A stretch of 35,307 bases of DNA from a virus. The notes below the pieces were generated by a model that saw only the letters and a list, made by a program, of their open reading frames with translations, ran no database searches and was not told the DNA's origin. The position numbers were made by a program, and so were the translations under genes. The stretch lies in IMG/VR virus record IMGVR_UViG_3300042545_001295, positions 1 through 35,307 of that record; one strand, 5' to 3'. Of the stretch, positions 1 to 35,307 are shown piece after piece. Numbering within the stretch: position 1 is the first letter of the stretch; the number at the start of each line of letters is the position of its first letter.

Positions 1-104
1 TATACACACTAACTGGTCCATATGGCGTGTGGTTGTTAATTAATTGTATAAGCGGTATTATACTTCAGTCTATAGTATTAATTTGCTGGTCAAAATATAA
101 ATGA
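1..104 (+). CDS. C-terminal end of a small membrane protein (partial)
   Basis: The frame starting at base 3 is open from the window edge to TGA at 102-104. The visible 33 residues contain a long hydrophobic stretch (VWLLINCISGIILQSIVLICW) ending in the basic tail SKYK, typical of a C-terminal transmembrane helix. The gene begins outside the window. The next gene starts 4 nt after the stop, as in the rest of this operon. No family is recognised, and an unused open frame cannot be excluded. Confidence 0.45.
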   Translation, partial: YTLTGPYGVWLLINCISGIILQSIVLICWSKYK

Positions 105-108
105 TGTT

Positions 109-411
109 ATGAAAGAGATTCAATTTATGTCAGAACTAACTGAAGCAGAAGTACGTCAACTGCTATTTGATATCTACGAGCGAGTACCAATCGCTGGTGA
201 GGATCTTTCCTATTCAGCATTGCCAGATAAAATTACTCGTTATATCAATGAAGCGCATCGTCTCTTCAAACTAGAAGAAGCGGTAACAAAATATATTGTT
301 GACGAATGCAATAATGGAGATATTGGTGTTCAAGATCCAATTAACTTTTTGCTTGCATCTCATCGTATGCTGAGATATAATCTACACGATACTTGGAAAG
401 AAGAATATTAA
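109..411 (+). CDS. hypothetical protein, 100 aa
   Basis: A soluble acidic protein of unknown function. It is predicted to be mostly helical and has no recognisable motif. The start is the first ATG after the preceding stop; no Shine-Dalgarno site is visible. The next gene begins 1 nt after the stop, so the two are probably translated from one mRNA. Confidence 0.7.
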   Translation: MKEIQFMSELTEAEVRQLLFDIYERVPIAGEDLSYSALPDKITRYINEAHRLFKLEEAVTKYIVDECNNGDIGVQDPINFLLASHRMLRYNLHDTWKEEY

Positions 412-412
412 T

Positions 413-1003
413 ATGATACTGGATACTTATATAACTAACATTTGGAGAGTCTTTAAACATCCGTCATTGCTGTTTAATAGTTTTTATTGGTGGGATATAC
501 GATACAAAATATCTGCATTTTTTAATCCACGTCAAAAGTGGTTGACAAAAACTATTCCAAATACATGGTGTGACAAGGTAACGCTTATTCCACACTTGCT
601 TTTTGCTTGTCTAACACACTATGTAGAAGACGAAAAAGGTCTTCAAGATCATACTGATTGGACTGAAGATCTTGAAAAGGGATATATCTCGCAAGAGTAT
701 GTCGATAGCGTTAAAAACACTGATAATGAACTTCGTGAAGTTTATAATTATATTAAAACTGAACGTCCCGAACTTGAAAAACAACATGAGAATTCTTATC
801 CGACACCAAGTTCAAAAGCAATAAATGATATTTTTGTTGAGAATAAAGATGGAAGCTGTACAATGAGAAGCTGTGAGGAGCTTTATGGTATGCCATATAA
901 AGAAGCATATGCTGAGGTTCGTCGTCTTGAAGCGCTAATTGAAGAAAAAGATATGTGGGCTATGAACACTATCGTTAAACACTATCAAAAAATGTGGACA
1001 TGA
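413..1003 (+). CDS. conserved phage hypothetical protein, 196 aa
   Basis: Function unknown. The N-terminal part is rich in aromatic residues and carries a segment (NPRQKWLTKTIPNTW, about residues 38-52) of a kind I associate with hypothetical proteins of large phages. That is a recollection, not a search result. The C-terminal third is charged and probably coiled coil (YKEAYAEVRRLEALIEEK). It overlaps the next gene through ATGA at 1000-1003. Confidence 0.75.
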   Translation: MILDTYITNIWRVFKHPSLLFNSFYWWDIRYKISAFFNPRQKWLTKTIPNTWCDKVTLIPHLLFACLTHYVEDEKGLQDHTDWTEDLEKGYISQEYVDSVKNTDNELREVYNYIKTERPELEKQHENSYPTPSSKAINDIFVENKDGSCTMRSCEELYGMPYKEAYAEVRRLEALIEEKDMWAMNTIVKHYQKMWT

Positions 1004-1809
1004 ACATCCAAAGTTGTCTAGAGTGCGATGCTTTAGCAAGTCATGGCTATAATGACGGTCCATGTGATAAACATACAAATATGAAATATAAATCAGTAGA
1101 AGAACTAAAAGAACATATTCTAAGTGAAATAGAGGATGGTGATATATTTGAAGAGTATCTCTTTAAAAAATATCCTCGTTTGTTTCCAACTAATGAGAAT
1201 GGAGAGTTATTGCCACAAAGTCAACGTTGTTGGAATGATTGTCCAATTGGATGGATGAGCATTGTCGATTCATTGTTTGGTTGTATTGATGACTATGTGT
1301 CTAATCATAAGCATACTGAAATTAATCCTAAGCAAAGGCTTCGTCTAAAGTTTCGTCAACTATATTGGAAGTATGTGAGAGATCCAATTTATAGAAAGTT
1401 CAATCCATATAGAGATTTTGAAAAGCGACTGCCCAAAGGTGCAAAGTTTGCTTCTCCAAGCAATGAAGAGAGAGAGAAAATTAACAAAACTTTTGCTGCA
1501 CGTATTCGTAATATTGTAAGTACAATTGATAAAATTCTTTTTAATCGTCTAGATCTTTATATTGGAGTCTCTCCACCTTCTGTAACGATTGCTCAATACA
1601 AAGAAAAGTTTGGCACACTACGTGTCTATTATGATGGTGGCAATGATGTTGTAAAAGGTATGGTTCGTTATGCCGAACATCTTTCTTCACTTACTTGCCA
1701 ATATACTGGAAAGCGTGGACAACTATGCAAGCGTGGATCGTGGTATACTACATTGTGTGATGAAGAAGCACAGAAAGAAGGTTATAAACCAGTAGACGAA
1801 GAAATTTAA
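1000..1809 (+). CDS. conserved phage hypothetical protein with Cys-rich ends, about 269 aa
   Basis: Function unknown. Cysteines near the N-terminus (CLECDA...GPCDKH) and in the last 40 residues (SLTCQYTGKRGQLC...TLCDE) suggest zinc sites. The segment AQYKEKFGTLRVYYDGG followed by a Cys-rich tail resembles a protein type common in tailed phages. I chose the ATG at 1000 rather than 994 because it gives the ATGA stop/start overlap used repeatedly in this operon. Confidence 0.75.
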   Translation: MNIQSCLECDALASHGYNDGPCDKHTNMKYKSVEELKEHILSEIEDGDIFEEYLFKKYPRLFPTNENGELLPQSQRCWNDCPIGWMSIVDSLFGCIDDYVSNHKHTEINPKQRLRLKFRQLYWKYVRDPIYRKFNPYRDFEKRLPKGAKFASPSNEEREKINKTFAARIRNIVSTIDKILFNRLDLYIGVSPPSVTIAQYKEKFGTLRVYYDGGNDVVKGMVRYAEHLSSLTCQYTGKRGQLCKRGSWYTTLCDEEAQKEGYKPVDEEI

Positions 1810-1813
1810 CGTT

Positions 1814-2419
1814 ATGGAAAAAAATACCTTTATAGCAAAAGCAGTAAATGAATTGCTTGATGATGGATTTTCAGTAAAACTTATTATGACAAAAGCTATA
1901 GATGGTAAATATGGCGGTTGGTTTGATGATAATAAAGATCAAAAAGAATTTGTAGTCGCAATGAAACGCGACTGTGCATTTGAAATATTTGTGCATGAAT
2001 ATTCTCATTACTTACAATGGAAACATCATCGTAAATTCTTTAATTCAAAAGTGAAAGGATGTGACATTTTGTTCAACTGGCTTGATGGTAAGAGATACTC
2101 TAAAAAGATAGTATCTCAGGCAGTAAAGGATGCTATAGAATTGGAATGGCATTGTGAGTGTATTGCACTTCAAACTATCAAAAAATATAAACTTGATATT
2201 GATGTCGATAACTACACACGAGGCGCAAACTGCTATCTATTCTTTTATCATACTGTTGAAAAATTAAGATCATGGACTAAAAATAGTAAATCTCCATACT
2301 CTCCAGCTCTTAGAAAACTTTCATCAACACAATTGCATTCATTAGATTTTTACTTAGATCCTAATAACTATAACGACAAACTTAAAAAAAGACACGAGAA
2401 AATATGCAGTCAATTATGA
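1814..2419 (+). CDS. HExxH zinc metallopeptidase-like protein, 201 aa
   Basis: Residues about 57-67 read IFVHEYSHYLQ, the HExxH zinc-binding and catalytic motif. A later ELEWHCECIA (about residue 112) supplies a glutamate that could be the third ligand, as in gluzincin-like enzymes. Family knowledge would place it among small phage proteins of the IrrE/SprT-like metallopeptidase fold. The substrate is unknown. It ends in an ATGA overlap with the following phosphoesterase gene. Confidence 0.7.
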   Translation: MEKNTFIAKAVNELLDDGFSVKLIMTKAIDGKYGGWFDDNKDQKEFVVAMKRDCAFEIFVHEYSHYLQWKHHRKFFNSKVKGCDILFNWLDGKRYSKKIVSQAVKDAIELEWHCECIALQTIKKYKLDIDVDNYTRGANCYLFFYHTVEKLRSWTKNSKSPYSPALRKLSSTQLHSLDFYLDPNNYNDKLKKRHEKICSQL

Positions 2420-3087
2420 GCAAACCAATTTATATAGTAGGAGACATCCATGGCAAATGGGATCAGCTTTTCTTAAAAATTAAAGCATCAGAGATTCGCA
2501 ACTTCACACTGATTGGTGTGGGTGATTTGGGTATTGGATTTTTAAATACTGAAAGACAAGCTCGCCAGTTTGACTATATCAATAGCTTTTTTGGCGGCAA
2601 GGGCATTGACTTTATTGGCATTCGTGGCAATCATGACGATCCTGCTTATTTTGATGGTAATGTCGATTTTAGTAATTTTAAGTTACTCCCAGACTATACA
2701 TCAATGACTCTAAATGATAAAGAGTTTTTGTTTGTTGGAGGTGCTGTTAGTATTGATCGTAAGTTACGAAAAGAAGGAGTGTCGTATTGGGCTAATGAAA
2801 AGTTTGTTTTAGATCATTCTAAAATAAAGCGTTGTGATGTACTTGTGACTCATAGCACACCCACATGGAGTGGTCCATTTGACAAAGATGGAATTTCTAG
2901 TTGGTGTGATCGTGATGAGACTCTCTGGGATGAGTGTTTGCAAGAACGCAAAGATCATGATGTGTTAATCAAACTTTGCGGAGCGTCTCGCCACTATTGC
3001 GGTCATTTTCATACCTCATCTTCAGTTGACTTTGATGGATGTGTGAGTACAATATTAGACGAACTAGAAATCGGAGAAATAAGATGA
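2416..3087 (+). CDS. calcineurin-like metallophosphoesterase, 223 aa
   Basis: The metallophosphoesterase motifs are present in order: GDIHGKWD near the N-terminus, GVGDLGIG (a variant of GDxxDxG), GNHDD, VTHSTP and a C-terminal GHFHTS. These residues bind a di-metal centre that hydrolyses phosphoesters. The substrate cannot be told from sequence; protein phosphatase and nucleotide phosphodiesterase are both possible. The start at 2416 makes an ATGA overlap with the upstream stop, and the protein then begins MSKPIYIVGDIHG, as usual for the fold. Confidence 0.88.
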   Translation: MSKPIYIVGDIHGKWDQLFLKIKASEIRNFTLIGVGDLGIGFLNTERQARQFDYINSFFGGKGIDFIGIRGNHDDPAYFDGNVDFSNFKLLPDYTSMTLNDKEFLFVGGAVSIDRKLRKEGVSYWANEKFVLDHSKIKRCDVLVTHSTPTWSGPFDKDGISSWCDRDETLWDECLQERKDHDVLIKLCGASRHYCGHFHTSSSVDFDGCVSTILDELEIGEIR

Positions 3088-3377
3088 ACAAACAACTCAC
3101 CATTGAAGAATTAAATAAAATTTTAGATTCATATATTGCTTTGAAAAAAGTAATGGATAAAGCGTATGATGCAGGGTTTATGGATATTAATGGTTCATTT
3201 TATAACACTGTTTGGAAAGCATTTGAAGATGCAGTAGATATTGTTGATCCAGAAAGTTGGATTATGTGGTATATCTATGACAATGATATGGGAGAAAGAG
3301 GAATGCAAGTAAAGATTGGTGATGAAGAATTTTCGGTTGAAAATAGAAGAGATTTATTGAAGGTAATGAATTCTTAA
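3084..3377 (+). CDS. hypothetical protein, 97 aa
   Basis: An acidic protein with no recognised domain. The start at 3084 overlaps the upstream stop as ATGA and has a GGAG Shine-Dalgarno-like sequence about 8 nt upstream, one of the few clear ribosome binding sites in the window. A longer reading from 3039 would lie inside the preceding gene and is less likely. Confidence 0.7.
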   Translation: MNKQLTIEELNKILDSYIALKKVMDKAYDAGFMDINGSFYNTVWKAFEDAVDIVDPESWIMWYIYDNDMGERGMQVKIGDEEFSVENRRDLLKVMNS

Positions 3378-3380
3378 ATT

Positions 3381-3572
3381 ATGAATATTATCGTTGTAAT
3401 TTTATTGGTTATTCATACAGCTTTGTGCATGGTTGCTGGTTTTTGGATGGGTGTTAATGAAACGCATCGTGAAGCATATGAAAATGGTCATATGAGCATT
3501 GAGCGTGTCGGTGATAAAAGAAATTACCGTTGGATAGAAACTCATAAATTAGGATACGATTATGACGAATGA
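3381..3572 (+). CDS. small single-pass membrane protein, 63 aa
   Basis: The first 25 residues (MNIIVVILLVIHTALCMVAG...) form a hydrophobic helix, either an N-terminal anchor or an uncleaved signal. A hydrophilic tail rich in charged and aromatic residues follows. Function unknown. Its end overlaps the start of another tiny membrane protein at 3562. Confidence 0.65.
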   Translation: MNIIVVILLVIHTALCMVAGFWMGVNETHREAYENGHMSIERVGDKRNYRWIETHKLGYDYDE

Positions 3573-3660
3573 AATATCAATTATTTTATACAGCGTTTCA
3601 ATGATTATTTTTGCAATCGCCGCTCTTATTATTTTTGAAAAATACGACGATGACAAATAA
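3562..3660 (+). CDS. very small membrane protein, 32 aa
   Basis: ATG at 3562 lies inside the end of the preceding gene. The protein has one hydrophobic segment (ISIILYSVSMIIFAIAALIIF) followed by the acidic tail EKYDDDK. The tandem arrangement of two tiny membrane proteins, and a stop codon that forms part of the downstream promoter box, support a real gene. No function can be assigned. Confidence 0.55.
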   Translation: MTNEISIILYSVSMIIFAIAALIIFEKYDDDK

Positions 3661-3676
3661 AAAACTAGAATATAAA
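3655..3676 (+). promoter_or_regulatory. A6CTA promoter-like box upstream of 3684
   Basis: AAATAAAAAACTA, GAA, then TATAAA; ATG follows 7 nt later. The stop codon of the upstream gene is inside the box. It is one of 25 copies of the same box in the window. Confidence 0.7.
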
Positions 3677-3683
3677 AACACAT

Positions 3684-3938
3684 ATGAATGGTAAATTTTT
3701 TAGATGCGATTGCGGACATGGTGGACTTTATGTAAGTCATGATCCAGATTTTGGAACAGATTTCGCTCATTTTCAATATGATATTTCTAGAGGTTTTCTT
3801 TTCAGAATCAAACAAGCGTGGATGACTTTAAGAGGAAAACCTTACACCGATATGATTATTCTCAGCGATCAAGAATTAGCAAATCTCGTTGATCATTTAG
3901 CAGAAATTCAAAATCTTGAATACAAAAAAGATTACTAA
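3684..3938 (+). CDS. conserved phage hypothetical protein, 84 aa
   Basis: A small protein with an N-terminal CDCGHGGLYV segment and a WMTLRGKPYTDMIIL segment, a pattern I recall from many tailed-phage hypothetical proteins. The two cysteines could bind metal, but no second pair is visible. It is the first gene after an A6CTA box and probably heads the transcript that continues into thyX, which starts 4 nt downstream. Confidence 0.75.
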   Translation: MNGKFFRCDCGHGGLYVSHDPDFGTDFAHFQYDISRGFLFRIKQAWMTLRGKPYTDMIILSDQELANLVDHLAEIQNLEYKKDY

Positions 3939-3942
3939 TATT

Positions 3943-4620
3943 ATGATAAATAAAGTAGAACTAATTGGACACTATGGATCAGACGAAATTATTGCATGTA
4001 GTGCATGGACAAGTACATCAAGAGAATTAAATGATGAAAAGAAATCGCGCATTCCTAAACTCATCGACATGCTCTGGTCTAACGGTCACGAAACACCGTT
4101 TGAGAAAGGTAGTGTGCATTTTCTTGTTGATACCGATGTTAGCGCTCATATTCACCTGCTCAAGCATCGCATTGCTAGTATTAATGCTGAATCAGCCCGA
4201 TACAAAGAATTGAATGATGATAAGTATTACATTCCTACTGATTGGATTGCATTAGACAATGCAGATGAAGATGGTTGTGCTGGCAATTCACATGAATCTA
4301 TATCTGTTTATAGTTGGGCAGGAGTTCTTGAAGAGTATACGCAAATGGGCAATAAGTATTATCATCAGTGTCTAGAGGAACTTACACCCATTCTTGGTCG
4401 CAAACGAGCAAAAGAAAGCGCACGATTTTTTAAAACTTACAATTCTCAAATTCAATCTGATGTACAATTTAATATGAGAAGTTTTGCAAACTTTTTGAAG
4501 CTTCGTAACTCTGAGCATGCACAAAAAGAAATTAGAGAGATTGCTGAGAAGATGCTTGAACTTGTAAAAAATATTGAAGGTGAACCATTTAAACATACAC
4601 TACAAGCTTGGAAATTTTAA
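3943..4620 (+). CDS. thyX: flavin-dependent thymidylate synthase ThyX, about 225 aa
   Basis: ThyX makes dTMP from dUMP using FAD, NADPH and methylene-tetrahydrofolate. The diagnostic ThyX motif is at about residues 66-80: KHRIASINAESARY, matching RHRxxSxNxxSxRY with Lys in place of the first Arg. Flanking features also fit (GHETPFEKGSVHFLVD before it, and QSDVQFNMRSFANFLKLRNSEHAQKEIREIAEKM near the C-terminus). The length is normal for the family. I start at 3943, 4 nt after the previous stop, because the protein then begins with the expected beta strand (MINKVELIGHYGSDE). It supplies thymidine nucleotides for replication. Confidence 0.95.
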   Translation: MINKVELIGHYGSDEIIACSAWTSTSRELNDEKKSRIPKLIDMLWSNGHETPFEKGSVHFLVDTDVSAHIHLLKHRIASINAESARYKELNDDKYYIPTDWIALDNADEDGCAGNSHESISVYSWAGVLEEYTQMGNKYYHQCLEELTPILGRKRAKESARFFKTYNSQIQSDVQFNMRSFANFLKLRNSEHAQKEIREIAEKMLELVKNIEGEPFKHTLQAWKF

Positions 4621-4624
4621 TATT

Positions 4625-4921
4625 ATGAATTATATGAAAACAGAACCAATTAAAATAACTATTGAAGGTGGATTTCGTCCAGATAAAACCATTCATTTGA
4701 CACTCGGTCCAGATGCCAATATTGAAGATTGGATTGAAACATTCAAAACAATACTTTTCCATCAAACTTTTGATGAAACTATTATAAAAGATGTATTCGA
4801 AACTCGTGAATATAATGAATGGGTTGATGAGATAGAATATGACATCAGTGATCTTGAAGATCGTGATGATATTAATATTTCTTGCAAATCTTCTAAACTT
4901 AATTGGAAAACTGAATTTTAA
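4625..4921 (+). CDS. hypothetical protein, 98 aa
   Basis: An acidic protein of unknown function that follows thyX by 4 nt. An upstream in-frame extension would overlap thyX, so I take ATG 4625. The middle contains GPDANIEDWIETFKTIL, a probable amphipathic helix. No homologue is recognised. Confidence 0.7.
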   Translation: MNYMKTEPIKITIEGGFRPDKTIHLTLGPDANIEDWIETFKTILFHQTFDETIIKDVFETREYNEWVDEIEYDISDLEDRDDINISCKSSKLNWKTEF

Positions 4922-4980
4922 AAAAAAAGATTCACATGGCTTAACTAATATCAAATTATATTGGTTAAATAGTCAGATAA

Positions 4981-5193
4981 GTGAACTTCAAAAACAGAGA
5001 AGAAGCTATAACTTTACTAAAGGAACATAACATAAATGTTTCAAATGACCTTTATGTACTCTACCCAAAAATTGGATTTTTTCCAACCGATGCTTACAAA
5101 GCAATAAACTATCTCGTAGACGATTGCGGATTTGGATTAAAGTATGTTGATGTCACCTCAATAAATAATTCATATGATTCCTCGAAAAAGTAG
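4981..5193 (+). CDS. hypothetical protein, 70 aa, GTG start
   Basis: A short reading frame from GTG 4981. No good ATG is available. The reading EEAITLLKEHNINVSND...YKAINYLVDDCGFGLKYVDVT resembles a small helical phage protein, without a known name. It overlaps the next gene by 20 nt. Confidence 0.6.
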   Translation: MNFKNREEAITLLKEHNINVSNDLYVLYPKIGFFPTDAYKAINYLVDDCGFGLKYVDVTSINNSYDSSKK

Positions 5194-5386
5194 ATTTAGA
5201 ATTGTTAGACGATCTGATGATAATACCTATGACATTCTTTATAATGTTGGAAATGGTAAAGTTGACTTTGTTTCAAATCATGATACATATGAAGAAGCAG
5301 AAAGAGAATTAGAAACTGCCACTCAAGAAGATATAAATAAATTTAAACAATCATTTAAAGAATTTTTTAACAAACAACAAGCATGA
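5174..5386 (+). CDS. hypothetical protein, 70 aa
   Basis: A small basic-to-acidic protein (RFRIVRRSDDNTYDILYNVGNGKVDFVSNHDTYEEAERELE) whose beta strands followed by a helix resemble small phage proteins of unknown role. The stop overlaps the next start as ATGA (5383-5386), which supports both genes. Confidence 0.7.
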   Translation: MIPRKSRFRIVRRSDDNTYDILYNVGNGKVDFVSNHDTYEEAERELETATQEDINKFKQSFKEFFNKQQA

Positions 5387-6498
5387 ATATAAAACAACAA
5401 GTAATCCAAGCCAAACGAGACGGAATGTCATTTAATGAAATTCAAAGAACCTTTGGCGTTCCTCGTTCAACAGCTTTTGATTGGGTCAAAGCTTATGAAA
5501 AACAATCTCAATCAAATTATGATACCGACTTTTTCAATTTCGAGTCAGGTAGTGATAACGAAGTTCAAGGACATATAAATGAGAATCTTCAAAGAGAAAA
5601 GCCAGCAAGGTTTAAAAAGACAGAAGATGAGGTATTTTCTTTCTTAGAACAACTAGCACCTATCAAAGTTACCGTTCCTCAGACCTCTACATACGTCAAA
5701 GAGTCTAATGACTATGCTGTTGTTATTGGTGATATGCATTTCCCAAAACATTGCCCAAAAACATTGGAAATCTTTTTTGAAGTTGTAGCAGAACTGAGAC
5801 CCAAGACAATTGTTCTTAATGGTGATACTCTCGATCTGTTTGCTGTCTCTCGCTACTCTAAAGATATTAGACATCAATATTCATTACTTGATGAAAGAGT
5901 TGCTTATCAATCGTTCTTGAAAGAATTGATTAGTCTAGCACCAGATGATGCAATCATTTATGAAGTTAATGCTAATCATAGCGGTAATGATGTTAATGGC
6001 CGTTGGTGGCGCTATCTATCTGAAAGAATCGGTGAACTTGGATGTTTACCAGAAATTAGAGAAAGACTATCATATGAAGAAGTATTTCTTGGCGAGTTTA
6101 ATGAAACAGTAAATCTGGTAGATTATGTTAACCTCACAGATGATTTTGTTATTATGCACGGTGATGTTGTTCGTAAGAATGGTGGTTATTCAGCAAGAGG
6201 AATGCTTGATAAGTTCAACATCTCATTGATGCATAACCATACCCATAGGTTTGGTGCTACTGCGCAAAGAATTCCAGGCATTGGTAAGCGTCCAGATACA
6301 CAAGTTTATGCTTGGGAAAATGCGTGTGCTTGTGATTTGAAACCTATTTATGCATCTGCTCCAAACTGGCAAAATGGTTTTAGTATCGTTGGATTGGATG
6401 AATGTAATGGCGCTCAACCTTATTCGGTTGAACAAGTCAGAGTTGATAATGGAATGGCTCATGTAGCCACCCTTGGAAAAACTATCGTAGCAGGTTAA
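5383..6498 (+). CDS. metallophosphoesterase with an N-terminal helix-turn-helix, 371 aa
   Basis: Residues 1-40 (QVIQAKRDGMSFNEIQRTFGVPRSTAFDWVKAYE) form a resolvase/transposase-like helix-turn-helix. From about residue 110 a calcineurin-like phosphoesterase follows: VIGDMHFPKH, VLNGDTLDLF, EVNANHSG and MHGDVVRKNGG...MHNHTHRFG, giving the metal-binding Asp, His and Asn ligands. Phage proteins with an HTH fused to this fold are often called DNA-repair exonucleases, but no activity can be proven here. DNA targeting by the HTH is an inference. The gene closes the first operon; its TAA stop is part of the TAAATA box of the next gene. Confidence 0.85.
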   Translation: MNIKQQVIQAKRDGMSFNEIQRTFGVPRSTAFDWVKAYEKQSQSNYDTDFFNFESGSDNEVQGHINENLQREKPARFKKTEDEVFSFLEQLAPIKVTVPQTSTYVKESNDYAVVIGDMHFPKHCPKTLEIFFEVVAELRPKTIVLNGDTLDLFAVSRYSKDIRHQYSLLDERVAYQSFLKELISLAPDDAIIYEVNANHSGNDVNGRWWRYLSERIGELGCLPEIRERLSYEEVFLGEFNETVNLVDYVNLTDDFVIMHGDVVRKNGGYSARGMLDKFNISLMHNHTHRFGATAQRIPGIGKRPDTQVYAWENACACDLKPIYASAPNWQNGFSIVGLDECNGAQPYSVEQVRVDNGMAHVATLGKTIVAG

Positions 6499-6501
6499 AT
6501 A
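6496..6501 (+). promoter_or_regulatory. TAAATA late-promoter-like box upstream of 6507
   Basis: TAAATA then TTACA (5 nt) then GTG. It matches the T4 late-promoter core and the spacing seen before nine other genes here. It overlaps the upstream stop codon. Confidence 0.55.
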
Positions 6502-6506
6502 TTACA

Positions 6507-7391
6507 GTGGACAGTTTCGATATTTTCTTTGAAAAAAGAGAAAAAAATCCTCTTAGAAAGCAAGAATTGAAAGATCTTAAAACTCTTTCAAAACAATCTA
6601 TATTTAAGAGAGAACTTTCTAAAAAATTAAAACAGCAAAAAGTTCAAGATACTTATAAATTATTAAAATTAAGAAATCCAGAATCTGCTGATAGATTTTT
6701 AAAACAAACCGAAGAAAAATTAAGAGAGCGTATATTAAAACCAACGGTATCAAAAAGAAACTATATTAAATTTGTCATACGTGGCGTTGATGAATTAAGT
6801 CATCAAGGTATTGAAATCAATATCAAAAAAGATGAAAAATTTCTTAATACTCCAAGTAGAATAAGAGTAATAAATCAATTAAAAGTTACAGTTCCTGAGT
6901 TTTTAAAAAGAGTTTATGGTATTTTGCCATTAAAAAGACCAAAGGTCGTAATTACAGATATAAAAAACGAAAACATATCATATGATCCGAACGACATTGT
7001 ACCTGCTTATTATTCCAGAGGAGTGATTTATTTAGATCAACACTATACCGATAGACCAGATTTTTTGTTGCATGAATATGCTCACTTTATTGCTGATTTA
7101 ATTCCAAAACAATCATATCCAATATTATTAAAAGCGTATGTAGATATGTTAGATGAATACCATAGAAGAATTAAAAAGAAAAAAACATATAGATTGCAAG
7201 ATTCTAAAAGAGAAGATTACAAATTACAAAGAGAAAGGATAGCCAAACTTATGAAATGGCCATCTGCTTATTCTGTAAGTAATCCCGATGAATTTTTTGC
7301 AGAGATAATCACAAATTGGAAAAATGTGCCTAATAATGTAGCAACATATAAATTTAAAAATGCAGTTAAAAAAGTAATAACAAGACTATGA
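6507..7391 (+). CDS. HExxH metallopeptidase-like protein, 294 aa, GTG start
   Basis: The N-terminal third is lysine-rich and probably helical. Residues about 188-196 read LLHEYAHFI, an HExxH zinc site, and PDEFFAEI (about residue 256) offers the downstream glutamate ligand found in gluzincins. The substrate is unknown. Maturation of virion proteins is possible because the gene sits behind a late-type box, but that is inference. The GTG start is chosen because it lies 5 nt after the TAAATA box. It overlaps the next gene by 4 nt. Confidence 0.7.
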   Translation: MDSFDIFFEKREKNPLRKQELKDLKTLSKQSIFKRELSKKLKQQKVQDTYKLLKLRNPESADRFLKQTEEKLRERILKPTVSKRNYIKFVIRGVDELSHQGIEINIKKDEKFLNTPSRIRVINQLKVTVPEFLKRVYGILPLKRPKVVITDIKNENISYDPNDIVPAYYSRGVIYLDQHYTDRPDFLLHEYAHFIADLIPKQSYPILLKAYVDMLDEYHRRIKKKKTYRLQDSKREDYKLQRERIAKLMKWPSAYSVSNPDEFFAEIITNWKNVPNNVATYKFKNAVKKVITRL

Positions 7392-7582
7392 GCAAAGGTA
7401 AATACGAAGCGGAAATCAACAATTATTATTTCATCATGAATGATGATGATGTTATTGAAGTTTGGAGCGATTACGATGGGGAACATCCCGAAAGTTACAT
7501 TTATGTAAAGGCTGGATCTATCAAAAATGAAAAAGACTTCCATTGGGAAATTTCTGATTGGTTCATTAAGAATTTCGAATAA
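7388..7582 (+). CDS. hypothetical protein, 64 aa
   Basis: A short acidic protein (EINNYYFIMNDDDVIEVWSDYDGEHPESYIYVKAG...) with an ATGA overlap to the upstream stop. No domain is recognised. It is followed by a promoter box that starts a new unit. Confidence 0.65.
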   Translation: MSKGKYEAEINNYYFIMNDDDVIEVWSDYDGEHPESYIYVKAGSIKNEKDFHWEISDWFIKNFE

Positions 7583-7590
7583 AGATTCAT

Positions 7591-7612
7591 TAATAAAAAA
7601 CTAGAGTAATCT
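7591..7612 (+). promoter_or_regulatory. A6CTA promoter-like box upstream of 7619
   Basis: TAATAAAAAACTA, GAG, TAATCT, then 6 nt to ATG. It lies in the short gap before the RecA-fold ATPase gene. Confidence 0.75.
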
Positions 7613-7618
7613 AACGTC

Positions 7619-8575
7619 ATGTTATTAAATCACGAACATGTTGAATTTACTCGTATTGGAGATGTATCCATTCCAAATAGTTACTTTAATAGAATTAAAA
7701 CAGGAGATGATGAATTAGATTCTATATTCGGAGATGGTATATTGCCAGGATCTACGATGACTTTAATAGCAAAACCAGGAACTGGTAAAAGTGTATTTTC
7801 TTTAATTCTTTCAGAAAAGTTAACAACCAAGGGATACAAGGTTGGTTATACATCTGGAGAAGAAGATATTAGACAAATCGCATACAATGCGAAGCGTTTG
7901 AATGTTAAAAATTTAAAAATTGCCACAATCACAAATGTAGATGAAATCGTACAGCATATGAAGAATATGGATTTCTTGGTGATTGATAGCTTTCAATGTT
8001 TAACAACCGATAATGATTTGAATTCAAGACAAAAGGTTCAATATTTTGTCAACACATTGATTAAAAAAGCTAAAGTATACGATTGCGCTTTACTTTTCAT
8101 TGTTCAAATGACAACAAGCGGAGAACTGAAAGGCGGAACCACTTTACCATATGCTGTTGATGTTAATTTGAAAATTGACAAAGACGAAGAACTTGGTAAA
8201 GATTATAGAATAATCAATGTTTACAAGAATAGATTCGGACCAACAGCACAATACAAAGCAATCATGGAATCATCTGGATATACATTTTTGGGAGCGTATG
8301 AACCAGAGGAAAAAGTAAAAACCTCAAAAGTTTCAATATCACAAACAAGGAAGAATCATATCATTAATATGGTAGAACCACCTTTGATTACTGTTGCGCG
8401 TGTATCTGAAGAACTTGACATTAGCACACAAACTGCTAATAATATATTGAGAGAGTTGGTTGCAGAAAATAAATTATGCAAATATGGCAGAGGATCAGAA
8501 TCAGTATGGAAAGTGAATTCAATAAAAGATGAAACTTTTCTAAAAGAATTAGTCAAACAATTAGAATCGAAATAA
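7619..8575 (+). CDS. RecA-fold ATPase of the RadA/DnaB type with a C-terminal winged helix, 318 aa
   Basis: A single RecA-like domain shows Walker A (AKPGTGKSVFSLIL, about residues 51-64), the YTSGEED strand typical of RadA/KaiC-like proteins, and Walker B (MDFLVIDSFQ, about residue 118). A LLFIVQMTTSGELKGG sensor-like segment follows. The last 70 residues (TVARVSEELDISTQTANNILRELV) form a winged-helix DNA-binding domain. It could be a recombination or helicase-loading ATPase acting on phage DNA. Which one is not clear, and no zinc finger (RadA) or DnaB N-domain is present. The next gene starts at the last base of its stop codon. Confidence 0.8.
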   Translation: MLLNHEHVEFTRIGDVSIPNSYFNRIKTGDDELDSIFGDGILPGSTMTLIAKPGTGKSVFSLILSEKLTTKGYKVGYTSGEEDIRQIAYNAKRLNVKNLKIATITNVDEIVQHMKNMDFLVIDSFQCLTTDNDLNSRQKVQYFVNTLIKKAKVYDCALLFIVQMTTSGELKGGTTLPYAVDVNLKIDKDEELGKDYRIINVYKNRFGPTAQYKAIMESSGYTFLGAYEPEEKVKTSKVSISQTRKNHIINMVEPPLITVARVSEELDISTQTANNILRELVAENKLCKYGRGSESVWKVNSIKDETFLKELVKQLESK

Positions 8576-8880
8576 TGAAAAAAGAAAAAGTAATTGAAAT
8601 CCCAGTATCAATAGTCGAAGAAAACTTAACAACATCAGAACTTGGTTCTGTAGTCGTGTTGATGGCATCACCACATTTAAATTGGGCATCCAAACAATTA
8701 TGGCAAATTGATAAAACATTTTCAAAAGATTTGTTAAGTTTGCAACATCAAAAAATAGTAAATCAAGATGAACAAGGAAACATTACAGTATCTTTTGGAA
8801 TTCAAGGAAACGTTGAAGAATTTACTACAGAGCAACCAAACTCTGAAGGATCTTCTGCAGAACAACCAGAAGAACAATAA
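8575..8880 (+). CDS. hypothetical protein, 101 aa, translationally coupled
   Basis: It starts within the stop of the ATPase gene (TAATG), so coupling is likely. The first 80 residues look like a small helical domain (LTTSELGSVVVLMASPHLNWASKQLWQ) and the tail is a low-complexity acidic Glu/Gln/Ser sequence. Possibly a partner of the ATPase; this rests only on position. Confidence 0.7.
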   Translation: MKKEKVIEIPVSIVEENLTTSELGSVVVLMASPHLNWASKQLWQIDKTFSKDLLSLQHQKIVNQDEQGNITVSFGIQGNVEEFTTEQPNSEGSSAEQPEEQ

Positions 8881-8944
8881 GATAATAAAATTGGTTTTGT
8901 TTTGCATTGTGGTATATTTGTTTATAAAAACTCTAAAAAAGAAT

Positions 8945-8966
8945 TAATAAAAAACTAATTTAGTAT
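8945..8966 (+). promoter_or_regulatory. A6CTA promoter-like box upstream of 8973
   Basis: TTAATAAAAAACTA, ATT, TAGTAT, then 6 nt (AAGGGC) to ATG. The AAGGG could also act as a weak ribosome binding site. Confidence 0.72.
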
Positions 8967-8972
8967 AAGGGC

Positions 8973-9548
8973 ATGCAAGCAATAACCCCAACTCAAATCA
9001 CCAACTTCAATCGTAACGATTATGAACTGCAATCGTTTTGGCTTTTCAGCATGTTTGTTGCTGGAAAGAATAGCGACTACGCTAGTAAATGTCTCGCTCG
9101 ACTTTTAAACAAAGATGTCCTTCCATTTGAATACCTACAAAACCTTGGTGAAGTCGGCATTCACAATGCTCTTGTTGCTTCTCGTATCGGTCAGTATAAC
9201 AGACTCACCAAAGCTATTTTGGATTCTCTTAATCTTGATTTGCGCAATTGCTCTTTGGAAGATCTTTTACAAATTCGTGGTGTTGGACCGAAAACTGCTC
9301 GTTTCTTTTTGTTGCATACTAGACAGAATTGTGAGTGTGCCGTACTTGATACTCATATTCTTGCTTGGATGCGTGATAACGGTGTCGATGACGCTCCAGA
9401 AAGTACACCTCAAAATCAAAAACTTTATCAACAACTAGAAAAACAATTTTTGTTTCTTGCAAAACATAATTTCCCACATATGAGTGTGGCGCAAATTGAT
9501 CTTATGATTTGGATGAAACAAAGTGGTAGACTAAAAGACGAAATCTAA
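8973..9548 (+). CDS. HhH-GPD DNA glycosylase, endonuclease III-like, 191 aa
   Basis: Residues about 95-115 (LLQIRGVGPKTARFFLLH) form the helix-hairpin-helix with the GVGPKTA turn. It is followed by CAVLDTHILAW, where the Asp of LDTH is the conserved catalytic aspartate of the family and the Lys of GPKTA is in the position of the Nth lyase lysine. The C-terminal four-cysteine iron-sulphur cluster of bacterial Nth is absent. Likely a base-excision repair enzyme for damaged phage DNA. Substrate specificity is unknown. Confidence 0.82.
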   Translation: MQAITPTQITNFNRNDYELQSFWLFSMFVAGKNSDYASKCLARLLNKDVLPFEYLQNLGEVGIHNALVASRIGQYNRLTKAILDSLNLDLRNCSLEDLLQIRGVGPKTARFFLLHTRQNCECAVLDTHILAWMRDNGVDDAPESTPQNQKLYQQLEKQFLFLAKHNFPHMSVAQIDLMIWMKQSGRLKDEI

Positions 9549-9559
9549 TTACAAAAAAT

Positions 9560-9832
9560 ATGAATACATTAACTAATATAATCGAAATCGGCATATGGAC
9601 ATCAGTTATTTTTTCAATACTGTTTGTTGCAATAAGAGGATTTGTTTGCTATTTTTACAATCCTAAAGATTACTCGGAGGGATGTGAAGCTGATAGCATC
9701 ATCGACTATGATGTGACTTATAAAGAAGAGAAGATGGAAAATAAAACAAGTAAGCCTAAGCGTACTCGTAAAGCTAAAACGCCCGAAGAACCAGCAAAGA
9801 AAAAAGCCGCTCGTAAGAAAAAAGAGTCTTGA
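9560..9832 (+). CDS. membrane-anchored protein with a lysine-rich histone-like tail, 90 aa
   Basis: The N-terminus has one hydrophobic segment (about residues 5-32: IIEIGIWTSVIFSILFVAIR then FVCYFY). An acidic linker follows, and then a strongly basic tail of KPKRTRKAKTP, PAKKKAARKKK type. This resembles histone H1-like or nucleic-acid-binding tails, here joined to a membrane anchor. Tethering of DNA or RNA to the envelope is an inference from composition only. Confidence 0.65.
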   Translation: MNTLTNIIEIGIWTSVIFSILFVAIRGFVCYFYNPKDYSEGCEADSIIDYDVTYKEEKMENKTSKPKRTRKAKTPEEPAKKKAARKKKES

Positions 9833-9849
9833 TACAATAAACAAAACAT

Positions 9850-10119
9850 ATGCCAAAATTCAGAATCGTAAAGGAATCTCGTCATAGAAACTCTCGCCTA
9901 GCTAAAGCGAAGTATTACATTCAAAGAAAATGGTTATTCGGGTGGCACGATATTGTACCATATGATATCGATTCTGAGTTTTATGGCAGGGGATTGAGTT
10001 GGGATACCTTTGAAGAGGCTCTAGAAGTTTATCAAGAGATTGAACAAGTTCTCAAAATTAATAGAAAAGGTCCAGAAGTTGTCTGGCCAAAATCAGATCT
10101 AGCTTCATACTATCCATAA
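9850..10119 (+). CDS. hypothetical protein, 89 aa
   Basis: A basic N-terminus (MPKFRIVKESRHRNSRLAKAKYYIQRKWLFGWHDI) followed by an acidic helix (DTFEEALEVYQEIEQVL). The YYIQRKWLFGWHDI segment resembles a small beta-rich phage protein type, but I cannot name it. It lies 3 nt upstream of the next gene. Confidence 0.7.
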   Translation: MPKFRIVKESRHRNSRLAKAKYYIQRKWLFGWHDIVPYDIDSEFYGRGLSWDTFEEALEVYQEIEQVLKINRKGPEVVWPKSDLASYYP

Positions 10120-10122
10120 ATT

Positions 10123-10377
10123 ATGACTGACGAACAACTGAAAATAATTATTGCTGAACATTGCGGCTGGGATTGTAATCCAGAGGAAGCTAAAGATTGG
10201 GACTCTAGTGGGAGATGGATAAAACACCCACAGAATGGACTGCTGTTTAATCTTGCAAATGTATTGGTTGAAGCTGAAGATAATTTAACTGACAATCAGT
10301 TTAAGAAATATATCCGTGCATGCGCAGTAGTATATCTAAAAGTTATTGGAAAATGGGAAGGAGAGAGTGATGAGTAA
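10123..10377 (+). CDS. hypothetical protein, 84 aa
   Basis: An acidic small protein with no recognised motif. It overlaps the next gene by 8 nt; the GGAG inside its 3' end serves as the Shine-Dalgarno of the following gene. Confidence 0.7.
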   Translation: MTDEQLKIIIAEHCGWDCNPEEAKDWDSSGRWIKHPQNGLLFNLANVLVEAEDNLTDNQFKKYIRACAVVYLKVIGKWEGESDE

Positions 10378-10711
10378 AACACCAGAAACAGATGCAAATC
10401 AAATCTTCTTAGGATTTAATCCTGACGAAGGTGACTATTTTGTACCAGCAGAATTTTCTCGTAAGCTTGAACAACAGCGCAACGAAGCAGTTGACAACTA
10501 TGAAACTGCCGTGCTACGTGAACATCGTATGCAGGAGCAACGCGATGAAGCATTAAGCGATTTGAAAATTACTCAAGAAGCATGGATACAAGCCAAGGTA
10601 GAAAGAGTAGAAGCATTACGTGAACGCGATGAAGCGAGAGAGACTGCTGAAAGGTATCGTTTAGAGGCAAATGCTATAATGATGCAACGTGATGTGTTGA
10701 GATTTAACTAA
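10370..10711 (+). CDS. phage coiled-coil protein of the MSKTPETDA type, 113 aa
   Basis: It begins MSKTPETDANQIF...YFVPAEFSRKLEQQRNEA, a start I recall from many phage and prophage hypothetical proteins. It continues as a long charged coiled coil (ALRERDEARETAERYRLEA). ATG 10370 is preceded by AAGGAGAGAG, a clear Shine-Dalgarno site. Function unknown. Confidence 0.78.
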   Translation: MSKTPETDANQIFLGFNPDEGDYFVPAEFSRKLEQQRNEAVDNYETAVLREHRMQEQRDEALSDLKITQEAWIQAKVERVEALRERDEARETAERYRLEANAIMMQRDVLRFN

Positions 10712-10730
10712 TTAAAAACTAACATACAAT
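10709..10730 (+). promoter_or_regulatory. A6CTA promoter-like box upstream of 10737
   Basis: TAATTAAAAACTA, ACA, TACAAT, 6 nt, ATG. Its first TAA is the stop codon of the upstream gene. Confidence 0.7.
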
Positions 10731-10736
10731 CAATAT

Positions 10737-11186
10737 ATGAACATACAATTTTTAGCAGTAAGAGAAAAAACCCGCAATTTTGATGAGGGTGATAATACTC
10801 TCCGTCTCGCAATGGCAAAAAAAGTTTTAGATGACGATAAAGTCATTATTGCCGCTTATGGTTATGAAGGTGGCGGGTGCTATTCAGACTATTATGCTGT
10901 TTTACAACTCGATGAATATCAAGAATCTGTAGAATCTATTCTTGAAAGACATATCGGTGATCCAGAAGATACAGAATACTATGATGATTATCAACAATTG
11001 AACGAGTATATCGCAAAATATTGTTATTACGATGAAGATACCCCATTTTTAAATCTACCAGAGTGTGTGAAAGATGAATACGATAAGGACACTGGAATTT
11101 ATGATCATGAATGGGATTGGGATGATGAAGTTCATTTTGCAGTGAGTGAAGATTGGCAGATTTTTTATACTTGGAAAAAAGATTGA
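10737..11186 (+). CDS. hypothetical acidic protein, 149 aa
   Basis: A very acidic, tyrosine-rich protein (for example DPEDTEYYDDYQQLNEYIAKYCYYDED and HEWDWDDEVHF). The strongly negative, aromatic composition is reminiscent of DNA-mimic or host-inhibitor proteins, but no family is recognised. It has its own promoter-like box. Confidence 0.7.
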   Translation: MNIQFLAVREKTRNFDEGDNTLRLAMAKKVLDDDKVIIAAYGYEGGGCYSDYYAVLQLDEYQESVESILERHIGDPEDTEYYDDYQQLNEYIAKYCYYDEDTPFLNLPECVKDEYDKDTGIYDHEWDWDDEVHFAVSEDWQIFYTWKKD

Positions 11187-11210
11187 CATATCATTTATTT
11201 TTAATATCAT
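11183..11210 (+). promoter_or_regulatory. sigma70-type promoter for the thioredoxin gene
   Basis: TTGACA (11183-11188), 16-nt spacer, TATCAT (11205-11210), then 7 nt to ATG 11218. The expected transcription start falls at or next to the start codon, so the mRNA would be leaderless. Confidence 0.6.
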
Positions 11211-11217
11211 AGATTAA

Positions 11218-11451
11218 ATGAAACTTGTTTTAGCAACATCAAAAACATGTGGCCCATGTCACATGTTGAAAAGTAAATTAAAAAAAGATAACATCGAATT
11301 GGAAACTGTAGAATTTGAAGAAGACTTTGAGTTCTTTAAAAAACATCAAATCAAAGGAGTTCCGAAACTTTTGGTATTTGAGAATTCCAATGTTGTTGAA
11401 ATCATTCAAGGCATTGATGATATAATAAAAAAAGCAAAAAATAATAATTAA
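11218..11451 (+). CDS. thioredoxin/glutaredoxin-like protein, 77 aa
   Basis: The redox motif CGPC is at residues 11-14 (TSKTCGPCHML), followed by the cis-proline segment KGVPKLLVF (about residue 48). This is a minimal thioredoxin fold, shorter than host thioredoxins (about 105 aa) and close to phage glutaredoxin-type proteins. It may reduce ribonucleotide reductase or other thiol enzymes. No reductase gene is visible in this window. Confidence 0.88.
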   Translation: MKLVLATSKTCGPCHMLKSKLKKDNIELETVEFEEDFEFFKKHQIKGVPKLLVFENSNVVEIIQGIDDIIKKAKNNN

Positions 11452-11466
11452 GTTGTTAAAATAAAT

Positions 11467-11488
11467 TAATAAAAAACTAACATACAAT
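11467..11488 (+). promoter_or_regulatory. A6CTA promoter-like box overlapping ATG 11487
   Basis: TTAATAAAAAACTA, ACA, TACAAT. An ATG at 11487 overlaps the hexamer, so the usable start is probably the in-frame ATG at 11499, 10 nt downstream. Confidence 0.68.
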
Positions 11489-11498
11489 GAAGTACGAC

Positions 11499-11705
11499 AT
11501 GACCGAAGAAGAAATCGACGAGCAAATAAAAATTACAGAACAGCAATTTAATGATGTGATGAATATGGAAGTAGCTTGCTACGAATCAGTTGTAAAAAAA
11601 CAAAAGCTATTGACAAATTTGAAAAAACAGATAGACTCTTTGGTGTGTGTTCTTGAAGTTGAACACTTCCTAGAAAATGGACCAAATGGACAAGATCCAG
11701 AATAA
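11499..11705 (+). CDS. hypothetical helical protein, 68 aa
   Basis: A coiled-coil-like protein (TEEEIDEQIKITEQQFNDVMN...KKQKLLTNLKKQIDSLVCVLE). ATG 11487 is in frame but lies inside the putative -10 hexamer, so I place the start at 11499. Function unknown. Confidence 0.6.
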   Translation: MTEEEIDEQIKITEQQFNDVMNMEVACYESVVKKQKLLTNLKKQIDSLVCVLEVEHFLENGPNGQDPE

Positions 11706-11736
11706 ACAACAAACAACAAACAACCGACATAATAAT

Positions 11737-11979
11737 ATGAGTAATACCGACACAAACATGACAAGAAAAAACAAGCAATGGCTCCGTAATCGCAACCAAC
11801 GAAAGAATCCTAAGATTTTTTCAGCTAAGTTCATTCAAAATCCAGATGGATCTTTTATGATGCTTGGAGGAGAAACATTGGTTCTTGAACGCAAGAATCA
11901 ACACACCCACAGCTGGGTCAATGTTGATACTCGTGACTTTGCTTGCGAACTCAGAAACAATCGTCTGATTGCTCTCTGA
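11737..11979 (+). CDS. hypothetical basic protein, 80 aa
   Basis: It begins MSNTDTNMTRKNKQWLRNRNQRKNPKIF; the N-terminus is basic and probably disordered, and the C-terminal half is a compact beta-rich part (FIQNPDGSFMMLGGETLVLER). An upstream in-frame ATG (11677) lies inside the previous gene, so 11737 is preferred. A strong terminator follows 12 nt after the stop. Confidence 0.6.
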   Translation: MSNTDTNMTRKNKQWLRNRNQRKNPKIFSAKFIQNPDGSFMMLGGETLVLERKNQHTHSWVNVDTRDFACELRNNRLIAL

Positions 11980-11990
11980 TAGTTATTAAT

Positions 11991-12027
11991 AAGCGGGTGT
12001 CTATTAACTAGACACCCGCTTTTTTTA
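11991..12027 (+). terminator. Rho-independent terminator
   Basis: A perfect 13-bp stem (AAGCGGGTGTCTA with TAGACACCCGCTT), 5-nt loop TTAAC, followed by a run of T. It is the strongest intrinsic terminator in the window and separates the 11467 unit from uvsE. Confidence 0.93.
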
Positions 12028-12028
12028 T

Positions 12029-12050
12029 TTATAAAAAACTAAATTACCAT
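12029..12050 (+). promoter_or_regulatory. A6CTA promoter-like box upstream of uvsE
   Basis: TTATAAAAAACTA, AAT, TACCAT, 6 nt (AGTTGC), ATG 12057. Directly downstream of the terminator, so a new transcript must start here. This is good support that the box is a promoter. Confidence 0.8.
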
Positions 12051-12056
12051 AGTTGC

Positions 12057-12983
12057 ATGACAGCAACACCAAAACTTGGACTTGTATGCATCAGCGAATT
12101 GCTGAAAGATAAAAATAAAAAAACCGCATTCAAGACTATGACACGAAAGCAATTTGTCAGTATGCAAAGACACATTGCTATCAAAGAATTATCATCTCGC
12201 ATCCTTCATAATTCTAAAATCACAGCGCAAATTATTGTTCATTGTGCTTCTGTTGGTATATCACATTATCGTGTATCATCCAATCTATTTCCTTTAATTA
12301 CAGACAGCACTCTCGATTTAAATTACAATGATCTACCAGATTTTGAGCAAATTAAAAATATGCTATTGCTTGCTGGTGATCACGCTAGAAAAATCGGCAT
12401 TACTATATCTTCTCATCCAGATCAATTTAATGTGCTATCATCATATACTGATGCTGTTGTTGATAAATCTATTTGTGAACTTAATCACCAATCTTATGTT
12501 CTTGATTTGATGGGGTGTTCTCAAGATCACAACACTCCCATGTGTTTGCATGTGAGTAAAAATCCAAACTTAGAAGTTGAAACAATTGAACAATACTGTC
12601 AGAGATTCATGAGTAATCTTTCTCGTTGTGACGTTGGTGTTCAAAAACGATTAGTTGTTGAGAATGAAGACAATGGTTATTGGAATTCAGAAAATGTTTT
12701 CAATGTGTTTGGTAGCTTGTTGCCTTGCGTGTTTGACAATCTCCATGATGCAATAAACCCATCTAATCGTTGTTATATGAATGATTTTAAAAACACATGG
12801 AAATCATATACTCCTGTAATGCATTGGAGTGAAGGTATCAACAACACCAAATCACACACTGATTATGCTTCTCACATTCCAAACGTGGTTTCAAATAACC
12901 TTGATTGTATTTGGGAAGTTGAACTTAAAGCAAAAGACAAATCTATCGTCAAAATATTATCTGAAAATTTCAAATCATATTAA
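12057..12983 (+). CDS. uvsE: UV-damage endonuclease UvsE/UVDE, 308 aa
   Basis: A TIM-barrel DNA repair nuclease that nicks 5' of UV photoproducts. Family landmarks are LGLVCISELLK at the N-terminus, HYRVSSNLFPL (about residue 69), ISSHPDQFNVLSS (about 118), CLHVSKNP, RLVVENEDNGYW (about 203) and LPCVFDNLHDAINP with the metal-ligand Asp and His (about 225). The length equals that of bacterial UvsE (about 300 aa). It has its own promoter after a strong terminator. It probably protects phage DNA from UV. Confidence 0.93.
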   Translation: MTATPKLGLVCISELLKDKNKKTAFKTMTRKQFVSMQRHIAIKELSSRILHNSKITAQIIVHCASVGISHYRVSSNLFPLITDSTLDLNYNDLPDFEQIKNMLLLAGDHARKIGITISSHPDQFNVLSSYTDAVVDKSICELNHQSYVLDLMGCSQDHNTPMCLHVSKNPNLEVETIEQYCQRFMSNLSRCDVGVQKRLVVENEDNGYWNSENVFNVFGSLLPCVFDNLHDAINPSNRCYMNDFKNTWKSYTPVMHWSEGINNTKSHTDYASHIPNVVSNNLDCIWEVELKAKDKSIVKILSENFKSY

Positions 12984-13002
12984 TAAGAAACTAGATTAAA
13001 CT
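12981..13002 (+). promoter_or_regulatory. A6CTA promoter-like box upstream of rIIA
   Basis: TAATAAGAAACTA, GAT, TAAACT; ATG 13026 is 23 nt away, one of the few copies with a longer predicted leader. The uvsE stop codon is the first TAA of the box. Confidence 0.68.
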
Positions 13003-13025
13003 AGTGCCATCATCAAACACAAACT

Positions 13026-14906
13026 ATGAAAATTGGAATTACAACATCGCCAACAATCGCATCAGACTCGCTTCAAAAAAGCACCATGGGAATGTCTGCC
13101 AAAGGCATGGACATTGCCGCATACTTCCTGCGTGACAAGATTTACAATGATAAAATTCTTGCATGCGTTCGTGAATATATTTGCAATGCTGTTGATGAAC
13201 ACAAAAAGTACGAGATTGATCGTCCAGTTGTTGTTGCAATCAAAACAGTAAAAAATACCAAAACTTGGAGCGTTAGAGATTACGCTAAAGGTTTGGATGA
13301 ACATGGTGTTCGTAACATTTTTGGAATGTATTTCGAAAGCACCAAAAACCATTCCAATGAATATGTAGGTGGTTTTGGTATTGGTTCAAAAGCGGCACAT
13401 TCATATACCGATACATTTTACATCAACTCTTATTACAACGGTGTTTGTAGTGTGTATGCATGCGTTCTTGGTGGAGGAGACAAAGGCGTTCCAATCGGAG
13501 AGATTTTTAAGATCTCTGAAGAACCTACAAACGAAAGTGGAATTGAAATTTCTTTTGAAGTATCAGACAGTGATTCATATTCATTTAGGAATACAACTTC
13601 CAAATTTGTTAAAAATCTACACCATGATACAAAGATTGAGTTTCTTTCTGATAACTCTGAAACTGTAGTTCCAGATTCACCGATTCATTCTGTCAAACTG
13701 GGAGAATATGGAATGCATCAATATAAAAAATCTCATCAAGATTATGATTATAATCACATTTATATTCGTATGGGAGGTGTGGTATATAAAAAGATTCCTG
13801 TTCGATTCTGCACTTTCAATAATGAAAACATATATGTTGTCGATGTTCCAATTGGAAAACTCAGCATTCCAATTTCAAGAGAAAGCATAGAAGATACACC
13901 AAACAATCAAAAAGTTATCAACGATATTGTATCACATATCGAAACTTTTAAGAATGAACAAATCAGTAAAATTGTTCCTAAACCTCTGGGTGAATATGTC
14001 AAAAGCAAAACTTCAAAGTATTTCGAGGATGATTGGTTTACTTATGCCATGTCTGAATATATTCCAGAAACCCATGCGGCATTAATGAGTATAAAAGCAT
14101 ATGAAGTTGCATATTTAAATAATCTTGAATACTCTAATGGTAAGCTTCCAATTTATAAACTTCCAAATATTAAAAATTTAAAAAATTGGAAGTTGCGTCT
14201 GGCAAAACATCTCGCAGGTTTTGCAAATTACCACGGTTTTGTTTATATTCAAGATGAATCACTCATCGATTCAAATTCTTGTAATGTTGACACTTCAGAC
14301 ATTGAGATCATTGATGTTAAAAAGATGAAGCTTCCAAAGCTTGAGAAAAATAAAACTTTGGTGAAATATAACGTATTCAGTCGTTACAATAAACTTGGTT
14401 CTTTTACCAGTGAAGAGTTTGAAGAATATGTAGACAATAAGTTTGGAGAAATCTCTGATTCAAATTGGCACGAAACAATTGATTGTATTGATCACCTTTA
14501 TCATCGTGCAATTTATCATAATAATGAGTACACAAATAATGATTCGTACTGTGTATCAAGCAAAAGTAAAAAAATGGTAGATCAACTTCATGATTTGGGT
14601 TGGTTGCATCCAGATTCTGATGAATACAAAAACGCACACACCAGACTTAAAAATCTTGAAGAATTTCAGAGAAAGCAAAGAAGTGTCGAATATGATTTGA
14701 CATGTGCATGCAATGCAATTAATATCAACCCAACTGTTCTTAAACATCTCAAAAGGTATCCAAATAAAATTGAAAAGATCAAAAAGATCATGACAAACAT
14801 TAGAGCAGAAAATTCTACCAGAAGTCGTATTTACAACAGTGTGTCTCGATATGGATCACCATTGGATAGACGCGATCTTCGTAAACTCCTTCTGATAAAA
14901 GATTAA
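13026..14906 (+). CDS. rIIA: RIIA-like protein (GHKL ATPase-like N-terminus), 626 aa
   Basis: The N-terminal 200 residues carry GHKL motifs: VREYICNAVDEHKK (N-box), VRDYAKGLD (G1) and GGFGIGSKAAHSY (G2). These are as in T4 RIIA and related ATPases. The remainder is poorly conserved, as usual for RIIA. In T4 the RIIA/RIIB membrane-associated pair prevents exclusion by lambda Rex and influences lysis and DNA metabolism; what it does here is not known. The length is close to T4 RIIA (725 aa). rIIB follows directly. Confidence 0.88.
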   Translation: MKIGITTSPTIASDSLQKSTMGMSAKGMDIAAYFLRDKIYNDKILACVREYICNAVDEHKKYEIDRPVVVAIKTVKNTKTWSVRDYAKGLDEHGVRNIFGMYFESTKNHSNEYVGGFGIGSKAAHSYTDTFYINSYYNGVCSVYACVLGGGDKGVPIGEIFKISEEPTNESGIEISFEVSDSDSYSFRNTTSKFVKNLHHDTKIEFLSDNSETVVPDSPIHSVKLGEYGMHQYKKSHQDYDYNHIYIRMGGVVYKKIPVRFCTFNNENIYVVDVPIGKLSIPISRESIEDTPNNQKVINDIVSHIETFKNEQISKIVPKPLGEYVKSKTSKYFEDDWFTYAMSEYIPETHAALMSIKAYEVAYLNNLEYSNGKLPIYKLPNIKNLKNWKLRLAKHLAGFANYHGFVYIQDESLIDSNSCNVDTSDIEIIDVKKMKLPKLEKNKTLVKYNVFSRYNKLGSFTSEEFEEYVDNKFGEISDSNWHETIDCIDHLYHRAIYHNNEYTNNDSYCVSSKSKKMVDQLHDLGWLHPDSDEYKNAHTRLKNLEEFQRKQRSVEYDLTCACNAININPTVLKHLKRYPNKIEKIKKIMTNIRAENSTRSRIYNSVSRYGSPLDRRDLRKLLLIKD

Positions 14907-14925
14907 TAAAAAACTAAAATACAAT
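14904..14925 (+). promoter_or_regulatory. A6CTA promoter-like box upstream of rIIB (distal)
   Basis: TAATAAAAAACTA, AAA, TACAAT. It overlaps the rIIA stop codon. It is followed by a separate sigma70 promoter closer to the rIIB start. Confidence 0.7.
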
Positions 14926-14929
14926 CTCA

Positions 14930-14957
14930 TTGACAAAACAAACAAACAAACTATAAT
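14930..14957 (+). promoter_or_regulatory. consensus sigma70 promoter of rIIB
   Basis: Perfect TTGACA (14930-14935), 16-nt spacer, perfect TATAAT (14952-14957), then AATACT and ATG 14964. With a normal 6-7 nt discriminator, transcription would start at the initiation codon itself. No Shine-Dalgarno sequence is present. Confidence 0.72.
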
Positions 14958-14963
14958 AATACT

Positions 14964-15962
14964 ATGACATACATCATCAACCAATCCGCAATTATTTTGT
15001 TTATCAACAATGGTTCAGTTCGTGTTGAAAAGACAGATCGTAAATATCCAAAAATCATTAAATCTTTCACTCTTCCAAGTGATGAGCAAGAAGATGCTAT
15101 CAATGAAATTTTGTATCCAATTGATTTCACTCTTGAATCTATTGATAAAGTAGAAGGATTTGAAATCATTGAAGATCAAGTTTATTACAACGGAGAAGCA
15201 TTGCCTCCAGCACTATCTCAAAAGGTAGAAAGCATTGTTCGTGATGATCTTCCTCTTGAACATTTCACCAAGTTCTGGAACAATCTTGAAGATAATCCTG
15301 CTTCAAGTTCTGTTGATGAACTTATGGAGTTTCTTGAATACAAAGAACTTCCAATTACAGATGATGGTTGCTTTCTTGCATACAAAGGTGTATCAGAACA
15401 TTATTACAGCATTCATGGTAATCCTAAAACTGTCGTTGTTCAAGGTATTACAACAACAGACGGTAAGATTTTCAACGGTGTTGGTTCCAAGATTGAAGTC
15501 AAACGCCGCAATGTAGATGACAATAGAAACAATCATTGTAGTTTCGGTTTGCATGTTGGTTCTCTCGATTATGCTCGTTCTTTCGGACAGAGAGTAGTCG
15601 TAGTTAAAGTCAACCCTAAAGATGTTGTTAGCGTTCCAACTGATTACAATTGCCAAAAGTGTCGAGTATCAGCATACGAGGTCGTTTCTGATTATGAATA
15701 TGAAATCGAATCTTCGGTGACTGATGGAGAAGGTAATGATAATCTCGTGCCAAACTTTGCAAAAGAACGCACAGCTTTTGTGGAGAGAGTTGAAAAATAT
15801 CTCAACAACAAACGCGATGAAGGATATGATGATGTTAGTGTCAGACAAATTCAAAATAGTTTCTCTCCAGAATATCCATCAAAACAAGAAGTGTTGGATG
15901 CTCTTCAAGAACTCAACGAATTCTGGGACGAAATTGATGGCGTGACTCTTGTTATTTTGTGA
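14964..15962 (+). CDS. rIIB: RIIB-like protein, 332 aa
   Basis: It shows the conserved RIIB core: a segment ending FLEYKELPITDDGCFLAYKGV (about residues 118-138), then NHCSFGLHVGSLDYARSFG and VVVKVNPKDVVSVPTDYNCQKCRVSAYEVVSDYE (about 190-250). T4 RIIB (312 aa) has the same length and the same position after rIIA. The partner of RIIA, with the same rapid-lysis/exclusion phenotype in T4. A C-terminal region (VSVRQIQNSFSPEYPSKQEVLDALQEL) looks like a small winged-helix or HTH segment. Confidence 0.88.
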   Translation: MTYIINQSAIILFINNGSVRVEKTDRKYPKIIKSFTLPSDEQEDAINEILYPIDFTLESIDKVEGFEIIEDQVYYNGEALPPALSQKVESIVRDDLPLEHFTKFWNNLEDNPASSSVDELMEFLEYKELPITDDGCFLAYKGVSEHYYSIHGNPKTVVVQGITTTDGKIFNGVGSKIEVKRRNVDDNRNNHCSFGLHVGSLDYARSFGQRVVVVKVNPKDVVSVPTDYNCQKCRVSAYEVVSDYEYEIESSVTDGEGNDNLVPNFAKERTAFVERVEKYLNNKRDEGYDDVSVRQIQNSFSPEYPSKQEVLDALQELNEFWDEIDGVTLVIL

Positions 15963-15970
15963 ATGATGAT

Positions 15971-16009
15971 AGGGAGTGAGAACAGTTAGGTTATTGCTTC
16001 TCACTCCCT
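15971..16009 (+). terminator. stem-loop after rIIB, possible terminator
   Basis: A perfect 11-bp stem (AGGGAGTGAGA with TCTCACTCCCT) enclosing a 17-nt loop. There is no T-run directly after it, so termination or mRNA 3'-end protection is uncertain. Confidence 0.45.
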
Positions 16010-16017
16010 AACTCAAC

Positions 16018-16039
16018 TAATAAAAAACTATAATATAAT
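16018..16039 (+). promoter_or_regulatory. A6CTA promoter-like box upstream of 16046
   Basis: TAATAAAAAACTA, TAA, TATAAT (perfect -10), 6 nt, ATG. It lies 8 nt after the rIIB 3' stem-loop. Confidence 0.78.
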
Positions 16040-16045
16040 AAATTT

Positions 16046-16369
16046 ATGCAAACAATGATTAAAGAATACATCAGAGATGATAAGTACAACCCACGTGGTG
16101 TTGTGGTAGCTGTAAAAGAAAAAGATCAAGTTTATTATGGTTATTCTTTGTGCAGTCCACATGACAATTATGACAAAGAAACAGCAATGAAAATCGCTCT
16201 TAATCGCGCATTGTCTGAGAAAGGATTCACTCTTCCTAAAGTTCCTGCAACTCGTGAATTAATCTTTGATAGGTTTCGTTCTGTTGAAGCTAGAGCTTTG
16301 AATTATTTCAAAGACGTTCCAAAGGAAAATGTCAGAATTGAATTTACTGAAGAAGAACCAGCGCAATAA
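16046..16369 (+). CDS. hypothetical protein, 107 aa
   Basis: A protein of unknown function with GVVVAVKEKDQVYYGYSLCSPHDNYDKETAMKIALNRA, which suggests a beta-hairpin then helix. It resembles a widespread phage hypothetical type, but I have no name. Its TAATG end overlaps the next start by 1 nt. Confidence 0.75.
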   Translation: MQTMIKEYIRDDKYNPRGVVVAVKEKDQVYYGYSLCSPHDNYDKETAMKIALNRALSEKGFTLPKVPATRELIFDRFRSVEARALNYFKDVPKENVRIEFTEEEPAQ

Positions 16370-16653
16370 TGAAAATCACACCAGAAGAAATCAACAACAT
16401 CATCAAAGATTTTGTATCAGACTATGAATGTTTGCATCCTTTGACAGAATTGGTGGAGTATGATGATACTTGTTATTTGTCAATTCATCATTGCAAATTA
16501 AATTCTGATAAAAAAATCAACGCACATATTCTTGAAGAAAGAATTAAAAATCTTGTACAAGTATATGGTGAGTGTGATTTGATTAAAGAAACATCTGGAA
16601 ACACATCCAACACGATATTTGATGTTTATAAATTAATACCCAATGGCTATTAA
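16369..16653 (+). CDS. hypothetical protein, 94 aa
   Basis: An acidic protein coupled to the upstream gene (start inside TAATG) and overlapping the next gene by 11 nt. No domain is recognised. Confidence 0.68.
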   Translation: MKITPEEINNIIKDFVSDYECLHPLTELVEYDDTCYLSIHHCKLNSDKKINAHILEERIKNLVQVYGECDLIKETSGNTSNTIFDVYKLIPNGY

Positions 16654-17050
16654 TTTCAAAAGATTAGAAGAAATTACAAGAGCATTAAAACCTACAAAAC
16701 AAACTGGTAAGTGTTTTCACACCACGTTTGCTTTTAAAGGAAATAAAATGCTTGCCATTGGATATAATAATTACAATAAGCTTCATCCTCATCATAAATT
16801 TGGTGTGTATGAACCAACAAAAGATCTTAATTCAAATTATACAGCAGGTATCCATTCTGAAATTTCCTGTTTAATTAAATTAGGAGTTGAAGATTGTAGT
16901 GATATAACATTTGTTAATGTTAGAATCGACAACAATGATAAACCAGCAATTTCAAAACCTTGTGCAAATTGTGAATGCATCCTTGAACAAGTTGGAAATA
17001 GAAAAGTTTGGTTTTTTGATGGAGACTTTTATGTCTATAAAGGAAAATAA
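16643..17050 (+). CDS. zinc-dependent deaminase-fold protein, 135 aa
   Basis: The cytidine/deoxycytidylate deaminase signature is visible: HSEISCLIKLG (about residue 70, HxE) and PCANCECILEQVG (about residue 109, PCxxC). The His and two Cys bind zinc and the Glu is catalytic. A dCMP or nucleoside deaminase, feeding dUMP to ThyX, fits the gene set. It lacks the usual longer substrate loops, so a tRNA or base deaminase is also possible. Confidence 0.72.
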   Translation: MAINFKRLEEITRALKPTKQTGKCFHTTFAFKGNKMLAIGYNNYNKLHPHHKFGVYEPTKDLNSNYTAGIHSEISCLIKLGVEDCSDITFVNVRIDNNDKPAISKPCANCECILEQVGNRKVWFFDGDFYVYKGK

Positions 17051-17052
17051 CC

Positions 17053-17205
17053 ATGGACGCTGTTACATTTTATTTAAAAGCTATGTGTGTCATTCACACA
17101 ATCGGTTTGTTTTATTCTTTGTATCATAAAAAAATGGATGAGACTTTATGGGGATTCTTTTTTTTAATTTGGCCTTTGTATTTATTATGGAAAGACAAAA
17201 TTTAA
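17053..17205 (+). CDS. small membrane protein, 50 aa
   Basis: Two hydrophobic segments (about residues 10-24 and 33-46, LWGFFFLIWPLYLLW) around a basic loop YHKKMDE. It starts 2 nt after the deaminase-like gene. No function can be assigned. Confidence 0.6.
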   Translation: MDAVTFYLKAMCVIHTIGLFYSLYHKKMDETLWGFFFLIWPLYLLWKDKI

Positions 17206-17206
17206 T

Positions 17207-17234
17207 TTGACATGTAAGATAAATATGTTATGAT
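17207..17234 (+). promoter_or_regulatory. sigma70-type promoter of the stable-RNA cluster
   Basis: TTGACA (17207-17212), 16-nt spacer, TATGAT (17229-17234). It lies about 95 nt before tRNA-Glu. The leader contains an 8-bp hairpin (TTGATTCG/CGAATCAA, 17272-17291), perhaps a processing or antitermination signal. Confidence 0.6.
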
Positions 17235-17330
17235 TCTTGCATCACTTCAATCGAATCGATTGTCTTGATGGTTGATTCGAAAGCGAATCAATAATCAAAG
17301 TTCTTTGACAGAAAAAATTTAAGTTTTATA

Positions 17331-17405
17331 GCTTGCATCGTCTAACGGTTAGGACTTACGGTTTTCATCCGTACAATTGGAGTTCGATTCTCCATGCAAG
17401 TACCA
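17331..17405 (+). tRNA. tRNA-Glu (UUC)
   Basis: A full cloverleaf with acceptor GCTTGCA/TGCAAGT, anticodon stem TACGG/CCGTA and loop TTTTCAT giving anticodon TTC. The T-loop is TTCGATT and CCA is encoded. It is the first gene of the RNA cluster. Confidence 0.93.
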
Positions 17406-17408
17406 ATT

Positions 17409-17520
17409 TGCCGCTATTAAGGTTAAAGGGCTTCATGCCCTGTACTATAATATAAATGACTTGCAGAACTGCGTATGCGGGTGAGTAAGGAATATATTAT
17501 AGTCGCCTTTCTAGTCGGCA
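17409..17520 (+). ncRNA. unidentified 112-nt structured RNA between tRNA-Glu and tRNA-fMet
   Basis: No open frame is visible. Pairing found by eye: TGCCG/CGGCA closing stem, CTA/TAG, AAGG/CCTT, a hairpin AGGGC-TTCAT-GCCCT, and an 11-bp perfect helix ACTATAATATA (17444-17454) with TATATTATAGT (17493-17503) that encloses a small GCA/TGC hairpin and a purine-rich loop. It is not a cloverleaf (the hairpin loop is 5 nt and there is no T-arm). Its position in a tRNA transcript suggests it is processed out as a stable RNA. No known family is recognised. Confidence 0.6.
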
Positions 17521-17530
17521 TAATTTCAAT

Positions 17531-17610
17531 CGCGGGGCAGTCAGTAGTGGTGCTGAACTAGTCTCATAAGCTAGGCTTCGGTGTGGGTTCGACTCTCACC
17601 CCCGCAACCA
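17531..17610 (+). tRNA. initiator-like tRNA-Met (CAU)
   Basis: The acceptor is CGCGGGG/CCCCGCA, so position 1-72 is a C-A mismatch. With G2-C71, C3-G70 and G4-C69 this is the formylation signature of bacterial initiator tRNA, identical to E. coli tRNA-fMet at both ends (CCCCCGCAACCA). The anticodon loop is CTCATAA. However, the anticodon stem is CTAGT/GCTAG, lacking the three G-C pairs typical of initiators, and the D stem has T11-A24. CCA is encoded. The reading as initiator is strong for the acceptor and mixed for the rest. Confidence 0.88.
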
Positions 17611-17618
17611 ATTTTATC

Positions 17619-18217
17619 GGGCGCGTTCTGGTTTCGACTGTATTGATAAGCATTCAACTAGCATGTAGAGGTTGATCAGTTGGCCTCTTAAAAAGCTGAT
17701 CAAAAAAACATAAACGGCAACAGAATTGTTAACGCTGTGCGTGGTATTGCTAATCGCGTTTTCGCCCCACAAGGCGAACTTGCTTTAGCTGCCTAAGCAA
17801 ATACGCCAAGAGATAAACCTGCTCTGCTCTTGGATACAAAACAGGTAATAAAACAGTATGTATTCTGTCTAATACATTGGTGGAGGATGGCAGAGAAATC
17901 GGTCGTCCCTAACAGGAAAGTCTCACCTTAACGAGACAATATAAGCATGTTTGAAGGTTAATGTAAGTTGATAGAGGACAGGAGTTCAACTTAATGAGGG
18001 TCTGCTATTTGGAAACGAATAGTTAGTAAGGTGTAAATTCGGTGAACGGTCTGGAATAATATCCGTCCCAATGCCGAGCCAAGCTCAGATAATGAGAAGG
18101 TGTAGAGACTATAATCACCTACCTAAAGTAAAAATACTAAGGTAAAGGCATAGTCCAGCGCACAAACAGAGAAATCTGGTGGTGAAAACCATAGTGTGAT
18201 GCTCCTCGCGTCCACCA
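17619..18217 (+). ncRNA. ssrA: tmRNA (ssrA), interrupted by a group I intron
   Basis: tmRNA rescues stalled ribosomes and tags nascent peptides for proteolysis. The ends pair as GGGCGCG/CGCGTCC followed by ACCA, and the 5' end has the hallmark TTCTGGTTTCGACTG. The tag frame runs from GGC 17716 to TAA 17794, 26 codons beginning GNRIVNAV and ending ELALAA, the protease-recognised terminus. The T-stem AGGAG/CTCCT and the loop TTCAACT are split from the 3' strand by an intron (17992-18201). The spliced RNA would be 389 nt. The resume codon GGC is inferred from spacing. Confidence 0.9.
17992..18201 (+). other. group I intron in the T-loop of tmRNA (210 nt, ORF-less)
   Basis: The intron follows T17991 (5' exon ...AACT pairs with a GGGT guide near 17998-18001, giving the U-G splice-site pair) and ends with G18201. 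The core has CCAATGCCGAGCCAAGCTC, GTGTAGAGACTATAATC and GCATAGTCCA, which match the P3-P8 core of bacterial tRNA group I (IC3-type) introns as I know them. It splices precisely to restore the T-loop and T-stem. It contains no reading frame. Confidence 0.85.
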
Positions 18218-18264
18218 ATTTCAAAAAAATAACAGTGGATATGCTAAAAAATAGTGGATATGAT

Positions 18265-18270
18265 TAAATA
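18265..18270 (+). promoter_or_regulatory. TAAATA late-promoter-like box upstream of 18276
   Basis: TAAATA, 5 nt (ACTAT), ATG of the HNH gene. Confidence 0.55.
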
Positions 18271-18275
18271 ACTAT

Positions 18276-18857
18276 ATGAAAATATCATTCGTAGGAAAAA
18301 AAATCAACCAATTAACTATTTTAGAGCACGTTTCATATCGCAGAGTTAAAGTTAAATGTGATTGCGGTAAAGAAAAAGAATGTGATTTTTATGATTTAAA
18401 AAGAAATAAAATTAAAAGTTGCGGATGTGCAAAAAATACACCAGAACTTAGAGAGTTAGCTAGAAAAAGAGCATATAAATTAATAGAGATTGGCTCATTC
18501 AATAGAGGTGGCGATTTACATTCAAAAGAATTTAGAGATTTTAAATATATTTTTAAGTGTATAAAAAATAAAAATAGAAAATCTTCAAATATCACCTTGG
18601 AAGATTTAAAAGATTGTTGGGATAAGCAACATGGTAAATGTGCATATACCAATACACTTTTGATATTACCAACACATAAAAATCATAAACTTGAAGTTCC
18701 AAATTGGAGAGTAGCATCAGTAGATAGAATAGATTCTAATCTAGGATATATTAAAGACAATATTCAATTTGTCAGTAGAACTATAAATTATGCAAAACAT
18801 ACAATGAAACATGACGATATGATCAATTTTATAAATTTTATAAAAAATATTGGGTAG
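18276..18857 (+). CDS. HNH homing-type endonuclease, 193 aa
   Basis: The N-terminal half has a CDCGKEKE...SCGC zinc-binding cluster (about residues 29-51), common in phage HNH proteins. The C-terminal half has GKCAYTN and VASVDRIDSNLGYIKDNIQFVSRTIN (about 145-170), the HNH-type catalytic region. It sits between tmRNA and tRNA-Tyr, and its last codon and stop (GGG TAG) are the first bases of the tRNA. Likely a free-standing mobile endonuclease, possibly cutting tmRNA or tRNA loci in related phages. Confidence 0.82.
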   Translation: MKISFVGKKINQLTILEHVSYRRVKVKCDCGKEKECDFYDLKRNKIKSCGCAKNTPELRELARKRAYKLIEIGSFNRGGDLHSKEFRDFKYIFKCIKNKNRKSSNITLEDLKDCWDKQHGKCAYTNTLLILPTHKNHKLEVPNWRVASVDRIDSNLGYIKDNIQFVSRTINYAKHTMKHDDMINFINFIKNIG

Positions 18858-18937
18858 ATGCCCGAGTGGCTAAAGGGGGCAGACTGTAAATCTGCTGGCT
18901 TGCGCCTACGCTGGTTCGAATCCAGCTCTGCCCACCA
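18852..18937 (+). tRNA. tRNA-Tyr (GUA)
   Basis: A class II cloverleaf with acceptor GGGTAGA/TCTGCCC, anticodon loop CTGTAAA (anticodon GTA) and a long variable arm. The T-loop is TTCGAAT and CCA is encoded. It overlaps the 3' end of the HNH gene by 6 nt. Confidence 0.93.
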
Positions 18938-18943
18938 TATTAT

Positions 18944-19043
18944 CAATGTATAGTGTAGTGGTAGCACACCCCAAGCAAAGGGCTTCTTATCCGATAGGAT
19001 AGGCAGTAATGCCGTGGCGATGGTTCGATTCCATCTACATTGT
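18944..19043 (+). tRNA. atypical tRNA-like element, possibly tRNA-Cys (GCA)
   Basis: It has a good acceptor (CAATGTA/TACATTG), D-arm (GTGT/GCAC) and T-arm (GATGG-TTCGATT-CCATC). The anticodon arm is imperfect: ACCCC/GGGCT contains a C-C mismatch, and loop AAGCAAA would read GCA but has A instead of the universal U33. A 34-nt variable region forms two small hairpins (TATCC-GATA-GGATA and GGCA-GTAA-TGCC). No CCA is encoded. It may be a pseudo-tRNA, an unusual tRNA, or a tRNA-derived RNA with another job. Confidence 0.5.
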
Positions 19044-19052
19044 CTATTTTTC

Positions 19053-19127
19053 GCGGGATTCGTATATCGGCTAATATGTGAGTTTTCCAAACTTGAGAGA
19101 TCAGTTCGACTCTGATATCCCGCACCA
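19053..19127 (+). tRNA. tRNA-Gly (UCC)
   Basis: Acceptor GCGGGAT/ATCCCGC, anticodon loop TTTCCAA (anticodon TCC), T-arm ATCAG-TTCGACT-CTGAT, encoded CCA. The anticodon stem has two G-T pairs. Confidence 0.9.
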
Positions 19128-19133
19128 ATCTAA

Positions 19134-19139
19134 TAAATA
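19134..19139 (+). promoter_or_regulatory. TAAATA late-promoter-like box upstream of 19145
   Basis: TAAATA, 5 nt (TAATA), ATG of the ParB-like gene. Confidence 0.55.
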
Positions 19140-19144
19140 TAATA

Positions 19145-19567
19145 ATGAAGCACAGAGATCAAATTTTACTTAGTGAAGCATACAGTAAAATTATAGAAAG
19201 CATGCATGGTGATAACTGGCAAGAGACTAGCTGGGAAGATACAACAAATGACGGTAAATTAGTTAAAGTAACTATTAGTGATTTGTTTGCTTTTTCTAAG
19301 GATATGCCTATATCAGAAATAAATGTTGATAGTCTCAAGCCTTTAGCTCTTCACCAAACTAAAACTGATCCCGAAACATTAGCTAATATTCAAAAAGCTA
19401 ATCTTGACTATCCAATTTTAATTTTAAATAAAAACAACGGAAAGCAGTCAATTTTAGATGGGCATCACAGACTTCAAAAAGCAATTACAAATAAAATACC
19501 TAAAATAAAAGCTAAAGTTTTAAATATTTCTGACATGCCAGAAGATTGGCAGTGGCTGTTTTCATAA
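19145..19567 (+). CDS. ParB/sulfiredoxin-fold protein, 140 aa
   Basis: The C-terminal half has YPILILNKNNGKQSILDGHHRLQKAI (about residues 91-116). The DGHHR segment is the nucleotide-binding motif of ParB-like/Srx-fold domains. The N-terminus MKHRDQILLSEAYSKI is of a type I associate with late phage proteins. No separate DNA-binding domain is present. Role unknown; it lies inside the RNA cluster behind a TAAATA box. Confidence 0.7.
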   Translation: MKHRDQILLSEAYSKIIESMHGDNWQETSWEDTTNDGKLVKVTISDLFAFSKDMPISEINVDSLKPLALHQTKTDPETLANIQKANLDYPILILNKNNGKQSILDGHHRLQKAITNKIPKIKAKVLNISDMPEDWQWLFS

Positions 19568-20341
19568 AACAGTTAATAATTTTCAATGGGGCAGAGTTTA
19601 GCGACTTTATTCTCCTCATACCCTCTACGCTTGATGGATGCATACTAAACAGCGCATGGTTTAACAATGACATGAGAATACCCCACCATTTTTCCCTGCC
19701 ATTGTAGGCGATGATCCTACAATGAGCATTGAGGCTAAGAGCGGGTTAGCAACCCGATGACGCTAAATGTAATCCGACACACATTAAAGTAGGCTTGGAG
19801 TCGCTACCAAGATGAAATAGTCACTGTGTTTCTTCAAATTGATCAAAGCTTCACTTGGTTAATTATTCGGTAGTGGGGAAAACACTTTGCGAGAGGGATC
19901 ATACGGAGATCGCTAGGCCCATAGTCTAGAGTGGAGGTTAAAATCCTTCCCCTCGCAATTCGTATTCATACGCGATAAAGTATGACGTTGCTAGGAGCGG
20001 TTCCCTAGATAGTCACAGCCCTTGATGAGTCGTAGGCCGAAATGCTATGGGCAAATCATTTTCTATGTTTTTTCTATTGTGGTCTTTATCGCCCGAAGTA
20101 TGTTGGGAAAGCAGATTGGAAATCTCCGACGAGCCTCTACTAGCAGAAAAGTGACAGAAGGATAAACGAGTGGTGTCTTTAAGACCAAAGCTTCTTCAGC
20201 AATAGAAAGCTTTTATAAAAAATATAAACGTTTTGTTAAACTCAACAAAGCGTAAATGTTGTTGTGGTAGCTCCCAACTGATTTGGAATAAGCAGGAGGA
20301 TGTCCAAAAAGAATGATGATAAACCCTGCACATTTTTTAAT
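19568..20341 (+). ncRNA. large gene-free, highly structured RNA candidate (GOLLD/ROOL-like?)
   Basis: About 770 nt without a credible reading frame, flanked by tRNAs. Strong pairings seen: CATTGTAGG/CCTACAATG hairpin (19700-19724), CGGGTT/AACCCG (19742-19756), GCGATAAAG (19972-19980) with CTTTATCGC (20084-20092), and a 10-bp hairpin at 20228-20253. Near the 5' end, GGGG...CCCCACCA (19588-19688) contains crossing pairs GTTTAG/CTAAAC and TATTCTC/GAGAATA. A tRNA-like element is embedded (19889-19957). Large ornate RNAs of the GOLLD and ROOL classes are known to sit next to phage tRNAs. Membership here is a hypothesis that needs a covariance search. Confidence 0.55.
19889..19957 (+). tRNA. degenerate tRNA-like element (CAU) inside the structured region
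   Basis: A cloverleaf can be drawn: acceptor GCGAGAG/CCCTCGC with one A-C mismatch, D-arm GATC/GATC, anticodon arm CTAGG-CCCATAG-TCTAG and T-arm GGAGG-TTAAAAT-CCTTC. It has C at position 33 and A instead of C56 and encodes no CCA, so it is unlikely to work in translation. It may be a pseudo-tRNA or a tRNA-like fold of the large RNA. Confidence 0.4.
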
Positions 20342-20611
20342 TCCGACTTAGCTCAGAGGCAGAGCGGGTGACTGTCATAATGGCAGCTTAAAGTAGAAAT
20401 ACTTTATGAAAAACCAATCAAATTCGGGGAACGCTTTAAAATGCCAATCCCGAGCGAAGCCTCGAAAGAGGAACGTGTAGAGACTTGACGGTTGGTATCT
20501 TACAAGTAATGTTGAAGATAATGAGAAAGTCCAGACTACAAACTGAGAAGGTAGCGAAAGCTATAGTAGTAGGTAATCACTAGGTCCGTGGTTCGAAACC
20601 ACGAGTCGGAG
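20342..20611 (+). tRNA. tRNA-Asn (GUU), interrupted by a group I intron
   Basis: Exons 20342-20375 and 20574-20611 fold as acceptor TCCGACT/AGTCGGA, D-arm GCTC/GAGC, anticodon stem GGTGA/TCACT and loop CTGT|TAA, giving GTT with the intron between positions 35 and 36. The T-arm is CGTGG-TTCGAAA-CCACG. The discriminator is G73, as in tRNA-Asn. No CCA is encoded and a T8 run follows. Confidence 0.88.
20376..20573 (+). other. group I intron in tRNA-Asn (198 nt, ORF-less)
   Basis: The 5' exon CTGT pairs with a GCAG guide (20383-20386), placing the U-G pair at the splice site; the intron ends in G20573. The core has CCAATCCCGAGCGAAGCC, CGTGTAGAGACTTGACGG and GAAAGTCCAGACTACAAAC, closely matching the conserved segments of cyanobacterial tRNA-Leu-type group I introns. 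No reading frame. Confidence 0.88.
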
Positions 20612-20636
20612 CTTTTTTTTATTAATTTGGGATAAT

Positions 20637-20708
20637 TCTTCCTAAGCATAGACGGCGATGTACAGGATTTGTAACCCTGATAGGTGAGTTCAAGTCTCAC
20701 AGGGAGAT
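20637..20708 (+). tRNA. tRNA-Thr (UGU)
   Basis: Acceptor TCTTCCT/AGGGAGA, D-arm GCAT/ATGT, anticodon loop TTTGTAA (anticodon TGT) and T-arm GTGAG-TTCAAGT-CTCAC. The anticodon stem has one A-C mismatch next to the loop. U73, no encoded CCA. Its 3' half overlaps the stop of the antisense HNH gene. Confidence 0.8.
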
Positions 20709-21409
20709 TTCCTATTTCTTTTCGAGTTTTTATTTAACGCTCTGAAATTATGAGTTAAAGAATGACAATTTGGGCATATAATTTCTAGATTTTCTTCTTT
20801 GCAATTTTCTGCATTTCCATCAATATGATTGACTTCTAATGGAATATTACCAGTTATTGGATTTCTTTCATTCCAATCACATTTATGACATTTATAATTA
20901 TACTTTTCTAAAAGATATTGTCTTACAAAATTTTTAATTTGTTTTGTTTTGCCAGTATATCCTAATTTATTTCCACATTTCCACTCTTTAATATTGTTTT
21001 CTCTTAAAAGATTATGTTGACAAGAAATATTGCAATATTTTTTAACACATGAATTTCCACAATATAAACAAAAAATTTGTTTTTTTAGTACTCTTATTCT
21101 TTTATTGTATTTTTCATTTCTATAATTATCAAAATTAGTTCGTTTTGGATATAATGCATTATTGACTTTTGCGGCACAAGAAGATGAACAATATAAAATT
21201 CCAAATGCTAAAATATCTTTATTACAATTTTTACATTTTTTGATTTCTGGTATTTTTTTAAAATCTTTGAATTTTAAACCACACTTGTTTAATCTTATTT
21301 TTATTGATTTTGGTGTTCTATTTAAAATGTTTGCAATCTCACAATATGACATTCCAGATTTTAAAAGATCTACTGCTCTTTCACATTCTTCAATTTCCCA
21401 TCTAGGCAT
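20690..21409 (-). CDS. HNH endonuclease with N-terminal HTH and zinc clusters, 239 aa
   Basis: Domains in order: a helix-turn-helix (ECERAVDLLKSGMSYCEIANILNRTPKSIKIRL), two or three CxxC zinc clusters (CKNCNKD...CSSSC; CLYCGN...CNISC), then the HNH nuclease LEVNHIDGNAENCKEENLEIICPNCHSLTHNF. I start at 21409 because a TAAATA box lies 5 nt upstream on this strand. The last codons and the TGA stop lie in the T-arm and acceptor of tRNA-Thr, read antisense. A mobile endonuclease fixed to a tRNA end. Confidence 0.85.
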   Translation of the reverse strand: MPRWEIEECERAVDLLKSGMSYCEIANILNRTPKSIKIRLNKCGLKFKDFKKIPEIKKCKNCNKDILAFGILYCSSSCAAKVNNALYPKRTNFDNYRNEKYNKRIRVLKKQIFCLYCGNSCVKKYCNISCQHNLLRENNIKEWKCGNKLGYTGKTKQIKNFVRQYLLEKYNYKCHKCDWNERNPITGNIPLEVNHIDGNAENCKEENLEIICPNCHSLTHNFRALNKNSKRNRKSPCET

Positions 21410-21414
21410 ATTAT

Positions 21415-21420
21415 TATTTA
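21415..21420 (-). promoter_or_regulatory. TAAATA late-promoter-like box of the antisense HNH gene
   Basis: On the - strand TAAATA, 5 nt (ATAAT), ATG 21409. Confidence 0.55.
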
Positions 21421-21471
21421 ACATACTTTTGAGTTTTTTTCCAGATTCGAACAAAAAAATATTTCCGCACC

Positions 21472-21495
21472 GTGAGTTCGAATCTCACCTTCAGC
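21472..21495 (+). pseudogene. tRNA 3'-half remnant (T-arm and acceptor strand)
   Basis: GTGAG-TTCGAAT-CTCAC is a perfect T-arm followed by CTTCAGC, an acceptor 3' strand with no matching 5' half nearby. The T-arm is almost the same as that of tRNA-Thr at 20684-20700, which sits at the other end of the HNH gene. It may be the displaced 3' end of a tRNA split by the endonuclease element. Confidence 0.55.
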
Positions 21496-21515
21496 TTTTT
21501 AATTCACAAAAACAT

Positions 21516-21543
21516 TTGCATATTAAAACTTTAATGATATAAT
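21516..21543 (+). promoter_or_regulatory. sigma70-like promoter of the 41-aa basic protein
   Basis: TTGCAT (21516-21521), 16-nt spacer, TATAAT (21538-21543), 6 nt, ATG 21550. Same short -10 to ATG spacing as at rIIB. Confidence 0.5.
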
Positions 21544-21549
21544 AACTTT

Positions 21550-21675
21550 ATGAAAACTAAAACAACAAAGAAAGACAACAGAATTAAGAGAAAAGGAATT
21601 CATGCCAAAACGAAATCTTCTCGTTTGAAGAATTCAAAAAATTACAAGAAAAAATATGCCAAGCAAGGGAGGTGA
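21550..21675 (+). CDS. very basic small protein, 41 aa
   Basis: About half of its residues are Lys or Arg (KTKTTKKDNRIKRKG...SKNYKKKYAKQGR). It ends in a KxYxKQGR pattern that I recall from other phage small basic proteins, without a function. It looks like a nucleic-acid or ribosome binder. The separate promoter and the context in the RNA region fit a translation-related role, but this is inference. Confidence 0.65.
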   Translation: MKTKTTKKDNRIKRKGIHAKTKSSRLKNSKNYKKKYAKQGR

Positions 21676-21683
21676 TTGTTATC

Positions 21684-21704
21684 AAATAAAAACTAGATTA
21701 TAAC
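21684..21704 (+). promoter_or_regulatory. A6CTA promoter-like box upstream of 21711
   Basis: AAATAAAAACTA, GAT, TATAAC, 6 nt, ATG 21711. It is flanked by an inverted repeat GATTGTTAT/ATAACAATC. Confidence 0.65.
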
Positions 21705-21710
21705 AATCAG

Positions 21711-21773
21711 ATGTTTAAAATAAACAACCTCTATATTATTTTTTATATTTTTGTGCTAAATAATATAGCATGA
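21711..21773 (+). CDS. 20-aa hydrophobic peptide, possibly a truncated gene
   Basis: ATG 6 nt after a promoter box opens a 20-codon frame (MFKINNLYIIFYIFVLNNIA). It stops at TGA overlapping the ATG of the GIY-YIG gene. It could be a tiny membrane peptide, a leader, or the first codons of a gene replaced when the endonuclease inserted. Confidence 0.35.
   Translation: MFKINNLYIIFYIFVLNNIA
21757..21762 (+). promoter_or_regulatory. TAAATA late-promoter-like box of the GIY-YIG gene
   Basis: TAAATA, 7 nt (ATATAGC), ATG 21770. Confidence 0.5.
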
Positions 21774-22447
21774 TTGTATATATGGTTACTAATAAAATTA
21801 ATGGAAAACAGTATATAGGATATACTACAAAAACTTTAGAAGAAAGAAAGAAAGCGCATTTATGTAAAGCAAATTCACCTTCTAATAAACATTATTTTTA
21901 TCTTTTTAAACAAGCAATACGTAAGTATGGTATTGATAACTTTGATTGGGAAGTTTTAGAAACTTGTAATTCAATTAAAGAGTGTTGCGATAAAGAAATT
22001 TATTATATAAATAACCACAATACTATTTCTCCTAATGGTTATAATCTAACAGAGGGTGGTAATGGTGGTATACCATCAGAAGAAACTAAATTAAAAATAT
22101 CAAAATCTTTAAAAACATATTGGCATAATAATAAAAATTTAAATAACATGGTAAAAGCTACAACAGAAAATAGGAGTGCTTGGGCTAAAAAAAGTTGGCA
22201 GATAAAAAAACAAAAAGGATATGTCAGACCATCTTATACACACAAAGAAGATTCTAAAAATAAAATGAGTTTAACAAAAAACGAACTCAATAAAATTAAA
22301 TGGTTTAATGTGTATACTTTAGAAACATTGGAATTATCTTTGACAGATATGTCTAAAAAAACAGGATTATCTATAGGTGCATTCAATCATTTAAAACAAG
22401 GAAGACAACTACAGACTAAATGTGGTTGGAAACTAATAAAAAACTAA
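21770..22447 (+). CDS. GIY-YIG homing endonuclease with NUMOD-type DNA-binding segments, 225 aa
   Basis: The N-terminal GIY-YIG domain reads VYMVTNKINGKQYIGYTT with the catalytic Arg in LEERKKAH and Glu in KEIYYI. NUMOD3-like repeats follow (SEETKLKISKSLK), and a C-terminal NUMOD1/IENR1-like helix segment (ELSLTDMSKKTGLSIGAFNHLKQGR). This is the domain order of phage homing endonucleases such as I-TevI relatives. The last codons, including the stop, are formed by the next A6CTA box, so the insertion preserved the downstream promoter. Confidence 0.9.
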   Translation: MIVYMVTNKINGKQYIGYTTKTLEERKKAHLCKANSPSNKHYFYLFKQAIRKYGIDNFDWEVLETCNSIKECCDKEIYYINNHNTISPNGYNLTEGGNGGIPSEETKLKISKSLKTYWHNNKNLNNMVKATTENRSAWAKKSWQIKKQKGYVRPSYTHKEDSKNKMSLTKNELNKIKWFNVYTLETLELSLTDMSKKTGLSIGAFNHLKQGRQLQTKCGWKLIKN

Positions 22448-22455
22448 GATATTAT
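22434..22455 (+). promoter_or_regulatory. A6CTA promoter-like box upstream of 22462
   Basis: TAATAAAAAACTA, AGA, TATTAT, 6 nt, ATG. It encodes the C-terminus (LIKN-stop) of the GIY-YIG protein at the same time. Confidence 0.75.
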
Positions 22456-22461
22456 AAAGCC

Positions 22462-22647
22462 ATGTCAAACAAATTCAAAGCACCTATCAAAGTAATCAAA
22501 AGCAGTTGGAGATCAGAATCGTTTAAGAAACCTTCAAGTCGAGGTGTTATTGTTTCTCGTAGTCTTTATGGAAATAGTAATACATTGACTAAGGTTAATG
22601 GAACATATGTATCCAAAGGCAACATGTTCAGTGGAAACATGTATTGA
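22462..22647 (+). CDS. hypothetical basic protein, 61 aa
   Basis: A small basic Ser/Asn-rich protein (MSNKFKAPIKVIKSSWRSESFKKPSSRG). The ATG at 22462 is set by the promoter box 6 nt upstream; a longer frame would run back into the endonuclease gene. It is followed 1 nt later by tilS. Unknown function. Confidence 0.6.
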   Translation: MSNKFKAPIKVIKSSWRSESFKKPSSRGVIVSRSLYGNSNTLTKVNGTYVSKGNMFSGNMY

Positions 22648-22648
22648 T

Positions 22649-23284
22649 ATGATTAGACTTGATAGATCATTAATTCCTAAAGAAGATTTTTGTGTTGCTG
22701 TAAGTGGAGGAATTGATTCTATAGCATGTTTACACTTGCTATCAAGGTTATATAAAGATAAAGTATCTGCCTGTCACTTCAATCATAACTTTCAATCAAC
22801 AAATGCAAAAATGCAGAGAGTTGTTGAAAGATTTTGCTCGCAACATAATATCAAATTAGTCTTGGGTAAAAGAACTAACTTTAATGATAATGTCAAACAT
22901 GGAATTGAAGATCATCTTAGAAAAGAAAGACTTAAATTTTTTTCTAGTCTAAACAAAGATATTATTGTGTGTCATCATCTCAATGATGCTGTTGAATCAT
23001 ATTTGATGAATACATTAAAAGGTTGTCCAGAATACACACCCATTCCAATCGCAACTAAATTTCATAATAATAATCATAAAATGATTCGTCCTTTTTTGAA
23101 AACAAAAAAGTCGAATATAAAAGACTACATTGATAATAATAACCTTTGGGAATTTGTTGTAGAAGATCCTACAAACAATGATACCAAATACAGAAGAAAC
23201 TTTATTAGAAATTCAATACTTCCAAATCTTAATAACTTTGGTTTAGAGAAAATTGTTTATAAAAAATTCTATTGCATTAATTAG
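22649..23284 (+). CDS. tilS: tRNA(Ile)-lysidine synthase TilS, N-terminal catalytic domain only, 211 aa
   Basis: TilS converts C34 of CAU tRNA to lysidine so that it reads AUA as isoleucine. Visible motifs are the PP-loop VAVSGGIDSIACL (about residue 16), CHFNHNF, EDHLRKERLKFF, HHLNDAVESYLMNTLKG, IRPFLKTKK and WEFVVEDPTNNDTKYRRNFIRNSILP, all in family order. Host TilS proteins are usually over 300 residues with C-terminal tRNA-binding domains, which are missing here. A likely substrate is the intron-split CAU tRNA at 28312. Start 22649 is 1 nt after the previous stop. Confidence 0.88.
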   Translation: MIRLDRSLIPKEDFCVAVSGGIDSIACLHLLSRLYKDKVSACHFNHNFQSTNAKMQRVVERFCSQHNIKLVLGKRTNFNDNVKHGIEDHLRKERLKFFSSLNKDIIVCHHLNDAVESYLMNTLKGCPEYTPIPIATKFHNNNHKMIRPFLKTKKSNIKDYIDNNNLWEFVVEDPTNNDTKYRRNFIRNSILPNLNNFGLEKIVYKKFYCIN

Positions 23285-23299
23285 AAACTAGATTAACAT
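23278..23299 (+). promoter_or_regulatory. A6CTA promoter-like box upstream of 23306
   Basis: TAATTAGAAACTA, GAT, TAACAT, 6 nt, ATG. It contains the tilS stop codon. Confidence 0.68.
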
Positions 23300-23305
23300 A
23301 CTGAC

Positions 23306-23533
23306 ATGCGACTCACTTACAGCAAGCGTTTGAAAGGTTCAAACAACAAAACATTCATCAATGTTTCTAAAGACAATGAACCTTATGGTCAAATCTATAC
23401 TTGGCAAAACACCAAAACCGATCAACATCCTTGGCATGGTTTGACAACAACAGGAAAACATTTCTGCAGTTATGGAGATGGTAATAAATCTGAAGGTTTG
23501 CATGATGTAATTGATTGGATGAATAAACAATAA
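23306..23533 (+). CDS. hypothetical protein, 75 aa
   Basis: A small protein (MRLTYSKRLKGSNNKTFINVSKDNEPYGQIYTWQNTKT...HPWHGLTTTGKHFCSYGD) that looks beta-rich and His-containing. No family is recognised. It ends 5 nt before tRNA-Leu. Confidence 0.65.
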   Translation: MRLTYSKRLKGSNNKTFINVSKDNEPYGQIYTWQNTKTDQHPWHGLTTTGKHFCSYGDGNKSEGLHDVIDWMNKQ

Positions 23534-23538
23534 TAAAT

Positions 23539-23622
23539 GGCCACGTGGTGAAATTGGTAAACACTGCGGACTTAAAATCCGTTGCCCTAATCGGCTTGTC
23601 GGTTCGACCCCGACCGTGGCTA
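23539..23622 (+). tRNA. tRNA-Leu (UAA)
   Basis: Acceptor GGCCACG/CGTGGCT, anticodon loop CTTAAAA (TAA), a long variable arm and T-arm GTCGG-TTCGACC-CCGAC. A73 is followed by GAG, so no CCA is encoded at this copy. A second copy of its 3' 20 nt followed by CCA lies at 24320. Confidence 0.9.
23603..23622 (+). repeat. direct repeat, tRNA-Leu 3' end, proximal copy
   Basis: Twenty bases from the T-loop to A73 of tRNA-Leu, identical to 24320-24339. The copies flank the Vsr-like endonuclease gene. Confidence 0.9.
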
Positions 23623-23632
23623 GAGACAGGAA

Positions 23633-24292
23633 TCACACTACTTCCACGTAGTCTGTCTTGGATGCTTCTAATTTAGAAGTAACTAAATGTGTGATAAAAT
23701 CGAGATATTTTTGAGAATTTGATTCTTTAAAACGTTTTTGCTGACTTGTGTTTATAACATATAATTCTATTTTATTTTCTATACATGCTTGAAGTTTTTT
23801 ATTATCATTTTCTTGAATTTGATTTAATTTATCTTCTCCGAAAATAGGTTCATAATGAAACAATCCATTAATTTCAAAAGCTAATTTCAAAGAAGGTATA
23901 TAAATATCAAGTTCAGAATCTATAACATTTTTACTTGAATAAGTAATTTCTAAATCTGGATATAAAATAAATAATTGTTTTTCTAACCATTTTTCTAACT
24001 TTGATCTACGAATTCCTTTGGTTTTGTGAGTGTTATTATATGTAGCTGAACATGATCTAGAACAAAAATTATTTGGAGTTTTTTCAATTTCTTTTGTATG
24101 TTTTTCAAATAATATTTCACAGTTAAGACATTTGACTTCTGTTTTAGGAGAGTGACCCCTTGATTTTAATCTACATATTGAGCTACAATAAATACCAATT
24201 CCAAAATTTTTTTTTCTACTTCTTCTATTTTTCCATGAATTAACACCCACTTCAAAATTACAATCGCATCTATCACATGTAAGAAATTTCAT
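23633..24292 (-). CDS. Vsr/PD-(D/E)XK-type endonuclease with N-terminal zinc clusters, 219 aa
   Basis: N-terminal CxxC pairs (CDRCDCNFEV...CSSIC; CLNC...CSRSC) are followed by a restriction-fold core: SKLEKWLEKQLFILYP, ELDIYIPSLKLAFEINGLFHYE, then NDNKKLQACIENKIELYVI. The D...E-I-N-G pattern fits Vsr-like/EDxHD homing nucleases. The start at 24292 is set by a TAAATA box 5 nt upstream on this strand. It lies antisense behind tRNA-Leu, between copies of the tRNA 3' end. A mobile endonuclease. Confidence 0.75.
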   Translation of the reverse strand: MKFLTCDRCDCNFEVGVNSWKNRRSRKKNFGIGIYCSSICRLKSRGHSPKTEVKCLNCEILFEKHTKEIEKTPNNFCSRSCSATYNNTHKTKGIRRSKLEKWLEKQLFILYPDLEITYSSKNVIDSELDIYIPSLKLAFEINGLFHYEPIFGEDKLNQIQENDNKKLQACIENKIELYVINTSQQKRFKESNSQKYLDFITHLVTSKLEASKTDYVEVV

Positions 24293-24297
24293 ACTAA

Positions 24298-24303
24298 TAT
24301 TTA
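24298..24303 (-). promoter_or_regulatory. TAAATA late-promoter-like box of the Vsr-like gene
   Basis: On the - strand TAAATA, 5 nt (TTAGT), ATG 24292. Confidence 0.55.
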
Positions 24304-24319
24304 TTCCAAAAGATACATT

Positions 24320-24339
24320 TTCGACCCCGACCGTGGCTA
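24320..24339 (+). repeat. direct repeat, displaced tRNA-Leu 3' end
   Basis: Identical to 23603-23622 and followed by CCA (24340-24342). It looks like the original CCA-encoding end of tRNA-Leu, displaced about 700 bp by insertion of the endonuclease element. Confidence 0.9.
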
Positions 24340-24347
24340 CCATCTAT

Positions 24348-24369
24348 TAATAAAAAACTAAAATATAAA
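24348..24369 (+). promoter_or_regulatory. A6CTA promoter-like box upstream of 24377
   Basis: TAATAAAAAACTA, AAA, TATAAA, 7 nt, ATG. Confidence 0.75.
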
Positions 24370-24376
24370 ACACATC

Positions 24377-24766
24377 ATGAAAATCAGAATTGATAATATC
24401 GGCGCACAACCTCCGACATATCTTGGCAATCCGCCAGAGGATGTAGACAATAGACTGGTTATTGTTAAGTATTTTCCTAATGGTAAATACGATAAATTGC
24501 AGGAATATATTGATGTTCTTGGGTGGGAGGATGATGGTGACTATATCAGAAAAAATATGTGTAGCATTCACAAGAACTGCTTTGAAGGCAAAGAGAATAA
24601 TATAGTGATTGCTGATCTTACCTATAATGCTAAAGAAGAAGACACATTCTTAGAGACTGTAGGTGAGCGAGTGTTAGATTTATCACTAGAAGATCGTGAA
24701 ACTTTCTTTGAGGTGTATGCTCTTGCGGCAAAGAAACTGAAACTCAATACAACTGTTCAATCCTAA
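24377..24766 (+). CDS. hypothetical protein, 129 aa
   Basis: Begins MKIRIDNIGAQPPTYLGNPPEDVDNRLVIVKYFPNGKYDKLQEYIDVLGWEDD. An acidic, globular protein without recognised motif. Monocistronic by layout, with its own box and another box after it. Confidence 0.72.
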   Translation: MKIRIDNIGAQPPTYLGNPPEDVDNRLVIVKYFPNGKYDKLQEYIDVLGWEDDGDYIRKNMCSIHKNCFEGKENNIVIADLTYNAKEEDTFLETVGERVLDLSLEDRETFFEVYALAAKKLKLNTTVQS

Positions 24767-24788
24767 TATAAAAAAACTAAAATAGAAT
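24767..24788 (+). promoter_or_regulatory. A6CTA promoter-like box upstream of 24795
   Basis: TATAAAAAAACTA, AAA, TAGAAT, 6 nt, ATG. Confidence 0.72.
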
Positions 24789-24794
24789 AAAATT

Positions 24795-24989
24795 ATGAAT
24801 GATACTAAAAAAACTGAAAACAGAATCAAATATCTCGAAAAGAAAGTAGCTTCTTATAAAGATCAACTTGAAGAAAGCAAAGTAATAATCAATAAACAAA
24901 GACTGGAAATTCTTAACGAAAGGTCTTGGCGTATGTTATTTCGACAACTAATGAAAGATGCAGTTGATGAAACTGAATTTCGATACTAA
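24795..24989 (+). CDS. small coiled-coil protein, 64 aa
   Basis: A charged heptad-like protein (ENRIKYLEKKVASYKDQLEESKVIINKQRLEILNE), predicted to form a coiled coil. Function unknown. It ends inside the next promoter box. Confidence 0.68.
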   Translation: MNDTKKTENRIKYLEKKVASYKDQLEESKVIINKQRLEILNERSWRMLFRQLMKDAVDETEFRY

Positions 24990-25008
24990 TAAAAAACTAA
25001 AATAGAAT
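24987..25008 (+). promoter_or_regulatory. A6CTA promoter-like box upstream of 25015
   Basis: TAATAAAAAACTA, AAA, TAGAAT, 6 nt, ATG. Almost identical to the preceding box. Confidence 0.78.
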
Positions 25009-25014
25009 AAAGCC

Positions 25015-25494
25015 ATGGGACTAGACATGTATATCTTTAAGGTCAAAAAGACCAAACACACCATCGACGAATTGCACGAACTCGACAGGGAAACCAATCC
25101 AAACGATCCAAAAATCGTAGAGTTTTTGCCATTAGATCAACCATATCCAGATACTTTTAAAGACTATTATACTATCTTTCATCAGGTGGCCTATTGGCGC
25201 AAATTTAATGCGCTTCATAATTGGTTTGTCACACATGTTCAAGTAGGAATCGACAACTGCGCACATTATGAACTAGACAAAGATGTTTTAATTGATTTGC
25301 TGGAAACATTACTGAATACAAAATCAGAAAATGATCCTTCTGAAATGATGCCAGTTTCTGGTTTCTTTTTTGGATCAACTGATGTTGATGAATACTATTG
25401 GGAACGTATTGAAAAAGCAATTGATGAAATTTCTAATCTTATTGACAACACCAACTGGGATAAAGAACGATTGTTTTATACTTCATCTTGGTGA
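25015..25494 (+). CDS. conserved phage/bacterial hypothetical protein (MGLDMY family), 159 aa
   Basis: Starts MGLDMYIFKVKK and contains VAYWRKFNALHNWFV, GFFFGSTDVDEYYWERIEKAI and the C-terminus FYTSSW. I recall this pattern from a family found in many phages and bacteria with no proven function. Complete length. Confidence 0.8.
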   Translation: MGLDMYIFKVKKTKHTIDELHELDRETNPNDPKIVEFLPLDQPYPDTFKDYYTIFHQVAYWRKFNALHNWFVTHVQVGIDNCAHYELDKDVLIDLLETLLNTKSENDPSEMMPVSGFFFGSTDVDEYYWERIEKAIDEISNLIDNTNWDKERLFYTSSW

Positions 25495-25495
25495 T

Positions 25496-25517
25496 TAATA
25501 AGAAACTAAAATAAACT
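25496..25517 (+). promoter_or_regulatory. A6CTA promoter-like box upstream of 25525
   Basis: TAATAAGAAACTA, AAA, TAAACT, 7 nt, GTG. It supports GTG rather than the later ATG as start. Confidence 0.7.
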
Positions 25518-25524
25518 AACACAA

Positions 25525-25743
25525 GTGAAAGAATATATGAAAATACTTGCACCAAACTTTGAAGACATGGAATCTGTTCTTGATTCTTGCGGTCACGAAC
25601 TAATCAATGAAGTTAATATTGCTTATGAAAAACTTGGCAAAGATAATCTTTGGGAGTTGACAGATAAGTTCCTACAGTTTCAACGCCTCCTTCATGAACA
25701 AATCAAAGAGATTTTCCCAGATCACGACTTTAAAAACTTCTAA
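25525..25743 (+). CDS. hypothetical protein, 72 aa, GTG start
   Basis: A helical acidic protein (MKILAPNFEDMESVLDSCGHELINEVNIAYEKLGKDNL). The GTG at 25525 fits the promoter spacing; the in-frame ATG at 25537 is an alternative. It ends 10 nt before tRNA-Arg. Confidence 0.65.
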   Translation: MKEYMKILAPNFEDMESVLDSCGHELINEVNIAYEKLGKDNLWELTDKFLQFQRLLHEQIKEIFPDHDFKNF

Positions 25744-25753
25744 TAAGTTTATT

Positions 25754-25828
25754 GCGCCTATAGTTAAAAGGATATAACCTCGGTTTTCTAAACCGATATT
25801 TCAAGTTCAATTCTTGATGGGCGCACCA
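25754..25828 (+). tRNA. tRNA-Arg (UCU)
   Basis: Acceptor GCGCCTA/TGGGCGC, anticodon stem TCGGT/ACCGA, loop TTTCTAA (TCT), T-loop TTCAATT, encoded CCA. Confidence 0.92.
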
Positions 25829-25834
25829 ATTTTA

Positions 25835-26644
25835 TTATTCAATAGATTTTGACCATCCACATTTTTTATAAGCAGAAAAATCTATTCGTTTGATATTTTT
25901 TGTTTTTTTATCTTTAAAAATTGTAATTGTTTTATCTGTAATATATTGTATCGCATTGTAGCACTTTTTAGAACAATACATTGAATCTAAAATTGGAACA
26001 TATGAAACGCCACAATGTAAACAAATATAAGGTTCTTTGATTTTATCATTTTGTGAATTATTAATATTTTTTTCTTTCTTCATAGAAATTATTTTTTCAG
26101 CTTTATCATTTCTACGTTTTTCTCTTTCGAGTTTACGTTTTTCTTTTTCAAGTTTTTTAATTTCAAAACCATCCCAATTAATAATTCTACCTTCTTCCCA
26201 CTCAAAAGGAATCTCTAATTCAACTGAAATCTTCTTATTTTGTTTGGTATGTTTGTTATGAATCCATCTTGTATTTTTTTGACTATTGTTTATAGTTTGT
26301 GTTTCTGAAGCAATTCTAGCATATTTAACTTTCATTTTTTCAAACAATCTTCCGTTTACCCTGTAATCTCGTCCACTGTGTTGACACCAAGACATCCAAC
26401 ACCAAGCTCTTATCATTTTACTTGTTTTGAATTTATTCCCTTTGAACATTTTAGTTAACAATAAATGGCATATGAAATGCTCTCTCGCAGTAAGCCTAAC
26501 AATATTCGAACATTCATCTGAACCCCCAATGCTTTTTGGAACTATGTGATGTTTTTCTGAATATCCAATTGGTTGATTTTGCTTTCGATTGTTTATAATA
26601 TTAAAATACCATTTACTATATTTTGTATCTTCTAATTCATTCAT
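25835..26644 (-). CDS. HNH endonuclease, 269 aa
   Basis: The N-terminal nuclease segment is GYSEKHHIVPKSIGGSDECSNIVRLTAREHFICHLLL (about residues 27-63), a typical phage HNH with the HH pair. A long Lys/Glu coiled coil (LEKEKRKLEREKRR) and a CLHCG...YCSKKC zinc finger follow. Start 26644 lies 5 nt after a TAAATA box. The gene ends 6 nt from the 3' end of tRNA-Arg, in antisense orientation. Confidence 0.85.
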   Translation of the reverse strand: MNELEDTKYSKWYFNIINNRKQNQPIGYSEKHHIVPKSIGGSDECSNIVRLTAREHFICHLLLTKMFKGNKFKTSKMIRAWCWMSWCQHSGRDYRVNGRLFEKMKVKYARIASETQTINNSQKNTRWIHNKHTKQNKKISVELEIPFEWEEGRIINWDGFEIKKLEKEKRKLEREKRRNDKAEKIISMKKEKNINNSQNDKIKEPYICLHCGVSYVPILDSMYCSKKCYNAIQYITDKTITIFKDKKTKNIKRIDFSAYKKCGWSKSIE

Positions 26645-26649
26645 ACTAG

Positions 26650-26655
26650 TATTTA
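26650..26655 (-). promoter_or_regulatory. TAAATA late-promoter-like box of the HNH gene at 26644
   Basis: On the - strand GATAAATA, 5 nt (CTAGT), ATG 26644. Confidence 0.58.
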
Positions 26656-26678
26656 TCACTTAGAAGTATTTATTGTAA

Positions 26679-26700
26679 TAATAAAAAACTAGATTAATAT
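26679..26700 (+). promoter_or_regulatory. A6CTA promoter-like box upstream of 26707
   Basis: TAATAAAAAACTA, GAT, TAATAT, 6 nt, ATG. Confidence 0.75.
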
Positions 26701-26706
26701 ACTGAC

Positions 26707-26868
26707 ATGCAAACTGACACAATTGAACAAACAATCGAGAAACTTCTTGAAACTGTTCGTGATCTGTCTCACATCATTCAAGTGTCCATCGAGCGTGGTG
26801 GCATTATCAAGAATGATATGAGAGAAGAGTTTGAAACTACAATGAATAATCACTATAACCAATACTAA
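26707..26868 (+). CDS. small protein, 53 aa, first of a tandem paralogous pair
   Basis: Reads MQTDTIEQTIEKLLETVRDL then SHIIQVSIE and ends MNNHYNQY. The neighbouring gene at 26873 has the same layout (TIEQLLATIRDLSELTQVTI...MDKHNNQY), so the two arose by duplication. A helical protein of unknown function. The start is fixed by the promoter box 6 nt upstream. Confidence 0.7.
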   Translation: MQTDTIEQTIEKLLETVRDLSHIIQVSIERGGIIKNDMREEFETTMNNHYNQY

Positions 26869-26872
26869 TAAT

Positions 26873-27049
26873 ATGGATACTGCGGAACAAACAATTGAAC
26901 AATTGCTCGCAACTATTCGGGATCTTTCAGAACTCACTCAAGTAACAATCAATTCACTCAAACCCGATATTAGTCTATTTGATGATTCCTCAAATATATT
27001 TCAAGAGAGGTTCAACGCTATCATGGATAAACACAACAACCAATACTAA
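26873..27049 (+). CDS. small protein, 58 aa, paralogue of the preceding gene
   Basis: MDTAEQTIEQLLATIRDLSE is followed by a more divergent middle and the shared ending MDKHNNQY. It starts 4 nt after the previous stop with the same AATAATATG junction used again before the next gene. Conservation of both ends with a diverged middle suggests both copies are functional. Confidence 0.68.
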   Translation: MDTAEQTIEQLLATIRDLSELTQVTINSLKPDISLFDDSSNIFQERFNAIMDKHNNQY

Positions 27050-27053
27050 TAAT

Positions 27054-27317
27054 ATGTTTTTTAATCTTTTTAATCTTTTTAATCCTAAAAGACGAGTAGT
27101 CATTGAGCATAATATCACCTCAAATATTGATGGTGAGAGATTCCCACCAGTAGTTATTAATGAAAGTTATTGGGGTGCAGATTTTGATATCTACAATGGC
27201 GACACTCTTATCCACGACGATGGTGAGTACGGCAACATCCCTGTTACTTTCCACCAGACATTCTTGACCACTCGCATGACAGACGAGCAACTTCTCCGTA
27301 AATACAGAAACAAATGA
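27054..27317 (+). CDS. hypothetical protein, 87 aa
   Basis: N-terminal MFFNLFNLFNPKRR is hydrophobic then basic (possible membrane contact). The rest is an acidic soluble part (GADFDIYNGDTLIHDDGEYGNIPVTF). The longer frame from 26979 would overlap the preceding gene, so 27054 is preferred. It overlaps the next gene as ATGA. Confidence 0.65.
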   Translation: MFFNLFNLFNPKRRVVIEHNITSNIDGERFPPVVINESYWGADFDIYNGDTLIHDDGEYGNIPVTFHQTFLTTRMTDEQLLRKYRNK

Positions 27318-27514
27318 AACCCGCTAGGTATGTTTGTATTATCGCTACTCCATTTGAACATAAAATAAAGACTGCTGATAGTTTTACAGATTTTCCTAAA
27401 TGGGTTAAAGACTATCTTAAACAAAAACATAATAAAGGAGAATGGATTTTATTTAAAACGGGCGATGATGGTAAAATTCATCGTTGCTATTCGAATGGTA
27501 GGAAAAATTCTTAA
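27314..27514 (+). CDS. hypothetical protein, 66 aa
   Basis: A basic small protein (MKPARYVCIIATPFEHKIKTADSFTDFPKWVKDYLKQKHNK). ATGA overlap with the upstream stop supports coupling. Function unknown. Confidence 0.67.
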   Translation: MKPARYVCIIATPFEHKIKTADSFTDFPKWVKDYLKQKHNKGEWILFKTGDDGKIHRCYSNGRKNS

Positions 27515-27535
27515 ACACATCTAATAAAGAAACAA

Positions 27536-27763
27536 ATGAAACTTATTGTCAAAGAACAAGAACTTATTCTTGACACACAAGAAGGTCAGTATACAATTAA
27601 ACGCGCTCATGAAGAAGATGAGTGGCATGTAATAAATGAATTTGTTGATTTAAACTTTTTCTATGATATTGATGAAGATAAATACCACGCCGCAATCTAT
27701 CTTGTTCTAGATGGACAAACCAAATCAGAAACAGGACACGAAATCGAAGTAGAATTCGCTTGA
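27536..27763 (+). CDS. hypothetical protein, 75 aa
   Basis: A beta-rich acidic protein (MKLIVKEQELILDTQEGQYTIKRAHEEDEWHVINEFVD). No motif, no clear ribosome binding site. Same transcription unit as its neighbours. Confidence 0.67.
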   Translation: MKLIVKEQELILDTQEGQYTIKRAHEEDEWHVINEFVDLNFFYDIDEDKYHAAIYLVLDGQTKSETGHEIEVEFA

Positions 27764-27778
27764 TAAAAAGTTTATATA

Positions 27779-27967
27779 ATGTATAATAAAAAACCAATAG
27801 AAAAAGTTATGCTTGCCAATGGGCATGTGGCTGTTGGTTTTCTGAATGATAAAGAATTTGATGATTATATCAATCATCTGTGTGACAAATATATTACAGA
27901 AATAGTTTTAAGAAAAACTTTTTCTCCCGATGAATACGAAAACGACAACAGCATGTTTTCAGAATAA
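27779..27967 (+). CDS. hypothetical protein, 62 aa
   Basis: Reads MYNKKPIEKVMLANGHVAVGFLNDKEFDDYINHLCDKY. A small acidic protein of unknown role, the last gene before a promoter box. Confidence 0.65.
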   Translation: MYNKKPIEKVMLANGHVAVGFLNDKEFDDYINHLCDKYITEIVLRKTFSPDEYENDNSMFSE

Positions 27968-27968
27968 T

Positions 27969-27990
27969 TAATAAAAAACTAGATTATCTT
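27969..27990 (+). promoter_or_regulatory. A6CTA promoter-like box before the 28085 gene
   Basis: TTAATAAAAAACTA, GAT, TATCTT. ATG directly follows the hexamer (15-codon frame to 28038). The next real gene is at 28085, after a small CGGTGA/TCACCG hairpin (28043-28061), so a leader or attenuator is possible. Confidence 0.65.
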
Positions 27991-28084
27991 ATGGGACAAG
28001 ATGTTGACAAAGTGAAAATTGTTGGTATCTTAAATTAGTCGGCGGTGACAATGATTCACCGATAACAGCAAAAAACGCAATAAT

Positions 28085-28258
28085 ATGGAAACAAACATTA
28101 AAAAGATGGGCAAACATCAAAGAGAAGCGTTTGCATTCATCAGTAAGATTGATGGATGGCATTCTTTTGATAAGAAAGCCAAGCGCATTATTCTTGCTCT
28201 TGAAAAGCGCAATCTTGTCGATGTCAACATCGAAACAAATCAATACAGACTCCGATAA
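28085..28258 (+). CDS. small basic protein, possible winged-helix fragment, 57 aa
   Basis: METNIKKMGKHQREAFAFISK is followed by DGWHSFDKKAKRIILALEKRNLVDV and NTNQYRLR-like C-terminal strand (ETNQYRLR). The pattern helix, turn, helix, beta strand resembles a small winged-helix domain. Role unknown. It sits upstream of the intron-containing CAU tRNA. Confidence 0.65.
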   Translation: METNIKKMGKHQREAFAFISKIDGWHSFDKKAKRIILALEKRNLVDVNIETNQYRLR

Positions 28259-28311
28259 TATCGGTAATCTGACCTAAGCAAGTCAATAAAAGGCTGTTCA
28301 ATTTTATATAA

Positions 28312-28594
28312 AGGGGTGTAGCTTAATGGTCAAAGCAGTCGACTTTAACGGGTCTTCTTGTTAGAAATAATAAGTTAGCAGAACTTAAATTCAAGGAACG
28401 CTTAACAGATAATGCTGATGCCAATCTTGAGCGAAATCTCGAAAGAGAGACGTGCAGAGACTATAATAGTTCAGTCTTAACAGGTAATGCTGAAGATTAA
28501 GGGATAGTCCAGACCACAAACCGAAAGGGTAGTGAAAACTATAGTGGTAAGCATAATCGATTGAGTGGGGGTTCGAATCCCTCCACCCCTACCA
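28312..28594 (+). tRNA. CAU tRNA (tRNA-Met or tRNA-Ile2), interrupted by a group I intron
   Basis: Exons 28312-28344 and 28552-28594 give acceptor AGGGGTG/CACCCCT (A1-T72), D-arm GCTT/AAGC, anticodon stem GTCGA/TCGAT, loop CT|CATAA and T-arm GGGGG-TTCGAAT-CCCTC, with CCA encoded. The intron lies between positions 33 and 34. The anticodon CAT could be elongator Met. The stem-loop CGACTCATAATCG equals that of E. coli tRNA-Ile2 as I remember it, and this phage encodes TilS, so an AUA-reading lysidine tRNA is an attractive alternative. It is not an initiator (1-72 is paired). Confidence 0.87.
28345..28551 (+). other. group I intron in the CAU tRNA (207 nt, ORF-less)
   Basis: 5' exon GACT pairs with a GGTC guide at 28351-28354 to give the U-G splice-site pair; the terminal base is G28551. 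The core has GCCAATCTTGAGCG, CGTGCAGAGACTATAATAG and GGGATAGTCCAGACCACAAAC. It is closely similar to the tRNA-Asn and tmRNA introns of this window, so the three share an ancestor. Confidence 0.87.
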
Positions 28595-28948
28595 TTCGCA
28601 ACCATGATGTAATTCCATATGACAATTAAAACACAACAATTCACATTCATTAAATTCTTCAATAATCATTTCCCACTTCCTATTGGAAAGATTTCTAATA
28701 TCTAAATGAAATTTTTTAAGATTTGGATTCAAATGATGAAAAGACAATGCTGCTAAACTTTTATTATAACCGCATTTTTCACAACAACCTCCTTTCATTT
28801 CGATTAACTTTTTTTTTCTTATCTTGCCCCTTGTTTGCTGTGCTTGATAATTTTGCAATTTATTATTAGCTAACATACTTTTACATTTACTACTACAAAA
28901 TTTTTTCTGTCTTCCCTCTAATGATTTCTCACAAATTAAACATTTCAT
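28589..28948 (-). CDS. small HNH endonuclease, 119 aa
   Basis: MKCLICEKSLEGRQKKFCSSKCKS at the N-terminus is a zinc finger. CEKCGYNKSLAALSFHHLNPNLKKF and ELLCFNCHMELHHG form an HNH/zinc nuclease core. Start 28948 follows a TAAATA box by 5 nt. The TAG stop is read from the acceptor of the CAU tRNA (overlap 6 nt), the same antisense arrangement as three other endonucleases here. It may mobilise the tRNA intron or the tRNA locus. Confidence 0.82.
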   Translation of the reverse strand: MKCLICEKSLEGRQKKFCSSKCKSMLANNKLQNYQAQQTRGKIRKKKLIEMKGGCCEKCGYNKSLAALSFHHLNPNLKKFHLDIRNLSNRKWEMIIEEFNECELLCFNCHMELHHGCEW

Positions 28949-28953
28949 ATTAT

Positions 28954-28959
28954 TATTTA
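28954..28959 (-). promoter_or_regulatory. TAAATA late-promoter-like box of the small HNH gene
   Basis: On the - strand GATAAATA, 5 nt (ATAAT), ATG 28948. Confidence 0.58.
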
Positions 28960-29001
28960 TCCATATTATGAATAGATTCATAATCTTTTATAAAAAAATT
29001 C

Positions 29002-29023
29002 TAATAAAAAACTAAAATACAAT
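29002..29023 (+). promoter_or_regulatory. A6CTA promoter-like box upstream of 29045
   Basis: TAATAAAAAACTA, AAA, TACAAT; ATG is 21 nt away, so this transcript would have a short leader. Confidence 0.7.
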
Positions 29024-29044
29024 CATCTCATCTAAATTACATTT

Positions 29045-29308
29045 ATGAAAAATTTCCCAAACGGATTTGCATCTTGGCAAGAGACTCATTATGAAGTAGT
29101 TGCGGCAATCACTGTTGCACATGCGATGCATACGCATGAAATAGACCACAGTGAATTGTTGGAAAAGACTATTAAAGAAAAAGGACACGGTGGTCTTTAT
29201 GAACTTGCTGAAGACTTAACAGATGAATTTGAAACCATCAATAAAAATCGTGAATGGGATGGTGAATTTTTCGAAGAAATAGAAACATTTTTAAATGAAA
29301 AACTTTGA
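29045..29308 (+). CDS. hypothetical protein, 87 aa
   Basis: MKNFPNGFASWQETHYEVVAAITVAHAMHTHEIDHSELLEKTIKEKGHGGLYELAEDLTDEF. A His-rich helical acidic protein; the pattern HYEVVAAIT resembles a type of phage hypothetical protein I cannot name. Its end overlaps a tiny membrane protein gene. Confidence 0.7.
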   Translation: MKNFPNGFASWQETHYEVVAAITVAHAMHTHEIDHSELLEKTIKEKGHGGLYELAEDLTDEFETINKNREWDGEFFEEIETFLNEKL

Positions 29309-29405
29309 TTCAACACCAATCCTAATTCTTTGCACACTCTTTATGGGAGTGTGCTTAACAATGGTTTTCGTAACCATCATTAAAGCAATTATTAATCTTT
29401 TTTAA
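29295..29405 (+). CDS. very small membrane protein, 36 aa
   Basis: ATG inside the 3' end of the preceding gene. The product is one hydrophobic helix (ILILCTLFMGVCLTMVFVTII) with a short tail. A stop 1 nt before the next gene, itself a membrane protein, supports translation. Function unknown. Confidence 0.55.
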   Translation: MKNFDSTPILILCTLFMGVCLTMVFVTIIKAIINLF

Positions 29406-29406
29406 T

Positions 29407-29613
29407 ATGAACAAAACTTATTATTACCGTTCTAATTATAGTTATGTCTTGGCTTACATCGTTGGTGTGCTGGGATATAATCTAAACAACAATAGTCTAT
29501 TCTGGGGAATCATTGATGCCATCTTTTACCCAATCGTTCTTATCAAATGGTTGATCTGTGAAGAATTGACTCTTTCCCTAGTCAAACAATCGTTTCCTTT
29601 CTTTTTTAATTGA
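29407..29613 (+). CDS. small membrane protein, 68 aa
   Basis: Two hydrophobic segments (YSYVLAYIVGVLGY and FWGIIDAIFYPIVLIKWLI). Paired with the 36-aa membrane protein immediately upstream, possibly an inner-membrane pair involved in host takeover, superinfection control or lysis. No direct evidence for any of these. Confidence 0.62.
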   Translation: MNKTYYYRSNYSYVLAYIVGVLGYNLNNNSLFWGIIDAIFYPIVLIKWLICEELTLSLVKQSFPFFFN

Positions 29614-29615
29614 AG

Positions 29616-29822
29616 ATGAAAGTCAAACAATTAATTGAAAAACTTCAAGAATACGATCCAGAAACAATGGTTGTTGTTAATGGATATGAAGGAGGAGTAA
29701 ATGCGTGTTCTTCTTGCAAAGAAGAACATATAAAACTAGGGGTAAACAGTGAATGGTATTATGGTAATCATGAAATTGTTCACAATGAAGAGTTTGACTG
29801 TAAAGCAATATTGATTCAATAA
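29616..29822 (+). CDS. conserved phage hypothetical protein, 68 aa
   Basis: MKVKQLIEKLQEYDPETMVVVNGYEGG is the beginning of a widespread phage/bacterial small protein type that I recognise only as hypothetical. A CSSCKEEH segment follows. The ATG at 29616 gives the canonical N-terminus; an earlier TTG at 29610 is unlikely. Confidence 0.75.
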   Translation: MKVKQLIEKLQEYDPETMVVVNGYEGGVNACSSCKEEHIKLGVNSEWYYGNHEIVHNEEFDCKAILIQ

Positions 29823-29824
29823 TC

Positions 29825-30037
29825 ATGAATTCCACACACTACGAACTAGAAGCTTTGGTGTTGTCAATACCAGACAAACTTGTAGATCTTGGTATGATTG
29901 ACTCTGAAGATGAATACGCTTTGTTTTATTCATTGCGATACAAAATAGAAGAAATCAAAAAAGGCAAAGTTAAGTTGCAACTTACTCTATTACAAAGAGT
30001 TACGAACAAATTAAAGGGTTTATTCATAGCCCGATAA
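29825..30037 (+). CDS. hypothetical protein, 70 aa
   Basis: A helical small protein (MNSTHYELEALVLSIPDKLVDLGMIDSEDEYALFYSLRYKIEEIKKG). It starts 2 nt after the upstream stop. No recognised function. Confidence 0.65.
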   Translation: MNSTHYELEALVLSIPDKLVDLGMIDSEDEYALFYSLRYKIEEIKKGKVKLQLTLLQRVTNKLKGLFIAR

Positions 30038-30039
30038 AC

Positions 30040-30061
30040 TAATAAGAAACTAGATTATTCT
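30040..30061 (+). promoter_or_regulatory. A6CTA promoter-like box upstream of 30068
   Basis: TAATAAGAAACTA, GAT, TATTCT, 6 nt, ATG 30068. The spacing argues against the nearer out-of-frame ATG at 30063. Confidence 0.72.
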
Positions 30062-30067
30062 AATGGC

Positions 30068-30676
30068 ATGCAAGATACCATACTACAACAAGTTGAAGAG
30101 TGTTTCGTCGTTGCTGAAAAATTCTTTAACAGGGTTTTTCCAAGACCCACCAACATCATCTTTAAAAGAAACGGCACAAAAGCAGGAACTTGTCTTGTGT
30201 CTTTTGATCAATCAATCAGAGAATTGATGTTCCAACTTGACTTGGCAGAGCATAACAAACAAACCTTTCATGAGATTGTTGTTCATGAAATGGCTCATTA
30301 TATTCAGAGAATGGTGTTTGGTAGTTTTGTAAAGAGTCATGGCAAAGAATGGAAATATGTTATGATAAAGGTTTTCAATGCTGAACCGATTCGTTGCCAC
30401 AGCTATGACACCAGTGTTACCAAAACCAAACGACAAAACACATACGAATACACCTGCGATTGTTCAAGGATCATTCGCGTCAAAACCACCAGTCATAATC
30501 GTATTCAGCAAGCCTTGAAATATCAAGGCAACAATCCAAAACCATCATACTATCAGTTTTGCAAATGCTGTAAATCAATGATACGACTCGTTGAAAATAA
30601 AAACAGCTCGATTGAAAACAAATTAAACAGCTTGAAAAACAAACTTAAACAACTAGAACAACAAACCGTCAGTTAA
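30068..30676 (+). CDS. SprT-like zinc metalloprotein, 202 aa
   Basis: The catalytic motif is EIVVHEMAHYIQ (about residues 74-85), followed by SHGKEWKYVM with the third His ligand (about residue 97), as in SprT-like domains. A zinc ribbon comes next (YTCDCS...FCKCCKS), then a C-terminal coiled coil. SprT/Spartan family proteins cleave DNA-bound proteins in known cases; phage members are uncharacterised. Confidence 0.82.
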   Translation: MQDTILQQVEECFVVAEKFFNRVFPRPTNIIFKRNGTKAGTCLVSFDQSIRELMFQLDLAEHNKQTFHEIVVHEMAHYIQRMVFGSFVKSHGKEWKYVMIKVFNAEPIRCHSYDTSVTKTKRQNTYEYTCDCSRIIRVKTTSHNRIQQALKYQGNNPKPSYYQFCKCCKSMIRLVENKNSSIENKLNSLKNKLKQLEQQTVS

Positions 30677-30692
30677 TTTTATCAATAAACAA

Positions 30693-30777
30693 ATGAGCAG
30701 TTCATCAAAGAGTAAAGGCGGTGTCAAAACCGTGTAGCTAAAATAAAGCAAGAGACGCAAGAATATAGCGAAACGAC
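30693..30777 (+). pseudogene. degenerate duplicate of the 31248 small basic gene
   Basis: The first 41 nt copy the start of the gene at 31248 with three or fewer changes (MSSSSKSKGGVKT). It stops at TAG after 14 codons. Beyond the stop, fragments similar to the rest of the gene continue (AAGCA, ACGCAAG, ACGA in the same order). It ends just before the TAAATA box of 30789. Confidence 0.65.
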
Positions 30778-30783
30778 TAAATA
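30778..30783 (+). promoter_or_regulatory. TAAATA late-promoter-like box upstream of 30789
   Basis: TAAATA, 5 nt (ACAGC), ATG. Confidence 0.55.
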
Positions 30784-30788
30784 ACAGC

Positions 30789-31217
30789 ATGAATTTTGAT
30801 TTATTAGTTGAGCAGATCCTTGAGAACTTCCAAGACTCTACAGTGTCTTTTTTAATTGAGTATGACGAAGACGGGAAACGTAAGCATTCAATAGTTATTC
30901 CAACTGAGACAGCGAAAGCTATAAAAGTTTATAATCCACATCATAATATGCTAGAAGTTCTACGCTTTTATAGAGAAAATGATCCTAATTTTTCAGATGA
31001 AACTCATCGCATATTTAGGTTTCAAACTTATGATAAAAATGAAATTCAATTCTTGAAAGATGAAGAGGATGGTGATGTTTGGATGAACAATCCAGGTGAT
31101 TTAAAACAACTATTGCACCGAGTAGTAACATTTGGATTTAGTTTTGGTCAACTGAAAGAGATGTATTTCCCAAATCTCACAGAAAAGGATTATAAGTGGC
31201 TACAAAGTTTAGGGTAA
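30789..31217 (+). CDS. hypothetical protein, probably late-expressed, 142 aa
   Basis: MNFDLLVEQILENFQD, then a beta-rich middle (VSFLIEYDEDGKRKHSIVIPTETAKAI) and a helical C-terminus. The only non-endonuclease features are its TAAATA box and its N-terminus, which is of a type I associate with late or virion-linked phage proteins. It has inserted next to a duplicated copy of its neighbour. Function unknown. Confidence 0.65.
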   Translation: MNFDLLVEQILENFQDSTVSFLIEYDEDGKRKHSIVIPTETAKAIKVYNPHHNMLEVLRFYRENDPNFSDETHRIFRFQTYDKNEIQFLKDEEDGDVWMNNPGDLKQLLHRVVTFGFSFGQLKEMYFPNLTEKDYKWLQSLG

Positions 31218-31223
31218 ACTTTA

Positions 31224-31241
31224 AAAGAACTCTAATACAAT
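31224..31241 (+). promoter_or_regulatory. variant promoter-like box upstream of 31248
   Basis: AAAGAACTCTAA then TACAAT, 6 nt, ATG. It keeps the hexamer and spacing but has ACTCTAA in place of ACTARA. Confidence 0.6.
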
Positions 31242-31247
31242 ACATAC

Positions 31248-31382
31248 ATGAGTAGTTCATCAAAGAGTAAAGGCGGTGTCAAGACCGTTCAATGGTGGAA
31301 GCATCTACGCAAGTACTGGAGACGAGTACAGAATAAGCGTGTGCGTAAAGATGGTAAGAAAGAAATACATAAAGAACTCTAA
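31248..31382 (+). CDS. small very basic protein, 44 aa
   Basis: MSSSSKSKGGVKTVQWWKHL then RKYWRRVQNKRVRKDGKKEI. It is rich in Lys/Arg and Trp, so it is likely a nucleic-acid binder. A degenerate second copy lies at 30693. The last codons are part of the next promoter variant. Confidence 0.68.
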   Translation: MSSSSKSKGGVKTVQWWKHLRKYWRRVQNKRVRKDGKKEIHKEL

Positions 31383-31388
31383 TACAAT
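31371..31388 (+). promoter_or_regulatory. variant promoter-like box upstream of 31395
   Basis: AAAGAACTCTAA, TACAAT, 6 nt, ATG. Almost identical to the box at 31224, probably duplicated with it. Confidence 0.6.
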
Positions 31389-31394
31389 AATAAT

Positions 31395-31604
31395 ATGACC
31401 AGCGAATACATCACAGTTACACTGAATATCACAATTGAAGACGGTGATCGATTCACTACTGGCTTTAATGTTCTTTTAGTAATGCTGGTAGATAAATCAA
31501 TCCAACAGATTGTAGATGATTATTATGTGGGATCTGATTATGTATTCCACAACGAGGTTTCACGAAAGATAACGAAAGTGGAAATCCTAGAGATTAAAAA
31601 GTAA
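31395..31604 (+). CDS. hypothetical protein, 69 aa
   Basis: MTSEYITVTLNITIEDGDRF then GFNVLLVMLVDKSIQQIVDDYYVGSDYVF. A beta-rich small protein without recognised family. Confidence 0.65.
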   Translation: MTSEYITVTLNITIEDGDRFTTGFNVLLVMLVDKSIQQIVDDYYVGSDYVFHNEVSRKITKVEILEIKK

Positions 31605-31632
31605 CAAACTTTGATACAACAAAGCATCAAAT

Positions 31633-31902
31633 ATGCAGTACATTCATCGATCATTGATAACCAGCGAACAAGACGCAGATGTTCATCTAGCACACATAAC
31701 GTTCACATTACTGCAAGACAAAACAATAAACATACAAAACATAAAAATCCGCCAACATCCTGTAGTAAACGATAAAATAGAAAAGAACATCTTTTTAGAA
31801 GAATTATCCAAAGCCTACGAAATTTTTGATAAAGCACTAGCACTTGATATATTGGTACAAGACAATATCATAGATGGTAAGACATTCAAATATAAATTAT
31901 AA
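31633..31902 (+). CDS. hypothetical protein, 89 aa
   Basis: Beta strands followed by a helix (HLAHITFTLLQDKTINIQNIKIRQ; LEELSKAYEIFDKALALDIL). No match recognised. It precedes the endonuclease VII-like gene by 6 nt. Confidence 0.62.
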   Translation: MQYIHRSLITSEQDADVHLAHITFTLLQDKTINIQNIKIRQHPVVNDKIEKNIFLEELSKAYEIFDKALALDILVQDNIIDGKTFKYKL

Positions 31903-31908
31903 AAACAA

Positions 31909-32337
31909 ATGTCGATTCAGCAAGAATTATTTGAGTTGGAGTTTTCAATAAATCCCAACGCAGAAACCAAAAAATGCAATAAGTGTTTAAACCTATTGCC
32001 TGTTAGTTGTTTTTTCAATGATAGCGGCGGCAATTATCTAAAAGCAGAATGTAAAAAATGCAGAAAAAAGTTGTATAAAGTAAGACAACATCTTAAAAAA
32101 ATTAATACAAAACCAGACAAAGATTATATCTGCCCAATATGCAATTCAAACGAACAACAATGCAAAGGCAGAGGAGGCAATAAAAACACAGCTTGGGTAT
32201 TGGATCACGATCATAAAACAAAAACATTTCGTGGTTGGTTGTGCCATAAATGCAATAGAGCATTGGGTAATTTCGATGATGATATACAAATACTATCAAA
32301 TGCAATCAACTACTTAACTGCAAGTCAACAACAATAA
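31909..32337 (+). CDS. endonuclease VII-like HNH protein, 142 aa
   Basis: N-terminal CNKCLNLLP...CKKCRKK zinc pair, then CPICN and the segment WVLDHDHKTKTFRGWLCHKCNRALGNFDDD (about residues 103-132). That segment is the signature of the phage recombination endonuclease VII family (DHDH plus zinc cysteines). Family members resolve branched DNA (T4 gp49) or act as homing nucleases. It lacks the TAAATA box of the mobile endonucleases here, so a phage DNA-metabolism role is plausible. Confidence 0.85.
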   Translation: MSIQQELFELEFSINPNAETKKCNKCLNLLPVSCFFNDSGGNYLKAECKKCRKKLYKVRQHLKKINTKPDKDYICPICNSNEQQCKGRGGNKNTAWVLDHDHKTKTFRGWLCHKCNRALGNFDDDIQILSNAINYLTASQQQ

Positions 32338-32362
32338 ATTAATAAAAATAAAATCATATATC

Positions 32363-32368
32363 TATTAT
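32363..32368 (+). promoter_or_regulatory. possible -10 element upstream of 32375
   Basis: TATTAT, then AACTTT, then ATG 32375; a degenerate AATAAAAATAAAA tract precedes it. Same -10 to ATG distance as the boxes. Confidence 0.4.
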
Positions 32369-32374
32369 AACTTT

Positions 32375-32560
32375 ATGATATTACAATTAAACCCAACAAT
32401 ACCAGTAACAACACCCAAAGGAAAAGGATATGCACATCTGGTAATTGATTATTCCCAAGAACATGACTTATACTGGGTTTGTTTTATAAACGATACAAAA
32501 GAGTGTTGGACTTTTCCAAATTCTAAAATAAAAATAGACAATAACATATCAGTTCATTGA
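32375..32560 (+). CDS. conserved phage hypothetical protein, 61 aa
   Basis: MILQLNPTIPVTTPKGKGYA then HLVIDYSQEHDLYWVCFINDTKECWTFPNSKIK. This beta-barrel-like pattern is of a small phage protein type I recall as hypothetical. Complete. Confidence 0.72.
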   Translation: MILQLNPTIPVTTPKGKGYAHLVIDYSQEHDLYWVCFINDTKECWTFPNSKIKIDNNISVH

Positions 32561-32698
32561 CATTGGTATCAATACAATAATGTCACCATTATAACTTTGT
32601 AAATATCACAACTTTGTTTATCTGATATAAACATGTAAATCTGATAAAACGCATAATGGCTAGTGAATAAGCATACACACAATAACAACAACACACAC

Positions 32699-32836
32699 AT
32701 GAAACAATCAAACAATACCCAAAAAAATAATTTTAAAGCCTGTTGCATTGCAGTGGATATCATCTTAAAACAATACAGAAGCGGGGAATACGATCAACTC
32801 ATAAACAAAATGAGGATCAAAAACAAACAAAAATAG
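32699..32836 (+). CDS. small basic protein, 45 aa
   Basis: MKQSNNTQKNNFKACCIAVD then IILKQYRSGEYDQLINKMRI, a Lys-rich tail. A helical small protein with unknown role. It lies alone between two gene-free stretches (32561-32698 and 32837-33254), so the call is moderate. Confidence 0.5.
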   Translation: MKQSNNTQKNNFKACCIAVDIILKQYRSGEYDQLINKMRIKNKQK

Positions 32837-33152
32837 CGTATAAATACACCAAAATATACTAAAACAATATCAAAATACGCATAAAATGTATCGAAATACA
32901 CATAGATACACACAAGCACACACAGATACACACACGATATATATCAACAAAATACGCCAGATAAACACAATATAATATATATCCAACGATTTGTATCCAA
33001 AAAAACAAAATCATTGATTATCAATGAGTTACGGAATAAAACATGTCGCGTAGCGTAACTAATAATGATATAGCAAATTTTATCAATGATAAAGACAATA
33101 ATAATTAAAAAAATAAAACAAAGATAAACAGATAGTAGAAAGGATAAAAAGA
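32837..33152 (+). other. A/C-rich gene-poor stretch with short repeats and palindromes
   Basis: The + strand is strongly A/C-biased and carries many degenerate copies of AAATACACN or AGATACACAC (32842-32950). A palindrome follows, TCATTGAT-T-ATCAATGA (33011-33027), then AGTTACG/CGTAACT (33027-33059). Only a weak 21-codon frame (33043-33108) is present. The features fit a replication origin, regulatory or recombination site, but no direct proof is visible. Confidence 0.45.
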
Positions 33153-33153
33153 C

Positions 33154-33175
33154 TAATAAAAAACTAGATTATCAT
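33154..33175 (+). promoter_or_regulatory. A6CTA promoter-like box without adjacent start codon
   Basis: TAATAAAAAACTA, GAT, TATCAT, with no ATG within 15 nt. It is the first of two tandem boxes before 33255 and may read through to it. Confidence 0.65.
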
Positions 33176-33223
33176 AGTTGAAGATATAAGTTTATATATC
33201 AATATAGAAAAAGATATAAAAAC

Positions 33224-33245
33224 TAATAAGAAACTAGATTATTGT
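33224..33245 (+). promoter_or_regulatory. A6CTA promoter-like box upstream of 33255
   Basis: TAATAAGAAACTA, GAT, TATTGT, 9 nt, ATG. Confidence 0.7.
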
Positions 33246-33254
33246 GGTGATGCT

Positions 33255-33476
33255 ATGATTAACAAAACAAATAAAATATGTGTTGATATGTCGTTGTCAT
33301 GCTTTATTGATGCTGATAAATTGATGATGCACAATATGTTGACCGATGATGTTAAACCTTATTCACAAATAAATGATGATGAAGATGGTTGGTTTCCTTA
33401 TGAATACCTTGATATTATCAAAAAATCATCTGATGTATTGTATGATTTTGTTGAGATAATGGAGACAAATGACTAA
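33255..33476 (+). CDS. hypothetical protein, 73 aa
   Basis: MINKTNKICVDMSLSCFIDA then DKLMMHNMLTDDVKPYSQINDDEDGWFPYEYLDIIKKSSDV. A small acidic protein. Its stop lies inside the next promoter box. No family recognised. Confidence 0.65.
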   Translation: MINKTNKICVDMSLSCFIDADKLMMHNMLTDDVKPYSQINDDEDGWFPYEYLDIIKKSSDVLYDFVEIMETND

Positions 33477-33495
33477 TAAAAAACTAGATTATATT
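33474..33495 (+). promoter_or_regulatory. A6CTA promoter-like box that decides the 33505 start
   Basis: TAATAAAAAACTA, GAT, TATATT, 9 nt, ATG 33505. An in-frame ATG at 33469 would place the box inside the coding region, so it is rejected. Confidence 0.72.
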
Positions 33496-33504
33496 GTTGT
33501 CGCT

Positions 33505-34203
33505 ATGAAACTACTCACTACTGCAAATACAAAAATCAAGAAAGGTGAATCGTTTGGTTATTATTCAAATGGTATTCATTTAGCTCCTGCTAAATTGTCT
33601 GGTTATAACACTTGTCAATTTGCATCAATAGGATGTGCGGCTGCTTGTCTTAATACCGCTGGCATGGGTGTTTATTCAAATGTTCAAAAAGCGCGTATTG
33701 ATAAAACTAAATTGTTTTTCAATGATAAGCAGATTTTCTTGCTTAAATTGTATAAAGAAATTCAAAGTGCTGTTAAAAAAGCAAAGAAGAATGATATGAT
33801 TCCTTGCTTTAGATTCAATCTTACAAGTGATATTCCTTGGGAAAATGTATTGTTTCAAGGCAAGAATATGATGCAACACTTTCCCGATGTTGTATTTTAT
33901 GATTATACCAAGAATGTAAAGCGTATGATCAACTTTATCAATGGTAAATTTCCTAGTAATTATCATCTTACTTTCTCTCGTAGTGAAAGCAATGAATCTC
34001 ACACTGATCTTATTATGAGTATGGGTGGCAATGTCGCGATGGTGTTTGAAAATAAACTTCCTACTACTTATAAGGGTAAGAAAGTTATCAACGGGGATGA
34101 AAATGATCTTCGCTTTCTTGATCCTAGTAATTGCATTGTTGGTCTTGTAGCCAAGGGTAAGGGTAAGAAAGACGATAGTGGATTTGTTATTAGAATGTTT
34201 TGA
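33505..34203 (+). CDS. conserved phage protein of unknown function, 232 aa
   Basis: After the start MKLLTTANTKIKKGESFGYY come LAPAKLSGYNTCQFASIGCA and AACLNTAGMGVYSNVQKARIDKTKLFF. The Cys pattern and the nearby Arg/Lys-rich helix recall phage proteins of the type of mycobacteriophage gp88, which have no proven function. This is recollection, not a search. No active site is assigned. The N-terminus starts at the box-defined ATG. Confidence 0.75.
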   Translation: MKLLTTANTKIKKGESFGYYSNGIHLAPAKLSGYNTCQFASIGCAAACLNTAGMGVYSNVQKARIDKTKLFFNDKQIFLLKLYKEIQSAVKKAKKNDMIPCFRFNLTSDIPWENVLFQGKNMMQHFPDVVFYDYTKNVKRMINFINGKFPSNYHLTFSRSESNESHTDLIMSMGGNVAMVFENKLPTTYKGKKVINGDENDLRFLDPSNCIVGLVAKGKGKKDDSGFVIRMF

Positions 34204-34218
34204 ATGTATTAGATTTCT

Positions 34219-34875
34219 TTAAACCCTACCCCCCTTTAATAAATTATCAATTGCCCATAATGGTTGTAAATTTGAAAAATGGCATAGTTTTTCAACCTCT
34301 TCCAATGTCTTAGCAGAAGATAGAGGGATTATATGATCAATATGCCAACCGTGTGTAGTATGGTTATCCCAACTCATGCCATCAGTAAATTTACTTTCTA
34401 AATGAGTCATCAATTCTTCCCAAGAACAACCAAGAATATATTCTGATTTTGAAGATTTTGTGAATCCCTTAATTGCTTTGTTCATCCTAATTCTTACGGA
34501 TGATTTCATCTTAAATAATGGGTCATTATCATACCTATACTGTTTTCTAGTGTTAGCTACTTTTTTTATATTGAGTCCAAAAACTGGATCTGCTCTTTTT
34601 TCATTTCTTTTTTTGTTTAAATGTTTTTTGTTCTCTTCCCATCTTTTTCTATTCAAATCTAAGAAATAATCTCTATTATTATTATAATATTCTTTTCTTT
34701 TTTTTAATCCGTTTTCCCTATTATTTTTATAATATTCAGATGCTCTAATTCTTTCACATTCTTTACATTTAGTTTTAAATCTGTTGCTCTCCTTGCCTTT
34801 ATATATTTTTTTTTCAATGTAAAATTCTGAAACTTCTTTTTCAACATTACACGAATTGCAAATTTTTGTATCCAT
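34219..34875 (-). CDS. HNH homing-type endonuclease, 218 aa
   Basis: Reads MDTKICNSCNVEKEVSEFYI (zinc finger), a long basic helical linker, and the nuclease HGWHIDHIIPLSSAKTLEEV followed by HFSNLQPLWAIDNLLKG, a classical phage HNH. Start 34875 follows TAAATA by 7 nt; a longer frame from 34929 is less likely. Unlike the other antisense endonucleases it is not next to a tRNA but between a conserved gene and a helicase gene. Confidence 0.87.
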   Translation of the reverse strand: MDTKICNSCNVEKEVSEFYIEKKIYKGKESNRFKTKCKECERIRASEYYKNNRENGLKKRKEYYNNNRDYFLDLNRKRWEENKKHLNKKRNEKRADPVFGLNIKKVANTRKQYRYDNDPLFKMKSSVRIRMNKAIKGFTKSSKSEYILGCSWEELMTHLESKFTDGMSWDNHTTHGWHIDHIIPLSSAKTLEEVEKLCHFSNLQPLWAIDNLLKGGRV

Positions 34876-34882
34876 ATATATA

Positions 34883-34888
34883 TATTTA
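34883..34888 (-). promoter_or_regulatory. TAAATA late-promoter-like box of the HNH gene at 34875
   Basis: On the - strand CTAAATA, 7 nt (TATATAT), ATG 34875. Confidence 0.5.
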
Positions 34889-34936
34889 GTCTGAAAACTA
34901 TTATCTTTCGTTGCTGTTGTTTTTCGCAAATCACAC

Positions 34937-34958
34937 TACTAAAAAACTAGAATTGTAG
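34937..34958 (+). promoter_or_regulatory. degenerate A6CTA box, distal of a tandem pair
   Basis: TACTAAAAAACTA, GAA, TTGTAG; the hexamer is poor. Confidence 0.5.
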
Positions 34959-34967
34959 AAAAAAGAC

Positions 34968-34989
34968 TACTAAAAAACTAGAATATACT
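34968..34989 (+). promoter_or_regulatory. A6CTA promoter-like box upstream of the helicase gene
   Basis: TACTAAAAAACTA, GAA, TATACT, 8 nt, ATG 34998. Confidence 0.72.
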
Positions 34990-34997
34990 GCTGTCAC

Positions 34998-35307
34998 ATG
35001 TTTGCATCTACTTATCAAGAAAATATATATAAATGGGTATCTGAAGGATCTGGCAATGCGATTGTCAATGCTAAAGCGGGAAGTGGTAAAACTACTACTG
35101 CCGTCAATGCTGTTGATCGTATGAGCGGTGATGTTTTGATGCTTGCTTTCAACAAGAAAATTGCAACTGAATTGCAAAATCGTCTTGTTACTATGGGTTA
35201 TCCTAATGCAAGTGCTGCTACTTTTCATAGTGAATCATTGAAAAGTCTTGCCAAAGCAAAAGGCAAAATGAGTGTTAATAACTCCAAGGTTTATAACTTT
35301 GTTGAGT
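34998..35307 (+). CDS. UvrD/Rep-like SF1 DNA helicase, N-terminal part
   Basis: The first 103 residues show a Q-motif-like start (FASTYQENIYKWV), Walker A in VNAKAGSGKTTTAVNAV, then LMLAFNKKIATELQNRL (motif Ia region) and AATFHSESLKSL. These are the first motifs of SF1A helicases of the UvrD/PcrA and phage Dda type. The gene runs off the window, so the class cannot be fixed further. Likely a replication or recombination helicase. Confidence 0.85.
   Translation, partial: MFASTYQENIYKWVSEGSGNAIVNAKAGSGKTTTAVNAVDRMSGDVLMLAFNKKIATELQNRLVTMGYPNASAATFHSESLKSLAKAKGKMSVNNSKVYNFVE

Follow-up and report, generated by a model that had tools for sequence, protein, structure and literature searches.

Gene organisation of the locus

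The two mini-genes considered here lie next to each other in a virus fragment of 35,307 nucleotides (IMG/VR record IMGVR_UViG_3300042545_001295; 32.7% GC), referred to below as the window. Mini-gene A (26707..26868, + strand) codes for 53 aa and mini-gene B (26873..27049, + strand) for 58 aa, and both reading frames of the paralogous pair are in place, as the initial annotation had them. The site is bordered on the left by a gene coding for a 72 aa product (25525..25743, + strand) and on the right by a gene coding for an 87 aa product (27054..27317, + strand), which is also the right border in seven relatives. The pair directly adjoins a homing endonuclease gene and a tRNA-Arg (TCT) gene (25754..25828, + strand). 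The free-standing endonuclease gene (25835..26659, − strand) starts with GTG, appears to be of the HNH type by eye and matches phrog_655 (E 5e-36, residues 6-230 of 274); no Pfam match was found at 0.001. Besides these genes, the window encodes RIIA-like and RIIB proteins, ThyX and UvdE. A T4-type major capsid protein was found in the near relatives G002 and G003 (E ~1e-85; two of the seven records tested), so the proposed accessory-region placement is supported, in a T4-type phage.

Endonuclease-like genes at 23633-24343, 18276-18857 and 25835-26659 directly adjoin the tRNA genes Leu, Tyr and Arg, respectively; the identity of the last one rests on the profile match, while the first two are endonuclease-like by eye. 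The genes at 23633-24343 and 25835-26659 are absent from the matching stretch of the relative L003.

Mini-gene A is preceded by a promoter-like motif of its own, TAATAARAAACTARAWTA (26679..26696, + strand), located 10 nt 5' of its ATG. Scanning of the whole window with up to three mismatches allowed has found 30 such sites, among them 26679, 24987 and 30040, all on the + strand and none on the − strand, while five shuffled sequences gave 1 to 5 matches. An ATG follows exactly 10 nt past the motif at 13 of the 30 sites. The motif resembles either a phage promoter whose transcripts would have very short leaders or a signal for translation. Elsewhere in the window, the start MSSSSKSKGGVKTV of a 44 aa gene at 31248 (31248-31382) recurs 555 nt upstream (30693-30737), where it forms a stump of 14 codons closed by a stop of its own.

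Homology of A and B

A and B were confirmed to be true homologues. Their BLOSUM62 local score is 103, whereas the highest among 2000 shuffles was 49, and tblastn with A against the window recovers B (E ~3e-9); the shared start and H-NQY end of the two proteins, from which the pair had been recognised, are therefore real. Amino acid identity is 43-56% depending on the aligner. These are the only mini-gene copies in the 35-kb window. Chance reading frames were ruled out, since the substitutions favour synonymous sites.

The similarity is not limited to the coding sequence. The 3' DNA common to A and B is AACCAATACTAATAATATG, in which the final three letters already serve the next gene as start codon, and identity extends beyond the stop codon into the spacer TAATAATATG. 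The 3' end of A together with the linker (CCAATACTAATAATATG; 26859..26875, + strand) closes on the start codon of B, and its repeat 3' of B (27040..27056, + strand) closes on the start codon of the next gene.

The site in related phages

We compared the site in seven viral-contig records, L003-L005 and L015-L018. B alone (98% aa identity) is located straight after tRNA-Arg in L003, L004 and L005, a single different allele, D, occupies the site in L018, and L015, L016 and L017 have no mini-gene there. Since L003, L004 and L005 are identical across 1.3 kb around the site, they may represent one phage; L003 and L004 differ further upstream. Counting the window, the number of copies at the site is variable (0, 1 or 2).

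The empty L017 and the occupied L018 differ by a clean 166-nt indel placed exactly between 9-bp repeats AATAATATG, which include the start codon; the flanks of the two records are 98.4% identical on the left (741 nt) and 91.3% on the right (380 nt). The ATG-to-ATG period is 166 nt for both D and A and 181 for B. The 9-bp repeat is a part of a longer imperfect one, ACCAAT[A]CTAATAATA. The tRNA trailer (ACCAATCTAATAATA) also resembles the 3' end of each cassette (ACCAATACTAATAATA): of 5000 single-base shuffles, the observed score was reached in 17 for A, 19 for B and 85 for D, while the scores of two controls were reached in 1153 and 463; the value for D is modest, and AT-rich spacers repeat easily.

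A transposon-type origin, with the 9-bp repeat as a target-site duplication, was considered and set aside. The D unit has no terminal inverted repeats (no exact one of at least 6 bases in its outer 30 nt), and linker annealing accounts equally well for deletion and stacking. No stable stem-loop was predicted in the 50 nt around each of the three linkers, the folding energies being -0.8 (D), -0.1 (A) and 0 (B) kcal/mol.

The block replaced in the window

The window and L003 match at about 98% on either side of the site, whereas the block in between, from 25744 to about 26860, differs. This block (25744..26860, approximate borders, strand unassigned) holds tRNA-Arg, the homing endonuclease gene and A, in place of which the relatives have a tRNA and the linker only. 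It is absent from the site in all seven relatives, three of them near identical, and the endonuclease gene was not found elsewhere in the 5-10 kb examined of each. Both HEG-plus and HEG-minus alleles (with and without the homing endonuclease gene) therefore exist at the site.

The tRNA-Arg gene of the window is unlike its counterpart at the same site in relatives: alignment with that of L003 gives 50 identities, 20 mismatches and 10 gap positions. The window has one tRNA-Arg, and the homing endonuclease matches only itself there. Among the seven loci carrying relatives of the endonuclease (L006-L012), none has a tRNA in the stretch examined, and none of these records contains a mini-gene; a general link of this endonuclease family with tRNAs is thus not seen, which counts against the import of A proposed below. 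Neither a donor phage with A nor any other copy of A was found in the viral contigs, in a search which may exclude the records nearest to the window's own genome.

Three distinct tRNA-Arg(TCT) or tRNA-like sequences were observed at this one site (25744-27053): that of the window, that of L003, L015 and L016, and that of L017 and L018. This suggests repeated replacement of the tRNA between the 72-aa and 87-aa genes. The gene of L018 (3736-3810, identical in L017) is tRNA-like, with the anticodon TCT and a long variable region, and seems to lack the D arm. When tested in L018, it scored 41 bits with the Rfam tRNA model and was not called by ARAGORN; the term for a D-armless phage tRNA was absent among the literature matches listed.

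Conserved ends, diverged core and selection

Codons for the residues that B and D share were compared along the gene. They are identical at 8 of 8 positions in the start and 6 of 6 in the end, against 1 of 10 in the core, i.e., 14/14 for the combined ends versus 1/10 for the core (Fisher P 8e-6); the core comparison covers few codons (10) and rests on a gapped alignment. In the two genes flanking the site in the records with B and D, 111 of 123 such codons are identical. Since synonymous codons are identical in the ends of B and D, these are conserved as DNA and not only as protein. A core saturated with changes between ends conserved at synonymous codons points to recombination, and since the pattern holds at synonymous sites, recombination at the ends would explain it better than selection on the centre alone. 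The diverged centre noted initially does exist in the cores of the alleles.

At its 3' end, A follows the same pattern, with identical same-residue codons at 4/4 positions compared to B and 6/6 compared to D; the 5' end of A gives 3/6 with either allele, and the core of A versus B gives 5/15. The HYNQY end seems not to be required and is apparently dispensable, because a copy of D in an unrelated contig has another C-terminus (SHMERMGA) and the paralogue C also ends differently (both described below).

The initial annotation had proposed diversifying selection. By the NG86 method, dN is below dS in all six pairs computed, the cores of A, B and D being too diverged to measure: two copies of D give dN 0.026 and dS 0.190, three close pairs of C dN 0.008-0.048 and dS 0.094-0.129, two diverged types of C dN 0.318 and dS 0.884, and two copies of B dN 0.007 and dS 0.029, the last from one change of each kind. 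Homologues of the mini-genes were found. Selection is purifying wherever it is measurable, contrary to that proposal.

Relatives of the mini-genes in other phages

A profile search has located D in a 13,066-base contig (L024/L041). In L041 it matches the D gene of G007 nearly in full, over 156 nt at 95% DNA identity, including about 17 nt upstream of the start, and comparison with G001-G003 gives 38-39-nt pieces matching the start of B. Besides the D gene, no other match of L041 at E<=1e-3 was found among nine T4-type records. Since the contig has 47% GC and encodes exonuclease VIII-like/RecE-like, RecT-like and virion proteins, it belongs to a different kind of phage with an annealing system of its own. 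No endonuclease gene was seen beside D among the five genes of L041 tested.

C is a distant paralogue of 54 aa that all seven relatives carry, located at another site in G001-G007 and also present in G014 and G015, which were found using C itself as a query. Searches of GenBank phages gave no usable match for the DNA of the region, B, C or D (B retrieved 13 records, all with E 7 and in unrelated genes), plasmids gave none for D, and no convincing relative was found in GTDB genome contigs with the family profile or D; for proteins this short the reach of these searches is limited, and the records nearest to the window were possibly excluded.

Protein properties

With pI values of 4.2-4.7, the products of A, B, C and D are all acidic. 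An AlphaFold model of B is a two-helix hairpin (residues 2-28 and 33-56; mean pLDDT 82, pTM 0.64). Foldseek searches of BFVD and PDB found nothing at E<=0.001, as expected for a plain hairpin, and the best match among PDB sequences had E 0.12. A and B have no significant match in Pfam and PHROGs, and ten members of the family have no convincing family match in PADLOC, PHROGs and NCBIfam. The best library matches, TIGR00153 (8.4e-5, 4 of 10 members), PDC-M24B (0.0023, 2 of 10) and phrog_9216 (0.0026, 4 of 10), were judged to be short helical similarity and set aside. The mini-gene protein could be a binder of a host or defence protein, acting in host takeover or counter-defence, a role that we put forward as a guess, at slightly below even chances.

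Origin of the A/B pair

We consider it probable that A and B are accessory mini-gene alleles at a recombination hotspot, A being imported and B resident. The hotspot would lie, in a group of T4-type phages, between the tRNA-Arg gene and the conserved 87-aa gene. Copies of the short linker bound each resident copy; since the linker contains the start codon, annealing there could remove a cassette, add one or stack one on another and leave the neighbouring gene intact. A would have arrived together with a different tRNA-Arg and the homing endonuclease gene as a single block, the right-hand joint of which fell in the linker. The simplest route may be homing with co-conversion, a related phage carrying A at the site serving as the donor. 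We infer the homing step, since no donor phage with A was found; annealing, the donor and the function are likewise deduced from sequence. A most likely represents an import placed before the resident gene and not a fresh duplication, because it lies in a block missing from all seven relatives; many synonymous differences also show that A was not copied from B recently.

The same strand, the same spacer and the ends in common would all fit tandem duplication in place, followed by divergence under diversifying selection as counter-defence factors. We find this very unlikely: L003, 98.7% identical to the window over 2.9 kb, has B with one synonymous and one other change and yet lacks A, A is accompanied by a homing endonuclease gene and another tRNA, and dN is below dS where measurable. 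A recent tandem duplication was rejected on the low identity of synonymous codons between the cores of A and B. The opposite history, where tRNA-HEG-A-B was the ancestral arrangement and the relatives lost the endonuclease gene and A by linker deletion, is somewhat less improbable, as the linker repeat permits clean deletion and zero-copy relatives exist. However, the layout of the window looks derived, because all seven relatives share the plain tRNA-linker layout, whether with B, D or neither, and the tRNA has been replaced too.

The mini-genes could be carried along neutrally by homing endonucleases and recombination and serve no important function, a reading suggested by the directly adjoining endonuclease gene, the lack of a recognised domain and the existence of zero-copy phages. 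We rate its chances as low and about equal to those of the ancestral arrangement, since the dN of D, compared between two unrelated phages, and that of C at its site are both well under dS, and D occurs in the unrelated contig with no endonuclease gene seen beside it. A helper of translation which protects or uses the adjoining tRNA-Arg would fit with the position of the site, which in the window and all seven relatives follows a tRNA-Arg(TCT) or tRNA-like gene (in L017 by sequence identity), and an account of phage T6 indicates that HEG-bearing tRNA loci of phages can be anti-defence loci (PMC13096335). The tRNA is nevertheless kept in zero-copy phages, and this role seems as doubtful as in-place duplication.

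Comparison with known systems

In T4, homing endonuclease genes replace flanking DNA in mixed infection; SegB sits between tRNA-Arg and tRNA-Ile, and SegF and SegG are free-standing as well (PMC2988022). The window resembles SegB co-conversion as it is described there, having a homing endonuclease gene beside tRNA-Arg in a T4-type phage and replaced flanks. SegB is listed there as GIY-YIG, whereas the endonuclease of the window matches phrog_655 and is HNH-type by eye; unlike the T4 examples, the tract in the window appears to have brought a mini-gene, stacked before its resident homologue. In phage T6, SegB is described as amplifying anti-defence loci, including a tRNA (PMC13096335). In both cases one locus combines an endonuclease gene and a tRNA with additional gene copies; the whole tRNA and endonuclease segment repeats in T6 as outlined in that source, while tRNA-Arg and the endonuclease gene are single in the window, and A and B are old, diverged homologues. 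No SegB-type near-identical tandem segment with an endonuclease gene was found in the window.

PeSL cassettes are described as exchanging small genes among T4-like phages (Arbiol 2010 and Comeau 2014, as cited in PMC4503421). There too, small accessory genes are separated by short common sequences that direct the shuffling of modules. The joint of PeSL is described as a promoter and stem-loop, whereas in the window a 9-nt linker that includes the start codon forms the joint; no PeSL signature was found, as the three linkers have no stable stem-loop and the promoter-like motif is located before A only. The present case resembles the homing endonuclease and PeSL systems but differs in a start-codon linker without a stem-loop and in the stacking of diverged alleles. 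Among the literature matches listed, none was usable for such mini-gene cassettes.

Implications

A broader reading, which we offer as speculation and believe to be improbable as a whole, is an integrase-free phage cassette system. In it, a start-codon linker would bound mini-genes of about 55 codons, which would be stacked, swapped or lost by short-homology annealing and would pass singly from one phage to an unrelated one. The two-helix proteins thus supplied would be exchangeable, and their variable cores might bind different host or defence proteins.

Among the small accessory genes of phages, orphans of untraceable origin are common. At the site between the 72-aa and 87-aa genes, gain and stacking of such genes are directly testable, because the empty, single and double states and the copy in an unrelated phage are all visible, and the start-codon linker offers a simple means of seamless insertion that can be checked.
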